From Haloactinospora alba (GTDB taxonomy: Bacteria; Actinomycetota; Actinomycetes; Streptosporangiales; Streptosporangiaceae), in contig NZ_VFQC01000002.1 of assembly GCF_006717075.1 (NCBI RefSeq), positions 186,001 to 250,000 of the forward strand: a stretch of 64,000 bases of DNA, in the 5' to 3' direction. Position 1 is the first letter of the stretch. Each line of letters begins with the position of its first letter. This document shows positions 1 through 64,000 of the stretch, one piece after another. The notes beneath the pieces are model-generated. The model was not told where the DNA came from. It saw only the letters and a list, made by a program, of their open reading frames with translations, and made no database searches. The translations under genes were made by a program, and so were the position numbers.

Positions 1-117
1 AGGGCGAGTGCTCCGCTTACTCACCAAATGAGATGAGCTCTTAGAAGGCTGGGGTGTTGGAAGCGATCAGAGTTTTGGCCCGGCCTGTGCGAACCGGTCT
101 TCGGGGAGGGGGACCGG

Positions 118-2718
118 TCATTGATTGGTGACTGTGAACGCGGGAGTGTCGTGCGGTGCGCGATCGCGCAGGATCTCGGCGAGTGCGGCGATGCGCCGTA
201 GTGGTATCAGGTCCACCTCGGGTAGGGGTGCTTCGTCCAGCAGGCTTCTCATCGCGTAACGGATCGCTGTGGATAGGGGTGAGTCTTCCAAGACCTCGTC
301 GTAGAGCAGGTGGTTGTCGCGTTCGGCGGTGAGTCGGTGATGATTGCGCTCCAGTTGCCATCCTCCGGGCGCGGTGACGGGCTCGAGGTGCAGGGTGAAC
401 CGGGTGTTACCGGTTTCCAGACGGACGTGGCGGTGCCGGTCGTCAGCGGTGCGGATATCGCGGCGCCAGGGTGAACGTGGTTGCGGTGCCGTTCCGAGCA
501 GGATGCTGGGGCCAAGGATGGAGGAGGCCAGTTCCAGACGGGTGCGACCCTCGCTGGGATGGTCGAGAGTGGTGCGCTCGGTGAGGGCGGCGACGAAGAG
601 CCGCGGGTCGTAGGTAGCCCAGAGTTCCGCTGCCTCGGGTATGGAGGCGAAGTAGGCCTCGACGAGCGGGGCGGGGAGAACGCGGGACAGCACCGCGAGC
701 ATGTGCAGCCATTCGTATCCCAGGACTCCGTAGGTGCGGTCGATGAACCGCCCGTTGGCGATGTCGGCGGTGCGGTCCTTGGTGAAGGTGATCGCTGCGT
801 GGGTGATGGGCGCCTGCCCTTCGTATTCACGCAGGAGGTCGGTGAAGGCGGGGAGCACGGTGGAGTGTTGGTATTGGTCGTTGACTAGGACCCGTGCGCG
901 AGGATGGGTAGCCAGCAGGCTGGTGAACTCCTCGATCTCGTGCCCCTGACAGGCGGGTTTCTCCACAAGCACACGGGCGGCGGGGTTGTGCTCCAGCACG
1001 GCGCGCAGCACTGGCAGGTGATCGGCGGTGGGGCAACAGATGGACCACAGGTCGATCGCTGCGGCCCGGACGGTGGGCAGGTTGGCGACGTCGTGCGGAA
1101 AGGAGTGGTGGCCCTTGGGGACATCCTGGTGTTTGGGGTCGATGATCGTGATGTCAGCGCCCAGTTCGGTGAGGATCTGGGTGTGTAGGCGGCCGGCGTT
1201 GCCATAGCCCACGACGCAGGCGTTGACCTGGCGGCGCTCTCGCGTTGTCATGCCTGTGGTCTTGGGGCACTGGGTGGGATGGGCGAGGTAGCGGTCGTAG
1301 TAGGCATCGAAGAGCCCAGCGGCTTCGATCGCCGCGTCGGCGGGGTCCCGGTACAGGCCGGGCGGGATCTGATCGGCGTTGGCGCACAGGTGTTTGGCGG
1401 CGATCAGGGTGCCAGCGCGGTAGGCGTCGTATCCCTGATTGGGGATCGAGTCGGCCTCGAAGAGGTTCATCGAACGACCATCACCGAGCAGCACCACCGT
1501 GTTGCCGCCTGGGAGGCGAACGCGGCGTCCGACGCCGGGGATGTCATGGGTGGAGGATGTGGTCTCGGTCAGGATCGAGAAGTCGCGGGTGGCGAACGGC
1601 GCTAGGAACACGCCGTCGGACAGGAAGGACAGGTCGTCACCGGTCAACGCTTGCTCACCGGTGGTTCCGATGATCAGGAACGGATCGGTGACGCGCAGAG
1701 CGTCAGGGGTGCTGCGGTGAGTGGGGTATCCGGCTTCGGCGGCGGCGATGAGGGAGGGTAGGTCGGTGTCGAGCACGTCGACACGGCAGCCCAGTCCGCG
1801 CAGTGCTGGTGCCAGGCGGCAACCGAGCGTGCCGTAGCCGATGAGCAGGACCTGGCGGCCGATGAACTTGCGGTCGCCGATGAGGGCGCGCAGGCGGCGC
1901 AGGCAGGAGTCGGCGATCTCTGGGTAGCCCAGCGAGGTCTTGGTGTGTGAGCGGGCCATGTTCAGCACCGGGATGGCCAGTGGGCCGGCCTGGGTGATGC
2001 GCTTGATGCCGCTGACAGTGAGTTCGACCGCCGCGTCCACCCGCCGTTCGGCGTCAGGGGCGCCATAGCCGCGGGCGATCAGACCGCCGTCGTCGACGAC
2101 GAGGACCTTGCGCCCCGCGGAGTGCGCGGTGTCGATGAAGGCGTCGAGGGTAGCGGTGACGTCGGTGAGTTCGGCGCCGTGGGCCTCTGGGGTGTTGATG
2201 GCGGTATTGTCGAGTAGTCCGCTGCGGTATCCCCGGGTGTGGAAGGTGGCGTGGATCCGTTCCCGGTTGTAGGTGCGGTCGCCCTTGGCCAGAGCGAAGA
2301 TCCATTCCGGGGGTATACCGGCGCGTTCCATGGCTAGGAGGAACCCGACGCTGTGCTCGAGGTAATGGTCGCGAAACAGCAGCGCCCAGTCGTCCAGGGC
2401 GGGATCGGGATTGCTGTAGTGCGCCAGGAGGGGCATCGCGGTGGTGATGCCCTCGATCTCGGATTCGGTGTAGGGCAGGCGCAAAGTATCCAGGTGCTCT
2501 CCCAGTTCCCGTGTCGCCTCCGAGGTGTCTCCGGGACCGGCCTGAATGAGGATCTCAAGGTGTTCTGGCGGTGTGAGTTGGTGACCCACCGTGTGGGGAG
2601 GTTGGGGCGGAAGTGGTTTCCAGAACACGCTCACCGCTGAGGACTCCGTATCGGAGACGACGAGGCGCATCGCGTCGTCGCTTTCCTGTTGGATGGTGAG
2701 GCCGTGATTGGCGGCCAC
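118..2718 (-). CDS. SAHH-like / Gfo-Idh-MocA fusion oxidoreductase
   Basis: 866 residues from a GTG start; a second possible start (ATG) lies 16 codons in. Residues about 200-445 follow the S-adenosylhomocysteinase plan: VDDGG (208-212), VELTVSG (231-237), a Lys at 260 in the catalytic-loop region, the NAD loop GYGTLG (294-299) and a TTG motif (352-354). The histidines of the canonical NIGHFD and GHPS motifs are not visible (APFATRDF and EADSIPN stand there), so AdoHcy hydrolysis is doubtful. Residues about 498-760 are a Gfo/Idh/MocA oxidoreductase with GYGNAG (504-509) and EKP (586-588). The C-terminal 100 residues are unassigned. Last gene of the minus-strand operon; 134 bases separate it from the kinase gene before it. 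It may act on a sugar or cyclitol intermediate. That the domains are fused is read directly; the substrate is unknown. Confidence 0.8.
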   Translation of the reverse strand: MAANHGLTIQQESDDAMRLVVSDTESSAVSVFWKPLPPQPPHTVGHQLTPPEHLEILIQAGPGDTSEATRELGEHLDTLRLPYTESEIEGITTAMPLLAHYSNPDPALDDWALLFRDHYLEHSVGFLLAMERAGIPPEWIFALAKGDRTYNRERIHATFHTRGYRSGLLDNTAINTPEAHGAELTDVTATLDAFIDTAHSAGRKVLVVDDGGLIARGYGAPDAERRVDAAVELTVSGIKRITQAGPLAIPVLNMARSHTKTSLGYPEIADSCLRRLRALIGDRKFIGRQVLLIGYGTLGCRLAPALRGLGCRVDVLDTDLPSLIAAAEAGYPTHRSTPDALRVTDPFLIIGTTGEQALTGDDLSFLSDGVFLAPFATRDFSILTETTSSTHDIPGVGRRVRLPGGNTVVLLGDGRSMNLFEADSIPNQGYDAYRAGTLIAAKHLCANADQIPPGLYRDPADAAIEAAGLFDAYYDRYLAHPTQCPKTTGMTTRERRQVNACVVGYGNAGRLHTQILTELGADITIIDPKHQDVPKGHHSFPHDVANLPTVRAAAIDLWSICCPTADHLPVLRAVLEHNPAARVLVEKPACQGHEIEEFTSLLATHPRARVLVNDQYQHSTVLPAFTDLLREYEGQAPITHAAITFTKDRTADIANGRFIDRTYGVLGYEWLHMLAVLSRVLPAPLVEAYFASIPEAAELWATYDPRLFVAALTERTTLDHPSEGRTRLELASSILGPSILLGTAPQPRSPWRRDIRTADDRHRHVRLETGNTRFTLHLEPVTAPGGWQLERNHHRLTAERDNHLLYDEVLEDSPLSTAIRYAMRSLLDEAPLPEVDLIPLRRIAALAEILRDRAPHDTPAFTVTNQ

Positions 2719-2852
2719 GTCCGTCGCGGCGTTGAGGACCTGGGGGCGGGGTAACCGGTCCGCGCAACACGCGCCATGCGTGACGGGAAGACCCGGCTGG
2801 CGGGCGAGTCATGAGGCTCCTCGGCTGGGTGGAGGTGATGGTGCGAGGTCTC

Positions 2853-3896
2853 TTACCGGCGAGTGATCTCGTCGAGGGCCGCCTCGGCATGGTCGAGCTG
2901 GGCCAGCAGCCGGTTGCTGGCACGGTGGCGCAGCAGCCAGAAGTCGTCCAGGTCCTTCTGGTACAGGCCCGGTTTGCGGTAGTGCTGCTTGACGCCATAC
3001 AGGCTCCGCAGCAGTTGCAGCAACGCCACACGGGCACACGCGCGCACGTCCTCACCGCGCACCGCGGGGTTGGTGTCCAGGTAGGCGGCGACGAGGCGGG
3101 AGGCCGCGGTGATCCAGTTCTCGTCGAGGACCACGGTGCGCGGGTCGAAGGCGATACGGCCGAGTTCGTAGGCGATCAGGAAGGGCTCGGGTGGGCGGAA
3201 GTCCGTCACCGCGCTCAGGCGCTCGCCGTCGAAGAGCAGGTTGACGGCGCTGTAGTCGCCGTGTAGCACCTGGGTGGTCATCACGGGCAATCCGTCCAGC
3301 AGGGCGGGGACCTCCCGTAGAGCATGGCGTCGTTCGGTGAGGGTCTGTTCGGCGAGATGGTCGAAGTCGTCGCGGTGGTCCCGCTGGGCGACGCGTTCCA
3401 GCAGGTCGGTGATCGTGTCCTCGATCCCGGTCACGTCGGGGTGCAGCCAGGTCTCCAGCTCCGGCGACGTCCTCGCGCTGTCGGGGTGGGTGGCGAAGGC
3501 GTGGTGGATGCGTCCCAACGCCGCACCGGCGGCCTCCTGCTGGGCGGGGGTGAAACCGTCGGTGACGGTATGGCCCCGCACCCATTCCCACACCGACACC
3601 GCTACGTTGTCGCGGTGGCTGATCGCCTGCCCCTGGCGTGTACGCACCAGACCGGGGGTGGGTACCTCGTGGCGCGCGGCGAGGTCGGTGAGGTCGATCG
3701 CTTGGGACTCGGCGTCCAGGTCCGTCCCGGCGGGGTAGTGCTTGACGAAGTAGTCACGCCCCCGCCAGGCCGCTCGGTAGTTCACCGTGCCCTGACCGAT
3801 GGGCAGCCGGGTCACCTCGGCCTCTCCCATGGCGTAGTCCTCGGCCAGGGTCGCCAGGATGGTCTGGTGCGTCTCGGCGGTGGTCGGTTCGCTCAT
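2853..3896 (-). CDS. Aminoglycoside phosphotransferase-like (APH/choline kinase fold) kinase
   Basis: 347 residues from the ATG at 3896, which has a GGAAGGA site upstream; an ATG at 3941 would add 15 residues. The kinase fold is shown by VLHGDYSAVNLLF (catalytic loop HGDxxxxN) followed by VTDF for the metal-binding Asp, and by an N-lobe LPIGQGTVNYR that resembles the family's glycine-poor nucleotide loop. Such enzymes phosphorylate hydroxyls of sugars, aminoglycosides, choline or homoserine. In this operon, next to a glycosyltransferase and an oxidoreductase, a small-molecule kinase role (pathway step or self-resistance) is more likely than a housekeeping one. Substrate not deducible. Confidence 0.8.
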   Translation of the reverse strand: MSEPTTAETHQTILATLAEDYAMGEAEVTRLPIGQGTVNYRAAWRGRDYFVKHYPAGTDLDAESQAIDLTDLAARHEVPTPGLVRTRQGQAISHRDNVAVSVWEWVRGHTVTDGFTPAQQEAAGAALGRIHHAFATHPDSARTSPELETWLHPDVTGIEDTITDLLERVAQRDHRDDFDHLAEQTLTERRHALREVPALLDGLPVMTTQVLHGDYSAVNLLFDGERLSAVTDFRPPEPFLIAYELGRIAFDPRTVVLDENWITAASRLVAAYLDTNPAVRGEDVRACARVALLQLLRSLYGVKQHYRKPGLYQKDLDDFWLLRHRASNRLLAQLDHAEAALDEITRR

Positions 3897-3977
3897 CGCG
3901 GATGATCCTTCCGGTGGTAGCTCTGGATAATCGGTGGCCACGCTAGCGTCGGGAGGTGACAGACGGCAGTGTCTTCG

Positions 3978-5009
3978 CTACGTCGAGGTAGGTCGCCATG
4001 ACGTCGCGCCAACCGTGGCGCCGATTGGGGTGGGGCTGTGGCCAGGTGCGCTCCTCGGCGGCAGCGAGCGCCTGTCCCGGTCCGGCGGCGGGGGGTAGAG
4101 CAGACGCGGGTGTCCGTCGGTGATCTCCCGGATGGAGGGAAGATTGGGGGCGACGACCGGAACGGCGAACTCGACCGCGGTCGCCACCGACGAGGGGAAG
4201 AGGGCCCGGGAGAAGAACTCCCAGGACCCGTCAGCGCGGTAGGGACACAGGGCTACATCCGCCGACCGGTACAGCGCGGTGATGTGCTCGGGCGCGATGC
4301 GCCCCAAGCGCACCTGGACACGGCCGTCACTGTTATCCGCCGCCGCCAACAGCTCTCGGGCCAGGTCCTCCTGGGGGCAAGGACCGACGAGGAACAGGCG
4401 AGAGGATCGGCTATTACGAAGAAAAGCGTCGAGGACACCTCGAGGGTCTTTGTAGGGCGTCATGTTGCCCAACATCAGTACCGACATGGAATCACTCGTC
4501 ATACGGGCGGCCAGCTCCGCGACCGGTCGTGTCACCGGTGCCGTTGACGCGGTGATTCCGCCCCATCCGGCCACGATGACTGGCGTGTCGGCCAGTCGAC
4601 GGATGTGGGCCGCGTCGGCGCGGGTATGAGTGATGATCGTATCCGCCAAATCGAGGACACCGCGGGCGGCCAGACGGTCGGCCTCACAAGGAGGGGTCCC
4701 ATCTATCGGCAGCAGGTTATGGACGGTCCACACCACATGCCATCCGTCTCGACGCAGTTCGGTCAGGCGACACAGCATCCGCTCGGCGGCGTTCGCCGTG
4801 CGGGTGCCCTCGGCAGTGCGATAGAGGCGCTTGAGGCGGTGTAGGTTGATCACGCCGCCGCCATCGTCACGGGTGAGGCTGTCCAGGTCAGGACTGAACT
4901 CCAGAGCGAGTTCGGTAGGAGCGTGCCGGGCCATTTCGGCGAAATACGGGCTGGGCCAGGCCGGATAGGAGGTGACGACCACCCACGGCCGCACGGATCC
5001 GCCGCTCAT
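3978..5009 (-). CDS. GT-B glycosyltransferase, 3' end frameshifted
   Basis: Read from the ATG at 5009, whose ATGA overlaps the stop of the gene before it. The product resembles a group 1/GT4-type glycosyltransferase: N-terminal VVVTSYPAWPSPYF, a mid-protein nucleotide-sugar half with LMLGNMTPYKD, LFLVGPCPQ and a C-terminal ALYRSADVALCPYR followed by the acceptor/donor region SSVATAVEFAVPVVA. After LLYPP the reading frame becomes low-complexity and stops at 3978. In the next frame the strand continues as ALAAAEERTWPQ, then WRDVMATYLDV, to a stop at 3953-3955, which looks like a genuine glycosyltransferase C-terminus. One extra base in the six-G run at 4090-4095 would restore it. Part of the orphan operon; sugar donor and acceptor unknown. 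Confidence 0.75.
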   Translation of the reverse strand: MSGGSVRPWVVVTSYPAWPSPYFAEMARHAPTELALEFSPDLDSLTRDDGGGVINLHRLKRLYRTAEGTRTANAAERMLCRLTELRRDGWHVVWTVHNLLPIDGTPPCEADRLAARGVLDLADTIITHTRADAAHIRRLADTPVIVAGWGGITASTAPVTRPVAELAARMTSDSMSVLMLGNMTPYKDPRGVLDAFLRNSRSSRLFLVGPCPQEDLARELLAAADNSDGRVQVRLGRIAPEHITALYRSADVALCPYRADGSWEFFSRALFPSSVATAVEFAVPVVAPNLPSIREITDGHPRLLYPPPPDRDRRSLPPRSAPGHSPTPIGATVGATSWRPTST

Positions 5010-5800
5010 CGCGTCGCTCCAGTGCGCGCGCGAACTCGGGCCCACCAAGCGAGCGCTGAGCGGTAACGATCCAGGCACACTCGGGGGCTGCGATCCGTAC
5101 CGGTCCACTCCAGTGCCACCTCCATCGCCCGTCCCTGTGCCACGCGGCGCGCGGCCAGCGTGGCGATCTCCTCCCGCTCCGGGTGTGTCAGCCCGGTCCC
5201 GTCATCCGAGAGGTGCACGACCCTCGACCAGTCGAGTACCGCAGCGGCGATACCGCGATCGCCCCCACCCGCTAGGGCCGCACCGAGCTGGGCGGTATCG
5301 GCCAGTAACCGCACTCCTCGATGGCGCCGCATCAGCGCCACCAAGGCGGTGAAGGCATCAGGATCCAACCAACGCGGGTGGTGGAGTTCGACCAGCAACG
5401 GCAGGGACGCGGTGGGAAGGACCGGATCGCTTGGCAGCGCATGCGCGCGGGTGAGCGGGGCTCGGGCGAGCAGGCGTACCCATCGCGCTCCCAGGCGGTG
5501 GGCCGCTGCACAGAGCTGACGCACCTGTTCCCACGCGGCCCTGCGGGTGGGCTCATCTCCCGTTACCAGATCAGCCAGGTCGACATCGGCCGTCACTCCC
5601 GTAACCGGCACGCTGTGACGCGCTACCCGCCGCCAGTGTTCAAGCTGGCCCGGAGAACGGTTGACGAGGTCGACACCGCGCGGACCGCCGCGCAGGTGGA
5701 GGAAGGGGATGGCGTTCTCGTTCGCCCATACCAGCAGGTCCTCCACCTCGAACCCGCGCACCGAGATACTGTAGACACCCACCGGGTCAGCCTTAACCAT
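5006..5800 (-). CDS. Xylose isomerase-like TIM barrel protein
   Basis: 264 residues. The pattern of short hydrophobic strands (VGVYSISV, IPFLHLRGG, PVTGVTADVD, ARWVRLLAR, LPLLVELHHPRW, VRLLADTAQLG, RVVHLSDDG, EVALEW) matches the AP endonuclease family 2/sugar-phosphate isomerase barrel. Glu in VELHHP, Asp in ADTAQ, His in VHLSDD and the late Glu in EVALEW are plausible metal or acid-base residues. Start overlaps the dehydrogenase stop by 8 bases; its stop overlaps the glycosyltransferase start (ATGA), so it is translationally coupled on both sides. Likely isomerises or epimerises a sugar or inositol-like intermediate. Function inferred from fold only. Confidence 0.75.
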   Translation of the reverse strand: MVKADPVGVYSISVRGFEVEDLLVWANENAIPFLHLRGGPRGVDLVNRSPGQLEHWRRVARHSVPVTGVTADVDLADLVTGDEPTRRAAWEQVRQLCAAAHRLGARWVRLLARAPLTRAHALPSDPVLPTASLPLLVELHHPRWLDPDAFTALVALMRRHRGVRLLADTAQLGAALAGGGDRGIAAAVLDWSRVVHLSDDGTGLTHPEREEIATLAARRVAQGRAMEVALEWTGTDRSPRVCLDRYRSALAWWARVRARTGATR

Positions 5801-6698
5801 CGCTGCTCCAGTCGAAGAGGATCACCGGCTCCGGCTGGCGCCGCTCCGGCTTGGTCAGGGAGGCGAACTCCTCGGGGGCGCGATCCCCTGGGACCGTGCG
5901 GCACAACGAGGTCACGAACTCCGGTTCCAGCTCGGTTGCCAACCACCCGACGGCTCTGGTGTAGGCCTCCCCGTAACGGCCGGGATGGTGACCGGCGAGT
6001 TCGTGCATGCCGACCAGGGTCCATCCCTGCCGGTGTGCCTGCGCAGCGGCGATGGTGGACGCCTCGCCGGGAGTTCCCAGCAGTCCGAGGACTCCGCCGG
6101 CAGCAAGCGTCGACGCCGCGCGTTCGGGGGCGCCCACGGCGTCTATGACCAAGTGCGCGGCTCCGCCTCCGGATTCGATGTGCGTTGCGGGAAGGCGTCC
6201 GATAGCCGCTCCGCGCCGCGCGGTGCGTACCCGGACCTTGCGAGCACCCCGCCGATATAGTCCCAATGCGCACCCCACGGCGACCGGGCCAGAGCCGAGC
6301 ACCACGGCCCCATCCAGTTCCACGCTCGCCGGGAGACGATCCAGACCGAGCACGGCCATCTGCTGGAACCGAGCCAACGCCGCCACCTCAACCGAGGCGC
6401 CCGGCGCACAAGCCACGGCCCTGGGATGGTCCGGACAGAACGCCGCACCATGGGGGACCGGCGCCACTATCCAACTACCGTCACTGCCACGTGCCAGGTT
6501 CATGTAGCCCGCCTCACGCGCTGGACCGGAGGCGGTCGCGGCCAGGTGGCGGCGTTCGGTCCCCGGGCTAAGGACACTGACGCACGCGGTAACGGACCCC
6601 CGCGGGACCGGCCGCGGAGACAGGAGCTCGGCTCGCCCACTGTTCAAGAGCACACGGGCGCCGTGATGCGTGGGGACGGGGGACATTTCAGATGCCAT
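5793..6698 (-). CDS. MDR-family dehydrogenase without catalytic zinc ligands
   Basis: 301 residues, starting 6 bases after a GGAGG; an alternative ATG lies at 6686. N-terminal half carries VLSPGTE, the signature of MDR proteins in which the usual Cys-zinc site is absent; the Rossmann half has VVLGSGPVAVGCALGL and later GGVLGLLGTPGE. Proteins of this SPGTE type occur in polysaccharide and pigment pathways, sometimes fused to a Gfo/Idh/MocA domain; here the Gfo domain is instead fused to an SAHH-like domain at the end of the operon. Probably an NAD(P)-dependent oxidoreductase of the pathway intermediate. Overlaps the HAD gene by 11 bases. Confidence 0.8.
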   Translation of the reverse strand: MASEMSPVPTHHGARVLLNSGRAELLSPRPVPRGSVTACVSVLSPGTERRHLAATASGPAREAGYMNLARGSDGSWIVAPVPHGAAFCPDHPRAVACAPGASVEVAALARFQQMAVLGLDRLPASVELDGAVVLGSGPVAVGCALGLYRRGARKVRVRTARRGAAIGRLPATHIESGGGAAHLVIDAVGAPERAASTLAAGGVLGLLGTPGEASTIAAAQAHRQGWTLVGMHELAGHHPGRYGEAYTRAVGWLATELEPEFVTSLCRTVPGDRAPEEFASLTKPERRQPEPVILFDWSSDG

Positions 6699-7392
6699 AG
6701 CGGTCCTCCAGGTAGGCCGGTAGCTCGGCGAAGCGGTGAAGCACCCCGATCCGCGAATCCAGGCCGTGCGGGCGGCCGTCCGAGGCGATCAGGACGGCCA
6801 TCATGTCGTGGGCGCGCGGCCCGCTCGCATCCTTTGCGGGCGTATCGCCCACGAAGACGATTTCTTCAGGATCGACCCCTGCCGCCGCGATCACCGCGGC
6901 GTAGAACCGCGGATGCGGTTTGCGCCACCCCAGCTCGCTCGACAGCACCAGGGCATGGAAGCACGATCCGATACCGGCCCTATCCAGCGTGTGACGGCGA
7001 ACTGTCTCCGGACGCTGGGTGTCACACGCCAGCACACACCGCAAACCCGTGTGGTGCAGCCGTCGTAGGGCACGGGCCGCCTTGCCGTCGATCCGGCCAT
7101 CCGGGAGCGAGGAGAACACGGCCTCACTCGCGCCGTCCGGATCGGGCAGGTGAACGCCGCACTGGCTCGCGGCCGTGGCCAACACCCGGGAGAACGGGGT
7201 GTGGGCGCCACTGGCGCGGTCCTCGTGCCAAGCGCGGTGATGGGCGGAGTCGAACGCGGCGGCGAATTCTTCGGGCAGCCGCAAGCCGAGATCACCAGAG
7301 AGCACCCACGCGACCATGCTTCCTTCCACACGCGGGGCGGAATGGGACAGTGTGCCCCCGCAGTCGATCGCGAGAGCGCGAATCCTCGCCAT
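6688..7392 (-). CDS. HAD-superfamily hydrolase with altered motif I
   Basis: 234 residues. Order of motifs: AIDCGGTL (motif I, residues about 8-15), a helical cap, VLACDT (motif II region), WRKPHPRFY (motif III Lys) and IVFVGDTPAKD (motif IV). In phosphatases motif I is DxDx(T/V); here the second Asp, the general acid/base, reads Gly. The nucleophile Asp and metal-binding Asp are kept. DxGGT-type HADs exist, so the protein may still be active with a different chemistry or act as a very slow phosphatase. Position between the kinase-like genes and the dehydrogenase suggests removal of a phosphate put on by an operon kinase. Confidence 0.8.
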   Translation of the reverse strand: MARIRALAIDCGGTLSHSAPRVEGSMVAWVLSGDLGLRLPEEFAAAFDSAHHRAWHEDRASGAHTPFSRVLATAASQCGVHLPDPDGASEAVFSSLPDGRIDGKAARALRRLHHTGLRCVLACDTQRPETVRRHTLDRAGIGSCFHALVLSSELGWRKPHPRFYAAVIAAAGVDPEEIVFVGDTPAKDASGPRAHDMMAVLIASDGRPHGLDSRIGVLHRFAELPAYLEDRYGI

Positions 7393-7410
7393 GCTGGGTG
7401 TCCTCTCTAC

Positions 7411-8274
7411 TCAGCTCGTGGGGATGGCCAGACGCTCCACCTGGTCAGCGACCCCCGAAGGAGAGCCCCGGAGGGCGGACAGGGGTAGCGTTCGGGCAAG
7501 CGCACGCACGAGTCCAGCGCGTCGTCGCACCGCGTCAGCGTCCTCGACGTGACGCAGCACCATGTCCGACCGCTCCAGCACCCGGTCGATGAGGTGCGCA
7601 CTGGCCCGCAGCCACACCGTGGCGGCCGTATGGGAATCCACCCTCTCCCGATGGCCTTCGCTCGCTGCGGGATCACCATCCACATCGACTACGGCAGCAG
7701 CCACTACCCGCCTTGGCTCACCGGATCCGCTCCCATCGGTGAAGTCCGCGCATCCCGCGAGGTCGAACTTCTCCGGCCCGTCCGCGTCCACACCCAACTG
7801 TGGGAACCATCGTCGTACCGGTGCGCGGCGAACCACGAACGCCCTGGTCCCACCTCGGACCCGAGGAGGTCCGTTAGACGGTGTGGTGTCGAGGAGGGTG
7901 ACGTCACCGGAAATCACACGCCAACCGCGCGCTGTCAACGCCATAGCGGTCACGGACTTGCCGGCCCCGTGTCCCCCCAACAGCAGAACCGCCTCCCCAG
8001 TGCTGGGATGTTCCAGGGTCGTGGCATGCACGCTGAGCGTGTCGTGGCGCAGGTGAAGTCGGTGCAGGGAAGCGTTGATCAACCGCCGCGTGTCGTGTGG
8101 GCCAAGGGCGCTAGGGACAGTGAGGTCGGCCCTCATATCGGCGATATGGGCCATCCCGTCCGCGCTGGCACCGGGAACGTGGCTACTCATGTCCGGCCAC
8201 CAAGCTGCGAGTTGGCCAGGCGCCACTACAACCAGTTCCCGGCCGGCGCTGTCCACACGGAAGGTGTGTCGCAT
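7411..8274 (-). CDS. HPr kinase-like P-loop protein (second of pair)
   Basis: 287 residues; start fixed by the TGATG overlap with the preceding gene's stop. The HprK/P-type fold is suggested by SVHATTL, then LLLGGHGAGKS (Walker A, residues 100-107), and WRVISGDVTLL (121-127), which stands where HPr kinases have the LVADD strand. Only one Asp of that pair remains. HprK-like proteins outside sugar regulation phosphorylate peptides (for example lasso peptide tailoring kinases) or small molecules. No lasso or other RiPP genes were seen near it. Forms a coupled pair with the next gene. Confidence 0.7.
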   Translation of the reverse strand: MRHTFRVDSAGRELVVVAPGQLAAWWPDMSSHVPGASADGMAHIADMRADLTVPSALGPHDTRRLINASLHRLHLRHDTLSVHATTLEHPSTGEAVLLLGGHGAGKSVTAMALTARGWRVISGDVTLLDTTPSNGPPRVRGGTRAFVVRRAPVRRWFPQLGVDADGPEKFDLAGCADFTDGSGSGEPRRVVAAAVVDVDGDPAASEGHRERVDSHTAATVWLRASAHLIDRVLERSDMVLRHVEDADAVRRRAGLVRALARTLPLSALRGSPSGVADQVERLAIPTS

Positions 8275-9359
8275 CACCGCCTCCCGAACTCCGGCAGTAG
8301 CGGCGCCAGAACCTCCCATACCGGGGCATGTGCGAGCCTCACTGCGTCACCGACCGTGAGGAGCACCGCCGGCACTTCCCACAACCGTTCCTCCATCTCG
8401 AACGATTCCTCACCCAGGGCGGAACGAAGGCCACCCATCAGGCCGACCAGATCGCTGACGAACAACCGTTGCGCGGGGACATCAGCGGCCTTCGCGACGA
8501 AGCTTTCCCGGGAGGGAGCGGCGAGCACGCTAGCGTGGACGACGGGATCAACGGCGGAGGAGTGAGGGCGCAGGCACACCAGGGCACCCAGCGGCACAGG
8601 CGGTGAGTGGTCCATGCCCAACATGAAACGGTGCTCCGCGGGAGTGAACACGACCCGCTCCCGCCGCTCTCCCGTCAGCATCACCCCGGACGTCTCGCTG
8701 GTGTTCTTGAGTAACTCCGCCGGAACAGCGGCTCGCGTCGGCCACCCCACCACCATTCCCTCGTTTGAGACCAGTACCAGATCATCCGCGAGAAAGTCAG
8801 CGCCAAGCTCTACGCAGGCGCGATGGGCTAGTGTGGACTTCCCGCCACCTTGATCAGCGAGAATCAGTACCGCTTTCCCATCGAGTACGACCGCCGAGGC
8901 GTGCAGCATCCGCCAGCCGCTAGCCAGTAGGCGCGAGGCGAAGAACACCCGCGCCACGTAGTCGGCCCACCTCATTACCTCGGGTTTCCCGACGGGAAGC
9001 AGAAGCCGGGTGAGGCATTCGGCCGTACGTACTTCCAGACGCACCGCAACGCTGTTCGGCCGATACCGCCCAACCGCCTGCAGCACCCCTGCCGCCTCCC
9101 TCTCGATAGCAAGCTGCGGCCCACCCTGCGGAAACGACAGCACAGGACGGTCGGTGAATATCCCGTCAACTTCCTCATCGGCCAGCGCGACCATGTTCTC
9201 CAGGTTCAGTCGCCAGTCCGGCATCAGGGCGCAAGGCGCCTTCCGGCATGGCGGAACCATCACCGCAGACACGTGCTCGGTTAAATCGCTTAGTTCTGAG
9301 ATGACCGCCAGACGAATATCGGTGAGAGCCAGATCAATACCGTTTTCGGTTGATGACAT
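8274..9359 (-). CDS. HPr kinase-like P-loop protein (first of pair)
   Basis: 361 residues from the ATG at 9359. Residues 1-130 are a novel N-terminal region. Then MLHASAVVL, LILADQGGGKSTLA (Walker A 168-176) and ADFLADDLVLV (ADD at 191-193), the order typical of HprK C-terminal kinase domains. Unlike its neighbour it keeps the full ADD pair, so it is the better candidate for an active kinase. It overlaps the second HprK-like gene by one base, implying fixed stoichiometry or a heterodimer. First gene of the eight-gene operon, starting only 23 bases after the upstream small gene. Confidence 0.75.
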   Translation of the reverse strand: MSSTENGIDLALTDIRLAVISELSDLTEHVSAVMVPPCRKAPCALMPDWRLNLENMVALADEEVDGIFTDRPVLSFPQGGPQLAIEREAAGVLQAVGRYRPNSVAVRLEVRTAECLTRLLLPVGKPEVMRWADYVARVFFASRLLASGWRMLHASAVVLDGKAVLILADQGGGKSTLAHRACVELGADFLADDLVLVSNEGMVVGWPTRAAVPAELLKNTSETSGVMLTGERRERVVFTPAEHRFMLGMDHSPPVPLGALVCLRPHSSAVDPVVHASVLAAPSRESFVAKAADVPAQRLFVSDLVGLMGGLRSALGEESFEMEERLWEVPAVLLTVGDAVRLAHAPVWEVLAPLLPEFGRR

Positions 9360-9382
9360 TGGGAATCGCGAAGCCTTCCACG

Positions 9383-9754
9383 TCAGGGACGGGATTGTTG
9401 CGGGGTGGTGTGGGTCCAGAGGGCCAGCAGGAGGGTGTCGGCGTCCGGGGCCGAGATGAGACCAGCCGGGGTGGCGGCCCAGTAGGACTGGGTGGCCTCG
9501 CCGAACCACACCACCACTCCGGGATGGTGCGCCTGGATCGCGGCGGCGGTGCGGTGTTCGGCGACGAACTCGACGGTGCGGCCGTACAACCGGGGCTGGC
9601 ACAGGGAGCGCTGCTGGCGGCAGGTGGTGTGGTCGCATCCAACGCACGGGCTGTCGTGGGCCGAGCGTTGCCGGGGAACGAGGGTACGGGGGGCTGGCTC
9701 TGTAGTGGTGTGAACAGCTGGGACAGCGGCGGGAGTGAGGGTAGTCTCGGGCAT
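9383..9754 (-). CDS. Small Cys-rich hypothetical protein
   Basis: 123 residues from the ATG at 9754, preceded by AAGGA; an ATG at 9817 would lengthen it. Contains a CVGCDHTTC(x6)C cluster (four Cys, C-x2-C-x4-C-x6-C), compatible with a small metal site, then a short beta-rich tail (GVVVWFGEATQSYWAAT). Family not recognised. It lies between the anti-sigma-like ATPase gene and the HprK-like genes with short gaps on both sides, all on the minus strand, so it is probably part of the same transcript. Confidence 0.6.
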   Translation of the reverse strand: MPETTLTPAAVPAVHTTTEPAPRTLVPRQRSAHDSPCVGCDHTTCRQQRSLCQPRLYGRTVEFVAEHRTAAAIQAHHPGVVVWFGEATQSYWAATPAGLISAPDADTLLLALWTHTTPQQSRP

Positions 9755-9848
9755 TGCTTTCCTTCCCGGTCGTACATGCACAGGGTGGGTAGTAGGGCCC
9801 GAGAGGTGTGGGCGCACCGCCCGGGCCGGGTGCCTGGGGCGTGGCCGG

Positions 9849-10409
9849 TCAGGCGGCGTCCCAGGCGCTGTTGGTCAGGTCGTAGGCCAGGAAGAACCAC
9901 ACGTGTCGGTGGGTGGGGAACCCGTTGTCGCCCCAGCTGGTGGCTAGCGCGTCGATGAGGGCCAGCCCCCGTCCGGACTCGGCCTCACCGGCGGGCTCGG
10001 GCCAACGGGCGGTGAGGTGGCGGCGGTCACGCCGGTCCCAGATCCGCAGCCCCGGGCTGCCGTTGTCGCGGCAGGTGAGGGTGATGCCGCCGGGATGGCG
10101 ATCGGCGCGCAGGGTGTAGGTGGCGCCGGGTTCGCCCGAGCGGGTGTGGCGCATGGCGTTGGTGGCGAGTTCGCTGCCCAGCAGGTCGAAGAGGTAGCGG
10201 AACTCCTCGTGCTGGCCGGTGGTGCAGGACCGTAGGAAGGCGTGCACCAGGGGCATGAGGCGGGTTTGGCCCCAGAAGTCGAAGGCACGCCGGGTGAAGG
10301 GCACCGGTTCGGCGTCAGGGGTGAAGTAGTGCTGTTTCTGCTGGGGGATGAGCAGACGCAACGGCACGGTTACCTGGTGTAGCTGTTCGGGTGCACAGTG
10401 GACAGGCAT
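9849..10409 (-). CDS. Anti-sigma-factor-like ATP-binding protein (HATPase_c)
   Basis: 186 residues from the ATG at 10409, 8 bases after AAGGAG. GHKL ATPase motifs: ELATNAMRHT (N box), LTCRDNGSPGLR (G1 box) and ESGRGLALIDALA (G2 box). This is the RsbW/SpoIIAB-like single-domain type common in actinomycetes next to Scr1-like/DUF397 pairs. Likely binds a sigma factor or partner protein; no cognate sigma gene is in the window. Promoter with a GAGAWTCTC operator lies 120 bases upstream. Confidence 0.85.
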   Translation of the reverse strand: MPVHCAPEQLHQVTVPLRLLIPQQKQHYFTPDAEPVPFTRRAFDFWGQTRLMPLVHAFLRSCTTGQHEEFRYLFDLLGSELATNAMRHTRSGEPGATYTLRADRHPGGITLTCRDNGSPGLRIWDRRDRRHLTARWPEPAGEAESGRGLALIDALATSWGDNGFPTHRHVWFFLAYDLTNSAWDAA

Positions 10410-10526
10410 GAGAGTCTCCTTGGCTGTAGAACAGAGGATTGGCGGACGAGTGCGACCACACCACATGGGGCGATACGCTGACCAACGACAACTCAGGGTG
10501 ATGTTTCGGTGACCAGCTACACACTT

Positions 10527-10586
10527 ATCCTATACAGAGATTCTCCAAAATCAAGGGTTATAGAGAATCTCTTGAAGATGTATTAG
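10527..10586. promoter_or_regulatory. Divergent promoters, each with a GAGAWTCTC operator in its spacer
   Basis: Two copies of a 10-base arm, AGAGATTCTC at 10536-10545 and GAGAATCTCT at 10563-10572, form an inverted repeat, and each contains the 9-base palindrome GAGAWTCTC. Minus strand: TTGATT (10549-10554) and TAGGAT (10527-10532) with 16 bases between. Plus strand: TTATAG (10558-10563) and TATTAG (10581-10586) with 17 bases between. The second predicts a start point at or a few bases before the ATG at 10596, i.e. a nearly leaderless message. Both operators fall between -35 and -10, consistent with repression by the Scr1-like protein. Confidence 0.6.
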
Positions 10587-10595
10587 AGTTACCCT

Positions 10596-11456
10596 ATGGC
10601 ACGTTCCCTCAGCCCAACTGTTCGGCGCCGTCGTCTCGCACGTGTGCTGCGCGGTCTGCGTGCGAGCGCCGGACTCACACTCGACTCCGCTGCGAAACAG
10701 GCCGCAATCCCTCGGGCTACACTCGGCAAGCTCGAAACAGGCGACCTCAAACGCATCCGCCTGGCCGACCTGGACTCACTGGCACAGCTCTATGAGGTCG
10801 ACAACCAACGTCGGCTGGGGATGCACCAGTTAGCGAAGGACGCCATCGAACAGGGCTGGTGGTCCAAATACAAGGATGTCTTCGGTGCCGAAGCACTGCC
10901 GGACTTCGAGGCCGAGGCTTCCTTCATCAGAACGTACGAAGCCCAAGTCATCCCGGGTCTTCTACAAACACCGGCGTATACACGTGCTGTCTTCACGGGC
11001 ACCAATGCCTTCGCAGAGGAAGAGGTCAAGCGACACGTCGATGCTCGGATGGAGCGGCAACGCATCCTCACGCACGCTTATCCGCCGGAGTACGCAGCCA
11101 TAATCGACGAGGCCGCACTACGGCGGCCTGCAGGCGGCATCCAAGCTATGCAGGAACAGCTTCACCACCTTACTGACGTGGCCAGGCATCCACACATCAC
11201 ACTTCACGTACTTCCGTTCTCGGCCGGCATGCACGCAGCTAACCTGGGCGGGTTCATGATCATGGACTTCCCGGAACCAGCGGACCCCGCGATCGGTTAT
11301 GCGGAGACTCCTTCCTCTATTCTGTTCGTAGAGACGGAAGAAGAGATCCGTCGTCATGACGCTATGTGGCGAGAAGCCCTCAATGCTTCTCTCACCGTGG
11401 CCCAGTCCATCGACTTCATCAATGAGGTCGCCACGTCATTAGAGAGTTACCAGTGA
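10596..11456 (+). CDS. Scr1-like XRE regulator with DUF5753 domain
   Basis: 286 residues. N-terminal helix-turn-helix (about 15-70: LRASAGLTLDSAAKQAAIPRATLGKLETG) then a DUF5753 domain (about 90-275) with the usual YEAQVIPGLLQTPAYTRAV and later HVLPFSAGMH. In Streptomyces such proteins pair with a DUF397 partner and control development or antibiotic production. No clear Shine-Dalgarno; the predicted promoter implies little or no leader. Coupled to the DUF397 gene by a GTGA overlap. Confidence 0.9.
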   Translation: MARSLSPTVRRRRLARVLRGLRASAGLTLDSAAKQAAIPRATLGKLETGDLKRIRLADLDSLAQLYEVDNQRRLGMHQLAKDAIEQGWWSKYKDVFGAEALPDFEAEASFIRTYEAQVIPGLLQTPAYTRAVFTGTNAFAEEEVKRHVDARMERQRILTHAYPPEYAAIIDEAALRRPAGGIQAMQEQLHHLTDVARHPHITLHVLPFSAGMHAANLGGFMIMDFPEPADPAIGYAETPSSILFVETEEEIRRHDAMWREALNASLTVAQSIDFINEVATSLESYQ

Positions 11457-11701
11457 ACGCGCTGAGATTCCACAAGAGCAGCTACAGCGGCGCCAGCCAG
11501 AACTGTGTAGAAGTGGCTCCCGTCCCTTCCGAGTTCCACAAGAGCAGCTACAGTGGCCAAGACGTCAACTGCGTCGAGGTCGCTCCGCTCTCTCCCGGGG
11601 CAGCCGTACGCGACTCGAAACACCCCGAGAAGGGGCACCTGACGTTCCCGGCGCCCGAATGGGACGCCTTCCTCACCGCCGCCCGTACCGGAGAGCTGTA
11701 G
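11453..11701 (+). CDS. DUF397 protein with duplicated N-terminal unit
   Basis: 82 residues from a GTG overlapping the regulator's stop. DUF397 normally has one WxKSSYSG...CVEVA unit; here FHKSSYSG...NCVEVAP occurs twice (about residues 6-25 and 28-48), followed by the ordinary VRDSKHPEKGHLTFPAPEWDAFL tail (split here as DSKHPEKG and FPAPEWDAFL). Partner of the Scr1-like regulator, thought to modulate it in related systems. The tandem unit is read directly; its effect is unknown. Confidence 0.9.
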   Translation: MNALRFHKSSYSGASQNCVEVAPVPSEFHKSSYSGQDVNCVEVAPLSPGAAVRDSKHPEKGHLTFPAPEWDAFLTAARTGEL

Positions 11702-11879
11702 CCTCTCCTTCCCGCGCCGGCATCGGGGAGGGCACTCCGGCCACGCGCTACCTCCGCCTGCCACATAGAGCAATGGTTAACTACAATCGGTGTCCGACCG
11801 TGGCCTCGCACCCCATGTGTTCGGGGGTATCGGCGACGAGCGCGGCACCGGGAGTGGTTGTCCGGCTAAGGGGGCGACA

Positions 11880-12899
11880 GTGGCCGATGACGCCGGGGAG
11901 GCCGAGCACGCCTACGGCCTGCTGGAGATGGACGACCAGCTGATCCACGCGCGGGCGGTCCAGATCGTCGCGGAACTGGGCATCGCCGACCTCCTCGCCG
12001 ACGGCCCCCGCTCCTCGGAGGAGATCGCCGCGGCCACCTCCAGCGACCCGGACGCCTGCTACCGGATGCTGCGCATGCTGACCACGCGCGGCATCCTCAC
12101 CGAGACCCGGCCCCGAACCTTCGGTCTCACCCCGCGGGGCGGCCCCCTGCGTTCCGACCACCCCTACAGCGTGCGCCACACACTGCGGCTGAACGGCGCC
12201 GTGGTTCCGCTGGTCATCGACGGTGCCCAGCACAGCCTGCGCACCGGGGAGCCCACCCTCCCCGCCGTGACAGGCGAGAGCTTCTACGAGCACCTGGAAC
12301 GCGAACCCGAGCACGCCGCCCTGTTCGACGCGGCGATGTCCGAACTTACTCGGGCGATGCTGCCCAGCCTGCTGGCGGCCTACGCGTTCACGGGCCACGT
12401 GGTCGACGTCGGCGCGGGCACCGGAACGCTGCTGCGCGGCATCCTGCGCGCCACCCCCGCCGCCTCGGGAACCGCCTTCGACACTCCCCGCCTGACCGAG
12501 TCCGCCCGGGAGGCGATCCGCCGCGACGGGCTCGAGGACCGCTGCGTGTTCACCGGCGGGGACTTCTTCACCGAGGTGCCGCCGGGAGGCGACCTCTACG
12601 TGTTGAAGTGGGTACTGCACAACTGGCCCGACGAGCAGGCCGCGGCGATCCTGCGCCGGTGCCGCCAGGCCATGCCCGACCGCGCCCGGCTTCTGGTCAT
12701 CGAGGCCGTGCTGCCCGAACCCGGCACCGACGCCCCCGGCCCGGCCGCCACCATGGACGTGTCGATGCTGGTCGTGCCCGGCGGGCGCGAGCGCACCGAG
12801 GAGCAGTACGCCGCGCTGCTCGCCGACGCGGGATTGCGCCTGCAACGTGTCGTGTCCGCCGGTTCCCGCAACAGCGTCCTCGAGTCCCGCCCGGTCTGA
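11880..12899 (+). CDS. SAM-dependent O-methyltransferase (acetylserotonin OMT-like)
   Basis: 339 residues from GTG 11880, preceded by GGGGG five bases upstream; an upstream in-frame GTG at 11790 gives a poor N-terminus. N-terminal dimerisation/winged helix (ADLLADGPRSSEEIA, MLRMLTTRGILTE), then the SAM site VVDVGAGTGTLLRG and the late motif LYVLKWVLHNWPDEQ, with the family's His/Asp acid-base pair plausible there. Such enzymes methylate phenolic hydroxyls. It is next to a SnoaL-like protein and a type III PKS, so a resorcinol or pyrone product is a plausible substrate. Confidence 0.85.
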   Translation: MADDAGEAEHAYGLLEMDDQLIHARAVQIVAELGIADLLADGPRSSEEIAAATSSDPDACYRMLRMLTTRGILTETRPRTFGLTPRGGPLRSDHPYSVRHTLRLNGAVVPLVIDGAQHSLRTGEPTLPAVTGESFYEHLEREPEHAALFDAAMSELTRAMLPSLLAAYAFTGHVVDVGAGTGTLLRGILRATPAASGTAFDTPRLTESAREAIRRDGLEDRCVFTGGDFFTEVPPGGDLYVLKWVLHNWPDEQAAAILRRCRQAMPDRARLLVIEAVLPEPGTDAPGPAATMDVSMLVVPGGRERTEEQYAALLADAGLRLQRVVSAGSRNSVLESRPV

Positions 12900-12923
12900 A
12901 CCATCCGTCGGGGCAGCCCGGAC

Positions 12924-13397
12924 CTATCCGGCGCCTCCGGGGTGCCGCTTTCCCTCGTCGAGCCACACCGGTGTGACGTCGACCGTGTGGATGCGCCAGC
13001 GCCCCTCCTCGCGCCGGTAGGTGTTGTCGTACCACCCGCCGACCGACCACCAGTCGGTCGGGTCCTGGTCGCTGCGCAGGTGGACGGCGTGCAAGTAGGA
13101 GCGCGAGGTGGCGGTGTCCCCCTCACCGCCGGCGTCCCCGTCCTCGCGGACCTCGATCTGGTGGTTGGTGCTCATGTGGTGGGTGCGGTGGTAGCGCCCC
13201 AGGTCGGCGGCGACGAACGCGGCTAACCCCTCCCGCCCCTGGTGCTGGGCGCCCGGGAGCCGCAGCAGGCAGTCCGCGGTGAACAGGCGCGCGTATCCGA
13301 CGAAGTCGCGTTCGTCGAGGCATCGGGCGAACTGGACCAGTAGGTCGCTGATCTCCGCGCGTTCCAACAGCAGGCGCAGCCGGGCGTCGTCGCTCAC
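12924..13397 (-). CDS. SnoaL/NTF2-like protein
   Basis: 157 residues of the NTF2-like cone fold (SnoaL_4 type): EISDLLVQFARCLDERDFVGYARLFTADC (start of fold), HHMSTNHQIEV, WWSVGGWYDNTYRREEGRWRI. Members are dehydratases, cyclases or isomerases of polyketide and steroid pathways, or have no known activity. It is transcribed with the type III PKS upstream (36-base gap) and convergent to the methyltransferase (24-base gap). Confidence 0.8.
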   Translation of the reverse strand: MSDDARLRLLLERAEISDLLVQFARCLDERDFVGYARLFTADCLLRLPGAQHQGREGLAAFVAADLGRYHRTHHMSTNHQIEVREDGDAGGEGDTATSRSYLHAVHLRSDQDPTDWWSVGGWYDNTYRREEGRWRIHTVDVTPVWLDEGKRHPGGAG

Positions 13398-13433
13398 AAC
13401 GGCTCCCTCCCCGTTACGCAGGGTCGCCTCGGC

Positions 13434-14483
13434 TCACTCGCCCCGTAACAGGGCAGTGTAGAGGGTGAGTCCGGGCCCGAAAGTCATGGCCACGCCGTGC
13501 TCGCCGGAAGGAAGCGGACGGTTCCGTTGCAGTTCCGCGAGGACGATCGGCAGTCCGGCCGAGGAGCAGTTGCCGTATTCGGCCAGCACAGCGCGGGACG
13601 TCACCGTCGCCTCGGGGGTGAGGGACAGGCTCTCCTCGGCCGCGTCGATGATCTTCCGCCCGCCGGGGTGGATCGCCCACCAGTCCACGTCCGCCGGTGC
13701 CAGCCCGTGGGGGTGGAGCAGGGCACGCACGACCTCGGGGAGGCGCAGGGCGATCAGTTCGGGGATGCGGGACGACAGTCCCATCGGGAAGCCGGTGTCG
13801 CCCACCTCCCACGTCATGTGCTCCTCGTGCTCCACGTCGGTGTAGGAGGCCGTGTCCACCACGGCCGCCCCGCCCGGTGGAGCGTCCGGGCCCCGCAGCA
13901 CCATGGCCACCGCGCCGTCGCCGAATAGGGAGTTGATGACGAGCTGCTCGACGTCCCACGGCGGCGGTTGGAGGTGCAGCGAGGACAGCTCCACGTTGAG
14001 CAGCACCGCCGGGTGCGGGTGGCAGCGCACGAAGTCGGTGCACACCGCCAGCCCCGGCAGCGCCGCGTGACACCCCATGTGTCCGACGAACAGCCGCTGG
14101 GTGGCCGGGGACATCCCCAGCTCGCTGATCAGCCGCGAGTCGACACCGGGGCTCTGGTACCCGGTGGAGGAGACCGCGCACAGGTGGCCGACCCGGCCGG
14201 CGTCGACGCCGGCGTCGGTGAGGGCGTCCGCGACGGCGTCCCTGGCCAGCGGGAGCGCCTCCCGCTGGAAGCGCCGCATCCGCTCCCGGGTTCCCCACGA
14301 GGAGACGTCCTCGCTCTCGGGGTCGACGGCCAGGCGACGCCACCGGATTCCGGAACGGTCCAGGAGTTTGTGCAGCACGTCGGTGTTGCCGTGCCCGGCC
14401 GGCAGCAGCTCGGGCAGGCGCTCCTGCGCCAGCGCCGTCTGTGGGAAGGCCGTCCCGATTCCGGTGATCCGCGCCGGTGCCAT
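13434..14483 (-). CDS. Type III polyketide synthase
   Basis: 349 residues, a usual length. The thiolase-fold triad is visible: Cys138 in GHMGCHAA, His272 in WAIHPGG and Asn305 in EYGNCSSAG, plus the NSLFGDGA motif (184-191). The Cys-His-Asn set with the GNCSSAG loop fits chalcone/stilbene synthase-like enzymes more than KAS III. Starter and chain length cannot be told from sequence. It would condense malonyl-CoA to a resorcinol, pyrone or naphthalene product, then possibly modified by the SnoaL-like protein and the O-methyltransferase. Confidence 0.88.
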   Translation of the reverse strand: MAPARITGIGTAFPQTALAQERLPELLPAGHGNTDVLHKLLDRSGIRWRRLAVDPESEDVSSWGTRERMRRFQREALPLARDAVADALTDAGVDAGRVGHLCAVSSTGYQSPGVDSRLISELGMSPATQRLFVGHMGCHAALPGLAVCTDFVRCHPHPAVLLNVELSSLHLQPPPWDVEQLVINSLFGDGAVAMVLRGPDAPPGGAAVVDTASYTDVEHEEHMTWEVGDTGFPMGLSSRIPELIALRLPEVVRALLHPHGLAPADVDWWAIHPGGRKIIDAAEESLSLTPEATVTSRAVLAEYGNCSSAGLPIVLAELQRNRPLPSGEHGVAMTFGPGLTLYTALLRGE

Positions 14484-14637
14484 TACACCCCCTTCCGGCG
14501 GTACCGCGAGTATCCGCCTCTCCCCAGGACCTACCCAGCACTCCTGTCCCGCACGGGCACCCGGCTAGAATCCGCACCAGTCGCCCGGGCCGACAACCGC
14601 ACGCGAAAACCCCCACCCGCCCCCGACGGGAGCACCG

Positions 14638-15273
14638 ATGAGCACACCTCCCTCCTCCGTTCCCTCCGAGATCCGCCCGCGGAAACTGTGGTTCTGGATC
14701 GGCGGCGCCCTCATCGTCCTCGGCGTCGGCGGCGGGATCACCGGCTTCGTTCTGGGCATGGTCAACCTGGCCGGCGCCACGAGCACCGAGGCCGAGTTCA
14801 CACCCCCGGAGACCGCCACGTTCCGGGCCGAACAGGTCAACACCGACTCCGACATGTGGAAGCTCTACGCCGACCGCGACGTGCCCTCCAGCGAGGTCGC
14901 GCGAAGCTGCGAACTCACCGGCCCCGACGGGCGGGTGGATATCGACGATCCGGGATACAACAGCGAGTCCACGGTCAACGGCGACACCTGGATCCTGGTC
15001 GCCAGGTTGGACGTCACCCAGCCCGGGGAGTACACGATGGAGTGCGCGGCCGAAACCGGGGCAGACCTCAGCGTGGGCTACGGGCCCGACGGCTCCAGTA
15101 CCGCCCTCACCGTGGTCGGCTCCATCGGCGCGCTCCTCCTCGCACCGCTGGGGCTCCTCCTGGGGCTCGTCACGCTCATCGTCACCGGCGTGCGGCGCTC
15201 CAACCACCGGGGCCGGCTCCGGGAAACACACACCCCTCCCCCGGGCTCCGGCCCCTACAAACACAAACAGTGA
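14638..15273 (+). CDS. Two-TM membrane protein, unknown function
   Basis: 211 residues. One membrane segment near the N-terminus (about 19-45, LWFWIGGALIVLGVGGG...), an extracytoplasmic domain of about 110 residues with two Cys (ARSCEL and MECAAE) that could form a disulfide, then a second segment (about 160-185) and a basic, Pro-rich cytoplasmic tail. Resembles small actinobacterial exported hypothetical proteins. Single gene; convergent with the beta-lactamase-like gene. Confidence 0.75.
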   Translation: MSTPPSSVPSEIRPRKLWFWIGGALIVLGVGGGITGFVLGMVNLAGATSTEAEFTPPETATFRAEQVNTDSDMWKLYADRDVPSSEVARSCELTGPDGRVDIDDPGYNSESTVNGDTWILVARLDVTQPGEYTMECAAETGADLSVGYGPDGSSTALTVVGSIGALLLAPLGLLLGLVTLIVTGVRRSNHRGRLRETHTPPPGSGPYKHKQ

Positions 15274-15293
15274 CGGCGGCGGGACACCCTCCC

Positions 15294-16196
15294 CTAACCG
15301 ATCTCCCGCAGGTGGTCGCGGAGCAGCCGCGCCACACGACCCATCAGGGTCTCGACCTCCGGTTGGACGCTGGCCGCGACCCGCGACTCCGTGAGCGCCG
15401 CGACAGCGAACGCCCGGCCGTCGGCGTGCTCGACCACGCCGATCTCGTGGCGGAGGTTGAGCAGAGTCCCGGTCTTGGAGGACCAGCGGGAGGCGTCGGA
15501 GGCGAAGTCGGGCGCCAGCCGCTGCCGCAGCACGTTGGACGCCATGAGCTCCCGCACCCGCTCGGCGACAGCCGGGGTGACGGCCGAGGGCCGCCACAGC
15601 TCCCGCAGCAGGTCGGCGTAGGCCCGCGCCGAACCGGAGCTGGCGCGGGTCGCGTCGAGCTGGGGCACCCGGTGGCCGCGCCCGTCCGTTCCCGCCTCGA
15701 TGGCCAGGGTGTGCGCGAGGTGCCTCTCCGCGGGGTCGAGGCGTTGGGCCGGTGTCTCGTTGAGCTCGCGGATCATGTTGCGGACGGTGATCCCGCGCAG
15801 CCCGAGCCCGCGCATGATTCCCGCGACGTCGGCGGGGCTGGTGAGTTCGAACAGCGCGTCGGAGGCGGCGCCGTCGCTCAGGGCGATACTGAGGTAGAGC
15901 AGGTCGTCGAGGGCGACCCGGGCCGGGTGCCGGAACCGGTCGATTCCCGGTGTGCCGGAGGGCTCGCCTCGCGGCCGCACCAGAACCTCCGCCGCCCCGT
16001 CGAGCTCACCGCTGTGTATGCGTTCCAGGGTGGCCAGAACGAGCGGCACTTTGACCAGAGACGCCGTGGGGTACTCCACGTCCGGGTCGATGCCGACCTC
16101 GTCGCCGGTGTCCAGGTCCCGCACGAGGAACGAACCCCGCACACCGGCGGCGTCGAGCTCCTCCCGCAGCTCCCGGACGAGGGCCTCGGTACTCAC
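15294..16196 (-). CDS. Cytosolic class A beta-lactamase-fold protein, deacylation Glu missing
   Basis: 300 residues from a GTG in a GTGA overlap with the LysR stop. Motifs: S46-L-V-K49 (SxxK), S107-D-G109 in the SDN position, K241-T-G243 (KTG). In the omega-loop position the expected ExELN reads I142-R-E-L-N, so the deacylation Glu appears to be Ile. There is no signal peptide or lipobox. The protein could acylate with beta-lactams but should not turn them over well; a sensor, PBP-like esterase or other serine hydrolase is possible. Co-transcribed with the LysR gene. Confidence 0.8.
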   Translation of the reverse strand: MSTEALVRELREELDAAGVRGSFLVRDLDTGDEVGIDPDVEYPTASLVKVPLVLATLERIHSGELDGAAEVLVRPRGEPSGTPGIDRFRHPARVALDDLLYLSIALSDGAASDALFELTSPADVAGIMRGLGLRGITVRNMIRELNETPAQRLDPAERHLAHTLAIEAGTDGRGHRVPQLDATRASSGSARAYADLLRELWRPSAVTPAVAERVRELMASNVLRQRLAPDFASDASRWSSKTGTLLNLRHEIGVVEHADGRAFAVAALTESRVAASVQPEVETLMGRVARLLRDHLREIG

Positions 16197-17080
16197 GCCG
16201 GTTCCCCCTCCTCTGAGGCCCCCAGGCAGCGGGCGACACCCCGCCGCAGTCCCGTGCGCAGGCGCTGCGGATCCTCTCCGCCGTTGGTGGCGACGTCGTA
16301 ACCGCGTTCGAGGTCGAGCTCACCGAGAGGGCTCCAGTCCAGTCCCAGCTCCTCGGCCTGCCCGGGGGAGGCCAGCAACAGGTCGTCGGACTCCAGCACC
16401 TCGGCCATGGCGGCCGGGAGCGTGGCCGCGGCGCTCACCTGGACGGGACTGAGTCCGACGGCGTCCCGGAGCCCGGTGAGGCGGTCGCGGACGTGGGGAA
16501 CGTCGTCCTCCGGCTGGAGCCACACGCGGCGGGGAGACGCCGCGGCCTCCGCGCGGCCGCGGCGGAGGGACTCGAGGTACACCACGCGCGCCGAGGGCGC
16601 GGCCCCGGCCACCCCCAGGGGAACGCGCCACGCGGCCTCGTCCGTCGGCACCGCCACGAGGGCGGCCCCGACGTCCGCGGAGCGCACGAGTTCCGCACGC
16701 TCGTTCGGCGGCGCCGTGCGGAGGTCGAGGTGGATGCCCTCCCGCCGCGCTTCGGCGTCCAACCGCGCCAGCCGCAGCGTCGAGCACACCTCCGGGACCG
16801 CGAGACGCAGCGGGGTGAGCCTGGCCCGCTGCGCGTCCAGCTCCACCGTCTCGGCCAACCTGACCAGGCGTCTGGCTGACGGGAGCATCTCCCGACCGAA
16901 CGGGGTGAGGGTGGCGCGCCGTGTGGAACGGTCGAACAGCCGCGCGCCCCAGTGCCTCTCCAACGCGGCGATGCGGCGGCTGGCGACGGGTTGGGGCACC
17001 CGCGCCGCGGCGGCACCGAGGGTGAAACTGCCCCGTTCACTCACGTGGACGAACGCCTGGCAGGCACCGACGAGATCCAT
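16193..17080 (-). CDS. LysR-family regulator
   Basis: 295 residues. N-terminal winged helix-turn-helix (FVHVSERGSFTLGAAAARV, then QPVASRRIAALERHWGARLF) and an effector domain beginning near residue 88. Divergent from the lipoprotein beta-lactamase gene, with a T-N11-A dyad between them, and co-directional with the second beta-lactamase-fold gene. This AmpR-like layout suggests control of both. Effector domain seems short in recognisable motifs; ligand unknown. Confidence 0.88.
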   Translation of the reverse strand: MDLVGACQAFVHVSERGSFTLGAAAARVPQPVASRRIAALERHWGARLFDRSTRRATLTPFGREMLPSARRLVRLAETVELDAQRARLTPLRLAVPEVCSTLRLARLDAEARREGIHLDLRTAPPNERAELVRSADVGAALVAVPTDEAAWRVPLGVAGAAPSARVVYLESLRRGRAEAAASPRRVWLQPEDDVPHVRDRLTGLRDAVGLSPVQVSAAATLPAAMAEVLESDDLLLASPGQAEELGLDWSPLGELDLERGYDVATNGGEDPQRLRTGLRRGVARCLGASEEGEPA

Positions 17081-17091
17081 GACCGCATCCT

Positions 17092-17106
17092 ATGCGTGTT
17101 CCGCAT
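17092..17106. promoter_or_regulatory. LysR-type T-N11-A dyad operator
   Basis: ATGCG-TGTTC-CGCAT is a perfect 5-base inverted repeat; its core T-N11-A is the classical LysR box. It begins 12 bases upstream of the LysR start and 137 bases upstream of the beta-lactamase start, where an autoregulatory site would be expected. A weaker AAAC...GTTT dyad follows at 17109-17120. Confidence 0.55.
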
Positions 17107-17228
17107 GGAAACCCGCGTTTGCGTCTTCGACAGCATCACGGTCCCGGACGAGACTGCGTTGCGGCAGGGGCCGCGCGGGAGCCGGCTTCCGCCCAGGACC
17201 ATGTTTCTCGTTGTAGGAGGGCCACACC

Positions 17229-18152
17229 ATGCTGACCGACCTCGCCCGCACCACCGCCCCGGCGGCCCTGGCCACCACCGCGTTCCTCGTGTTCGCGGGC
17301 TGTGCGTCGGAGGAGGCTCCGGCCTCCCCCTCCGACGGAGCCTCCTCCCAGGAGGACCCGGCTTCGCACGAGGAGGAGTTCCGGCAGTTGGAGGAGGAGT
17401 TCGACGCCCGCCTCGGGGTTTACGCGGTGGACACGGGCAGTGACCGCGAGCTCGCCCACCGCGCCGGCGAGCGGTTCGCCTACACTTCCTTGTTCAAACC
17501 GCTGGCCTGCGGCGCGCTGATGGAGCGCCGGTCCCTATCCGAACTCAAGGAGGAGGTCGTCACCTACGGCGCCGACGACCTGGTGGAGTACTCGCCCGTC
17601 ACGAAGGAGAACGTCGACGACGGCATGACGCTGATGGAGGTGTGTGACGCCGCCATGCGCTACAGCGACAACACGGCGGGCAACCTCCTGTTCGAGGAGT
17701 TCGGCGGGCCCGAGGGCCTCCAGGAGGCGCTGGAGGGTATCGGCGACGACACCACCCGGATGGAACGGCTGGAGACCGAGCTTAACGAGGCCGTCCCCGG
17801 TGAGACCCGCGACACGAGCACCCCGGAGGCGATGACCGCGAACCTGCGTGAGTACACGCTCGGCGACACCCTGAACGAGGACGAGCGGGACGTGCTCAGC
17901 GAGAAGATGCGCAACAACACGACCGGCGACGACCTGATCCGCTCCGGGGTTCCCGACGGGTGGGAGGTCGGCGACAAGAGCGGGGCCGGCGGCTACGGAA
18001 CCCGCAACGACATCGGCCTGCTGTGGCCGCCGGAGGGCGACCCGATCGTGCTGGCGGTCATGTCCAGCAAGGACGAGGAGGACGCGGAGTACGACGACGC
18101 GCTCGTCGCCGAGGCGGCCGGGGTCGTCGCGGACGCGCTGGGTCAGGGGTGA
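17229..18152 (+). CDS. Class A beta-lactamase, lipoprotein
   Basis: 307 residues. N-terminal signal with lipobox FAGC (Cys25), then a Ser/Glu-rich linker. Catalytic motifs are complete: S87-L-F-K90, S146-D-N148, E182-T-E-L-N186 (deacylation Glu) and K250-S-G252 in place of KTG. It should hydrolyse penicillin-type beta-lactams on the outer face of the membrane. Start 11 bases after GGAGG. Controlled most likely by the divergent LysR gene. Confidence 0.9.
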
Positions 18153-18162
18153 CAGCGCGGTT

Positions 18163-18196
18163 CCGTTGCCGCCGCCGCGCGCTGCGGTGGCAACGG
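18163..18196. terminator. Hairpin between convergent genes
   Basis: CCGTTGCC (18163-18170) and GGCAACGG (18189-18196) pair, with CCGC/GCGG extending the stem inward. It lies between the beta-lactamase stop and the YrhK-like stop and can serve both strands; there is no U run. Confidence 0.5.
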
Positions 18197-18197
18197 G

Positions 18198-18554
18198 TCA
18201 GAAGTCCTGGGCGGACTCGCGCGCGCCTCTCGTGGAGTCGGATACGGCGGCGCGGGCGCGTTGGATGTGCACCAACCGGGCCAGGCGGATCATCGGGCGG
18301 ATGAGCAGCTCGACACTGCCCGCCAGGAAGCACCACGTTCCCGCCGTCGTCCAGCTCTCCCAGAAGAACATGACGCTGCCGACGATGAACCACAACGCGA
18401 TCAGGATGTCGTTGGCGATACTGAGCGCCTCGTACCGCCTCCGGACCAGGAGTTCGTGGTGGCCGAAGCGCACTTCCAGCGCCCCGCCGGGGTGGGACTG
18501 CGACACTGGCTCCTCCCCTGATGAGATCGCCGCGGGAACGGTCGCTTCCTCCAT
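18198..18554 (-). CDS. YrhK-domain small membrane protein
   Basis: 118 residues. Central RRRYEALSIANDILIALWF, then FFWESWTTAGTWCFLAGS and RPMIRLAR match the YrhK family, with two membrane helices. Function of the family is not established. It ends the minus-strand run beginning with the DUF418 gene (36-base gap). Confidence 0.8.
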   Translation of the reverse strand: MEEATVPAAISSGEEPVSQSHPGGALEVRFGHHELLVRRRYEALSIANDILIALWFIVGSVMFFWESWTTAGTWCFLAGSVELLIRPMIRLARLVHIQRARAAVSDSTRGARESAQDF

Positions 18555-18590
18555 TGGCGAGGGTAACGCCGCGACCTCCCGCGACGCGCC

Positions 18591-19829
18591 TCACCGCACC
18601 GGGTGCGGGGAGGAGGGGTGTTCCTCCGCCCCGGACCCGGTCGCCTCCGGTTTCCGTACGGGCCGGCCGTAGGTCACGCGGCGCAGGAACCACTCGACGG
18701 GGCCGCGCCGGAACCCGGCGCGGTGCAGGGCGGCGGCGATAACGACGGTGGCCAGCCACACCGCCGCGCCGAGGCCCACCGCCTGGGCGTCGCCGAGCGT
18801 CGGCAGGACACCCAACGTGTAGGAGGGGACCAGCACCACCCACGCCACCGACTGCAGCAGGTAGCACGTCATCGACCGCTGGCCGGTCGCGGCCAGCGCG
18901 GTGGTGACGGGGCCGCGCCGCCGCAGGTGCAGGGTGAGCAGCGCGATCGCCGCGGCGTAGCCGAAACCGCCCGCGTAGCCGGTGACCAGGTGCAGCCAGA
19001 ACAGGACGGTGGTGGCGATCGTTCCCTGCTGCCACAGCTCGGCGGTGACCAGGGCGTAGGGAAGCCCCCCGAGCACGGAGGCGCCGATCCCGGCGATCAT
19101 GATCCGCCGCAGGAGCGTCCGGTGCCGCAGCGGCTCCTCCAGCAGGTGCCGCCGCGCCGCCCACACCCCGATCAGGACCGGGAACACCGAGATCACGATC
19201 ATGAGGGGCCAGAGGAAGGGCGTTGTGAACACCCGCGCCAGCAGGTCGGACAGCGGGGTGGCCTCGTACAGCTCCGACTGCTGCTGGTCACCGGACATGG
19301 CCAGGTTGGTGACCACCGCGTACACGGGTGGCCCGACGGCCAGCCAGACAGCGGCGTGGGTGAGCAGGCGGCGGTCGGTGGACCGCAGCGCCGCGGTGAA
19401 CAGCAGGGCGATGATCCCGTAGACGGCGATGACGTCGCCGTAGAACAGGAGAACGGTGTGGGCCGCGCCGATCGCCACCAGCCAGCGGCCGCGGCGGCGC
19501 AGCAGGCGGCGGACCCACGGCCACTCGTGGCCGTCCGCGCTGCGGTGCCGGTATATCTGCACGAGGCCGTAGCCGAACAGGGCGGCGAACATGGGGTAGC
19601 CGCGGTTCTCGCCGAACAGCGCCATGAACACGGTGACGGCCGTGTCCAGGGGACCGTCGAGTGTGTAGCCGCTCCCGCCCGCCGCCACCATCCGGAACAT
19701 GTGGGCGTGGACCGTGGCGATGACGAGCAGCATGAACCCCCGGGCGAGGTCAGGGGCGAGGGAACGTGCCTGTGCGGGGAGAGCTCCTGGCGCGGGCGGG
19801 GCCGACGGGGTGTCAGTGTGTTGGGACAT
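18591..19829 (-). CDS. DUF418 family membrane protein
   Basis: 412 residues from ATG 19829; a longer frame to 19937 runs through the operator region and is unlikely. About ten hydrophobic helices; PDLARGFMLLVIATVHAH at the start (the R-G of the family's first helix) and the conserved C-terminal block TGQRSMTCYLLQSV plus GPVEWFLRR of DUF418. Role in transport or acyl transfer is suspected for the family but unproven. Divergent from a TetR gene and separated from it by two palindromic operators, so probably its target. Confidence 0.87.
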   Translation of the reverse strand: MSQHTDTPSAPPAPGALPAQARSLAPDLARGFMLLVIATVHAHMFRMVAAGGSGYTLDGPLDTAVTVFMALFGENRGYPMFAALFGYGLVQIYRHRSADGHEWPWVRRLLRRRGRWLVAIGAAHTVLLFYGDVIAVYGIIALLFTAALRSTDRRLLTHAAVWLAVGPPVYAVVTNLAMSGDQQQSELYEATPLSDLLARVFTTPFLWPLMIVISVFPVLIGVWAARRHLLEEPLRHRTLLRRIMIAGIGASVLGGLPYALVTAELWQQGTIATTVLFWLHLVTGYAGGFGYAAAIALLTLHLRRRGPVTTALAATGQRSMTCYLLQSVAWVVLVPSYTLGVLPTLGDAQAVGLGAAVWLATVVIAAALHRAGFRRGPVEWFLRRVTYGRPVRKPEATGSGAEEHPSSPHPVR

Positions 19830-19857
19830 GAGTATCCTCGACTGTGGAGCACATGGG

Positions 19858-19904
19858 GATACGCTTCCGTATCCTATTCGGATAATAAGATACGCTACCG
19901 TATC
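19858..19904. promoter_or_regulatory. Twin TetR operators GATACG-N4-CGTATC
   Basis: Two perfect inverted repeats, GATACGCTTCCGTATC at 19858-19873 and GATACGCTACCGTATC at 19889-19904, centres 31 bases apart (about three helical turns), lie in the 95-base gap between the DUF418 and TetR genes. Typical arrangement for cooperative binding and autoregulation by a divergent TetR. Confidence 0.75.
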
Positions 19905-19924
19905 TAAGAAAGTGCACGAGTGCC

Positions 19925-20578
19925 ATGAGCGACCCACCTCCGCCCGACGAGCCCTCCCAGCCGCGCTCCAGCCGCCGCCGCGGCGAGGAGCTCGTGTCCG
20001 CCATCTGTGACGCCGCGCTCACCGAGACCGCCGAACACGGCCTGGGCAGGACCACGATGGAGGGCATCGCGCGCCGGGCCGGCACCGCGAAACCGTCGCT
20101 CTACCGGCGCTGGTCCTCACCCGAGGACATCGTGCTCGACGCGCTCCACCGGTTCTATCCCGTGGAACACCCCTCCCCCGGCGCCGACGACCTGCGCGGG
20201 GACCTCATCACCGCACTCACCCTCATGCGCGACGAGTTCATGCAGTCGCGCATCACCGCGGTACTGCCGTCCATCCTCGACGAGGCGCGGCGCCGCCCCG
20301 ATCTGCACGAACGGCTGTACGCCGAGGTGTTCGAACCCCGGGGCGGCCGGTTCACCCGCACCGTACTGCGGCACTACGCCGAGCACGGGCACATCGACCC
20401 GGCGCGTCTCACCCCTGTCGTGGTCGACATCGGCGAGTCCCTGATGTTCAAGTACAACGTCGACACGTTCGCCGCGCCCGACGACGCCTACATCGCCGCC
20501 ATCGTCGACCAGGCCATCCTGCCCGCGCTCGGGTTCGAACCGGCGGCCGGCCAACGGACAGAGACCGGCGAGGAATGA
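19925..20578 (+). CDS. TetR-family repressor
   Basis: 217 residues. DNA-binding helices at about 20-65 (ALTETAEHGLGRTTMEGIARRAG, AKPSLYRRWSSPEDIV). C-terminal ligand domain of the TetR_C type. Its last 30 codons have a decayed copy at 22170-22255, showing past rearrangement. Likely represses the divergent DUF418 gene and itself through the twin palindromes. Confidence 0.88.
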   Translation: MSDPPPPDEPSQPRSSRRRGEELVSAICDAALTETAEHGLGRTTMEGIARRAGTAKPSLYRRWSSPEDIVLDALHRFYPVEHPSPGADDLRGDLITALTLMRDEFMQSRITAVLPSILDEARRRPDLHERLYAEVFEPRGGRFTRTVLRHYAEHGHIDPARLTPVVVDIGESLMFKYNVDTFAAPDDAYIAAIVDQAILPALGFEPAAGQRTETGEE

Positions 20579-21160
20579 ACGTTGAACCGGAAGGGCCCGG
20601 AGGGGAAAGAGGGAACCTCCGCAGATCCCCCATGACCACCGGACCTCTGGTTTCCGCAGCGTTCTATCTCCTGTGTTTCCTTTACAGCAATCCCTTTTCG
20701 GAACGCTGCTGGGGTACAGCGTCATAGGACCCCGTCACTGTCGCAGCGTTGGTGGCTCGCACGCTCTACCATCGTGGAAAACCCTCACGAGCGCCCGTGC
20801 CGGGTTTTCGGATCCGCCGTGAGGGTCGCTGTCCTGTACATGTACCATTCGGGAAACACAGGCGGTGGTGGTGATACTGCCCTCCCCGCGTCGGGCCTCT
20901 TCTCCCGTTTTCTCACTTGCCACCGGAGCGGTCGATTTCCTGGCACTACGCGTTGTTTCCTGTTCTTGATGGAAGGGAAGAACCCGCTGTTCCGGATTCC
21001 TCCTCTCGCCTAGAGGTTCTGGTTTTCTTCTGAACCTGGAGGTCCCGGCCGGCGCATCGGATCCCGCTTCGCAGGGGACCACTGGGAGCGCTCAGACGGA
21101 CGCCGCGAGGGAACGTCTTCTGCCTTCTCTCGCCTCTGCAGGTGAACAACTAACACAGAC
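20579..21160. other. Intergenic stretch, no gene recognised
   Basis: About 580 bases after the TetR stop. GC falls gradually and no reading frame has convincing codon usage or similarity. Short inverted repeats are present (for example AACGCTGC...GCAGCGTT-like arms near 20658-20745), but no tRNA or known RNA was seen. Probably decayed DNA left by the rearrangement described for the next three entries. Confidence 0.5.
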
Positions 21161-21280
21161 TCAGCCGGCATCCTCGCCGTCCACTAGGTCGCAGACCTCC
21201 GCAGCAGTGACCTCCCGCAGGGTTTCGGCCAGGAAAAACCATCGGGCAATGCCGACCGATAATAGAAACACCAGTTCGCG
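21161..21280 (-). pseudogene. Remnant of an ABC-F gene 3' end
   Basis: On the minus strand the last codons read SVGIARWFFLAETL, then VCDLVDGEDAG and stop. The intact ABC-F gene at 22270 ends SVGITRWLFLAETL, then VRDLVDGEDTG and stop. About 100 bases align with scattered substitutions, after which the fragment becomes unrelated AT-rich sequence. No start or ATPase motifs remain. Confidence 0.75.
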
Positions 21281-21576
21281 ACAGCAAAAACACCCGAAAG
21301 CATCAGCAAACGTGAAGGTTTGGCCAAATCCGGCCAAGATGATATTCATCACACACTTTGAAGGAAAAGACTTCCTTTTTCTTGCTTCCCATCTTCTGCA
21401 TATAGTATCCAACCATGGGACGAAGCACCTGACACCAGCAGTCGCAAAATAAATAATGCGCAACGCACCCAAAAAATAGAGACCTGGGGTTGAATAACAC
21501 TACTCCGAGACAACAGGGGCATGCCGAGAACAGGGACCCTGACATATGCGATAATTATAAAAAGGAGAACACAGGA

Positions 21577-22071
21577 GTGGAAACGACAAAGGAAAGAAAA
21601 ACATTAAATCAGCTCGTCCGGCCCCCCGCAATTGCCGGAGCGCTTGCTTCTGCTTTGTACTATATTATTTATTTCTTTTACGGGGACCCGTCGACCTATA
21701 ACCATGACTACACGATATACTTTTATGGTATTTTGATAGGGTATTGCGGCATCGCAGCTCCCAGCCTCATAGCGGCATTCGTCGCTTACATCCTTGGCCT
21801 CAGCGCGAAAGCAGCCAGGATTGTCGTATCCGGAAGCGGAATGCTGACAGGGTTCGCTGCCGCATACATGTACTATTCGAGCTTCGCGTGTGGGGAATTT
21901 ATTTGCACCCCCCTTTTTTATCATCCATTTTTCATATCTATTTCAATTTTTATTGGAGGAGCTGTCGCGCTGACAGCGCGTGCATGCTTCTCTTCTTTTA
22001 TCGGAAAAGCAAACGCACCACTCATTTTTGCCCTCTCCCTCATCTCGGGGGTTTTGGTTTTCTTGAAATAA
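21577..22071 (+). CDS. AT-rich multi-pass membrane protein, foreign
   Basis: 164 residues from GTG 21577, with AGGAG 9 bases upstream; a TTG at 21490 is a weaker alternative. Four or five hydrophobic segments: ASALYYIIYFFYG, IYFYGILIGYCGIAAPSLIAA, MLTGFAAAYMYYS, FFISISIFIGGAVALTA and APLIFALSLISGVLVF. Codon use (many A/T third positions, Ile ATA/ATT, Phe TTT) is unlike every neighbour, indicating recent acquisition. Family not recognised. It sits between the decayed ABC-F and TetR tails. Confidence 0.65.
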   Translation: METTKERKTLNQLVRPPAIAGALASALYYIIYFFYGDPSTYNHDYTIYFYGILIGYCGIAAPSLIAAFVAYILGLSAKAARIVVSGSGMLTGFAAAYMYYSSFACGEFICTPLFYHPFFISISIFIGGAVALTARACFSSFIGKANAPLIFALSLISGVLVFLK

Positions 22072-22169
22072 GAATTCATACAAAGGCTGGAACAGTAGTA
22101 TCTGCATGCCACAGCCTCACGGGACCCCCGGGGGCGGATACCGTAAACTAAATTTCTGTCCTCTGCCTT

Positions 22170-22255
22170 GTCGACACGTCCGCCGCACCCGACGACACCT
22201 ACATCGCCGCCACCGTCGACCAGGCCGCCTTGCCCGCACCCCGGCGAGGCGGCGG
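22170..22255 (+). pseudogene. Remnant of the TetR gene 3' end
   Basis: GTCGACACGTCCGCCGC and the following CCCGACGACACCTACATC track bases 20459 onward of the TetR gene (encoding VDTFAAPDDAYIAAIVDQA) with a few substitutions and a lost frame at the 3' end. It directly precedes the stop of the intact ABC-F gene, so the TetR-tail/ABC-F-tail junction exists here in decayed/intact form and at 20.5-21.2 kb in intact/decayed form. Confidence 0.7.
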
Positions 22256-22269
22256 ACCGGCTCGAAGTC

Positions 22270-23925
22270 TCACCCGGTGTCCTCGCCGTCCACCAGGTCG
22301 CGGACCTCCTCAGCGGTGGTCTCTTGCAGGGTTTCGGCCAGAAAGAGCCAGCGGGTGATGCCGACCGATTCCAGGAACGCCAGGTCGTGGCTGGCGACGA
22401 GCAGCGCCCCCTCGTAGGAGTCGAGCGCACTGGTCAGCTGCCGGACACTGGCGAGGTCGAGGCTGTTCGTCGGCTCGTCCAGCACGAGCAGCTGCGGCGC
22501 CGGGGTGGCCAGCATCAACGCCGCGAGGGCGGCCCGGAACCGCTCCCCGCCGGAGAGGTCGCCCACCGGACGCCGCGCGCGTTTCCCGTGAAACAGGAAC
22601 CGCGCGAGTTGGGCACGGATGTGGTTCTCCGTGGCCTCCGGCGCCAAGAGCGCCGCGTTGTCGAGGACACTGCGGCTGTCGTCCAGCACGCCGCGGTCCT
22701 GCGGCAGGAACCGCAATGGCACGAGCGCCTCGGCCGTCCCCGACAGCGGGGACACCTCCCCGGTCAGCGTGCGCAGCAGTGTGCTCTTGCCGGACCCGTT
22801 GCGTCCCACCAGAGCGACGCGTTCCGGCCCGCGTACCTGGAGGTCGACCACGTGCGGCCGACCGAAGCGGGGCCGCACATCCTCCATACGCAGGACGGTG
22901 CGCCTGGCGTGCACGGCGGTACGCGGCAGCTCCACCCGGATCTCGGCGTCGTCGCGAACCTGCTGGGCGGCCTCCGCGTGCCGTTCCCGCGCCTGGTCAA
23001 GACGCTCCTCCTGCACCCCGCGGAGTTTGCCCGCCGACTCCTGGGCGGCGCGTTTGCGCTCCCCGGCCACGGCTCCCGGTACACGCCGCTGCGCCTGCGC
23101 TTTCCTCCCGGCGCGCTGACGGCGCGCGAGCTTGGTCCGGGTCTCCTCCAGCTCGCGCTTCTGCCGCCGCACCTGGGACTCGGCGACGCGCAGGTCGCGT
23201 TCGGCGGCCTCCTGCTGGGCGGCGACCGCGGCGGTGTAGTCCGACCATCCGCCGCCGTAGGTGTGCACCTCCCCGGAGCGGAGCTCCGCGATGTTCTCCA
23301 CGCGCTCCAGCAGTTCCCGGTCGTGGCTGACCACGACGAGTGTGCCGGTGTTCCAGTTCTCCACGGTGGTGACGAGCCGGCGGCGCGCGGCGAGGTCGAG
23401 GTTGAGGGTGGGTTCGTCGAGCAGCAGCACGTCCGGGCTCCTCAGCAGGAGCGCGGCCAGGCGCAGCAGTACGCTCTCCCCGCCGGACATGTGACCCGTG
23501 TCCCGGTCCAGTTCGAGGTTCCCGAGCCCCAGGGAGCCCAGCGCGGCACGGGCGCGCTCCTCCACGTCCCAGTCGTCGGCCAGCGTGTCGAAGTGCTCCT
23601 CGCGCGCGTCCCCCGCTTCGATGGCGCGCAGCGCGGCACGCCGTTCGGCGATGCCCAGGGCCTGGTCGACCCGCAGTTCAGCGCCCGGCGTCACCTCCTG
23701 GGGAAGGTATCCGAGGGTGCCGGTGACGCTCACCGACCCTCGGGTGGGGCGCAGGTGGCCCGAGAGCAGTCGCAACAGGGTGGACTTGCCGGTGCCGTTG
23801 TCCCCGACGAGGCCGGTGCGCCCGCAGGTGAGGTTCACGGTGAGCCCGTCGAACACGGGGGTGCCGTCCGGCCAGTGGAACGTGAGGTCACAGCAGGTGA
23901 CAGCGGGGGTGGGTGCGGCGGTCAT
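22270..23925 (-). CDS. ABC-F family ATPase
   Basis: 551 residues from ATG 23925, preceded by GAGGAGG. Two ABC cassettes without membrane segments: first Walker A GDNGTGKST and signature MSGGES, long basic linker rich in Arg/Lys/Gln, second Walker A GRNGSGKST, signature LSGGERFRAAL and LVLDEPTNSLDL. ABC-F proteins bind the ribosomal E site; some give resistance to macrolides, lincosamides or pleuromutilins, others are housekeeping. The regulator-flanked, solitary setting and 411-base leader fit a resistance-type member, but subfamily is not decided. Confidence 0.9.
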   Translation of the reverse strand: MTAAPTPAVTCCDLTFHWPDGTPVFDGLTVNLTCGRTGLVGDNGTGKSTLLRLLSGHLRPTRGSVSVTGTLGYLPQEVTPGAELRVDQALGIAERRAALRAIEAGDAREEHFDTLADDWDVEERARAALGSLGLGNLELDRDTGHMSGGESVLLRLAALLLRSPDVLLLDEPTLNLDLAARRRLVTTVENWNTGTLVVVSHDRELLERVENIAELRSGEVHTYGGGWSDYTAAVAAQQEAAERDLRVAESQVRRQKRELEETRTKLARRQRAGRKAQAQRRVPGAVAGERKRAAQESAGKLRGVQEERLDQARERHAEAAQQVRDDAEIRVELPRTAVHARRTVLRMEDVRPRFGRPHVVDLQVRGPERVALVGRNGSGKSTLLRTLTGEVSPLSGTAEALVPLRFLPQDRGVLDDSRSVLDNAALLAPEATENHIRAQLARFLFHGKRARRPVGDLSGGERFRAALAALMLATPAPQLLVLDEPTNSLDLASVRQLTSALDSYEGALLVASHDLAFLESVGITRWLFLAETLQETTAEEVRDLVDGEDTG

Positions 23926-24336
23926 GGGCCTCCTCGCGGTCGCGAACACGGGAATGGGAAATCGCGTACGCGAACACCGCGCGGCTCGCCGCGCCGGGGA
24001 CGGCCCGTTCGGCGGGTGGGGACGCACTCCCCGCACCGAGGTCACGGTCACACGGTCGGCACGAGCGGCACGACACTCCGCCCCGCAGGACACAGGAGCG
24101 GTGTCGGTTGCTGCTGCCCAACCGCGCGATGGTCGCGGACCTCAGATGCGCACCGTGCACCTCCACGGACGACGCCACGGACGCCACTCACGGTACTGCC
24201 GCGCCCGGCACGGCACAATGTCTTTTCCGGTCCGGGCCATGCGCACCGACACGGTGGCCGGAACGGACCGCCGAGCGCCGGTTCCCCGGCTCCGCGCCGC
24301 GCTAACGGTCCGTCCCCGACCAGCGTGCACCCGGGA
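23926..24336 (-). promoter_or_regulatory. Long ABC-F leader region
   Basis: No convincing gene in 411 bases. A perfect 12-base palindrome TCGCGTACGCGA lies at 23962-23973, 37 bases before the ABC-F start, and CGCGAACAC repeats directly at 23941 and 23969. These could be operator or attenuator elements; antibiotic-inducible ABC-F genes often carry such leaders. Confidence 0.35.
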
Positions 24337-25221
24337 TCACTCGGAGTCCGGTCCACCATCCGTCTCCGCGGGTCTGTCCAGGGGAATGCCTGTGCCTGCG
24401 AGCAGGTCGTCCAGCCCGGAGGTGATCTCCTCCATGGTGAGTCCCTCGTACCGCCGCTGGTAGATGATCAGACTCGCCCGGAGCGGGGAGAGCAGGGCGT
24501 GGGCGAGGTAGTGGGTGTGAGCCTCCGGCAGCACCTGCGCGAGCAGCGTCGCCAGGTGGAGGCAGTGCAAGGGGTAGGGGCCGTTGCCGTAGCGCGCTTC
24601 CGGGCTGGCGGCCTCGGTGAGGAGCATGAGGTTGGCCTCCTCGTCGGTCCGCCGGGCGAGGGCGTGCAGGAACGCCCGGATGCGGGCGGCGGCCGACGCG
24701 CCCGGCCCCAGCGGCGGCGGCCCCTGCATGAACGCTTCCTGGAACCGCTTCTCCTGGTCGTCCAAAAGCGCCTGGACCAGTCCGGCGCGGTCGCCGAACC
24801 GGCGGTAGACGGTACCGACCCCGACATGGGCGGCGCCGGCGACCTCGTCCAGGGACAGCTGTTCGGGACCGTTCTCCGCCACGAACCGCGCAGCGGCCTG
24901 GAGGATCTTGCGCCGGTTGCGCGCGGCGTCGGCCCGCTCCGCGGGCCGCTGGCCCACGACGGGCAGCTCGCGGCTGCTGGAGCGCGGCGGTGCCACGGGT
25001 CCCTGCCTTTCCGTTCGCGGGGTCGCCTCCGGTTTCCCGGGTGCGCCCGCTCTCCGTTCCGGGAGGAGCGGGCGCACCCGGGAACCGCCGGTCAACCTGC
25101 CGGGAGGAGTGGTGCGCACCGCGTCACCCCGACCCGGCCGCGGTACCGATCGTGTCGCACGCGCCGGGGCCGGTTCGTCGGCCAGAGGTACGTGCTGGTA
25201 CGTGAGCGTAGTCGCGGACAC
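24337..25221 (-). CDS. TetR-family repressor with long N-terminal extension
   Basis: 294 residues from the ATG at 25221, but the helix-turn-helix begins only at about residue 100 (ARNRRKILQAAARFV, SLDEVAGAAHVGVGTVYRRFGDR). The first ~95 residues are Arg/Pro-rich and disordered-looking; a downstream start is possible. C-terminal domain of the TetR_C_33/SbtR-like type. Follows wrbA by 30 bases on the same strand, so both are probably under the GGAGAAYTCTCC operators upstream of wrbA. Confidence 0.8.
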   Translation of the reverse strand: MSATTLTYQHVPLADEPAPARATRSVPRPGRGDAVRTTPPGRLTGGSRVRPLLPERRAGAPGKPEATPRTERQGPVAPPRSSSRELPVVGQRPAERADAARNRRKILQAAARFVAENGPEQLSLDEVAGAAHVGVGTVYRRFGDRAGLVQALLDDQEKRFQEAFMQGPPPLGPGASAAARIRAFLHALARRTDEEANLMLLTEAASPEARYGNGPYPLHCLHLATLLAQVLPEAHTHYLAHALLSPLRASLIIYQRRYEGLTMEEITSGLDDLLAGTGIPLDRPAETDGGPDSE

Positions 25222-25251
25222 GGTCGGACGCGACCCGTTCCCGGTGCGGAG

Positions 25252-25857
25252 TCACTTGTCGGCCAGTCGGGCAGCCACGCTCGCCAGGTTGTAGCCCTGG
25301 AACCGGGCCGCGGCGAGCACCTGCTCGTTGGCGGGGTCGCCGTTCATGCCCGAGGGGTAGGCGGTGCCGTACGGGTTGCCGTACGCCTCGGGGATGCTGG
25401 GGTCGTTGTACCCGGGCGGCACGATGACCGAGCCCCAGTGGAACGCCACGTGGTACAGCGAGAGCAGGGTGGACTCGTTGCCGCCGTGCATGTTGATGGC
25501 GCTGGTGAACCCGGTGAAGGCCTTGCCCGCGAACTCGCCGTTGAACCAGAGCGGGCCGGTGCCGTCGATGAACTGCTTCAGCTGCGAGGCCATGGTGCCG
25601 AACCGGACCGGTGTGCCGAACGCGTAGGCGTCAGCCCAGGTCAGGTCGTCGTGACTGGCTTCCGGAACGTCCGCAGTGGCGTTGACGTGCTCCCGCCAGG
25701 CGGGGTTGGCGTCGATGGCGGAGTCGGGGGCCAGCTCCGGCACGCGCCGGAAGCGCACCTCGGCACCGCCCTTCTCGGCCCCCTCCTGCACAGCGCGGGC
25801 GAGGGAGTGGATGTTGCCGGTGGAGGAGTAGTAGATGACGGCGACGTTCACGGACAT
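25252..25857 (-). CDS. wrbA: NAD(P)H:quinone oxidoreductase, WrbA type
   Basis: 201 residues. Flavodoxin-like fold: IYYSSTGNIHSLA (FMN phosphate loop), DAYAFGTPVRFGTMASQLKQF (split: GTPVRFGTMAS), FTSAINMHGGNESTLLSL with HGG, and late GNPYGTAYPSG. Length and motifs match WrbA tetrameric quinone reductases that carry out two-electron quinone reduction in oxidative stress. GAGAGG lies upstream of the ATG. Operon partner is a TetR gene, so quinone or electrophile induction is likely. Confidence 0.9.
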   Translation of the reverse strand: MSVNVAVIYYSSTGNIHSLARAVQEGAEKGGAEVRFRRVPELAPDSAIDANPAWREHVNATADVPEASHDDLTWADAYAFGTPVRFGTMASQLKQFIDGTGPLWFNGEFAGKAFTGFTSAINMHGGNESTLLSLYHVAFHWGSVIVPPGYNDPSIPEAYGNPYGTAYPSGMNGDPANEQVLAAARFQGYNLASVAARLADK

Positions 25858-25917
25858 GGGTGTGGTCCTCTCCGTAGGTCTTGCATGGTTCGCCCCGGTG
25901 TGGTGGAGCCGCGCACC

Positions 25918-25967
25918 ACAATAAGTGGAGAACTCTCCATATACAACCCGGTTCCGGAGAATTCTCC
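25918..25967 (-). promoter_or_regulatory. wrbA promoter with twin GGAGAAYTCTCC operators
   Basis: Minus-strand TTGTAT (25941-25946) and TATTGT (25918-25923) are separated by exactly 17 bases; GGAGAACTCTCC (25927-25938) fills the spacer and a perfect palindrome GGAGAATTCTCC (25956-25967, extendable to 14 bases) lies just upstream. Centres are 29 bases apart. A repressor bound here would block polymerase directly. Confidence 0.7.
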
Positions 25968-26122
25968 GTTTCGAATCGTGCGCTGCGATCAGCACGGGCG
26001 GACCAGCGCCCCACCACGCGTTATCGCAGGTCAGGAGAGAGAAAACGGGGCCACTCCCGGGTCGTGGACACGGGAGGCACCCGGCACAGGACGCCCGAGA
26101 ACCGGACGAGCGGGAGCGAAAA

Positions 26123-26281
26123 GTGACGTTGGTCATCACACCGAACGTCGACCGGACGGCGGCGGTTCTCGCCCTCTCCCTCGACATGCCACACGGCCCG
26201 CTGGCCGCCGGCGGCGGCGCGTTCACCCTCCTGCTGCGGTCAGGGCCGGCAGCACTGCAGTACCTGCGGCCCTCCGGGTGA
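26123..26281 (+). CDS. Possible 52-residue small protein
   Basis: GTG start 7 bases after CGGGAGC; reads VTLVITPNVDRTAAVLALSL, then a Gly/Leu-rich middle, ending LRPSG before a stop. Divergent from wrbA (start 265 bases away). No family recognised and composition is not decisive, so this may be a chance frame. Confidence 0.25.
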   Translation: MTLVITPNVDRTAAVLALSLDMPHGPLAAGGGAFTLLLRSGPAALQYLRPSG

Positions 26282-26317
26282 CGGCAGGCCACCCCGGGGC
26301 CCGGGCCGGCCGGGTGT

Positions 26318-27427
26318 TCAGGAGAGCTCCCGGACGAACAGGCCCTGGGGAGCCTTCGGGTCGAACCACGTCGACTTCGGCGGCATCACGCTGCCCGCGT
26401 CCGACACCGCCATAACGTCGGCCACGCTGGGCGGGTACGGCAGGAAACCGACCGTCTCGTGCTCGGCGCACCATCCGGCCAGGGCCTCCATCCCGTAGGC
26501 CCCCGGAGGGTAGGTGGGGCCGACGCCACCGAACACCGGACCGAGCACCCCCTCGTCCAGCCGCACGCTGTCCAGGGAGGAGCGCGCGCCGTCGTGGGAC
26601 TCGCCCAGCCACAGCCGGTACCACCGGCGGTCCAGGAACACGGCGGCCGTGCCCGGCACCGGGTGCGGCCCCTCCGCGGGCGGGCACTCCTCGATCCCCG
26701 CCACTCCGGGCGCGGCGGCCAGGGCCGACACCACATCGCCCGTCGACCAGCCGACGGGGCGGGGAACACCGCGCGGGTAGCCGAAGATGCGCATCTCGTC
26801 GCACGGGAACAACGCCCCGAGGGTGTAGGCCGCCGGAGCGTCCGGCCCCAGTTCGGCGCGCCGCGCGGCGTACTGGTCCGCCGAGGCCATCCGGTGGTGG
26901 CCGTCGGCGATGTAGAGCTCGGAGAGGGACGACAGTTCCCCGTGGACCATCCGCAGCAGCTCGGTGTCCTCCACGACCCACACGCTGTGGGTCCGGCCGT
27001 CGGCCGTGAACTCCACGTCGGGCGCCGCGGCGGTCGTCGCGGCCAGGGTGTCGCGCAACCGCTCCCGCGGGGTGTGGGTCAGCATCACCGGGGTCTGTTC
27101 GACGTGGACCCTCTCGGTGTAGTCGACCAGTTTTCGTTCCCGGTCCGGGTCGGTGGCCTCGTGCCGCCGGATACGCCCCGCCCGGTAGTCGGAAACGGCC
27201 ACCTCGGCCACCACACCGGTCTGCTGGTGGTCACCCGCAACCACCCGGTACACCACGACCACGGGGAAACGGGTCCGCCGCAGCGTCCCCTCCCGCAACA
27301 GCCGCCGCACACTGTCCGGCCCGAACGGCTGGTCCGCGGTCTGGTGGTCCGCCAGCAGCAGGCGCGGTGGGCGCACGGTGACCCCCGCGCGCAGGGCGGC
27401 CTCGGGTGTGGCGCGCGCCGTACTCAT
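26318..27427 (-). CDS. DUF1015 family protein
   Basis: 369 residues. DUF1015 hallmarks: YRVVAGDHQQTGVVAEV, the central ELYIADGHHRMASA (family consensus IADGHHR) and C-terminal PPKSTWFDPK. Function of the family is not settled, but it commonly neighbours serine-biosynthesis genes. Its ATG overlaps the stop of a SerA-like gene (ATGA), so the two are co-translated. Confidence 0.88.
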   Translation of the reverse strand: MSTARATPEAALRAGVTVRPPRLLLADHQTADQPFGPDSVRRLLREGTLRRTRFPVVVVYRVVAGDHQQTGVVAEVAVSDYRAGRIRRHEATDPDRERKLVDYTERVHVEQTPVMLTHTPRERLRDTLAATTAAAPDVEFTADGRTHSVWVVEDTELLRMVHGELSSLSELYIADGHHRMASADQYAARRAELGPDAPAAYTLGALFPCDEMRIFGYPRGVPRPVGWSTGDVVSALAAAPGVAGIEECPPAEGPHPVPGTAAVFLDRRWYRLWLGESHDGARSSLDSVRLDEGVLGPVFGGVGPTYPPGAYGMEALAGWCAEHETVGFLPYPPSVADVMAVSDAGSVMPPKSTWFDPKAPQGLFVRELS

Positions 27428-28425
27428 GTGGAACCGTCCGGGTGCAGCGCGGCCAGTCCGGAGTCGCGGTTGACGCAGTGGAGCACCGTGCCAGCACCGA
27501 ACTCGTCGACAATGTGCACAACCCCGTCGGCCACCGCCTGCTGCGCCTGCTCGGTGGAGGCACCGATGTGGTGCGTGCCGTACACGTTGGGGTGGCGGGC
27601 CAGCGCGGAGTCGAACGTTCCGGTGCCGCTTCCGGGCTCACCGGAGAACACGTCCAGGCCCGCCCGCACGTTCTTGGTGTCCATCGCCTCCAGCAGCGCG
27701 TCCTCGTCCACCACGTCGCCGCGGGACGTGTTCAGCACGATCCCGCCCGGCTGCATCGCGCCGAGCAGGTCCCGGCCGACCAGGCCACGGGTACTGTCCC
27801 CGCCGGGCACGTGCACCGACAGGACGTCGCACGTGGCGGCCAGGGTCTCGGGGGTGTCCACGAACGTGACCCCCACGGCGCGGGCGCGTTCCAGGATCTC
27901 GGGATCCCTCCCCTGCTTGGCGACGGTGTACACACTGGTACCGAGCGCGGCGACGCGTTCGGTGAACGCGAGGCCGATCTGGCCCAGTCCCAGAACACCG
28001 ACCCTGCGCCCCAGGATTCCGCGCGCCTGGCTGTACTCCGCCTTGTTCCAGGTGCCCGCGCGCAGCTCGGCGACGTTGTCCGGGATCCTGCGGTCGATCG
28101 CGAGCAGCAGCCCCAGGGCGAGCTCCGCCACCGCCGCTGCGTTGCGGCCGGGGACGTTGCACACGTAGACGCCGTTCCGCGAGGCGGCGTCACGGTCGAT
28201 GGTGTTGGTTCCGGAACCCGCGCGGATCACCAGGCGCAGGTCACCCGCCGCGTCGAACGCCTCGGCGGTGACCTTCGTGCTGCGCACGACCAGCGCCTCG
28301 ACCCCCGCGAGCGCGCCGGGAAGCTGCTCCGCGGTGGTGGTCGGCTCGTAGTGGCACTCGTGTCCGCGCTGGGTGAGTTCCGCGCGGGACTCGGGCGGAA
28401 ACGCGTCGGCGACGAGGATTCTCAT
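27424..28425 (-). CDS. D-3-phosphoglycerate dehydrogenase-like 2-hydroxyacid dehydrogenase
   Basis: 333 residues; catalytic Rossmann motif GVLGLGQIGLAF (about 142-153), RAGSGTNTID in the substrate domain, catalytic His in THHIGASTEQAQ and Arg/Glu in the LNTSRGDVVDE block. No C-terminal ACT or ASB domain, so it is the short SerA type without serine feedback. No serC or serB is nearby. May supply 3-phosphohydroxypyruvate or act on another 2-hydroxy acid; the DUF1015 partner argues for serine metabolism. Confidence 0.85.
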   Translation of the reverse strand: MRILVADAFPPESRAELTQRGHECHYEPTTTAEQLPGALAGVEALVVRSTKVTAEAFDAAGDLRLVIRAGSGTNTIDRDAASRNGVYVCNVPGRNAAAVAELALGLLLAIDRRIPDNVAELRAGTWNKAEYSQARGILGRRVGVLGLGQIGLAFTERVAALGTSVYTVAKQGRDPEILERARAVGVTFVDTPETLAATCDVLSVHVPGGDSTRGLVGRDLLGAMQPGGIVLNTSRGDVVDEDALLEAMDTKNVRAGLDVFSGEPGSGTGTFDSALARHPNVYGTHHIGASTEQAQQAVADGVVHIVDEFGAGTVLHCVNRDSGLAALHPDGST

Positions 28426-28666
28426 CGGGCCGCTCCCTTGACGAGGGCGTACTCGCGGTGAGTACCGGTCTGTTCACCGCCGCGACCAAGCACGACGATG
28501 TTCCGCATTACACATCGCGTTTTTTATGACGCAATAGTGACAATACCGCACGGCAGCGCGCAACCCCGAAACGCGTGGGAACAGCACGCCTACCGGAACC
28601 GGCCGTTAGGGACCCTTTTCAGGGGACACGCCCGGAGACGGTGCGACAGGACCGCCGCCCCTGCCC

Positions 28667-29133
28667 CTACCGGGAAGAGCGCTTGGACTGTGCCCGCGTG
28701 ACCAGGTAAACGGCGACCGCGACCAGGGCGTCGCTCGCGAGGAACAACCAGAGGGACAGGAAACCGGCGCCAGCGGCGGACACCAGCGCCAGGGGGACGG
28801 CTCCCCCAGCGGTCACGAGCGGGGCGATCACCCACGGCCGACGAACGCCGAGATGGCGAAGCTGCCAGGTGTAAAGGCCGGAGACCACCCCGAACAGCGC
28901 GATCGATACGACCGTGAAGCCGAACACGAACCATCCCGGGTTCCGCGCCGTGAACATCCCGAAGCTGAACATGACCCACCCGTAGGAAACGGCGATGTTC
29001 GTCGCCGCCAGCACGGCCACAGCGCCCAGGGCCGCACTGGCCGGGGCTCGGTCGTGTTTTCGGACGCTTGTCCTGCCGTCGGGGCGGTTTCCGAGGGTGT
29101 CGGATCCCCGTTCGGGCCATCGTCCTGGACCAT
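28667..29133 (-). pseudogene. Four-TM membrane protein, probable single-base frameshift
   Basis: From ATG 29133 the strand reads a polar N-terminus (MVQDDGPNGDPTPSE, then ENTTEPRP) and then nonsense; one frame over it continues ALGAVAVLAATNIAVSYG, WFVFGFTVVSIALFGVV, WVIAPLVTAGGAVPLALV and SLWLFLASDALVAVAVYL, four membrane helices, to the stop at 28667. One extra base in the C4 run near 29040-29044 joins them. The alternative, an intact gene from 29203, has an Arg-rich, out-of-frame-looking start. Family unknown. Confidence 0.55.
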
Positions 29134-29326
29134 GCCGCTCCCTCGCCGCGCCTCGATACCGGGAACGAAGACTACGCGGGCGGCGGAGAACGGGACCGAG
29201 CACTATCGCTCAGACGGCTCCGGGTAGCAGCACGTACGCGACCAGACGTGTACGTCCGTGTTCCCGGCTTCCACCGCTCCGGGCGCCGCTGCCGGGCGCG
29301 GGTTCCTCCTCCGCTTCGGCTCCCGC

Positions 29327-30355
29327 TCACTCCTGCGGGTGTACGACGGCTTTCACCGCCGTCTCGTCGCGCGCGGACACGGTGAGCGCGTCCGCCACTC
29401 CCTCCAGGCCGTAGCGGTGCGTGACGAGCCGGTCCAGCTCCACCCTCCCCGAAGCGGCCAGCGCGATGGCCGCCGGCCACGTGTTCGCGTAGCGGAACGT
29501 GCCCGTCACCTCGATCTCGAAGTTCTGCACGTGCGACAACGGGAGCGAAAGCTCAGCACCGCCCATCCCCACGAGCACCACCCGGCCGGCGCGGTCCACA
29601 GTGCCGATCGCCTCCGAGGCCGCCGCGGGGACCCCCGAGCACTCCAGAAGCACGTCCGGGCACACTCCGGATTCGGGCAGCGGCGTGCGCCCCGCGTCGA
29701 CGGTCGCGCTCGCCCCCAGCTCCGCGGCGAGTTCCAACCGGCGCTGGCTGACGTCGGTGACGGTGACGTCAGTTGCGCCGAACGCGCGGGCGGTCTGCGC
29801 CGCGATGAGGCCGACCGGCCCCGCCCCGGTGACCAGCACCCGCGCGCCGGGTGCCACCCCCGCCCTGCGGTTGGCCCACACTCCCACCGACAGCGGTTCC
29901 ACGAGCCCGGCCGCCTCGTCGGAAAGCGTGTCCGGCACCGGGTGGACGAACTCCTCGTGCAGCGCGACGTACTCGCAGAACGCCCCGTCCACCGGCGGTG
30001 TGGCGAAGAACCGCATCTCGGGGCAGAGGTTGTAGCGCCCCTGGCGGCACAGGGCACAGGTGAAACAGGGCACACCCGGCTCCAGCGCGACGCGCTGCCC
30101 CGGGGTGTGGCGCGACGCCTCCGCGCCGCAGGCGGCGACGACCCCGCCGGCCTCGTGCCCGAGCACGAGCGGCTCCTCCACCACGAACGGCCCGAGCCGT
30201 CCGTGCTCGTAGTAGTGGGTGTCCGAACCGCAGGTGCCGACGGCGGTCACCCGGACCAGCACCTCACGCGGGCCGGGAACCGGAACGGGCCGTTCCTCGG
30301 TCGCCACGTCTCCCGCCGCGCGCAGCACCGAAGCGCGCATCGATGTTGGAACCAT
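29327..30355 (-). CDS. Zinc-dependent medium-chain alcohol/polyol dehydrogenase
   Basis: 342 residues from ATG 30355; an ATG at 30340 is equally possible. Catalytic zinc ligands Cys in VGTCGSDTHYYEHG and His-Glu in LVLGHEAGG; structural zinc set CFTCALCRQGRYNLC; NAD loop VTGAGPVGLIAA. Closest in pattern to sorbitol/xylitol and related sugar-alcohol dehydrogenases. Stands alone on the minus strand, divergent from a quinone-reductase-like gene; no operon partner. Confidence 0.87.
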   Translation of the reverse strand: MVPTSMRASVLRAAGDVATEERPVPVPGPREVLVRVTAVGTCGSDTHYYEHGRLGPFVVEEPLVLGHEAGGVVAACGAEASRHTPGQRVALEPGVPCFTCALCRQGRYNLCPEMRFFATPPVDGAFCEYVALHEEFVHPVPDTLSDEAAGLVEPLSVGVWANRRAGVAPGARVLVTGAGPVGLIAAQTARAFGATDVTVTDVSQRRLELAAELGASATVDAGRTPLPESGVCPDVLLECSGVPAAASEAIGTVDRAGRVVLVGMGGAELSLPLSHVQNFEIEVTGTFRYANTWPAAIALAASGRVELDRLVTHRYGLEGVADALTVSARDETAVKAVVHPQE

Positions 30356-30720
30356 CGGGCGGGAGACTAGTACACGGCGCCGGGTGCCGACCCCCGCTTC
30401 CGAGGCTCGCCCCTCGGGGAAGGGGATCCGGGCCGGCCCCGCCTCCCCGGTCGGCCGCAGCGTTGTCGCCCGGGGAGGGTACGGGCGTGACACGGTAGGG
30501 CGCTCCGGCGGGGAACACGGCGGCGAGTTCCGACAGCTGTCCGCGCGGCGGCCCGGAGAGACCGCCGGGAGCGTGGTCGCCTGTCTCGGCCCGCGAGCCG
30601 CGGGATGCGGCGCCGCGCGGGAATCCCACACTCCGAACACGTTGACCTGAACCAAACTTGAGGTGTGAGGGTGGCCGGTGTAGCGGCAACGAGACGCACG
30701 AGCAGGAGAGGAACACCCCC

Positions 30721-31728
30721 ATGCGCGCGATCCAGGTGCACGAGTTCGGCGGACCCGAGGTACTGACGCCGGAACAGGTCCCCGCCCCCTCCCCCGGCCC
30801 GGGAGAGGTCGTCGTCGAGACGGCCGCGGCCAACGTCATGTACCTCGACACCCAGCTACGCAGCGGCTGGGGGCAGGAGCACTTCCCGGTACGGCCTCCC
30901 TACGTTCCCGGCAACGGGGCCGCCGGCCGGGTGGCCGTGGTCGGCGACGGTGTGGACCCGGCATGGGTCGGCACCGAGGTCGTCACCCCGACCGGCACAC
31001 GCGATCCCGGCACCGGACTCGCGGCAGTCCCCACGCACGGCTACGCCGAACAGGCCCTGGCCCCCGCCGACGGCCTGATCCCCCTCCCCGAGGGGGTGGA
31101 CGCGCACACGGCACTGGCACTGCTGCACGACGGCCCCACAGCCATCAGCGTCTCCGAGGACGCCCGGATCGAACCGGGGGACCGGGTACTGGTGACGGCG
31201 GCGACCGGCGGGGCCGGCAGCCTCCTCGTACAGCTCGCCCGGAACGCCGGGGCGCGGGTCATCGGCGCGGCCCGCGGCGAGCGCAAACGCGAGCTGGCCC
31301 GTGAACTGGGTGCCGAGGCCACGGTCGACTACTCCTCCCCCGACTGGGTGGAGCGGGTACGCGGCGTCTCCGGAGGCGACGGCCCCAGCGTGGTCATCGA
31401 CGGGGCCGGAGGGCCGCTCGGCCGCCAGGCCTTCGACAGCGTCGCGGCCGGCGGCCGGTTCGTCACCTACGGCGCGACCGGCGGCGAGTTCGCCGACGTG
31501 GACCCCGCGGCGGCGCAACGGCGCGGAATCAGCGTCACCACCCTGTTCGACCTGCCGCGCCTGGACGCCGCCGGCAAGGGGAAGGTGACCACCAGGGCAC
31601 TGGAGCAGGCGGCCGCCGGCCACCTCAGGCCCGTCATCGGCCAGACCCTCGACCTGGAACGGGCCAGCGAGGCGCACACCGCCCTCGAACAGCGCTCCAC
31701 CGTCGGCAAGACCCTGCTGGTGGTCTGA
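30721..31728 (+). CDS. NADPH:quinone reductase-like zinc-free MDR
   Basis: 335 residues from ATG 30721, with AGGAG 13 bases upstream. MRAIQVHEFGGPEVL and FDRKVRAGW-like AANVMYLDTQLRSGW typify the quinone oxidoreductase branch; cofactor loop VTAATGGAGSLLVQLA; no zinc cysteines. Likely reduces quinones or enals with NADPH. Monocistronic. Confidence 0.88.
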   Translation: MRAIQVHEFGGPEVLTPEQVPAPSPGPGEVVVETAAANVMYLDTQLRSGWGQEHFPVRPPYVPGNGAAGRVAVVGDGVDPAWVGTEVVTPTGTRDPGTGLAAVPTHGYAEQALAPADGLIPLPEGVDAHTALALLHDGPTAISVSEDARIEPGDRVLVTAATGGAGSLLVQLARNAGARVIGAARGERKRELARELGAEATVDYSSPDWVERVRGVSGGDGPSVVIDGAGGPLGRQAFDSVAAGGRFVTYGATGGEFADVDPAAAQRRGISVTTLFDLPRLDAAGKGKVTTRALEQAAAGHLRPVIGQTLDLERASEAHTALEQRSTVGKTLLVV

Positions 31729-31872
31729 CACCGGAGAACGCCGCGCGCCCCTCCCCGGCACCGGCCCCGAGGCGCCCCTCCGCTCCGAAGGCCGGGGAGG
31801 CGGCCGTTCCCACCACCCCACCCCCGGTGCGCTCCTACCATGTGTGCATCCCGACACCGGGGAGGAGGTGGA

Positions 31873-33387
31873 ATGCGTCCCACGATGCGGTGGCTCGCGC
31901 GACGCGACGAACTACGGGTACGGCCGCTGGTCGAGTCCGACACACCGCGCCCCATCCGGTGGGTGCACGTCAGTGAACTCGACGACCCGGCGCCGTTCCT
32001 CTCCGGCGGCGAACTACTGCTGACCACCGGGCTCAACGCCCCCGACACCGCCGCCCACTGGCACCCCTACATCGAACGGCTCGCCACGCGCGGTGTGGCG
32101 GGAGTGGGGTTCGGCGTCGGGTTCGACCACGCGGAGGTCCCGACAGGGCTCGTCGACGCCGCCAGGCACCACGACCTGCCCCTGGTCCTGGTGCCGCGGG
32201 ACACCCCCTTCATCGCGATCAGTGAGACCGTGGCGGCCACCATCGCCTACGACCAGGAGGACGCGCTCAGTTCCGCGGTCGACGCGCAGCGGGAACTGGT
32301 CACCGCCGGGTCCTCCCCGGGCGGTCCCCGGCCGGTCACCGACCGGCTCGCCGCGGCACTCAGCTGCCGGGTACTGGTGTTCGACGGGCACGGGAGGGTG
32401 CGCTACGCCTCCCCCGACTCCGCGCACCGGTACGCCGCCCGTATCCGGGCGGAGCTGGAGGAGCTGCCGCCGGACACGCCGGCGCACTCCGCCTCCCTGA
32501 CCGTGGCGGGCGAGCACGTCTCGGTCCTTCCGCTCGACGCCGGCGGCGCCGACGGGTACCTCGCCGCCGCCCGGGCGGACGGCCTCAGTCAGGCGGAACG
32601 TTCCGTCCTGGCCACCGCGGCGGGGGTGCTGGCCCTGGACCTGGCCGGCGAACGGGAGACGCGCGAGGCCCGGCGCCGGGAACGGTCCGCCGTGCTGCGC
32701 CTGGCACTGTCCGGCGACGCCCGGCCGGCCGAGGACAACGCCGCCGCCCTGGACGTGGTGCTTCCCGGGGAGCCGCTGCGGGTGGCGCTGCTGAACGCAC
32801 CCGCCGAGCGGGCGGAGCACCTGCTCCGGACGGCGGAGGAACAGCGGGCGCTGAACCAGGCCGGGGCGCTGGTCGCCCCGTACGGCGACGCCACTGTGGC
32901 CGTCCTGGTGACGGCGGCTGAGGGCGACCTGCAGGCGCTGGAGGAGGTGCTGCACCTCGTCCCGCGGTCAAGGGCCGTGGCGAGCGAACCCGTGGCCTTC
33001 GGGGAGCTCCCCGACGCCCTGCGGCGCGTGCGCTCGGTACAGGCCGGGAGCCGCGAGAGCCCCGAGAGGCTCCTGCTCGCGCGCGACGTCGCGACCGCCG
33101 GCCTGCTCACCCACCTCGACACCCCGGCGGTGCGCGGCTGGGCCGAGACGCTGCTGGAACCGCTGGAACGCTACGCGAACCGGTCCCGGGTCGACCTGTC
33201 CGGCACCCTCCGCGTTTTCCTGCAGCACAACGGGCACATCGACGGGTCGTCGACGGCGCTGGGAATCCACCGGCACACCATGCGCCACCGGCTCGACCGG
33301 ATAACGGAACTGCTGGAGACATCCCTCGAGGACCCGACGGCGCGCGCCGAACTGTGGCTGGCGCTGCGCGTGCGGGAACTCTCCTGA
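31873..33387 (+). CDS. PucR-family transcriptional regulator
   Basis: 504 residues from ATG 31873, just after GGAGGAGG. N-terminal PucR sensory domain (DDPAPFLSGGELLLTTGL, PLVLVPRDTPFIAISE), a GGDEF-like middle, and C-terminal PucR HTH (LRVFLQHNGHIDGSSTALGI, HRHTMRHRLDRITELL). Such proteins activate purine, allantoin, amino acid or lactam utilisation genes. It is the first gene of a plus-strand run with pxpB and pxpC 20 bases on, so probably regulates them. Confidence 0.9.
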   Translation: MRPTMRWLARRDELRVRPLVESDTPRPIRWVHVSELDDPAPFLSGGELLLTTGLNAPDTAAHWHPYIERLATRGVAGVGFGVGFDHAEVPTGLVDAARHHDLPLVLVPRDTPFIAISETVAATIAYDQEDALSSAVDAQRELVTAGSSPGGPRPVTDRLAAALSCRVLVFDGHGRVRYASPDSAHRYAARIRAELEELPPDTPAHSASLTVAGEHVSVLPLDAGGADGYLAAARADGLSQAERSVLATAAGVLALDLAGERETREARRRERSAVLRLALSGDARPAEDNAAALDVVLPGEPLRVALLNAPAERAEHLLRTAEEQRALNQAGALVAPYGDATVAVLVTAAEGDLQALEEVLHLVPRSRAVASEPVAFGELPDALRRVRSVQAGSRESPERLLLARDVATAGLLTHLDTPAVRGWAETLLEPLERYANRSRVDLSGTLRVFLQHNGHIDGSSTALGIHRHTMRHRLDRITELLETSLEDPTARAELWLALRVRELS

Positions 33388-33407
33388 CCCGGGAAGGAGG
33401 CACGAGC

Positions 33408-34343
33408 GTGGCCGCGACGGCGACCATCGGGGTCACCGGCCCCGCCGGCGGGTGGCCCGCCGTCACGTACCGGCAGGCGGGCGACCAGTACGTGATGATC
33501 GAGTACGGCGAGCACGAACTGGACCTGCGGTTGAACTTCCTGGTGGTGTCGGTGCTCGACCGCCTCACCACCGACCCCCCGCCGGGCCTCGTCGAGGCGG
33601 CTCCGGGGCTGCGTTCGATCCTGGTGCGATTCGACCCCCGCCGGACCGGCCGGGACGCGCTGATCGAACGGTTACGCGCGACCCACGACGCGCAACCGGA
33701 CATCACCTCCCTGGTGCTGCCGAGCCGCGTCATCACGCTGCCGATCGCCTTCGACGACACGTCCTGCCGCGAGGCGGTGCGCCGCTACGTCACCACCATC
33801 CGTCCGGACGCCGCCAACACCGCCGGCGGCAGCAACATCGACTACATCGTCGAACAGACCGGGTTCCCCACCGCGGAGGCGCTGTACGCCGCCGTCACCG
33901 GAACCGAGCTGTGGACGGCGTTCACCGGCTTCGCCCCCGGGCTTCCGTTCCTGCTGCCGCTCGAACCGGGACTGGGGTTGTCGGTGCCCAAGTACAACCC
34001 GACCCGGGGGTGGACGGCGGAGGGATCGGTGGGCCTCGGCGGGCCGTGCGCCGCCATCTACCCCGTCGAGTCACCGGGCAGCTACCAACTGCTCGGCAGG
34101 ACGGTACCGATCTACGACATGGTCGGCCACCACCCGGCCTTCGCCACGGATCCCTTCCTCGTCAGGCCGGCGGACCGGGTGCATTTCACCCGCGTCAGCG
34201 AACGCGAACTCCGCGACGCCCGGAAACAGGTCTTCGAGGGCCGCTACCGGTACCGGATCGCGGAGGAGCCGTTCTCCGTGGCGGACCACCTCGCGCGGTG
34301 GGGACACGACCCCTCCCGCGCGGCGGGAACGGGGGCCGGATGA
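33408..34343 (+). CDS. pxpB: 5-oxoprolinase subunit B-like (AHS1/KipI), copy 1
   Basis: 311 residues from GTG 33408 after GGAGG. N-terminal small domain (YRQAGDQYVMIEYG) and the cyclophilin-like C domain with FTGFAPGLPFLL, PKYNPTRGWTAEGSVGLGG, AIYPVESPGSYQLLGRT. With PxpC it forms the ATP-dependent part that, with PxpA, opens 5-oxoproline to glutamate; the same folds form the carboxyltransferase of urea carboxylase. About 90 residues longer than Bacillus KipI, as in urea-carboxylase-like versions. Overlaps pxpC by ATGA. Confidence 0.87.
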   Translation: MAATATIGVTGPAGGWPAVTYRQAGDQYVMIEYGEHELDLRLNFLVVSVLDRLTTDPPPGLVEAAPGLRSILVRFDPRRTGRDALIERLRATHDAQPDITSLVLPSRVITLPIAFDDTSCREAVRRYVTTIRPDAANTAGGSNIDYIVEQTGFPTAEALYAAVTGTELWTAFTGFAPGLPFLLPLEPGLGLSVPKYNPTRGWTAEGSVGLGGPCAAIYPVESPGSYQLLGRTVPIYDMVGHHPAFATDPFLVRPADRVHFTRVSERELRDARKQVFEGRYRYRIAEEPFSVADHLARWGHDPSRAAGTGAG

Positions 34344-35380
34344 CCGGAACGGACTCCCCGCGCCACACCGGTTCGGGCGGCAACGCCCCTCCTCCCCCGG
34401 CGATCGAGGTGCTCGACCCGGGCGTGCAGACCACCGTCCAGGAGTACCCCGGCCGGCTGGGACTGCAGCGCCGGGGCCTCTTCCCGGCGGGCCCCGCGGA
34501 CCACCTCGCGTTCCGGCTGGCCAACGTGCTCGCGGGCAACCCCGAGGGCACGGCGGCGCTCGAGATACCCGCCGGGCGCTTCGCCGCCCGCCTCCGCCGT
34601 CGGGGAACGGTCGCGCTGTGCGGGGCCGACGGGGCGAAGCCGACCCTGAACGGGCGCGCCGTGCCGCTGTGGGAGTCGGTTCCGGTGGCTCCGGGGGACC
34701 TGCTGGTGTGCCGCACCGCGCGGGGCCCGGGCTTCCGGCTGTACCTGGCGGTGTCCGGCGGATTCACGGTGCCGCGGGTACTCGGTTCGCGCGCCACGCA
34801 CACCGTCGGCGCCATCGGCGGGTTCGAGGGACGCGCCCTGGTCCGGGGCGACCTGCTCGACGGGATGCCCGCCGGCCCGGCCCCCGCCCGACTGCGCGTC
34901 CCTCCTCCGCTGCGCCCCGTGTACGGGCGCCACTGGGAGGTGGAGGTGATGCGCGGGCCGCACGACCCTCCCGAGTTCTTCACCGAGGAGGCGTGGGCGC
35001 AGTTCCGCACCACGGCCTGGCGGGTGGACCTGGGATCCGACCGGCTGTCGACCCGGCTGAACGCGCACACCTTCGCCTGGCCCCGCTCCGACGGCGGGGT
35101 CGCCGGGAGCCACCCCTCGAACGTGCTCGACGTCAGCTTCCCTCTGGGCGGGGTCGTCATCAACGGCGACGTCCCCATGATCCTCGGTCCGGACGGCCCC
35201 ACCTCGGGCGGGTTCGCCGTGGTGGCCACGGTGGTGCACGCCGCCGTGTGGCGGGTGGGGCAGCTGCGCCCCGGCCACGACACGGTCCGGTTCCGCGAGA
35301 TCGACGCCGAGGAGGCGGTGCCGCTGGCGCGGCACATGGAGTACCCCCTCGACCCCCGGCACCTGGAACAACTCCCGTAA
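34340..35380 (+). CDS. pxpC: 5-oxoprolinase subunit C-like (AHS2/KipA), copy 1
   Basis: 346 residues. EVLDPGVQTTVQEYPGRLG, GLFPAGPADHLAFRLAN (the GP-x-D motif), LAVSGGFTVPRVLGSRATHT, and late LGGVVINGDVPMILGPDGPTSGGF are the biotin-dependent carboxyltransferase AHS2 signature. Acts with PxpB. Starts inside the pxpB stop. The convergent pxpA gene ends 9 bases beyond its stop. Confidence 0.87.
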   Translation: MTGTDSPRHTGSGGNAPPPPAIEVLDPGVQTTVQEYPGRLGLQRRGLFPAGPADHLAFRLANVLAGNPEGTAALEIPAGRFAARLRRRGTVALCGADGAKPTLNGRAVPLWESVPVAPGDLLVCRTARGPGFRLYLAVSGGFTVPRVLGSRATHTVGAIGGFEGRALVRGDLLDGMPAGPAPARLRVPPPLRPVYGRHWEVEVMRGPHDPPEFFTEEAWAQFRTTAWRVDLGSDRLSTRLNAHTFAWPRSDGGVAGSHPSNVLDVSFPLGGVVINGDVPMILGPDGPTSGGFAVVATVVHAAVWRVGQLRPGHDTVRFREIDAEEAVPLARHMEYPLDPRHLEQLP

Positions 35381-35389
35381 CCGCCGCCC

Positions 35390-36163
35390 TTAGCCGCGGC
35401 GCGCGGCGAGGACGTCCCGCACCGGCGCCACGGCCACCCCCTCCTCGGCGAACCTGGCGCGGACCGCCCGGGCGACGGCCGCGGCGTTGGGCCGGTCGCC
35501 GTGCACGCAGATCGTGTCGGCGTCGATGTCGACGGTCCCGCCGCTGATGGTGGTGACCTGGCCGCGCAGGATCGCCGCGGCCTGGTCGGCGCACTTGTGC
35601 GGGTCCTTCTCCTGCGGCTCCGGCTCGATGACGACGCGCCCGTCGTCGCCGTAGTCGAGGTCGGCGAACGCCTCCCGCGCGACGCGGGCCCCGCTGGAAG
35701 CGGCCGACTCCGCGGGGGAGCCGGCGTGCAGCATCACCACCAGCTCCTCGTCCACCGACCCCACCGCCTCGGCCACGGCCCGGGCGACGTCCGGTTCGCG
35801 GATGGTCAGCCCGTAGAGCGCACCGTGCGGTTTGACGTGCGTGACCGGGGTTCGGGCCGCGTCGGCGAACCCGCGCAGCGCCCCGTACTGGTACAGGCAG
35901 GCGTCGGCCGCCTCCCGGGGCGAGAACGCGATCGCGCGCCGTCCGAACCCGGCGAGGTCGGGGAAACCGGGGTGCGCCCCGAGCGCCACACCGTTGTCCC
36001 GCGCCAACTCGACCGAGTCCCGCATGGTGGCCGGGTCCCCCGCGTGCCAGCCGCAGGCGACGTTGACCGAGGTCACCTGGGGCAGCAGGGCGCCGTCGTC
36101 CCCCAGTCGCCACCGGCCGAAGCTCTCCCCCGCGTCGGCGTTCAGGTCGACCAGTTCCTTCAT
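35390..36163 (-). CDS. pxpA: 5-oxoprolinase subunit A (LamB/YcsF)
   Basis: 257 residues. LamB/YcsF motifs: LNADAGESFGRW, SVNVACGWHAGDP, LGAHPGFPDL, THVKPHGALY, CVHGD. This subunit carries the lactam-opening site in the PxpABC 5-oxoprolinase. Unusually it lies on the strand opposite to both pxpBC pairs: convergent to copy 1 and divergent from copy 2. GGAGGTGA sits 5 bases before the ATG. Confidence 0.9.
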   Translation of the reverse strand: MKELVDLNADAGESFGRWRLGDDGALLPQVTSVNVACGWHAGDPATMRDSVELARDNGVALGAHPGFPDLAGFGRRAIAFSPREAADACLYQYGALRGFADAARTPVTHVKPHGALYGLTIREPDVARAVAEAVGSVDEELVVMLHAGSPAESAASSGARVAREAFADLDYGDDGRVVIEPEPQEKDPHKCADQAAAILRGQVTTISGGTVDIDADTICVHGDRPNAAAVARAVRARFAEEGVAVAPVRDVLAARRG

Positions 36164-36176
36164 GGGTCACCTCCAA

Positions 36177-36238
36177 ACAGTGCGCGACCACTGTGCGCCC
36201 CGCCCCTGAGAGGGGCAATTGAACGGTTCGTACAACCG
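36177..36238. promoter_or_regulatory. Three dyads in the pxpA/pxpB2 divergent region
   Basis: ACAGTG-N6-CACTGT (36177-36194), GCCCCT-gag-AGGGGC (36202-36216) and CGGTT-N5-AACCG (36224-36238) follow one another in the 194-base gap between the two divergent genes. Any could be an operator for the PucR protein or another regulator; the middle one could also form an RNA hairpin. Confidence 0.4.
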
Positions 36239-36357
36239 CTCGGCCGGCGTTGTCCGAGTGGGCCACTGGATGTCGCGTGGCGTATCCCACAGGCTGTGGG
36301 GCAACCAGGCGGAAGGGCCGGCGACGCGTCGGACACCACCACTGCGAGGAGGGCGAT

Positions 36358-37260
36358 GTGACCACGACAGCGGTAACGCTGCCGCCGGCGCGTTACGAGT
36401 TCGGCGCGGACGAGTTCGTCTTCGTCGAGATCGACCAGGCGATGAGCCTGGAGGCCAACTTCAAGGCCATGGCGATCACCTCCGCGTTGCGCGAGGAGGG
36501 CCTCGACGGGATCGTCGACATCTGCCCCTCCAACGCGTCCTACATGATCCGGGTGGACCCGGAGCGCCTCCACCCCAAGGAGCTCGTGGCCGAGCTGCAG
36601 CGGTTGGAACGCTCCCAGTCCGAGGTGGCGGCCGACCGCACGTTACGGACCCGCGTGGTCGACGTGCCGGTGCTCTACGACGACCCGTGGACCCGCGAGA
36701 CAGTGCTGCGGTTCCGCGACCGGCACCAGGACCCGGAGGCGACCGACCTCGAGTACGCGGCGCGCATCAACGGCTTCTCCAGCGTCGAACGCCTCACCGA
36801 GGCGCTGTCGGGCGCCCCGTTCATCGTCACCATGCTCGGTTTCGTCCCGGGCCTACCGTTCAGCTACCAGATGGTCCCCCGGGAGCGGCAGATCGAGGTG
36901 CCCAAGTACGTCCGCCCCCGGACGGACACCCCGGAACGGTCGTTCGGCTACGGCGGAGCGTTCGCGGTGGTGTACCCGGTACGCGGGGCGGGGGGCTACC
37001 AGCTGTTCGGCATCGCCCCGGCGCCGGTGTTCGACGCGGAGCAGCGGCTGCCCGACTTCGCCTCCGGCGTCGTGTTCCCCCGGCCGGGCGACATCCTGCG
37101 GTACCGGGCGATCGACACGGCCGAGTACGAGCGGCTGCGCTCGGAGGTCGATGCGGGAACGTTCCGGTACCGCATCCGGGAGGCGGAGTTCCGCCCGGCC
37201 GAGTTCCTGTCCGACCCCGACGGTGTCAACCGCGACCTGCTGGAGGTGCTCTACCGTTGA
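36358..37260 (+). CDS. pxpB: 5-oxoprolinase subunit B-like (AHS1), copy 2
   Basis: 300 residues from GTG 36358, with GAGGAGGG upstream. YEFGADEFVFVEIDQAMSLE, then FIVTMLGFVPGLPFSYQM, EVPKYVRPR, FGYGGAFAVVYPVRGAGGYQLFG. Clearly diverged from copy 1 (different N-terminus and loop residues), so not a recent duplication. First gene of pxpB-pxpC-BCCP-BC operon; junction with pxpC is a TTGA overlap. Confidence 0.87.
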   Translation: MTTTAVTLPPARYEFGADEFVFVEIDQAMSLEANFKAMAITSALREEGLDGIVDICPSNASYMIRVDPERLHPKELVAELQRLERSQSEVAADRTLRTRVVDVPVLYDDPWTRETVLRFRDRHQDPEATDLEYAARINGFSSVERLTEALSGAPFIVTMLGFVPGLPFSYQMVPRERQIEVPKYVRPRTDTPERSFGYGGAFAVVYPVRGAGGYQLFGIAPAPVFDAEQRLPDFASGVVFPRPGDILRYRAIDTAEYERLRSEVDAGTFRYRIREAEFRPAEFLSDPDGVNRDLLEVLYR

Positions 37261-38234
37261 CCGAACTCCTCGTGCACACGGGCGGACTGTCCACGACGGT
37301 CCAGGACGCGGGTCGCGACGGCCACTACGCCATCGGTATGCCGCCCTCCGGAGCCATGGACCAGTACTCGTTCCGGGTCGGGAACCTGCTCGTCGGGAAC
37401 AGCGAGGGCGCGGCGGCGTTGGAAGCCACCTACATCGGGCCGCGGCTGGAGTTCACCGACACGCGGCTGGTCGCCGTCACCGGGGCCGACACCCCGGTGA
37501 CCCTCAACGGCGAACCGGCCGACACCTGGCGGGCGCTGCCGGTGGGACCCGGCGACGTGCTCTCGCTCTCCCCGGTCACCGGGGGCGCCCGCCCCTACGT
37601 GGCGGTCAGCGGCGGGATCGCCGTGCCCGAGTACCTCGGTTCCCGCTCCACCTACACCCTGACGGGGGGCGGCGGGTTGGACGGCCGGAAACTCGCCGAC
37701 GGAGACCGGCTCCCGCTCGGCGCCACCGAGGTGCCGCCGGCCTCCGGGCGCCCCGTCCCGGAGGAGCTTCGGCCCGGGTTCCCGGAGGTGACCGAGGCGC
37801 GCACGGTGGTGGGGCTGTGCTCCTACCGGTTCACCCACGGCGCCCTGAAGTCGTTCCTGGGAGAACCGTGGAAGGTCACCAAGGACGCGGACCGCATCGG
37901 GTACCGCATGAGCGGCTGGTCGCTGGACTTCGTCCCGCGCGAGCAGCCGCACGGCGCGGGAAGCGGGCCGGCGAACGTGGTCGACCTGGGCTATCCGGTC
38001 GGTTCGATCCAGGTCCCCGGAGGGGACGAGCCGATCGTCCTGCTCAACGACGCGGTCACCGGCGGCGGCTACGCCACGATCGGCACGGTGGTCTCGGTCG
38101 ACCGCGACCGGATGGCCCAGACCAAGACGGGCGACCAGGTGTCCTTCGTGTCGGTCGGGCTGGAGGACGCGCTCGAGGCGCGGCGGGAGCGCGGCGAGCG
38201 CCTGGCCCGGGTGCGCGAACTACTCACGGCCTGA
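37257..38234 (+). CDS. pxpC: 5-oxoprolinase subunit C-like (AHS2), copy 2
   Basis: 325 residues from a TTG overlapping the pxpB stop. LLVHTGGLSTTVQDAGRDGHY, MPPSGAMDQYSFRVGN, YVAVSGGIAVPEYLGSRST and PIVLLNDAVTGGGYATIG mark AHS2. Together with copy-2 PxpB it could be the carboxyltransferase half of a biotin enzyme whose carrier and carboxylase follow. The stop lies in the first unit of an 18-base tandem repeat. Confidence 0.87.
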   Translation: MTELLVHTGGLSTTVQDAGRDGHYAIGMPPSGAMDQYSFRVGNLLVGNSEGAAALEATYIGPRLEFTDTRLVAVTGADTPVTLNGEPADTWRALPVGPGDVLSLSPVTGGARPYVAVSGGIAVPEYLGSRSTYTLTGGGGLDGRKLADGDRLPLGATEVPPASGRPVPEELRPGFPEVTEARTVVGLCSYRFTHGALKSFLGEPWKVTKDADRIGYRMSGWSLDFVPREQPHGAGSGPANVVDLGYPVGSIQVPGGDEPIVLLNDAVTGGGYATIGTVVSVDRDRMAQTKTGDQVSFVSVGLEDALEARRERGERLARVRELLTA

Positions 38235-38256
38235 CGAGTACTCACGGCCTGACGAG
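38221..38256 (+). repeat. 18-base perfect tandem duplication over the pxpC stop
   Basis: TACTCACGGCCTGACGAG occurs twice head to tail (38221-38238, 38239-38256). The first copy encodes the last residues and stop of pxpC; the second is untranslated spacer before the carrier gene's Shine-Dalgarno. Confidence 0.9.
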
Positions 38257-38269
38257 GGAGGAGAACAGG

Positions 38270-38506
38270 ATGGCGACGATCAAGGCGACCATGCCCGGAG
38301 TGGTGTACCGGCGGCCCGCCCCGGAGGCCGCTCCCTACGTGGAGGAGGGCGGAACGGTGGCCAGCGGCCAGACCGTCGCCCTCATCGAGGTGATGAAGAA
38401 CTTCAACGAGCTGAGCTCGGAACGGGAGGGCACCCTCACCCGGTTCCTCGTCGAGGACGGCGACGAGGTGTCCATCGGCCAGGAGATCGCCGAGGTGGAC
38501 GGCTGA
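38270..38506 (+). CDS. accB: Biotin carboxyl carrier protein (small)
   Basis: 78 residues: only the biotinyl domain. MPGVVYRR opens the fold; biotinyl Lys43 lies in IEVMKNFN (EVMKN instead of the common EAMKM); ends IGQEIAEVDG. GGAGGAGAAC upstream. The TGATG overlap with the carboxylase gene implies equal translation. Probably carries carboxybiotin to the PxpBC copy 2 subunits. Confidence 0.9.
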   Translation: MATIKATMPGVVYRRPAPEAAPYVEEGGTVASGQTVALIEVMKNFNELSSEREGTLTRFLVEDGDEVSIGQEIAEVDG

Positions 38507-39858
38507 TGGGCGGGATGCGGCGAGTCCTCGTGGCCAACCGGGGTGAGATCGCGCTGCGGGTGGTCCGGGCGTGCCACGCGGCCGGGATCGAGGCGGTGGC
38601 GGTGTACTCCGACGCCGACCGCGACTCCCGGTGGGTGCGCCTCGCGGACGACGCGGTGCACATCGGCGCGTCGTCGGTGGCCAAGTCGTACCTGAACGCC
38701 GACGCGCTCCTGGAGGCCGCCCGCTCCAGTGGGGCGGACGCCGTCCACCCGGGCTACGGCTTCCTCTCGGAGAGCGCCGAGTTCGCCCGGCGGGTCAGCG
38801 AGGCGGGGCTGGTGTTCGTCGGCGCCCCCTCCCCCGTCATCGCGCGGATGGGGGACAAGGCGGCGGCCCGGGCGGCCGCGGAGGAGGCGCGGGTACCGGT
38901 CATCCCGGGAAGCGGCCCTCTCGCCGACGAGAACGCCGCCCTGGAAACGGCACCGGACATCGGCTACCCGCTCCTGGTCAAGGCGTCCGCGGGCGGCGGC
39001 GGAAAGGGGATCAGGCCGGTGCGCGGGGCCGGGGAACTGCCCGGGGTGCTCGCGACGGCGCGCGCGGAGGCGCGCGCCTCCTTCGGCGACGACACGGTGT
39101 ACCTGGAACGCTCCCTGGAGGGCGCGCGGCACGTGGAGGTGCAGGTACTCGCGGACGACCACGGCAACGTCATACACGTGTTCGATCGGGAGTGCTCCGT
39201 CCAGCGCCGCCGGCAGAAACTCCTCGAGGAGGCGCCCTCCCCCGGGATCGGGCCCAAGCTCCGCGGTGAGATCACCGCCGCCGCCACCCGCCTGGCCGCC
39301 CACGTCGGCTACCGCGGCGCGGGAACCGTGGAGTTCCTGGTGGCGCCGAACGGTGAGTTCCACTTCCTGGAGATGAACACCCGCATCCAGGTGGAACACC
39401 CCGTCACCGAGTGTGTGACCGGTGTGGACCTGGTCGCCGAGCAGCTGCGTGTGGCCAGCGGGGGGCCGCTGGCGTTGCGCCAGGAGGACGTGGCCCTCGA
39501 CGGTTCCGCCGTCGAACTGCGCATCAACGCCGAGGACCCCGACAACGGTTTCATGCCCACCCCCGGTGAGCTGACGCGGTTCGACCTGCCCGGCGGCCCG
39601 GGGATCCGGATCGACACGGGGTTCGTCCCGGGCGACCGGATCACCCCGTTCTACGACTCCATGATCGCCAAGCTCGTCTGCTGGGGAACCGACCGGGAGC
39701 AGGCCCTCGCCCGGGCGGGGCAGGCCGTCAGCGAGCTCGGGGTGGAGGGGGTCGCCAGCACCCGGCCACTGCACGAGGCGCTCCTCGCCTCCCCGGAGGT
39801 ACGCAAGGCCACGTTCCACACCGCCTGGTTGGAGGAGTGGCTCTCCCACCGGGAATGA
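38506..39858 (+). CDS. accC: Biotin carboxylase (AccC type)
   Basis: 450 residues. RVLVANRGEIALRVVRA, GYGFLSESAEFA, the Gly-rich ATP loop KASAGGGGKG, VEVQVLADDHGN, EMNTRIQVEHPVTE and DSMIAKLVCWG are the standard biotin carboxylase motifs. Carboxylates the carrier's biotin with ATP and bicarbonate. Gene order PxpB-PxpC-BCCP-BC equals the domains of urea carboxylase split into four polypeptides; no allophanate hydrolase is present. Confidence 0.92.
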   Translation: MGGMRRVLVANRGEIALRVVRACHAAGIEAVAVYSDADRDSRWVRLADDAVHIGASSVAKSYLNADALLEAARSSGADAVHPGYGFLSESAEFARRVSEAGLVFVGAPSPVIARMGDKAAARAAAEEARVPVIPGSGPLADENAALETAPDIGYPLLVKASAGGGGKGIRPVRGAGELPGVLATARAEARASFGDDTVYLERSLEGARHVEVQVLADDHGNVIHVFDRECSVQRRRQKLLEEAPSPGIGPKLRGEITAAATRLAAHVGYRGAGTVEFLVAPNGEFHFLEMNTRIQVEHPVTECVTGVDLVAEQLRVASGGPLALRQEDVALDGSAVELRINAEDPDNGFMPTPGELTRFDLPGGPGIRIDTGFVPGDRITPFYDSMIAKLVCWGTDREQALARAGQAVSELGVEGVASTRPLHEALLASPEVRKATFHTAWLEEWLSHRE

Positions 39859-40104
39859 ACGCGCGGGTGCGACACCCCGCCGGGAAGACGCCGGCCGCGA
39901 TGCCCCTCCCTCCTCTCCTCTCGCGTCGCGGTCGGCGTTCTCGTTCCGGGGCCCGGAGGTCTGTTCGTCGCGAGCGGCGCATCCAGCGCCGTATGGCAAG
40001 GCCGAGAGGGGAGGTGGAACGGGGACCCTCTGCCGACCGGCGAGAACGCGGCCAGGCGGCGCTGGGGCGACGCGTAGCAGGACAAGCGTCCACCGAAACA
40101 GGCC

Positions 40105-40746
40105 TTAGTTCCCCGCCTCCGGTGTCGGACCGGTGAGGTAGCGCTGCACCACCGGCCCCACCCAGGCGACGAGGGTGTCGATGTCGGCGTTCGCCAGCGG
40201 GCCGTTGGTCATCTCGTAGCGGGCTACGGCCAGCCCCATGAGGTGCGCGGTCACCAGCTCCACCCGCAGGCCGGGCTCACTGACCCCGGCCTTGGCCGCG
40301 AGCCGCTCCACCGCCGGTCCCTGCAGCGCTTCCTGCAGCGCCGTCCGCGAGGGCTGGTGTTCGAAGACGGAGCGGAACAGGGCCAGGGACGGTTCGAACG
40401 CCTCCCTCTCCCAGCGCTCCAGGAACGCGCGCACCAGCCGCGCCCCGAGGTCCTCGGTGCCGTCCTCCAGCAGGTCGGACAGGACCTGGAAGGGGTGTTG
40501 CGGGGCGACGACGGCGGTGGCGAACAGCCGTTCCTTGCTGCCGAAGAAGTAGTAGACCATCGCGACGTCGACGCCGGCGTCGGCCGCGATCGCGCGGGCG
40601 GTGGCCCGGTCGTATCCCTCCCGGGTGAAACGCGCCCGCGCGGCTTCCAGGAGTCTCTCCCGGTTCCGTTGCCCCGTCCGCCAGCGGCCGGTGCGCCGCG
40701 AGGGCGGATCGTGCCGTGCGGCCGGATCGGTGTCGCCGTGCTGCAC
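40105..40746 (-). CDS. TetR-family repressor
   Basis: 213 residues from GTG 40746. A longer frame from 40884 would start within the operator and adds a weak N-terminus. HTH at about 18-63 (RERLLEAARARFTREGYDRATARAIAADAG, VAMVYYFFGSKERLF), then a TetR_C domain. Divergent from a sulfotransferase-like gene with a perfect palindrome between them. Confidence 0.85.
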   Translation of the reverse strand: MQHGDTDPAARHDPPSRRTGRWRTGQRNRERLLEAARARFTREGYDRATARAIAADAGVDVAMVYYFFGSKERLFATAVVAPQHPFQVLSDLLEDGTEDLGARLVRAFLERWEREAFEPSLALFRSVFEHQPSRTALQEALQGPAVERLAAKAGVSEPGLRVELVTAHLMGLAVARYEMTNGPLANADIDTLVAWVGPVVQRYLTGPTPEAGN

Positions 40747-40876
40747 GTGGTACCTGACCGGTTTCGCCTCGGTGATCTGCTGGTTCGCTCGGTTGCCGCT
40801 CAGACTACCGCCCCTGTCGTGCCGTTGACCGTACACCGCCCCCTGTCGGCATCCGGGTTTCTCTGCCATAGTGTTC

Positions 40877-40892
40877 TTCAACATGCGTTGAA
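40877..40892. promoter_or_regulatory. TetR operator TTCAAC-N4-GTTGAA
   Basis: Perfect 16-base inverted repeat TTCAACATGCGTTGAA, 24 bases upstream of the sulfotransferase-like start. Position fits repression of that gene by the divergent TetR and autoregulation. Confidence 0.65.
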
Positions 40893-40916
40893 CAACGATG
40901 CGGGAGGCGATCGGAC

Positions 40917-41540
40917 ATGATGGTGCTCGGAGCGGGATTCGGGCGTACCGGGACGCTGTCGCTGAAGTCGGCGCTGGAGCGGCTCGGCTTCGGACCCTGT
41001 TACCACATGGTCGAGCTGTTGAAACGCCCCGAACAGGCGCCCCTGTGGCTGTCGGCCGCCGACGGCCAGGCGGACTGGCCGCGGATATTCGACGGGTACC
41101 AGGCCACGGTGGACTGGCCCGGATGCGCCTTCTGGCGCGAGCTGACCCGGCAGTACCCCCAAGCGAAGGTGATCCTCACCGTGCGCGACCCTGAACGCTG
41201 GTGGCAGAGCGTGAACTCCACGTTCTTCAACAATGACAGCGGCGCCCTGCCCAGCCGGGAAGGACCGATGGGAGAACTCATCAACAAACTCATGGCGGGG
41301 GTGCTGGACGGCGGCCCCGACGACCGGGAGCGCGCCATCACCGCCTTCCAGCGGCACAACGAGGAGGTGCAAGCGAGCGTCCCCGCCGAGCAACTCCTGG
41401 TCTTCGAGGTCGCCCAGGGATGGCAGCCGCTGTGCGACTTCCTCGGAGCCACCCCTCCCGACGAACCGTTCCCCCACGTCAACGACTCCTCGGAGTTCCA
41501 CCGGATCCTGTCCACCTACGCCCCCTCCTTCGAGCGGTGA
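40917..41540 (+). CDS. Sulfotransferase-family protein
   Basis: 207 residues. GAGFGRTGTLSLKSALERLGF is the PAPS 5'-phosphosulfate loop of this short branch; CAFWRELTRQYP, VILTVRDPERWWQSV (3'-phosphate binding Arg/Ser block) follow. Members of this branch are common in actinomycetes and fungi but few have assigned substrates. Start ATG 40917, immediately followed by another ATG. Regulated by the divergent TetR. Confidence 0.85.
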   Translation: MMVLGAGFGRTGTLSLKSALERLGFGPCYHMVELLKRPEQAPLWLSAADGQADWPRIFDGYQATVDWPGCAFWRELTRQYPQAKVILTVRDPERWWQSVNSTFFNNDSGALPSREGPMGELINKLMAGVLDGGPDDRERAITAFQRHNEEVQASVPAEQLLVFEVAQGWQPLCDFLGATPPDEPFPHVNDSSEFHRILSTYAPSFER

Positions 41541-41588
41541 ACCGGTGACTCCGCCGCGCCCAGGGCCCCGCGTCAGGCCCCGGGCGCG

Positions 41589-43013
41589 TCACGGCGCAGC
41601 GGGAAGCGACCGGCACAGCGCCTCGAGCGCACCCGGATAGGAGTGCTCGGGCGGTGTCCCGTAACCGATGACCAGCCCCTCCCGCCGAGGCGCCACACTG
41701 TCCGGGTGCCGGTAGGCGGTGAGCGGTTCCAGAGCCAACCGTTGCCGCGACGCGGCGCGCAGCGCCGCGTCCTCGGTTCCCGGGGGCAGGTCGAGCACCG
41801 CGTGCAGTCCGGCGGAGATACCGCTGACCCCGACGTGCGGCGCGCGTTCGGCCAACACGGACACGAGCTGGTCCCGGCGCCGCCGGTACACCCGGCGCAT
41901 CCGGCGCAGGTGACGGTCGTAGCCTCCCCGCTCCACGAAGTCGGCGAGGGTCAGCTGGTCCACGACCCCCGTGGAGGTCTCCCGGGATCCTTTCACAGCG
42001 AGGACCCGGTCCACCAGCCACCCCGGCAGGACCATCCATCCCAGCCGCAGTGCCGGGGAGAGGCTCTTACTGGTAGAGCCGAGGTAGACGACGTGCTCGG
42101 GGTCGAGCCCCTGGACCGCCCCCACGGGCTGGCGGTCGTAACGGAACTCCCCGTCGTAGTCGTCCTCGAACACCACTCCCCCCGTGGTGCGGGCCCAGTC
42201 CACGACCGCCGCCCGACGCTCCGGACGCAGCGGCCCGCCCAGGGGGAACTGGTGGGCGGGAGTCAGCAGCACCGCCTCGGCCTCCGTACCGGACAACTCC
42301 CCCACCCGGGCCCCGCACTCGTCGACCGTGACGGGCACGGTACCGCTCCCCTCCCCGGTGAGGAGGTCGCGGTGGAACGCGAGACCGTACGACTCCACCG
42401 CCACCGTCCCGCCCAGCGCCGCACGCAGCAGCTGCAGCGCGTGCGCGAGACCGGAGCACACCACGACACGGTCGGCGGAGGTGCGCACGCCCCGCGTGCG
42501 CGCCAGGTAGCCGGTGAGGGCGCGCCGCAGCTCGCCGCGTCCGCGGGGGTCGCCGACACCGAACGCCTCGGTGGGGGCGTTCTCCAACGCCCGCCGGGCC
42601 GAGGCAGCCCAGGCCGAACGCGGGAACGCGGCGGCGTCCGGCGAGCTGGGAAGCAGGTCGTGCGCGGGGCGGCGTCCGGTCGGCGCCGTGCGGGGCGGAC
42701 GCTCCGGTTCCAACGGCGCGGCCCGCTGGGCCACGCGGGTTCCCGCCCCGCGGCGGGCGGTCAGCCACCCCTCTTCGACGAGCTCAGCGTAGGCGTCGGC
42801 CACCGTGTTACGCGCGATGCCCAGGTCGGCGGCGAGCGCACGGTAGGAGGGCAGGCGCGTCCCGGGCGCCAGCCGACCCGAGATCACCGCCTCGCGCAGG
42901 GCGCGCATGAGCCGCGCGCGGAGGCTCCCACCGCCGCTGAGGTCGAGGTGGAGATCGGAACCGGTGCCGTCGTCCGACCGCGGCTCCCGGCCCCCTCCGC
43001 CGGTTTGGCCCAT
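41589..43013 (-). CDS. MocR/PdxR-type GntR regulator with aminotransferase domain
   Basis: 474 residues from ATG 43013; ATGs at 43037 and 43067 would extend it. N-terminal GntR winged helix (SLRARLMRALREAVISG, LPSYRALAADLGIARNTVADAY) and a fold-type I aminotransferase domain with FEDDYDGEFRYDRQP and the PLP-Lys region LGSTSKSLSPALRLG (Lys after ST). Such regulators sense PLP or PLP-bound amino acids. Divergent from the AhpD-like gene. Confidence 0.88.
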   Translation of the reverse strand: MGQTGGGGREPRSDDGTGSDLHLDLSGGGSLRARLMRALREAVISGRLAPGTRLPSYRALAADLGIARNTVADAYAELVEEGWLTARRGAGTRVAQRAAPLEPERPPRTAPTGRRPAHDLLPSSPDAAAFPRSAWAASARRALENAPTEAFGVGDPRGRGELRRALTGYLARTRGVRTSADRVVVCSGLAHALQLLRAALGGTVAVESYGLAFHRDLLTGEGSGTVPVTVDECGARVGELSGTEAEAVLLTPAHQFPLGGPLRPERRAAVVDWARTTGGVVFEDDYDGEFRYDRQPVGAVQGLDPEHVVYLGSTSKSLSPALRLGWMVLPGWLVDRVLAVKGSRETSTGVVDQLTLADFVERGGYDRHLRRMRRVYRRRRDQLVSVLAERAPHVGVSGISAGLHAVLDLPPGTEDAALRAASRQRLALEPLTAYRHPDSVAPRREGLVIGYGTPPEHSYPGALEALCRSLPAAP

Positions 43014-43071
43014 GAATCCGAAGTGCGAATGCACCATGTTTCCGGTCGGTTCGGGATCTACGGTCATCGAC

Positions 43072-43524
43072 ATGACATTTTTCCAGGTACCAGAACGCAT
43101 GGACTTCCAGAAGAACGCCCCCAGGGTTTTCAAGGCCGTCGTCGCCCTGGACACGGCCGCGCGGGCCGGGCTCGAAGAGACCCTGGTGGAGCTGGTGCAG
43201 ATCCGCGCCTCGCAGATCAACCACTGCGCGTACTGCATCCAGTACCACACCGTCGACGCGCGCAAGGCGGGCGAGTCGGACGAACGCATCCACCAGCTCA
43301 GCGCGTGGCACGAGTCGAGCAGCTTCACTCCCCGGGAGCGGGCCGCCCTCGCCCTGACCGAGGCGGTCACCCGGCTGCCGGAGGGGGTGTCGGACGAGGT
43401 CTACGACCAGGCCGCCGAGCACTTCGACGACGCGGAGCTGGCCCAGCTCACCGCGGTGATCTTCACGGTCAACGTGTGGAACCGGATGAACGTGACCACC
43501 CGCACGACCCCCGAGACCGGGTGA
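43072..43524 (+). CDS. Carboxymuconolactone decarboxylase / AhpD-like protein
   Basis: 150 residues. Single CMD domain with the redox motif C52-A-Y-C55 and His59 in NHCAYCIQYH, preceded by the acidic residue set of AhpD (LVQIRASQIN). Peroxidase or disulfide-relay role is likely. Start ATG 43072; no good ribosome site, so ATG 43099 is an alternative. Divergent partner of the MocR regulator, its probable target. Confidence 0.85.
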   Translation: MTFFQVPERMDFQKNAPRVFKAVVALDTAARAGLEETLVELVQIRASQINHCAYCIQYHTVDARKAGESDERIHQLSAWHESSSFTPRERAALALTEAVTRLPEGVSDEVYDQAAEHFDDAELAQLTAVIFTVNVWNRMNVTTRTTPETG

Positions 43525-43608
43525 CCATCCGCGCGACCGGCGGGCGGCGGCACCGGTGCCGCCGCCCGCCCCGGGAACGGACCACACACTCAGGAACGGG
43601 GCGACGCC

Positions 43609-44592
43609 GTGTCCGCGGGCACCACGACACCCTCCACTGATTCCCCATCCCTGTCCCCCGTCACGGGCTGGTGCGCCGTCCTGGCGGTGACGCTCGGCAT
43701 CTTCGCCCTCATGACGTCGGAACTGCTGCCCGTGGGGCTGCTGACCCCGGTCAGCACCGACCTCGGCGTCTCCGAGGGCACCGCCGGACTCATGGTGACC
43801 GTCCCCGGCCTGGTCGCCGTCGCCTCGGCGCCACTGACCACCGTGGCGGTGGGGAACCTCGACCGGAGGCTGGTACTGGGCGTGCCGGCCGCCACCCTCG
43901 TCGGTGACACCGCCGGGTGGCGCGTCGCCTTCGCCGCGGTGGGCGCCCTCGGGCTCGCAGCGCTCGCGTGCATGCTCGTCCTCCTCCCCCGCATCCCGCC
44001 GCAGCGCACGATCCAGCTGCGGGACCTCCCCGCGGTGTTCCGGAGCAACACCGCCGTACGCGTCGGGACGGGAACGGCGTTCCTGCTGGTCACCAGCCAT
44101 TTCCTCGCCTACACCTTCGTGCGGCCGCTCCTGCGGGGCGACGGCGTGAGCGGCGACCTGGTCAGCACGCTGCTCCTCGTGTTCGGCGTGGCCGGGATCT
44201 GCGGCAACTTCGCCGCCGGAGCCCTGCTGGACAACCACCTACGGCGCGTGGTCCTGGGGATCTCCCTCGTCCTGGCCGCGGCGATGGCGCTGTTCGCGAT
44301 CACCGACCTCACCGCTGCCTCCTCGGCCGCGCTGCTGGTGCTGTGGGGGCTGGGTTACGGCGCGGTCCCGGTGACGCTGCAGACGTGGATCATCCGGTCC
44401 TCCCCCGGCGCCACGGAGGCCGCCTCGTCGCTGTACGTCGCCGTGTTCAACCTCTCCATCGCGCTGGGCGCCCTGCTCGGCGGGGTCATCGTGGACAGCG
44501 TCGCCGCCGCCGGTGTGCTGTGGGCCGGGTGCGGGCTCGCCGCCCTGGCGCTGCCCCTCATCGCGCGTACCTCGGCGCCGCCCCGCGGCTGA
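43609..44592 (+). CDS. MFS transporter with internal deletion
   Basis: 327 residues against about 400 for the DHA1/arabinose-efflux-type family. N-terminal ALMTSELLPVGLLTPVSTDLGVSEG and AGLMVTVPGLVA are normal; then AVGNLDRRLVLG joins directly to VPAATLVGDTAGWR. In relatives some 70 residues (TM3 through TM5, with the RDRR-like loop) lie between them. The frame is kept, so an in-frame deletion probably removed them; transport activity is doubtful. GTG start after AACGGGG. The IS element begins 20 bases beyond its stop. Confidence 0.8.
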   Translation: MSAGTTTPSTDSPSLSPVTGWCAVLAVTLGIFALMTSELLPVGLLTPVSTDLGVSEGTAGLMVTVPGLVAVASAPLTTVAVGNLDRRLVLGVPAATLVGDTAGWRVAFAAVGALGLAALACMLVLLPRIPPQRTIQLRDLPAVFRSNTAVRVGTGTAFLLVTSHFLAYTFVRPLLRGDGVSGDLVSTLLLVFGVAGICGNFAAGALLDNHLRRVVLGISLVLAAAMALFAITDLTAASSAALLVLWGLGYGAVPVTLQTWIIRSSPGATEAASSLYVAVFNLSIALGALLGGVIVDSVAAAGVLWAGCGLAALALPLIARTSAPPRG

Positions 44593-44622
44593 CCGGTCCT
44601 GTACCCGTGTCGTTGACGTGCT

Positions 44623-44642
44623 CCCCGCCGTGAACGGCGGGG
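44623..44642. repeat. IS right-end hairpin / omega RNA 3' end
   Basis: CCCCGCCGT and ACGGCGGGG pair around a GA loop, 12 bases after the tnpB stop in the tnpB direction. In IS605-type elements this region forms both the TnpA-recognised end and the 3' part of the TnpB guide RNA. Confidence 0.7.
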
Positions 44643-44654
44643 ATTCCGACGCGG

Positions 44655-45893
44655 CTACGCCGCGCTGGCGGTGTTCCCTCGCGGGATCCCGCTGCTTCCT
44701 GCTTCCACGCCAACCGCCCGCGTAGCAGGTCTTATGTCGGCTCCACAGGCGTTTAACCTCTCCACCCGTCCGGCGGCGAGGATGTTCAACGCGGCGTTGC
44801 GGTCGCGATCCAACACGAGGCCGCAGGGGCACCGGTATACCCGCTCCGACAGCGGCATGTCCTGCACGGCCCCACAGGAGGAGCACAGTTTCGTGCTGGG
44901 GTGGAACCGGTCGATGCGCACCAGGGTGCGCCCATACCGGGCCGCTTTGTACTCCAACAGGGCCAGAAACCGGCCCCAGGACGCGTCGTGCACGCTTTTG
45001 GCCATACGGGTGCGGGACAGGCCTTTCACGCTGAGGTCCTCGACGTAGATCGTTTGGTTCTCACGCACCACGTCGGTGGTGACCTTGTGCAGCCAGTCCG
45101 CCCGGGTGTCGGCCACCTTGGCGTGGAGCCGGGCGACGCGGGCACCTGCCTTGGCCCGGTTGGTGGAGCCCCGCTGTTTGCGGGACAGCGCCCGCTGGGC
45201 TTTCTTCAACCGCCGTTCCGCTCGGCGCAGCACGCGCGGGTTAGTGATGGTGTGGCCGTGTTGGTCGGTGGCGAAGGCGTTCAACCCGAGGTCGAGGGCG
45301 AGTTCGGCCTCCTCGCCGGTGTCGTCGACCACCGGGTCCAGATGTTCGCCGTGGCCGTCGGGGTCGGTCTCCACCACGAACGACGCGAAATACCGACCGC
45401 AGGCGGTCTTGATGATGGTGACCGACGTGGGCGCACTGGGCAGATCCCGCGACCACGCCACCCGCACATCCCCGACCTTGGCCAGGTTCAACCGGCCGTT
45501 TTCGCGGATGCGGAACCCGCCGGTGTGCAGCCGGATGACTTGCCGCTGGTCGCGCTTGGACTTGAACCGGGGAGCGCCCATACGTCGCCCGGCGCGCTTG
45601 CCCTTCATCGAGTTGAAGAAGTTCGTGTAGGCGGCATCCGCGTCGCGGATGGCTTGCTGGAGCACGATGTTGGAGCACTCCGCGAGCCAACCGCGTTCGT
45701 CGGTGCGTTTCGCGTTGGTGATCAGTTGCTTTTGCAGCTGAGTTCCGGTCGGGAACTTCTCCCCGGCCTGGTACGCGTCCTGGCGGGCGCGCACCGCGTC
45801 GTTGTAGACCACGCGGGCGTTGCCGAACGCTTGCGCCAGCGCCTGGCGTTGCTGCTCGGTGGGGTAGAGCCGGTAACGGTACCGCAACTGCAC
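44655..45893 (-). CDS. tnpB: TnpB RNA-guided endonuclease
   Basis: 412 residues from GTG 45893 with a strong GGGAGGTGA. N-terminal RYRYRLYPTEQQR, then RuvC motifs D201 (ALDLGLN), E285 (VEDLSVKGL) and the final Asp in LDRDRNAALN (about 362-364), with a zinc ribbon C337-SS-C340 ... C355-P-C357. Cuts DNA next to the element's target motif using an omega RNA from the right end; keeps the element in place after TnpA excision. All catalytic residues are present. Confidence 0.93.
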   Translation of the reverse strand: MQLRYRYRLYPTEQQRQALAQAFGNARVVYNDAVRARQDAYQAGEKFPTGTQLQKQLITNAKRTDERGWLAECSNIVLQQAIRDADAAYTNFFNSMKGKRAGRRMGAPRFKSKRDQRQVIRLHTGGFRIRENGRLNLAKVGDVRVAWSRDLPSAPTSVTIIKTACGRYFASFVVETDPDGHGEHLDPVVDDTGEEAELALDLGLNAFATDQHGHTITNPRVLRRAERRLKKAQRALSRKQRGSTNRAKAGARVARLHAKVADTRADWLHKVTTDVVRENQTIYVEDLSVKGLSRTRMAKSVHDASWGRFLALLEYKAARYGRTLVRIDRFHPSTKLCSSCGAVQDMPLSERVYRCPCGLVLDRDRNAALNILAAGRVERLNACGADIRPATRAVGVEAGSSGIPRGNTASAA

Positions 45894-45936
45894 GACTGAT
45901 CACCTCCCTTCGGAAACCACTGTATCATGTTGGTCT

Positions 45937-46365
45937 ATGGCTGACACTGAGGACTATCGCACTGGCAGACACTGCGTTTTCGGTATGCACGTTCATTTGG
46001 TCTTTGTGACGAAGTATCGACGGGACGTACTCACCAGCGAACACTTGGACTTTCTGAAGTCGGTGTTCAGCAAGGTGTGCGCCGACTTCGACGCAGACTT
46101 AATCGAGTTCAACGGCGAGGATGACCACGTGCACCTACTGGTCGAATATCCACCGCAGGTGGCGGTGTCGCGACTGGTGAACAGCCTGAAGGGCGTGTCC
46201 TCGCGGCGACTGAAACAGCAGTTTCGAGTGCGTACCCGGGGTGGCAAGCTCTGGTCTCCGAGCTACTTCGCTGCTTCGTGCGGTGGGGCACCACTGAGCA
46301 TCATCCGGCAGTACGTGGAGAACCAGCGACGCCCTACGCAGCGAACCGACCATAACCACTCCTGA
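45937..46365 (+). CDS. tnpA: IS200/IS605 TnpA Y1 HUH transposase
   Basis: 142 residues. HUH motif H64-V-H66 in DDHVHLLVEYPP, catalytic Tyr126 in IIRQYVENQ, and VFVTKYRRDVL at the N-terminus. Single-strand peel-and-paste transposase. Starts 43 bases from the divergent tnpB start. Confidence 0.92.
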   Translation: MADTEDYRTGRHCVFGMHVHLVFVTKYRRDVLTSEHLDFLKSVFSKVCADFDADLIEFNGEDDHVHLLVEYPPQVAVSRLVNSLKGVSSRRLKQQFRVRTRGGKLWSPSYFAASCGGAPLSIIRQYVENQRRPTQRTDHNHS

Positions 46366-46373
46366 TCGGCTAT

Positions 46374-46393
46374 CTCCGGCCTGAAGGCCGGAG
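46374..46393. repeat. IS left-end hairpin
   Basis: CTCCGGCCT and AGGCCGGAG pair around a GA loop just after the tnpA stop. Same stem length and loop as the other end hairpin, as expected for TnpA recognition. Confidence 0.7.
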
Positions 46394-46416
46394 CTTGCGC
46401 CGATTAAAGCCCCCGG

Positions 46417-47340
46417 TCACCCCAACAGCACCGCCAACAGCAGCAGCACCGGGACGGTCAGGAACGTGGACAGCAGGACCGACTCCCGCACCATCCGGGT
46501 GGCGACGTCGTACCGCGACGCGTAGGTGAAGATGTTCTGCGCGGTCGGCAGGGCGGCCACCACCACGACGGCGAACAGTGACGCGCCGTCCAAACCGAGC
46601 AGGATCCCCGCCACCCAGGCGACCAGCGGGTGCACCAGCGACTTCAGCGCCACCGCGAACAGCACCGCGCCGCGCTCCGGCCCGCGTGCGGGAAGGGCAC
46701 TGCCGTGCAGGGAGATCCCGAACGCCAGCAGCACCGCGGGTACGGCCATGCCCCCCAGGAGCTCCACCGGGCGCATGAGCACGGCGGGCGGCACCCAACC
46801 GCTCGCCGCCACCACGGCGCCCGCCGTCGACGCCAGCACGATGGGGGTCCGCACCGGGGCACTCACCAGCCGCGGAATCCCGGAGCGCTCGCCCGGCGGG
46901 CGGTTGCTGACCTCCAGCACCGTGAGCGCCACCGGGGTGATGACGAGCTGCTGCAACAGCAGGACGGGGGCGACGACCGAGGCGTCGCCGAGGACGTACA
47001 CCGCGACCGGGATGCCCAGGTTCCCGGCGTTGACGTAGCAGGAGCACAGCACACCCAGGGTGGTGGCGCCCGCTCCCCAGCCGAACACCGCCCCGGCCGC
47101 GGCGAACAGCAGCGCCACCACCGCCACGCTCCCGGCGGTCGCCACGATCGACCTCGAGAGGAAGACCGACAGGTCTGCGCCGGAGACGATATCGAACAGC
47201 AGCGCCGGGGTGGCGGCGTAGAACGCCAGCCTCGTCAGCACCTCGCGCCCGCCGCGCCCGAGGGCGCCGCGCCAGCCGAGCACGTAACCGATGGCGATGA
47301 CCGTAGCGATCACGCTGAACCCGGTGACGACCCCGCCCAT
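46417..47340 (-). CDS. AEC-family (auxin efflux carrier-like) transporter
   Basis: 307 residues from ATG 47340. Ten hydrophobic helices in two repeats; FSVIATVIAIGYVLG, the conserved YVNAGNLGIPVAVYVLG and LPTAQNIFTYASRYD are family marks. Bacterial members export or import malonate, malate and similar acids. Single gene; the IS element lies just downstream of its stop, outside the coding sequence. Confidence 0.87.
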   Translation of the reverse strand: MGGVVTGFSVIATVIAIGYVLGWRGALGRGGREVLTRLAFYAATPALLFDIVSGADLSVFLSRSIVATAGSVAVVALLFAAAGAVFGWGAGATTLGVLCSCYVNAGNLGIPVAVYVLGDASVVAPVLLLQQLVITPVALTVLEVSNRPPGERSGIPRLVSAPVRTPIVLASTAGAVVAASGWVPPAVLMRPVELLGGMAVPAVLLAFGISLHGSALPARGPERGAVLFAVALKSLVHPLVAWVAGILLGLDGASLFAVVVVAALPTAQNIFTYASRYDVATRMVRESVLLSTFLTVPVLLLLAVLLG

Positions 47341-47489
47341 AGGCACCTCTCTGTCGGGCGTGCTCGCGACCCGGTGACCGTACCCGACAGCGCACCGCGG
47401 CGACACGACCCAGGTCACACGCGGGGCAGACCCACCGGCGCCGGCGCCGGTGCTGCGTGGCTGCCTGTCCGCCGCCTACGCTGACCCTC

Positions 47490-47771
47490 ATGCCCCGCCG
47501 AACCCACCTCGTGTGCCTGCCGTGCCGGGCCGCGTTCAAACACGACCCGTTTCCGCAGCGGGAACACCGCTGCCCCCGCTGCGGCGGGCCGATGGTCGAC
47601 GCCGGTCCGCAGCTGGCGGTGCCGCCGCGCCGGGACCGGGCCGGCTGGCGGGTACTGGCCGGAGTGCTGCGGGCGGGGGTGACGTTCCACCCCCGGTGCG
47701 GCTGCTGCAACGACGGCCCGGGATACCGGCCGCGCACACCGCGCGAGTTCCGCCGGTGGGACGGTCCCTGA
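47490..47771 (+). CDS. Small zinc-ribbon protein
   Basis: 93 residues from ATG 47490. HLVCLPCRAAFKHD and HRCPRCGGPM give two CxxC pairs (a zinc ribbon), followed by FHPRCGCCNDGPGYRPRTPREF with more Cys. Short conserved actinobacterial hypothetical protein; function unknown. Followed by a strong hairpin. Confidence 0.75.
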   Translation: MPRRTHLVCLPCRAAFKHDPFPQREHRCPRCGGPMVDAGPQLAVPPRRDRAGWRVLAGVLRAGVTFHPRCGCCNDGPGYRPRTPREFRRWDGP

Positions 47772-47772
47772 C

Positions 47773-47809
47773 CCGCCGATCCCGGCGTGTCCCACGCCGG
47801 GATCGGCGG
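47773..47809. terminator. 17-bp perfect hairpin between convergent genes
   Basis: Arms 47773-47789 and 47793-47809 pair perfectly (CCGCCGATCCCGGCGTG with its complement) around a TCC loop. Lies between the zinc-ribbon stop and the MFS stop; a bidirectional terminator without U tract. Confidence 0.75.
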
Positions 47810-47831
47810 CCGGCGGTGGTTTCCACCGACA

Positions 47832-49307
47832 TCACCCGGAGCCCGAGCGGGGACGGCGCAGCACGACCGCGGCGACGACGGCCAGTACGGCCACGGTAGC
47901 GGCGCTGACAGCAGCGGCGGTGTTCAGACCGCTGGTGAGCGCCTCACGCGCGGGACCGAGCGTCCCGGCGGCGATCCCGGACGCGTCGCCGGCCACCCGG
48001 TTCCGGTGGACGGCGGTAGCCACGCTGCCCAGCACGGCCACACCCAGTGCCACCCCCACCTCGGAGACGGTCTCCGACATCGAGGCCGCAGCACCCGCCT
48101 TCTCCCGTGGGGCGGACCCGACCACGAGGTCGGTACCCAGCGCGTCGAACGGGCCGCTTCCGGCGTAGGCGAGCGTGAGACCAGCGACGACACCCGCCAG
48201 ACCGGTGGCGTCCCCGACCTGGGTGAGGGTGAGGTAACCGGCCGCTGACACCAGTAGTCCGCCGCCGATGACCGTCCCCGGTCGCAAGCGCCGGGTGAGC
48301 GGCGGGGCCAGGAGCGCGCCGGCGATCAGCGCCCCGGCCGACGGAAGCAGCCACAGCCCCGCCCGCAGCGGCGGCAGTCCCACCACCAGTTGCAGGTACT
48401 GGGTGACGAGCAGGGTCATACCGCCCGTCACCGCCGAGCCGGCCAGCAGGAGCAGCAGCGCGGCGCCGAACGCCCGGTCGCCGAACAGGCGCAGGTCCAG
48501 CAGCGGGTCGGCCAGACCGCGCTGACGACGCGCGAACACGACCCCGGCGGCCAGGCCACCGGCGATGGCCGCCGCTGGCAGCGCGCCCCCACCGCTGCTG
48601 GCCAGCTCCTTGAAACCGTGGACGACGGGCAGGACCGCGGTCAGGGAGAGCACCACACTGAGCGGGTCCAACCGGCCGGGTGCGGGATCGCGGTGCTCGG
48701 GAAGCAGTACCGGCCCGAGCACCAGCAGCAGCGCCATCGCCGGAACAGCCAGCAGGAACACCGATCCCCACCGGAAGAACTCCAGCAGCATCCCGCCGAG
48801 CACCGGGCCGAGAGCCACGCCGGCCATGAACGTACTCGACCAGGCGGCGACGGCGGCGGCGCGCTGCCCGGGCTCGCGGAACATGGCGCTGACGAGCGCC
48901 AGCGCGCAGGGCATGAGCGTGGCACCGGCGACCCCCAGCAGGGCGCGTGCGGCGATCAGCGTTTCTGCGCTGGTGGAACAGGCCGCGAGCACCGACAGGA
49001 GGCCGAACGCCGCGGCCCCGGTCAGCAGCAGCCTCCGGTGGCCGGTCCGGTCGCCCAGCGTTCCCGCGGTGACGAGGGAACCGGCGATCGTGAACCCGTA
49101 CACGTCGGTGATCCACAACGCCTGGGTGTCGCTGGGCCGCAGGTCGGCGCTGATGTGCGGCAGTGCCAGGAACAGCACGCTCATGTCGACGGCGAGAAGG
49201 AGGGTGGGCAGGGCCAGCACGGCCAGACCGCACCATTGACGCCACCCGGCACGCTGGGGCGGGGTGGGTGTGGCCGAACCGGCCGGGGTGGAGGAGGAAG
49301 AGGACAC
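47832..49307 (-). CDS. DHA2-family drug efflux MFS transporter
   Basis: 491 residues from GTG 49307, 5 bases after GGGAG. About 14 helices: LALPTLLLAVDMSVLFLALPHIS (motif D1), DVYGFTIAGSLVTAGTLGDRTGHRR (motif A), ALLGVAGATLMPCALALVS (motif C region), then repeats. Resembles SmvA/QacA-type proton-coupled multidrug exporters. No adjacent regulator. Confidence 0.88.
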   Translation of the reverse strand: MSSSSSTPAGSATPTPPQRAGWRQWCGLAVLALPTLLLAVDMSVLFLALPHISADLRPSDTQALWITDVYGFTIAGSLVTAGTLGDRTGHRRLLLTGAAAFGLLSVLAACSTSAETLIAARALLGVAGATLMPCALALVSAMFREPGQRAAAVAAWSSTFMAGVALGPVLGGMLLEFFRWGSVFLLAVPAMALLLVLGPVLLPEHRDPAPGRLDPLSVVLSLTAVLPVVHGFKELASSGGGALPAAAIAGGLAAGVVFARRQRGLADPLLDLRLFGDRAFGAALLLLLAGSAVTGGMTLLVTQYLQLVVGLPPLRAGLWLLPSAGALIAGALLAPPLTRRLRPGTVIGGGLLVSAAGYLTLTQVGDATGLAGVVAGLTLAYAGSGPFDALGTDLVVGSAPREKAGAAASMSETVSEVGVALGVAVLGSVATAVHRNRVAGDASGIAAGTLGPAREALTSGLNTAAAVSAATVAVLAVVAAVVLRRPRSGSG

Positions 49308-49739
49308 GCGTGACTCCCGGAGAGGTCGAAGCCAGGGCGCCGTGGGCGCCACACGGACACGGGCGCGGGGCACCGCCCGCGCTGCGTCGGCGGCGCTTCG
49401 ACGCGGGGAGCTGGACACGCGTCACCCGCGGCCGCTGCTCACGGCCGGGGCGGGAAGCCTCAAACGGGTCAGGCGGTGGTGCGCTCCCGCGCCGAAGCGC
49501 GGGCCGGAACCGTGCCGGTGACCACGATCGCCAAGATCAACCTCCGGGATTGGTGCGGAGCCGACGGCCCTCAACCTGCCAGGGACGGGGAGGACGCCGC
49601 AACGCGTTTCTTCCGCTGCTCAGCCAACGGAACCTATCCGGATGCTCTCCACTCGCAACCTGCGCCGAGCCGAAGCGGATAGGTGATGACCACATGGTCC
49701 TCTCGTTTCGCCGGAGAGGGCACGGACCGTATCGCTTGG
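49308..49739. other. Intergenic stretch without a supported gene
   Basis: A 55-residue plus-strand frame from GTG 49516 (VTTIAKINLRDWCGADG...) lacks a good ribosome site and family match. GC-rich inverted repeat GCTCCCGCGCC...GCGCGGGCC near 49480-49505 may be structural. Otherwise nothing recognised. Confidence 0.4.
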
Positions 49740-50132
49740 TCACACCAGGCCGGGAGCCGCTGTGGGTACTCCGACCGAATGGGCGACGTCGAGCATTCGC
49801 TTGTCGTAGCTCACCAGGGTGTCCAGAGCGTCTCCGATGACCTGCGCGCTCGCGACATGGATCGCGTCGAGTGTCCGCACCCCGGCCGGCAGGAGTACGG
49901 TCATATCCCGAACCTCTTCGGTGAGGAGGATCTCGGTGTAGTCCCCTCGTAGGTCGCGCATCGCGTTGGGGAAGTCTCCCAACCGGTCCAGGGTCCGTAC
50001 GACCTCGACGAAACCCACCGTGCTCGTCCCCATCGGCATCGGTGGTCTGGCCGCGAGGAACCCGCGTAGCTCGTCGGCGTAAACACGCCCTGTGACCAGG
50101 GTGATCAGGGCAGAAGCATCGAGATAGATCAA
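49740..50132 (-). CDS. PIN-domain toxin (VapC-like)
   Basis: 130 residues. Acidic PIN residues: Asp5 in MIYLDASAL, Glu in FVEVVRTL, Asp in LDAIHVASA and Asp in VSYDKRMLD. Probable Mg-dependent ribonuclease. Start overlaps the antitoxin stop by ATGA. Confidence 0.88.
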   Translation of the reverse strand: MIYLDASALITLVTGRVYADELRGFLAARPPMPMGTSTVGFVEVVRTLDRLGDFPNAMRDLRGDYTEILLTEEVRDMTVLLPAGVRTLDAIHVASAQVIGDALDTLVSYDKRMLDVAHSVGVPTAAPGLV

Positions 50133-50413
50133 CGCTCGTCCTCCGCCCGTTCGGCCAGCAGGACATCCAGAGGAGACTCGTCCCCAGACGTCGCGAACGT
50201 CGTGAGCTGGCCGAGGTCACCGGTCGTGGTCGACGTGAGCTTGATGAGCCCTTTGGCCACCAGGTCCGAGTAGCGTCCCAGTGTCCCCGCTCCCGGCACT
50301 AGGACAGCGATGACCTTGCCATGCCGGGTGACCTGGATGGTCTCGCCTTCCTCCACCCGGCTGAACAGGGAACTGGGATTGTACGAGAACTCCCGGACTG
50401 AGACGGTACTCAT
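50129..50413 (-). CDS. Phd/YefM-like antitoxin
   Basis: 94 residues from ATG 50413, with GGGGAGGGAAC before it. VSVREFSYNPSSLFSRVEEGETIQVTRHGKVIAVLVP is the Phd/YefM DNA-binding fold; the C-terminal half should wrap the toxin. Direct repeats upstream are the likely autoregulatory operator. Confidence 0.85.
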   Translation of the reverse strand: MSTVSVREFSYNPSSLFSRVEEGETIQVTRHGKVIAVLVPGAGTLGRYSDLVAKGLIKLTSTTTGDLGQLTTFATSGDESPLDVLLAERAEDER

Positions 50414-50429
50414 GTTCCCTCCCCTGAGC

Positions 50430-50458
50430 GTACCTACATTACCCTCATTGTACCTACA
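50430..50458. promoter_or_regulatory. Direct repeats at the toxin-antitoxin promoter
   Basis: GTACCTACA occurs at 50430-50438 and 50450-50458, a 20-base period (two helical turns), 17-45 bases upstream of the antitoxin start. TACAAT on the minus strand within this stretch may be the -10. Confidence 0.55.
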
Positions 50459-50494
50459 CACGCTGCCCTGTGTCGGTACCGGCCTTCCCAGTGT

Positions 50495-51808
50495 TCAGGG
50501 GCGCCGGTACTGGGCCAGCCGCAGCGCGTCGCGTTCCGGGCGCGCGGCGACCAGCACCAGCGCGCCGACGACCGCGATGAGGCCGCCCATGAGGAGGAAG
50601 GCCGCGTTGAGCCCGGGCGTCTGTCCCATGCTCTCGGCGAGCCAGCCGGTCACGGCCGGCGCCACCACCCCGGCCGAGCCGTACAGCGCCGCGTAGGTGC
50701 CCAGCACCCCCGCACGCTGCCGGGGCGGGGTGATCTGTCCGCAGATGGTCCCGCCGACGGGGAAAGCGATCAGCGCGACCGAGTTGACGATGTTGAACCC
50801 GAGTTTGATGGGGAGGGCCGGGACCAGCACGAACGCGACCGTCGCCAGCCCGGCGGCGACCAGGCACGCCCCGCCGAACACCCCGCGTGCCAGCCGGCCC
50901 GGGACGCCGCGGGTGAGCATGCGCTTGATGAGGTAGCCGAGGGCGGCGTACACCACCACCACGGTGAACACCTGCTGGACCACGAGGAAGTTGCTGGTCC
51001 CCTCCGGGGACATGTCGAGGACGTTCTGCAGGTACAGCGGCCCGTAGGCCAGACCGACAGAGATCATCCAATTCGCTGCGAAGGCGCCCAGCGCCACCGC
51101 CACGAACGTGGGGCTGGTGACCACCCTCCAGTAGGGGACACGCGCGTCCTCCAGCGCGTCGTCGGAGGGGGCCCGGCTGTTCGGGTCGTAGCCGGCGTGT
51201 TTCACCGGCCCCTCACGTCCGACGGCCAACCACACGAGACACCACGCCACGCTGATGAGGCCGGAGACGACGAAAGCGGTGCGCCACCCGTGGTCGAAGA
51301 TCAGCCAGGTGAGCACCGGGGCGCCGAGCAGCACCCCCAGCGCGCCGCCCGCGGACAGCAGGGAGCTGGCGAGGCTGCGGTCGCTGTCGTGCAGCCACGT
51401 GAACGCGGTGTGGTTGACCAGGGGGTAGGTGGGCCCCTCCGATGCTCCCAGCAGGACACGTGCGAACAGGACCAGCGCCAGACCGGTGGCCAGCGCCATC
51501 GACACCTGGGCGACCCCCCACAGCAGCGCGATGAGGACCAGGATCCCGGTGGTGCGGATCCGGTTGGCGACGAACCCGACGAGCAGGGTCGACAGCAGGA
51601 ACGGCAGGTGGAAGGCGCTGTTGGCCAGCCCGTACTCGGCGTCGGACAGGCCGAACTCGGCGATGATGGGGTTGGCTGCCAGGCCGAAGGCGAGCTTGTC
51701 GGCGTAGTTCAACGCCATGAGCAGGACGAGCATCCCGACGATGCTCCACGCCCGGGCGGAGCCGGGCTGTGCCTCGACCGCCCGGGCGGTGCGGGTGCGT
51801 AGTGCCAT
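50495..51808 (-). CDS. MFS transporter, ACS (anion:cation symporter) type
   Basis: 437 residues from ATG 51808 after GGGGAGAGG. Twelve helices; LALNYADKLAFGLAANPI-type first helix (NYADK), LLGASEGPTYPLVNHTAFTWL with the GxxEGPxxP motif of the ACS family. Usually imports organic anions. Follows the metallo-hydrolase gene by 43 bases on the same strand, so it may bring in that enzyme's substrate. Confidence 0.87.
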   Translation of the reverse strand: MALRTRTARAVEAQPGSARAWSIVGMLVLLMALNYADKLAFGLAANPIIAEFGLSDAEYGLANSAFHLPFLLSTLLVGFVANRIRTTGILVLIALLWGVAQVSMALATGLALVLFARVLLGASEGPTYPLVNHTAFTWLHDSDRSLASSLLSAGGALGVLLGAPVLTWLIFDHGWRTAFVVSGLISVAWCLVWLAVGREGPVKHAGYDPNSRAPSDDALEDARVPYWRVVTSPTFVAVALGAFAANWMISVGLAYGPLYLQNVLDMSPEGTSNFLVVQQVFTVVVVYAALGYLIKRMLTRGVPGRLARGVFGGACLVAAGLATVAFVLVPALPIKLGFNIVNSVALIAFPVGGTICGQITPPRQRAGVLGTYAALYGSAGVVAPAVTGWLAESMGQTPGLNAAFLLMGGLIAVVGALVLVAARPERDALRLAQYRRP

Positions 51809-51851
51809 GGGCCTCTCCCCTCGGAGGGTGTCACCTGTGGAGCGGTCGGGG

Positions 51852-53153
51852 TCAGCTCCGGCTGGCCAGGTCCCGCACACCGGCCCGGCTGGACCGGGCC
51901 GCGTGGTCGAGGATGTTGCGGACCATGAAGGAGGGTTCGTCGGCGGCGCGTTCGGCGTAGATGCGGGCACGCAGCTCGTGGGCCGCCCGGGACTCGGGTT
52001 CCGCGCGCACCGCGTACTCGACCAGGTGGCAGGCGAGCCGGGAACGGCCGGTGTTGTGCAGGTCGGCCGCGCGGTCCAGAACGAGGGGCACGCCTCCCGC
52101 CAGCGCCACCCACTCGCTGGCCTGGTCGGACCTGGGCGCGGGCAGGAGGTTGTCGGGTTCGCCGTCGTACCACCCGCCGTAGTTGCGCCAGATGTTGCGG
52201 ACGAGGAACTGCGGGTGGTCGTAGATGGGCTGCAGGTAGGGACGGTCGGCGAGGTGTTCGGGGACGGTGACCTCGTGCAGCACGGTGTCCAGCGGGTGGC
52301 CCTCGTTCATGAGGGCGAGGGTGCGCGACTCCAGGTCCTCGAGGAACTCGGCGGTGTCGGTGCAGGCCGCACGGACGCGTTGCGCGCCGTAGACGGGCGG
52401 GCCGTGGCCGGGCAGCAGGAGTTCGGCCCCGAGGTCGGCCATCTCGCGCAGGGCTGCCGCCCACTCGCCCGCGTAGCGCTGCACCTTCTGGGGGTTTCCG
52501 GCGTTGGGAACGGCCCAGATGAACAGGTCCCCGGTGTGCAGCGCCGACAGTTCGGGGATCCAGGTCCAGGTGGCGTCGTCGGTCTCGCCGCGGGCGTGGT
52601 GCAGTTCGAACGTGAGGCCGCCGTGCCGGAACGCCGCCCGGTCGCGGTAGGTGACGTCGGGGTGGCGGTACTGGTCCGGCCACCGGAAACCGGGGGCGTC
52701 GATGCCGAACTGCCGGCGGTTCAGTGCGGTGTTCAGTCCCAGGGTGCGCTGGTAGCGGCGGAAGTGTCCGGGAACGTCGGCGTGGGCGTGGACGGTCGGG
52801 GCGGGGTGCCCGCGCTCGGCGGCCTCGGTGTCGAAGACGGCGACGCCGAAGACGTGGTCGACGTGGTGGTGGGAGTACACGGCCGCGCGCAGCGGGGCGT
52901 GGGGACGCCACTCGCGCACACGGGCGTACAGGGTGTCGGCCTCGCGCGCGTGTCCGGTGTCGAGCAGCACGAGACCGTCTCCGGTGTCCACCGCGTAGGC
53001 ATTGGCGAGGCCCGTGGAGACCAGCACGCCCTCGCACACCTGTCCGTGGGTTGACTTCCCTCCCGGCTGCCCGACGTCGACGGTCTCCTGGTCGCGTCCC
53101 ATCCTGACCTCGCCGCGCCAGCAGGCGTCGGCGAACTCCCGCACTGTCCGCAC
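51852..53153 (-). CDS. Metallo-beta-lactamase-fold alkylsulfatase-like hydrolase
   Basis: 433 residues from GTG 53153 (another GTG 9 bases on). Metal motif SHHHVDH (H95, H97, D99, H100), GETDDATW and LHTGDLF for the remaining ligands, HGPPVYG, then an alkylsulfatase dimerisation-like helical domain (NYGGWYDGEPDNLLPA). Resembles the SdsA1/BDS1 group but lacks a signal peptide and a sterol-carrier domain is truncated or absent. Likely hydrolyses sulfate esters or a related substrate. Divergent TetR with an operator in its promoter. Confidence 0.8.
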   Translation of the reverse strand: MRTVREFADACWRGEVRMGRDQETVDVGQPGGKSTHGQVCEGVLVSTGLANAYAVDTGDGLVLLDTGHAREADTLYARVREWRPHAPLRAAVYSHHHVDHVFGVAVFDTEAAERGHPAPTVHAHADVPGHFRRYQRTLGLNTALNRRQFGIDAPGFRWPDQYRHPDVTYRDRAAFRHGGLTFELHHARGETDDATWTWIPELSALHTGDLFIWAVPNAGNPQKVQRYAGEWAAALREMADLGAELLLPGHGPPVYGAQRVRAACTDTAEFLEDLESRTLALMNEGHPLDTVLHEVTVPEHLADRPYLQPIYDHPQFLVRNIWRNYGGWYDGEPDNLLPAPRSDQASEWVALAGGVPLVLDRAADLHNTGRSRLACHLVEYAVRAEPESRAAHELRARIYAERAADEPSFMVRNILDHAARSSRAGVRDLASRS

Positions 53154-53223
53154 TGTCGGCCTCCCGCGTTGGTGCCGTGCTGCGGCCCCGCCGCGGAGCC
53201 GCCCTGATGTGTGGCACGCCACA

Positions 53224-53241
53224 TTAAAGCAACTGCTTTAA
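53224..53241. promoter_or_regulatory. TetR operator TTAAAGCA-AC-TGCTTTAA
   Basis: Perfect 18-base palindrome with a 2-base centre. On the minus strand TTGTCG and TAATGT with 17 bases between flank it, so it would occupy the spacer of the metallo-hydrolase promoter. It is 71 bases from the TetR start. Confidence 0.7.
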
Positions 53242-53311
53242 GGCGACAAGAGGTATGTTGGCGCGGGACCGCAGAGCCCGACCCGCCGCGACCGCCCGAC
53301 GGAGGAGGACC

Positions 53312-53950
53312 ATGGCCAGCGCGCAGCCCGCCGCCTCCAACACGCGGGAGCGGCTCCTCCTCGCCGCCGAGCGGCTCTTCGCCACCAACGGCATCGGCGG
53401 GGTGTCCCTGCGGGAGATCAGCGCGGCGGCGGGGCAGCGCAACACCTCCGCCGCGCACTACTACTTCGGCGACAAGGACACCCTGGTGCGGGCGGTCTTC
53501 GAGTACCGGATGGCGCCCATCAACGCCCACCGCGGACACATGCTGGAGAAGCTGCGTTCCTCCGGCGAGGACCGGGACCCGCGCCGCCTGCTGGAGGCGC
53601 TGGTCCTCCCGATGGCGGCGGGCATCGTCGCTGGCGGGTACTACGGCCGGTTCCTCGCCCACCTGCACACGGACCCCGGTTACCGCCTCACCTACGACTG
53701 GGAGGAGGCCAGCGCCCTGCGCGAGGTCTGGGACGCCATAACCGAGACCCTGGGCGACCTCCCGCCGCGGGTGCTGCGCAACCGGATGCGGATGCTGCGC
53801 AGCCTGGTCAACGTCACCGCCGGTGAGATGGAGCAGCGCGGCGCCACCGCCAGTGGCGACGATCCCCAGGAATGGGCACTGGACCTGGTGGAGGCCTGCC
53901 TCGGGCTGGTTACCGCCCCCGTACGGGAGAGCCCGGGCGGACAGGGGTGA
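53312..53950 (+). CDS. TetR-family repressor
   Basis: 212 residues from ATG 53312, with GGAGGAGG upstream. HTH in TRERLLLAAERLFATNGI and SLREISAAAGQRNTSAAHYYFGDKDTLV; the NTSAAHYYFGDK block is the AcrR/TetR_C_ type seen with lipid or xenobiotic-responsive members. Likely controls the hydrolase-MFS unit and itself. Confidence 0.88.
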   Translation: MASAQPAASNTRERLLLAAERLFATNGIGGVSLREISAAAGQRNTSAAHYYFGDKDTLVRAVFEYRMAPINAHRGHMLEKLRSSGEDRDPRRLLEALVLPMAAGIVAGGYYGRFLAHLHTDPGYRLTYDWEEASALREVWDAITETLGDLPPRVLRNRMRMLRSLVNVTAGEMEQRGATASGDDPQEWALDLVEACLGLVTAPVRESPGGQG

Positions 53951-54070
53951 GCCGCACCGGACACCGCCGGGCCGAACGGTGCTCCAGGGTTTTCGCCGCG
54001 TCCGCCGAACGGAACACGGGACACCTCCGGGAGAGGGCGGAGATCCCCTCTCCCGGAACCACCCCTGGAC

Positions 54071-54577
54071 TCAGGCCGTTCCCGTCTCCCGACCGTCGGG
54101 ATCGGCGGGGAACGGCAGCGCGAGACCGTACTTGACCGCCTCGCTGGTCGGCAGCGTCTCGTACCTGCGCACGAGACCGCTCTCGACGAAGAGCCGCAGC
54201 GACAGCTCCCGGTTCGCCGCGAGGTCCGCGGTCACCAGGACCACGACGTAATCCCACTGCCCCACGATCGCGTAGCACTGCTGCACTTGGGGCTCGGCGC
54301 GCGCGTACTCCCGGAAGGCGCCGTGGTTGGCCTCGGCGTCGTCGACGAGCTCGACGAGGGTGACCGCGGTGAAGCCGATCCCCACCGCCGCCTTGTCGAG
54401 CACCGCGACCTGGCTGTCGATCACGTTCATGGCGCGCAACCGCACGAGCCTGCGCTGCACCGCGCTCGCCGACACCCCCGCCGCGGCTCCCAGCTCGTTC
54501 AGGCTGCGTGTCGCGTCCTCCTGCAGCATCCCGAGCAGCAGGTAATCAACATCGTCCAGGGAATTCTGCCTGTTCAC
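54071..54577 (-). CDS. Lrp/AsnC-family regulator
   Basis: 168 residues from GTG 54577. HTH (VDYLLLGMLQEDATRSLNELGAAAGVS, SAVQRRLVRL) and a RAM ligand domain (QVQQCYAIVGQWDYVVVLV). Feast/famine-type regulator responding to an amino acid. Divergent from the EamA exporter, 301 bases away, with AT-rich DNA between; it probably controls that gene. Confidence 0.88.
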   Translation of the reverse strand: MNRQNSLDDVDYLLLGMLQEDATRSLNELGAAAGVSASAVQRRLVRLRAMNVIDSQVAVLDKAAVGIGFTAVTLVELVDDAEANHGAFREYARAEPQVQQCYAIVGQWDYVVVLVTADLAANRELSLRLFVESGLVRRYETLPTSEAVKYGLALPFPADPDGRETGTA

Positions 54578-54878
54578 GCGAACATTTTGCGCCCCTGGCC
54601 ACGACAGCGCAAACGCGTCCACCAACGGATTGTGTAATGTTTTCCCGCCCCTGCGCTGCGGGGCTTTCGCGCGACAAAGCACCGTCCGCCGACAAATCCA
54701 GCCCCCGAAAACGGAATCGGATTTCCAAAAAATTCCGATGTCCGGTCAACGAGAACGGAATCCAGGAGGGTTCTCCGTATGGCTTCGACCGCACGCGGAC
54801 CCGCTCCCGGCAGAACCGCACATCCCGTACCCGTGTCGGTGCTCCCGGCCGGACCGCCCCACCGGAAGGGGGACTGAC

Positions 54879-55874
54879 ATGCGCACCGACCACCGCGCTG
54901 CCGCCCCGGCACCGCCGCGGGCACTGACGGGGCTGGCACTGGCGCTCTCCTCCGCCGTCTTCTTCGGCAGCTCGGGGCCGGCGGCGAAGGCCGCCATCGC
55001 CGCCGGGCTGAGCCCGCTGGAGGTGACGTGGCTGAGGATCGCCGGTGCGGCGGTGTTCCTCCTCCCCATAGCGCTGCTGACCCGGCCGGAAGCCCTGGGG
55101 CGGCTGGTGCGCGCCAACCGTTGGCGTCTGGCCTGCTACGGCCTGCTTTCCGTCGCCGGGATCCAGGTCTGCTACTTCGTCGCCGTGTCCCGGATTCCCG
55201 TCAGTATCGCGCTGCTGCTCGAATTCCTGGGTCCCACCCTGGTCATCGCCTGGCTCCTCGTGGTGCGCCGGGTCAGGTTGCCGGGCAGTGCGCTCGGCGG
55301 CGCCCTCGTCGCCCTGGCCGGTATCGCCGTCGTCGTGGAGGTCTGGAGCGGGCTCCGCCTGGACCCGCTCGGCGTGGCCGCGGGGTTGGGCGCCGCCGTC
55401 TGCCAGGCGTCGTTCTTCCTCCTGTCGGACGCCACGAGCGAGGAGGTCGACACCCTGGCCCTGGCCGCCGGAGGGACCGTGATCGGCGCCGTTTTCGTGG
55501 GAGTCCTCGCCCGACCGTGGAACCTGCCCTGGCACATCCTCACTGCGGACGCCGAGCTGTCCGGGTTCCACGTTCCGGTGGCGGCCCTGGTGGTGTGGAT
55601 CGTCCTGGTGACCACCGTGCTCGCCTACGTCACCGGCATCGCCGCCGTCCGCGTCCTCTCGCCACCCGTCGCCGGGACGATCGCGACGCTCGAGGTCGTC
55701 GTCGCCGCCGTCGTCGCCTGGGCCGCCCTCGGAGAACGGCTCAGCGCGGTGCAGGGCCTCGGCGGTCTGGTGGTCCTGGGCGGCGCCCTCCTGGCCCAGT
55801 CCGGTACGGTCCGGCGGCGGCCTCCCCACGACGCACCGGAGGAGGGCGTCCCGCCCGTGGATCCTCCGTCCTGA
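54879..55874 (+). CDS. EamA/RhaT-family exporter
   Basis: 331 residues from ATG 54879 after GGAAGGGGG. Ten helices in two EamA repeats (LALSSAVFFGSSGPAAKAAIA; AGLGAAVCQASFFLLSDAT). DMT exporters of this kind release amino acids (RhtA-like). The divergent Lrp gene and following RidA gene support an amino acid link. The 300 bases upstream hold no gene but are relatively AT-rich with likely regulatory sites. Confidence 0.87.
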   Translation: MRTDHRAAAPAPPRALTGLALALSSAVFFGSSGPAAKAAIAAGLSPLEVTWLRIAGAAVFLLPIALLTRPEALGRLVRANRWRLACYGLLSVAGIQVCYFVAVSRIPVSIALLLEFLGPTLVIAWLLVVRRVRLPGSALGGALVALAGIAVVVEVWSGLRLDPLGVAAGLGAAVCQASFFLLSDATSEEVDTLALAAGGTVIGAVFVGVLARPWNLPWHILTADAELSGFHVPVAALVVWIVLVTTVLAYVTGIAAVRVLSPPVAGTIATLEVVVAAVVAWAALGERLSAVQGLGGLVVLGGALLAQSGTVRRRPPHDAPEEGVPPVDPPS

Positions 55875-55995
55875 CCGCGCCCCGGTACCAGCTTCTCCGG
55901 CAACGCCGCTCCGAGTAGGATTTCCCGTTCCCGAGCGGCCGAGACACGGCCCGCTCCCGTCGGTCAGCACACGCGCAGAGGAGGTCCCGGAACCG

Positions 55996-56388
55996 ATGCC
56001 GCTGGAACTCATCAACCCCGAGGGGTTGCCCACCCCGGAGTCCTACACCCAGGTCGTCGCCGCGAGCGGCAGCCGGATGGTGTTCGTCGCCGGACAGGTG
56101 GCCGACGACGCCCAGGGGAACCTGGTCGCTCCCGGCGACCTGTCCGGCCAGGCCCACCAGGCGTTCGCCAACCTCGGCCGGTGCCTCGCCGCCGCCGGAG
56201 CCGCACCGGAGCAGGTGGCGCGGATCACGATCTACGTGGTGTCCCACAAGCCCGAGTACCTGCCCCTGATCTCCAAGGCCCGGATCGCGGTGTTCGGTGA
56301 CCACAAGCCCGCCGACACCATCGTCGGGGTGCAGACGCTGGCCGAGTCCGGGTACCTGGTCGAGGTCGAGGCGATCGCGGTCGTCTGA
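55996..56388 (+). CDS. RidA-family enamine/imine deaminase
   Basis: 130 residues. RMVFVAGQVADDAQGN, FANLGRCLAAAGA, VARITIYVV and HKPADTIVGVQTLAESGYLVEVEAIAV are the YjgF/RidA fold; catalytic Arg is not in the classical place (I see no PxRxxxQ with Arg before VQ), so it may belong to a non-deaminase branch. Follows EamA by 121 bases. Confidence 0.85.
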   Translation: MPLELINPEGLPTPESYTQVVAASGSRMVFVAGQVADDAQGNLVAPGDLSGQAHQAFANLGRCLAAAGAAPEQVARITIYVVSHKPEYLPLISKARIAVFGDHKPADTIVGVQTLAESGYLVEVEAIAVV

Positions 56389-56467
56389 CCGGCGGACCGG
56401 CCCCGAACGCACCCGCGCCGACCGCCCGTGGGCGGACGGCGTTACGGGTCCAGCAGCCGGGTCGGAG

Positions 56468-57460
56468 TCAGCCGCGCCCCTCCAGTCCCACGGCATCGGC
56501 GGTCAGCGCGAGCGAGTGCAGCCGCGCCTGGCGGTCCTCCGCCTGGAAGGCGACGATGAGTTCGTCCGCGTCGGCGTGCTTGGCGAACCAGTCGAGGTAG
56601 TCGGCCACCTCGCGCTGGTCGCCCACCGCCGAGTACTGGACCATCTGCAGCACCTGCTGTCCCGCTGGGGAGGCCATGGCGGCCTCGGCCTCCTCGGTCG
56701 TCAGGGTCCGCCCCCGCCCCAGGAGCTGGGCGACCCTGCGGCGCCGGGCGATGTGCGCCTGGGAACGGGCCTCCTCCGTGGTGTCGGCCGCGGTGACGTT
56801 CACCCCGGCGATGACGTGGGGGCGGGACAGCTGCTCCGAGGGGGTGAACTCGCTGCGGTAGGCGGCCACGGCCTCCTCCAGCGCGTTCGGGGCGAAGTGG
56901 GAGGCGAACGAGTACGGCAGCCCGAGCGCGGCGGCGAGCTTGGCGCCGAACAGGGACGAGCCGAGGATGTACAGCGGCACGCCGGTCCCCCTGCCCGGGA
57001 TGGCCTGCACCCCCGGGATGCGGGTGTTGCCGGTGAGGTAGCCCTGCAGCTCCTGCACGTCCTGCGGGAAGCTGTCCGCGGCGGAGGGGTCGCGGCGCAG
57101 CGCCCGCATCGTGTTCTGGTCGCTGCCGGGAGCCCGTCCCAACCCCAGGTCGATCCGGTCGGGGTGCAGCGTCTCCAGGGTGCCGAACTGTTCGGCGATG
57201 GTCAGCGGGGCGTGGTTGGGGAGCATGACGCCGCCCGCACCCAGCCGGATGCGGCTGGTGTGATTCGCGATGTGTCCGATGAGGACGCTGGTGGCCGACG
57301 AGGCGATGGTGGACATGTTGTGGTGCTCGGCGTACCAGACCCGCTGGTAGCCGAGCTCCTCGGCGCTGCGGGCCATGGCCACGCTGGCGTCGAGGGTTTC
57401 ACGGATCGTGGTGTCTTCCGCGATGTGCGCGAGATCGAGGATCGAGAGCGGGACGGACAC
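56468..57460 (-). CDS. LLM-class flavin-dependent oxidoreductase
   Basis: 330 residues from GTG 57460 (or 57466), downstream of AGGAAAGG. Luciferase-like TIM barrel: [64 protein letters not shown]. Strong match to the MsnO8/YhbW-type group that carries FMN or F420-linked oxidations. Substrate unknown. Confidence 0.9.
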
Positions 57461-57763
57461 GGACACCGGCCTTTCCTGACGATGCGCGGGCCCGGACCCC
57501 GGGTCGGGCGGTTCGGGCTCTGGTCTCCCCCGCGCAACCGCGCGCACCGCCCCCGCTATTTCCTTCCCCACTCCGGGGCCAGGGTCCACAACCCGCCACA
57601 CACCGGCTGTCCGGGCGCAGTAGTGGGGCGAATCACCGTGGGGCGCCCACCCGTGACCGGTCCTGACTCACCGGCGGGGCGGGATCCTCCGCCGATCGAC
57701 GGGATCGCCGCGGGCGCGGCACCGTAGCGGGCCGCAGCAGGACGGGGCCGTCAACCACGCCCT

Positions 57764-58276
57764 ATGCTCGGGGACGTGAGTGGTGAGACGAGTACGTACC
57801 TGATGGTTCTGGGAGACCGCGACGCCCTGGGTTGGGTGTTGTCCACCCGCCAGACGGCCTTCCCCGAACGGCGCCGACGCGACGCCGCATCGCTGCGGAC
57901 GGGCGACGAGCTGCTCGTTTACACCACCCGCGGGTGTTTCGGCAATCCCACCCGCGACCGGGGGCGGATCGTCGCCCGGGCGGCAGTGGCCGCGGCGGCG
58001 ACGCGCGACGAGGAACCCGTGCGTTTCGGGGAGCGCTCCTACCCGTGGCGCTGCCCCCTGGACATCACGGAGCTGGCGCCGTTCCGTACCGGCGTGGTGC
58101 TGGCCGACCACGTGCACTCCCTGCGTCTCTTCCCGAAACCGGAGAACTGGAGCGTGTACCTGCGACGTCCGCTGGTACCACTGGCACGGCAGGACCGCGA
58201 CTTCCTGGTCGGTCTGCTCGCGGAGCACACCCAACCCGTGGCGGAGGTCCTGCCGGGCTATCCCGGTACCGGGTGA
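57764..58276 (+). CDS. EVE/PUA-like domain protein
   Basis: 170 residues; ATG 57764 or GTG 57776. YLMVLGDRDALGWVL, LRTGDELLVYTTRGCFGNPTRDRGRIVARA (pocket), and WSVYLRRPLVPLARQDRDFL resemble EVE domains that bind modified bases. Stand-alone protein with no nuclease partner nearby; role uncertain. Confidence 0.6.
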   Translation: MLGDVSGETSTYLMVLGDRDALGWVLSTRQTAFPERRRRDAASLRTGDELLVYTTRGCFGNPTRDRGRIVARAAVAAAATRDEEPVRFGERSYPWRCPLDITELAPFRTGVVLADHVHSLRLFPKPENWSVYLRRPLVPLARQDRDFLVGLLAEHTQPVAEVLPGYPGTG

Positions 58277-58306
58277 GGCGGCGGATCGGCGGTGTGGCCA
58301 GTGCGG

Positions 58307-59083
58307 TCAGGTCCCGTCCGGACCGCCGCCGCGCAGCATGGCCGCGTCGCCCGCGCTCCACCCGCCGTCCACGGCGAGCTCGGCACCGGTGATGTAGGTG
58401 GCGGCCTCGGACAGCAGGAACGTGTTCGCCTCGGCGACCTCCGGCGGTACTCCGACCCGCCCTGCCGCCGCCGACGGGAAACCGCGGTCGGACGTCACCG
58501 CACCCGACTCCTCGGTCATCGGGGTGGCGACCATGCCGGGGTGGACGGAGTTGACCCGGATGCCGTCCGCCGCGAACTCGAGCGCCGCCACCTTGGTGAG
58601 GCCGCGCACCCCCCACTTGGAGGCGCCGTAACCGGAGGTGTAGGGCACGGCCGTGAGACCGGCGGCCGAGGACACGTTGACGACGGCGCCGCCGCCCACC
58701 TTCCGCAGCGACGCGAGGACCGCACGCATCCCCAGGAACGTGCCGGTGAGGTTGATGCGCAGGGTGCGTTCGAACTCGGCCAGTTCGGTGTCCTCGATGG
58801 TGATGCCCATGGCGACCCCGGCGTTGTTCACCAGACCGTCGACGCGGCCGAAGGTGTCATGGGCGGCGGCCACCACGGCGGCCCAGTCGTCCTCGCTGGT
58901 GACGTCGTGCCGGACGAACCGGGCGGCGTCGCCGAGCTGCTCCGCCGTGGCCCGGCCGTCCCCCTCCAGAACGTCCGTGATGAGAACGCGCGCCCCGGCC
59001 GCGACGCAGCTGCGCGCGGTCGCCGCGCCCATCCCCCGCGCGCCGCCGGTGATGATCACGGTCTTCCCGTCCAGGGACGGCAT
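58307..59083 (-). CDS. Short-chain dehydrogenase/reductase
   Basis: 258 residues. Cofactor loop TGGARGMG (12-19), NNAG (86-89), catalytic Ser139, Tyr152 and Lys156 (YGASK). TDVLEGDGR after strand 2 (Asp37) favours NAD. Resembles 3-alpha/20-beta-hydroxysteroid dehydrogenase-type SDRs. Single gene. Confidence 0.92.
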   Translation of the reverse strand: MPSLDGKTVIITGGARGMGAATARSCVAAGARVLITDVLEGDGRATAEQLGDAARFVRHDVTSEDDWAAVVAAAHDTFGRVDGLVNNAGVAMGITIEDTELAEFERTLRINLTGTFLGMRAVLASLRKVGGGAVVNVSSAAGLTAVPYTSGYGASKWGVRGLTKVAALEFAADGIRVNSVHPGMVATPMTEESGAVTSDRGFPSAAAGRVGVPPEVAEANTFLLSEAATYITGAELAVDGGWSAGDAAMLRGGGPDGT

Positions 59084-59194
59084 CGCGGCTCCTCTCCCGT
59101 CGGTGCACGCGTCACGGTGATACTACGTTCCCGCTACACGCGTGGCGGGAACGGCGGAGACGTTCCGCGTTGCGCCCGGCAGCGGAGGCACAGC

Positions 59195-59941
59195 TCACTC
59201 TCCCGGCTCCGGGAGCACCGCGGCGGGAGGGGCGGCGCGACCGGGCTCCTGGCTGCGGCGCCAGTACTGGCGCCTGCCCTCGTCGCGCACCACGATCCCC
59301 AGCCTGGCCAGCTCGGCGCGCAGCTCCTCGGCGTCCTCCCCGTCGCTGCCGCGCAGTGCCCGCTGCCGGGCGCGGAACAGCGCGTCCGCGCCGTCCGGGA
59401 GACCGGGCAGGTCGGGTACCCAGCGGCGGTACTCGTCCGCGTGCGGATCGCCGTCCGCCCGCCAGGGGTAGCCGTGGGCCAGCAGCGCGGACCCGAGGTG
59501 GCGCGTGTCCAGCGCTCCCGCGATCCGGACGCGTTCCTCGGTGCGGTGGCCGAGCACGACGACCTGGCCGCCGTCCGGGAACACCGCCCCGACGGACGAG
59601 CGCGGCACGGTCCGGGTGGTCTCCCCGCGGGTGAGGGTGAGCCGGCTGTCCCCGACGCTCGCCCTGATGTAGCGCCGGTCGGCGAACCAGGCCGCCACCA
59701 GACCGGCGAGGGTTCCCAGGACGGCGCAGGCGAGCTTGGCGTGCGGGTCGGGGAACGAGGCGAGGAGGATGAACGGCCCCTGCATCGGCGCCCACGGCAG
59801 GGCGGCCGTCCAGTCCGCCACGGGTTTGGCCGCCCAGCCGAGCCCGGTTCCCAGCAGCGGGAGCCCGAACCGGACGAGGGGTAGGTGGCCGACTGGTGTT
59901 CCAACGAAGGTCGTGGTGGAGGACGGGGGTGCGGCGGGCAT
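59195..59941 (-). CDS. YqeB-like membrane protein
   Basis: 248 residues. Two membrane helices in the first 85 residues ([36 protein letters not shown]), then a PH-like cytoplasmic domain ([40 protein letters not shown]) and a helical tail. Looks like actinobacterial YqeB proteins. Function unknown. Confidence 0.75.
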
Positions 59942-60212
59942 GGGCTGCGTTCCTCCTCAGTGACGGACGGGACGGGATGCCGCGCGGAAACGGCGGGGAT
60001 GCGCCCCGCCCCTATTCGCTGGTGTCGTACTGTCCTCACGCACGGTGTCCCTCCTCTCGGGATGAACCGCGGCGTCCCGATGGAGGGGCGACCCGCGCGT
60101 GGCGGTGGCCGGTGCGGCGTGCTGCCACGGCCCTCGTCCGGCGGCCGAGGCGCCGCCCCGCGCCCGGAACCGCGGTTCGCCGGGACGACACCGGCGGCGT
60201 CGCGCCGCCCGG

Positions 60213-60482
60213 TCACACGGTGTCGCCGGTATCCGGGTCCGGGCCGCCCTCGTCCGGAACCTCCCCGGACTCCTGGTCGTCCGTCCGGTTCCGCTTGGGA
60301 GGGCGTCCGCGCCGGGGAACGCCCTTGGTGCTGGAAGGCAGGCGGCCGGCGTCGGCCAGAGCCCGCCGCAGCACGAACTCGATCTGGGCGTTCGTGCTGC
60401 GCAGCTCGTCCCCGGCCCAGCGGGCAAGGGCGTCGTGCACGGCGGGGTCCAGCCGCAGCAGGAGCTTCTTGCGTTCACTCAC
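60213..60482 (-). CDS. Ribbon-helix-helix (Arc-like) protein
   Basis: 89 residues. [40 protein letters not shown] is a ribbon-helix-helix DNA-binding domain; the tail is Arg/Pro then acidic. Immediately downstream of an SPFH gene (31-base gap) on the same strand; probably an autoregulator of that operon through the palindrome in its promoter. Confidence 0.82.
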
Positions 60483-60513
60483 CTGGTCGTTCCCATATCG
60501 CCGATCCGGCGGT

Positions 60514-61458
60514 TCAGTGGTACAGCGAGCCGGTGTTGACCACCGGCTGGGTGTCGTTGTCGGAGCACAGCACGACCATCAGGTTGCTCACCATGGACGC
60601 CTTGCGTTCCTCGTCCAGTTCGAGGAAGTCGTGCTCGGTCAGCCGCGTGAGCGCCTGCTCGACCATACCCACGGAACCCTCCACGATCTCCCGGCGGGCG
60701 GCCAGGATCGCGCTCGCCTGCTGGCGGCGCAGCATCGCCCCCGCTATCTCGGGAGCATAGGCGAGGTGGGTGATCCGGGACTCGATGATGCGCACCCCGG
60801 CTGCCTGCACGCGTTCGGCGATCTCGCTGTTGAGCCTGCCGGTGATCTCCTCGGCGTTGTCCCGCAGGGACAGCCGGTGCTCCCCGGAACCGTCGTAGGG
60901 GTAGTTGTTGGCGATGTGGCGCACGGCCGTCTCGGACTGGATGTTGACGAACTCGGCGTAGTCGTCCACGGCGAACATCGCCTGGGCGGTGTCGGTGACC
61001 TGCCAGACCACCACCGCGGCGATCTCCACGGGAGTGCCGGCGGCGTCGTTGACCTTCAGCACCGAGGTCTCGTGGTTGCGGATGCGGGTGGAGACCTTGT
61101 GCCGCCCGTCGGTGATCGGGTTGATCCAGCGCAGCCCGTCGGTGCGGATCGTTCCGGTGTAGCGGCCGAGCAGCTGCAGTACCCGGGCCTCCTGCGGGGC
61201 CACGGGCACCAGGCCGACCATGGCGACCAGGGCCGCCAGCGCCAGGACGATCCCTCCGACGAGCAGCACGCCGCCGGACGCTCCCCCGTCGCCGGCGCTG
61301 GCGACGAAGCCGAGACCGGCGATGATCCCGACGGCGCCGACGAGCAGGGCGATGACGGAGACGATGAGGACCGGCCAGCCGGGAAGCCCGGCGGCGGGCC
61401 GCTCCTGAACCTCGGTTCGCGCCGGGGCCGGTGCGGCCTCGGGTGTGTCGTTACTCAT
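60514..61458 (-). CDS. SPFH/band-7 domain membrane protein
   Basis: 314 residues. Two N-terminal membrane helices (about 26-50 and 62-85), then an SPFH domain ([29 protein letters not shown]) and coiled coil ([45 protein letters not shown]). Likely forms membrane oligomers. Followed by the Arc-like gene. Confidence 0.9.
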
Positions 61459-61507
61459 TCCGTGTCCTGTTCTCCCGGAGTGTTCCTGGACTGTGTTCGC
61501 TATCCAT

Positions 61508-61536
61508 AATCTAGCAAAGTGATATCACTTTTTGAA
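61508..61536 (-). promoter_or_regulatory. SPFH operon promoter with palindromic operator
   Basis: Minus-strand TTCAAA (61531-61536) and TAGATT (61508-61513) have exactly 17 bases between them, which are filled by the perfect 16-base palindrome AAAGTGATATCACTTT (61516-61531, overlapping the -35 by one base). A repressor, perhaps the operon's own ribbon-helix-helix protein, is expected to bind here. Confidence 0.7.
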
Positions 61537-61610
61537 GTCCGTGGGCTCCGGGGGTGCGCCCGAGGAACGAAACCGGCCGTTTCCGGCGGCCTATCGGGAC
61601 CGTCGGGCCG

Positions 61611-62423
61611 TCAGCCGGCCGGCCGCGCGGCGCGGGACGCGGTGTAGCGCTGCGGCGACACGCCGACCACAGCGGTGAAGTCACGGGTCAGGTGCGACTG
61701 GTCGCTGTACCCCAGTTCGGAGGCCAGAGCCGGCCAGTCGGGACGTCCGCCGCGGCGGACACGCTCGGCGACCTCGTAGAGGCGGTACCGGCGGAGCACC
61801 GCCTTGGGCCCCACCCCCACGTGGTCGGCGAAGCGGCGCTGGAGCTGGCGGACGCTCACCCCCGCCCGCGCCGCCAGCGTCTCCACCCGGAACGCGGCCG
61901 GGTCCGCAGCGGCACGCTCGACGAGCGCGGCCGTGTCCTCGGCGGGGTGGTGCGAGGCGGGCAGGTACGCGTCCAGGAGCTCCTCCAGCGCGGCCACGCT
62001 TCCCTCCGGTGACGCCTCCCCGGCGACGGCGTCGGCCGTCTCCGATCCGGGCGGACCGCACAGCTCGGTGAGGGGGAACGCCGCGTCCCGGACCCGCGAC
62101 ATCGGTCGTCCCAGCAGGGGCCGGAACCCCGCCGGACGGAACATGGCGCCCAGCGCCCACCCGGCCCCCACCAGACGCCTGCTCGTCACGCCGGTGGCCA
62201 CCCCGTGCACCGCGGCGCCGTCCGGTGTGACGACGACGTTCACCACCGGGTGGGAGAACACCCGCTGAACGTAGGGCTCACCCAGGTTCCACCGCGCCAG
62301 CCAGTACCGGTCGACGAACCGGGCGACGCGCGGCGACGGTTCGTAACGCCGCAGGTCGAACCTGGCCCGGCCGGCTTCCGGAGCGATGATCCCCCGGGCG
62401 TCCTCGGTGACATCCGGTACCAC
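61611..62423 (-). CDS. AraC-family regulator
   Basis: 270 residues from a GTG at 62423. DUF6597-like N-terminal sensor (RYEPSPRVARFVDRYWLARWNL) and C-terminal AraC HTH pair (VETLAARAGVSVRQLQRRF; LASELGYSDQSHLTRDFTAVVGVSPQRY). Divergent from the TIGR03086 gene, 151 bases apart. Confidence 0.9.
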   Translation of the reverse strand: MVPDVTEDARGIIAPEAGRARFDLRRYEPSPRVARFVDRYWLARWNLGEPYVQRVFSHPVVNVVVTPDGAAVHGVATGVTSRRLVGAGWALGAMFRPAGFRPLLGRPMSRVRDAAFPLTELCGPPGSETADAVAGEASPEGSVAALEELLDAYLPASHHPAEDTAALVERAAADPAAFRVETLAARAGVSVRQLQRRFADHVGVGPKAVLRRYRLYEVAERVRRGGRPDWPALASELGYSDQSHLTRDFTAVVGVSPQRYTASRAARPAG

Positions 62424-62574
62424 GCGTCCAGCCTAGGCCGGGGCGCCGACAGAGAGCGGAGTCGCGACCGGGGGGAGTGTCGCGTTTCTTCAAGACGCCC
62501 GGCCCGCCCACGAGCGAGGATCGCACCACCCAGGAAAAGGACACCCGGACACAGAAGAGACGCCGAAGAACTCC

Positions 62575-63126
62575 ATGACTGACATCTCGGAACGCTACAC
62601 CCGGCTCGGCGACGACTTCGCCGCCACTCTCACCGCCGTTCCCACGCGGCAGTGGGATTCCCCCTCTCCCTGCGCGGGCTGGACCGCCCGGGACGTGGTC
62701 CGCCACGTCGTCCACACCCAAGGCATGTTCCTCAGCCTCGTCGGCCGGGAGCTCGGCCCGGCGCCCTCCGTCGACGACGACCCCGCCGCCGCCTGGGACG
62801 CCGTCCGCGCGGTTGTGCGGTCCGACCTGGAGGACCCCGACCGCGCCGCGGCGGAGTTCGACGGCGCGTGGGGCCGCACCAGGTTCGAGGACGCCGTGAA
62901 CATGTTCCTGTGCTTCGACCTCGTGGTGCACCGGTGGGACGTGGCCCGGGCCACCGGCGGCGACGAGCGTATGGAGCCCGCGGACGTCCGCTGGGCCGCG
63001 GAGCAGGCGGAGCGGTTCGGCGACGCCCTGCGCGGCGACGGCGTGTGCGGCCCGGAGCTCACCCCGCCCGAGGAGGCCGACGAGCAGACCCGGCTGCTGG
63101 CCTTCCTCGGCCGCCGCTCCTGGTGA
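62575..63126 (+). CDS. TIGR03086-type DinB/mycothiol-S-transferase-like protein
   Basis: 183 residues. SPCAGWTARDVVRHVVHTQGMF carries the His of the DinB-like metal site (plus FDLVVHRWDVARATGG with a second His), typical of TIGR03086/maleylpyruvate-isomerase N proteins that use mycothiol. Likely target of the divergent AraC regulator. Confidence 0.85.
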   Translation: MTDISERYTRLGDDFAATLTAVPTRQWDSPSPCAGWTARDVVRHVVHTQGMFLSLVGRELGPAPSVDDDPAAAWDAVRAVVRSDLEDPDRAAAEFDGAWGRTRFEDAVNMFLCFDLVVHRWDVARATGGDERMEPADVRWAAEQAERFGDALRGDGVCGPELTPPEEADEQTRLLAFLGRRSW

Positions 63127-63181
63127 GATCCCACCCCGCCTCGGCCCACGGTGACCTGCGGGCCGTGGGCCGGGAGCGGGC

Positions 63182-63871
63182 TCACTCCAACGCCCAGTCC
63201 AGTGCCGCCCGCACGTGCAGCAGGGTCGTGTCGAACACCGGGACGGGACTGTTCTCCCGCCCGATGAGCAGACCGATCTCGGTGCAACCGAGAACGACGC
63301 CCTCGGCTCCGTCCCTCGCCAGGTCCGCCACGATCCGCTCGAACGCCTCCCGCGAGGAATCCGCGACCGTACCGAGGCACAGCTCCTCGTAGATGGTCCG
63401 GTGCACCAGTTCCCTGTCCCCCGCCTCCGGCACGGTGACACTGATCCCGTGCTCCCGGAGCCGGTCGCGGTAGAAGTCCTGCTCCATGGTGAAACGGGTG
63501 CCGAGCAGCGCGGTGGTACCCACGCCGGCCGCGCGCAGGGCCCCGGCGGTGCCATCCGCGATGTGCAGGACCGGAACGGAGACACCGCCGCGCACCTCAC
63601 CGACGACCCGGTGCATCGTGTTCGTGCAGAGGATGACGCACTCGGCGCCGGCCGCCTCGAGCCGCGCGGCGCACTCCGCGAGGTACGCGCCGGCGCGCTC
63701 CCACTCCCCCTCCGCCTGCATCCGCGCCACCTCGGCGAAGTCCACCGAGTACACGATGCAGCGCGCGGAGTGGAGACCGCCGAGGCGTTCCCGCACCCCC
63801 TGGTTGAGCTGCCGGTAGTAGTAGTCGGTGGACTCCCAGCTCATCCCGCCGAGCATCCCGATCGTTCGCAT
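63182..63871 (-). CDS. Aspartate/glutamate racemase family protein
   Basis: 229 residues from ATG 63871. IGMLGGMSWESTDYYYRQLN, catalytic Cys82 in ILCTNTMH and a second Cys in VVLGCTEIGLLI. PLP-independent two-cysteine racemase of the YgeA group. A longer frame to 63961 has a poor N-terminus. Upstream region to the window end holds no other feature. Confidence 0.9.
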   Translation of the reverse strand: MRTIGMLGGMSWESTDYYYRQLNQGVRERLGGLHSARCIVYSVDFAEVARMQAEGEWERAGAYLAECAARLEAAGAECVILCTNTMHRVVGEVRGGVSVPVLHIADGTAGALRAAGVGTTALLGTRFTMEQDFYRDRLREHGISVTVPEAGDRELVHRTIYEELCLGTVADSSREAFERIVADLARDGAEGVVLGCTEIGLLIGRENSPVPVFDTTLLHVRAALDWALE

Positions 63872-64000
63872 GGCGTTCTCCCCTCTCGGTCTCCCGCGCA
63901 CCCTGGCGGACCGCGTGTAGCCGGGAGATAAACGAGACGGTGGCCCGTGGCCTACCGCCACTCCTCCCGGCCGTACGGAACCCGATCCGGCGCTGCGGCC

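Follow-up and report, generated by a model that had tools for sequence, protein, structure and literature searches.

An actinomycete operon combining a fused Her4-Her5 homologue with HprK-like kinases: a candidate pathway to a nucleoside-like compound

Eight minus-strand genes of Haloactinospora alba, at positions 118-9359 of the 64,000-nucleotide stretch of DNA analysed here (the window), form an operon that we consider rather likely to be a specialised-metabolite pathway, with an entry enzyme, H, that would be a bifunctional fusion of the herbicidin-type C-C coupling pair. The reading is built on observed homology, active-site pattern, gene linkage, co-occurrence and partner exclusion. The product is probably a phosphate-tailored nucleoside-like compound, and we infer the chemistry, the order of the steps and the identity of base and sugar from sequence. 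The operon thereby offers a candidate new enzyme for SAHH-like C-C coupling with both activities in one protein, a defined gene set to express for a nucleoside-like compound, and an opportunity to test HprK-fold kinases for activity on small molecules.

Organisation of the operon

The open reading frame listing and the Pfam and profile matches recovered in this interval all eight ORFs that an earlier note had described from the letters of the DNA. Gene A (8274..9359; this and all following genes lie on the minus strand) encodes an HprK/PEPCK-fold kinase (HprK1), with a weak HPr_kinase_C match (E 0.0033), matches to HprK_rel_A and FomB, and an AF2 model. Gene B, a second HprK-like kinase (HprK_rel_A, E 7e-8), occupies 7411..8274, its ORF reaching up to 8319 with a likely start at 8274. 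Downstream come gene C (6688..7392), a HAD-superfamily phosphatase (Pfam Hydrolase, 4e-16), gene D (5793..6698), a short MDR oxidoreductase with an SPGTER motif (ADH_zinc_N, E 0.0081), and gene E (5006..5800), a xylose-isomerase-like TIM barrel (AP_endonuc_2, E 8.9e-5). The set is completed by gene F (3978..5009), a GT4-type glycosyltransferase (Glyco_trans_1_4, 2.3e-10) whose ORF extends up to 5108 with a likely ATGA start at 5009, by gene G (2853..3941), an APH/homoserine-kinase-like kinase (APH, 3.2e-17), and by gene H (118..2718), an SAHH/Gfo-Idh fusion in which residues ~1-490 are Her4-like (SAHH fold) and residues ~497-866 Her5-like (Gfo/Idh). Genes C and F are optional members. The domain calls made earlier stand, although A, B, D and E fall under the Pfam curated cut-offs; other support comes from the predicted structure of A, a PDB profile match of D and the metal-type residues of E.

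Four junctions overlap (A/B by TGATG, C/D by 11 bases, D/E by 8 bases and E/F by ATGA), one fewer than the five first counted. Gaps remain at the other three even when the most upstream listed start codons are used: 18 bases at B/C, at least 36 at F/G and 134 at G/H. The operon ends with H, and the ORFs past the window edge (locus L003) seem unrelated when judged by eye. As the earlier note had stated, PKS, NRPS and terpene families are missing: the eight genes gave no Pfam match to any of them. The operon is also without a nucleotide-sugar gene and without a nucleobase-handling gene.

Distribution and conservation

The operon is a rare, conserved unit. A search of 297 genomes of the order placed the HprK1 family in 13 and the MDR family in 13 (E 1e-20); the genomes are the same ones, and both families always lie within this operon. 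HprK2, the MDR (D), the TIM barrel (E), the APH kinase (G) and both fusion halves are present in 27/27 loci with complete surroundings, a count that includes the window, treats L072 and L077, two contigs of one genome, as a single locus, takes duplicate genome copies once and omits the contig-truncated L048, L060, L082 and L097 and the remnant L071; among the 27 is a decayed locus. HAD and GT genes are each present in 16 of the 27, the GT of L058 as fragments only, and the loci devoid of HAD and GT mostly have another HprK-like kinase, A'.

Since high-GC gene calls were wrong for some genes (for example in the Roseobacteraceae loci and L067), locus architectures were taken from tblastn and HMM searches. 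Gene content and mostly gene order are repeated across actinomycete genera, which argues against a chance assembly, and the operon occurs, rearranged, in two Roseobacteraceae loci; its distribution covers at least ten genera. The neighbourhood search in other genomes, which the earlier note had proposed, thus found the neighbourhood recurring, and not the same genes scattered without conserved order.

The fusion protein H

Compared by sequence, H is a homologue of the Her4-Her5 pair through both of its halves, with common active-site signatures. Its N-half is 52.5% identical to L076_9 (Her4) and its C-half 39.3% identical to L076_10 (Her5), both from Streptomyces sp. L-9-10 (locus L076). L076_9 is an SAHH homologue and L076_10 the next oxidoreductase, and their sizes and order fit the her/hcd table in PMC6794829, which also names anmB-E as four genes needed for the aureonuclemycin tricyclic core.

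Of the SAHH active-site residues, the H and Her4 rows of the alignment retain the histidine of LHM, the DDGG stretch, the TK lysine and, in EETTTG, the first Glu. The second Glu of that motif has become Leu, and the DN pair and the histidines of GHFD and GHP are likewise replaced in both groups of rows. For the Asp/Asn of TK.K.DN and the two histidines, the replacement holds in every operon-type row (14) and every Her4-type row (9) shown. The reference was the SAHH of the genome itself, whose two rows are apparently a single ORF seen in two overlapping loci and so amount to one comparison. In the C-half, the motifs EKP.C, QY, KDR..GRF and YGxxGYEWLHM are common to H and Her5 and absent from Her7, and Her7 gave no match to this half at E 1e-3. 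Two solo Gfo/Idh proteins, from L105 and L100, are 41-44% identical to a portion of it. Taken over both enzymes, the homology of H to the Her4-Her5 pair exceeds its similarity to canonical SAHH or to further Gfo/Idh proteins. Across 37 pairs of halves, some fused and some split (L061, with no cut point, being left out), the two distance matrices correlate at 0.93, a value inflated by common ancestry.

Near the position of the GHP histidine, Her4 and H differ systematically (NLFEYEGIANR versus NLFEADSIPNQ, and also LAGF versus LAPF), and these differences around the putative nucleoside pocket suggest that the base or the sugar may differ. The branch that leads to the operon-type rows received an SH-aLRT of 90 in the tree, short of 95, and support is 0 for the branch that has the Her4 rows on one side. 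Structurally, the N lobe of H superposes on SAHH (TM to target 0.75 for the best match), and identity over the 50 listed alignments is about 16-20%. H scores 58.8 bits against an SAHH family cut-off of 497.6. A housekeeping SAHH role for H was rejected, since its own genome has two SAHH matches above that cut-off.

Chen and colleagues are said to have assigned, in 2022, an atypical C-glycosylation to Her4/Her5, reportedly a net C5'-glycosylation of ADP or ATP by UDP- or TDP-glucuronic acid. To our knowledge, the SAHH-like C-C joining of a nucleotide and a sugar is known only from herbicidin-type pathways. The homology of H to Her4-Her5 points to such a coupling, hence to a high-carbon-sugar nucleoside rather than to the cyclitol or sugar-type product that the earlier note had proposed.

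Kinases and accompanying enzymes

The AF2 model of gene A (pLDDT 84.8) has the HprK/PEPCK P-loop kinase fold: HPr kinase (1ko7) is matched with a Z of 11.5 over residues 147-360, at 3.1 A over 132 residues. The P-loop GGKST and the subsequent DDL of gene A are invariant in 14 sequences, and the G.HG.GK P-loop of gene B in 18. With 16.5 and 19.1 bits against 240, A and B miss the curated score of the HPr(Ser) kinase family; profile searches of the PDB gave nothing at E 0.1 for A and only borderline P-loop and HprK matches for B (E 0.04-0.07). The same type of search matched gene D to the alcohol dehydrogenase 8wwd (E 1.7e-5), and its cofactor motif G.GPVA.G is invariant in 18 sequences. In gene E, the metal-type residues E138, H140, D168, H196 and E231 are invariant in 20 sequences.

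Proposed pathway and alternatives

With its bound NAD, the SAHH-like half of H would oxidise the 3'-OH on the ribose of a nucleoside 5'-di- or triphosphate and then expel the 5'-phosphate group, giving an electrophilic 4',5'-ene-3'-ketone. The sugar of a nucleotide-sugar donor would be joined to C5' via a carbon-carbon bond and the Gfo/Idh half would complete the redox step, resulting in a C5'-C-glycosylated, undecose-like nucleoside. The MDR enzyme (D) and the metal-type TIM-barrel isomerase/epimerase (E) could act in place of herbicidin's Her6 and Gfo/Idh Her7. The APH kinase (G) and the HprK-fold kinases (A, B) may phosphorylate intermediates or the product, and the optional pair would remove a phosphate (HAD phosphatase, C) and add a sugar (GT, F). 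Weighing against this route are the differences between H and Her4 around the putative pocket, the tree support given above, the apparent lack in both proteins of counterparts of two residues that AgmF needs, and the missing nucleotide-sugar gene. The earlier picture of an orphan, kinase-rich small-molecule operon with phosphorylation, dephosphorylation, redox, TIM-barrel and glycosyl-transfer enzymes is borne out. More tentatively, the operon could represent a second, widespread class of C-C-coupled nucleosides in actinomycetes and Roseobacteraceae, in which a fused C-glycosylase is combined with kinase tailoring (two or three HprK-fold small-molecule kinases and APH), the B12 radical SAM enzyme is replaced, and exchangeable GT/HAD and extra-kinase modules lead to different products.

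The accompanying enzymes are all of kinds frequent in sugar pathways, a nucleobase-handling gene is missing, and the SAHH relative AgmF can eliminate on a sugar (PMC8599513). These points would suit a route to a phosphorylated or glycosylated sugar or cyclitol in which no nucleoside takes part. A sugar phosphate would then be the substrate of H as a sugar oxidoreductase-eliminase, isomerisation would fall to E and reduction to D, and the kinases and GT would decorate; we judge this route unlikely, however, as both halves of H match Her4/Her5, a pair acting in a nucleoside pathway. Slightly less probable again is another SAHH-like reaction of H on a nucleotide, either an AgmF-like dehydration or a C-O ether linkage, with no C-C coupling. 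That an SAHH relative catalyses sugar dehydration (AgmF, PMC8599513) and that the putative nucleoside pocket of H differs from Her4 speak for such a reaction, but the Gfo/Idh half resembles Her5 and diverges in step with its SAHH-like neighbour, and motif mapping suggests that H, like Her4, has no counterpart of D188 and H299, which are essential in AgmF.

A peptide modification system of RiPP type, with the HprK-like proteins phosphorylating a peptide, seems very improbable. HprK-like kinases are known in peptide systems, a C39-peptidase ABC transporter adjoins the L069 locus and is kept at L098, and an M16 peptidase and NTP_transf_5 adjoin the K. mediocidica locus; the core enzymes, however, are of small-molecule types. 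Moreover, no short ORF common to at least three loci was found beside 21 operons, within up to 900 bases on each side (only 117 bases downstream in the window, and less where contigs end early), a comparison that diverged or distant precursors would escape. On this comparison the RiPP reading was given little weight. The earlier note had seen no RiPP marker in the operon.

Comparison with known systems

The preferred reading, a pathway entered by a Her4-Her5-type fusion, is best set beside the herbicidin/aureonuclemycin pathway (her/hbc/hcd/anm), whose Her4 and Her5 both have homologues in H that share their active-site signatures and diverge in step. Her4 and Her5 are two genes in that pathway, whereas the operon has one fused protein, and the operon, unlike the herbicidin clusters, contains HprK-like, APH, MDR, TIM, HAD and GT genes. 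Her6 (B12 radical SAM), Her7, the methyltransferases, the serine hydrolase and the P450 are absent from the operon-type loci, with Her6-Her11 in 0/27 (counted here without the window and with L072 and L077 separate, 26 genomes). The herbicidin-type loci have Her6 in 24/24 and Her7 in 23/24, and the operon genes apart from the fusion in 0/24. The arrangement that defines a herbicidin-type cluster, Her6 and Her7 beside Her4/Her5, therefore occurs in none of the 27 operon-type loci, and the closest match to Her6 in the H. alba genome has only 26% identity.

The literature searched yielded no characterised cluster with the whole eight-gene set, an earlier description in the main herbicidin papers being possible; the former statement that no described pathway has this set holds to that extent, and it is qualified by the homology of H to Her4-Her5. 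Titles and abstract openings of the hikizimycin biosynthesis literature give no pointer to a gene cluster.

Of canonical SAHH, H keeps the fold and the retained motifs given above, and the second Glu, the DN pair and both histidines are all replaced. The P-loop kinase fold of HPr kinase/phosphorylase is also that of the gene A model, and the HprK-related families HprK_rel_A and FomB match A and B weakly (24-32 bits versus curated 200-400). The C-glycoside deglycosidase subunit DgpC, an enzyme that splits C-glycosides, has E.H and D motifs that match those of gene E; the profile match to DgpC1 (9m3b) is weak and partial (E 0.0053) and may reflect only a common TIM-barrel core.

PMC8599513 describes AgmF of angustmycin A biosynthesis as an SAHH relative that dehydrates a nucleoside sugar. 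AgmF and, by homology, H are thus alike as SAHH relatives in nucleoside-sugar antibiotic-type pathways. According to the same article, AgmF is a stand-alone dehydratase that keeps the canonical catalytic residues, which sets it apart from the fused H as far as motif mapping indicates. By demonstrating that the SAHH family is capable of new ribose chemistry in antibiotic pathways, AgmF counts in favour of the pathway proposed for H.

Layout of the operon

Eight minus-strand genes occupy positions 118-9359 of the window, as an earlier note had stated and as open reading frames and domain matches agree. The farthest upstream is A (8274-9359), HprK-like as is B (7411-8319), followed by C (HAD, 6688-7392), D (MDR, 5793-6698), E (TIM barrel, 5006-5800), F (GT4, 3978-5108), G (APH, 2853-3941) and H (SAHH-Gfo/Idh fusion, 118-2718). 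Since the ORFs past H in the flanking stretch L003 seem unrelated when judged by eye, H would be the last gene of the operon. Five overlapping junctions had been claimed; four do overlap, namely A/B (TGATG) and E/F (ATGA), both read in the sequence, and C/D (11 bases) and D/E (8 bases), from ORF coordinates. The earlier count is thus too high by one, and the remaining three junctions are gaps. The opening 12 kb of the window have a G+C content of 62-69%, against mostly 70-75% further on, where single 2-kb windows fall to 58%. In a consensus scan of these 12 kb, neither sigma-70-like promoters nor terminators exceeded chance. Adjoining the operon, O-methyltransferase-like, SnoaL-like and ketosynthase-III-like ORFs recognized by eye at 11880-14483 may form a separate small cluster.

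Distribution

The operon is a real, conserved and rare biosynthetic unit. Of 297 genomes from the order, 13 encode a fused H-type protein (broken in G086) and two more (G131, G036) carry split, herbicidin-type pairs; at E 0.001 all 297 match H, which we attribute to SAHH proper and further relatives. Independent profile searches (E 1e-20) found HprK1 (gene A) and the MDR protein (D) in 13/297 genomes each, the identical 13, and within the operon. Among 396 phylum-wide genomes, MDR (E 1e-15) matched the own genome only, and H (E 1e-60) the own genome and one solo Her5-like protein. A scan of named genomes with two peptide patterns, hence a lower bound, gave at least 53 loci, which we sorted into 28 operon-type, 24 herbicidin-type (Her4/Her5 pair) and 1 solo. 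The operon-type hosts comprise Streptomyces, Kitasatospora, Streptosporangium, Planotetraspora, Sinosporangium, Nocardiopsis, Actinomadura, Microbispora, Haloechinothrix, Catenulispora, a Micromonosporaceae strain, an unclassified actinomycete MAG and two Roseobacteraceae (Pseudoruegeria and a Phaeobacter MAG).

A solo Her5-like Gfo/Idh of 353 aa (L113:9701-10762; 36-39% identity) lies in a genome of the same class; the surrounding 19.9 kb showed neither SAHH-like nor operon genes. Solo Gfo/Idh proteins with a GYE(Y/W)(F/L)HM signature also occur outside both cluster types (L105:9273-10307, L100:10001-10573).

Identity of H

The identity of H was reached through its split relatives. Streptomyces sp. 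L-9-10 (L076) and S. scopuliridis RB72 (L080) are listed as herbicidin strains in PMC6794829, whose gene table has hcdB/anmB/her4 (SAHH homologue, 558 aa) and hcdC/anmC/her5 (oxidoreductase, 372 aa), next a radical SAM protein (435 aa), an oxidoreductase (370 aa) and a methyltransferase (286 aa), then a beta-lactamase (540 aa) and an O-methyltransferase (367 aa). Set against this series, the L076 genes encode 559, 360, 435, 368, 286, 542 and 368 aa. The N-half of H is 52.5% identical to Her4 and its C-half 39.3% to Her5 (L076 proteins). Aligned with SAHH, both H and Her4 sequences retain its LHM histidine, its DDGG, its TK lysine and the first Glu of EETTTG, and both have replacements at the second Glu, the DN pair and the GHFD and GHP histidines. 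EKP.C, QY, KDR..GRF and YGxxGYEWLHM are common to the C-half and Her5 and are not in Her7.

Distances of the two halves correlate at 0.93 over 37 pairs (a value reached in 0/999 permutations; the 16 fused pairs alone give 0.91 and the 21 split pairs 0.97), in part due to shared ancestry. In the N-half tree, operon-type and Her4-type sequences fall apart, the Roseobacteraceae and the split Kitasatospora mediocidica copy being placed among the former; the branch to the 21 operon-type rows has an SH-aLRT of 90, and a branch with the Her4 rows on one side has support 0. In the structure predicted for H (pLDDT 78, pTM 0.50), the N lobe superposes on SAHH structures.

Other SAHH relatives were encountered. 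In the own genome, two SAHH matches that lie side by side score above the family cut-off (G000:C1:333128-335824). L101, L102 and L103, from three genomes of the host's family, encode SAHH-like proteins of a third kind (29-31% identical to the N-half of H) in operons with two methyltransferase-like genes, joined in L101 and L103 by an aldo/keto reductase, an Exo_endo_phos protein and a B12 radical-SAM protein, as named in the L101 scan; the divergent regulator of L101 is 66% identical to that adjoining the L058 operon.

Core and optional genes

Gene content was scored by profile searches in 27 loci with complete surroundings, the window counted. D, E, G and both H halves are present in 27/27, with H broken in L047 and its halves separate in L073. 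B is likewise in all 27, reduced to a remnant in L047 and matching weakly in both Roseobacteraceae. A or the related A', another HprK-like kinase (E < 1e-12), is found in 25, the exceptions being L059 and L073. C and F, each in 16/27, co-occur: both in 14 loci, neither in 9, C without F in L069 and L098, F without C in L058 (fragments) and L064. A strong A' match (E < 1e-170) marks 8/9 loci lacking C and F versus 0/18 others.

The complete A-H order is kept in ten loci (window, L036, L041, L053, L055, L056, L057, L061, L062, L068), with two-frame splits of C in L041 and of G and the start of H in L053, and F and G sharing one frame in L036 and L062. L059 places G-H ahead of B-F, the Roseobacteraceae order is GSCFA-H-A-C-D-E-G-B, and L073 has a second copy of G. 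Decaying copies were also seen: L039 (A-H order, A interrupted by about 1.6 kb), L047 (A-H order, B decayed) and L071 (reduced to a two-frame H and a piece of G). As to flanks, L073:864-5090 (K. mediocidica) is bordered by M16 peptidase, NTP_transf_5 and DUF2334-family genes, the last assigned by similarity to L068, and L069:3524-8338 (Pseudoruegeria) adjoins a divergent C39-peptidase ABC transporter operon conserved in L098.

A proposed shared entry step with two routes

In tblastn searches (E 1e-5), a Her6-like gene accompanies the pair in 24/24 herbicidin-type loci and Her7 in 23/24; in L088, L089, L091 and L095, the last ending 87 bases past the Her5 match, the sole Her6-like gene lies upstream on the opposite strand. 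By the same search, Her6-Her11 match in 0/27 operon-type loci, and H is the only operon gene matching in the 24 herbicidin-type loci, where none of A-G does. The coupling pair is therefore common to both types and the downstream sets are mutually exclusive.

Acting together through an SAHH-like route, Her4 and Her5 reportedly achieve a net glycosylation of ADP/ATP at C5', with UDP/TDP-glucuronic acid as donor. An atypical C-glycosylation by this pair is reported by Chen et al. 2022 (10.1021/jacs.2c05728). From observed homology and linkage we infer the chemistry and product, the best reading being a phosphorylation-tailored pathway to a C-C coupled nucleoside, started by the fused Her4-Her5 enzyme. 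After coupling, D, E, G and the HprK-fold kinases would act as follow-up enzymes, with further tailoring by C plus F, or by A'. D is an MDR protein with SPGTER, and inspection of sequences revealed no zinc-ligand pattern in it; E has invariant E138, H140, D168, H196 and E231 and a weak likeness to DgpC1; the predicted structure of A has the HprK/PEPCK fold. In K. humi (L077), a radical SAM protein, a weak AKR match and a carbamoyltransferase follow A', additions that also fit a small-molecule product.

Comparison with known systems

AgmF, another SAHH relative recruited to nucleoside-sugar chemistry, depends on D188 and H299 (PMC8599513). By motif mapping, with AgmF itself unaligned, these residues seem to match positions altered in Her4 and H, and an AgmF-type dehydratase role of H is therefore unlikely. 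According to PMC6794829, the aureonuclemycin core needs the four genes anmB-E. In our literature searches the pathway built on H matched no described one; H itself, its entry enzyme, has characterised homologues.
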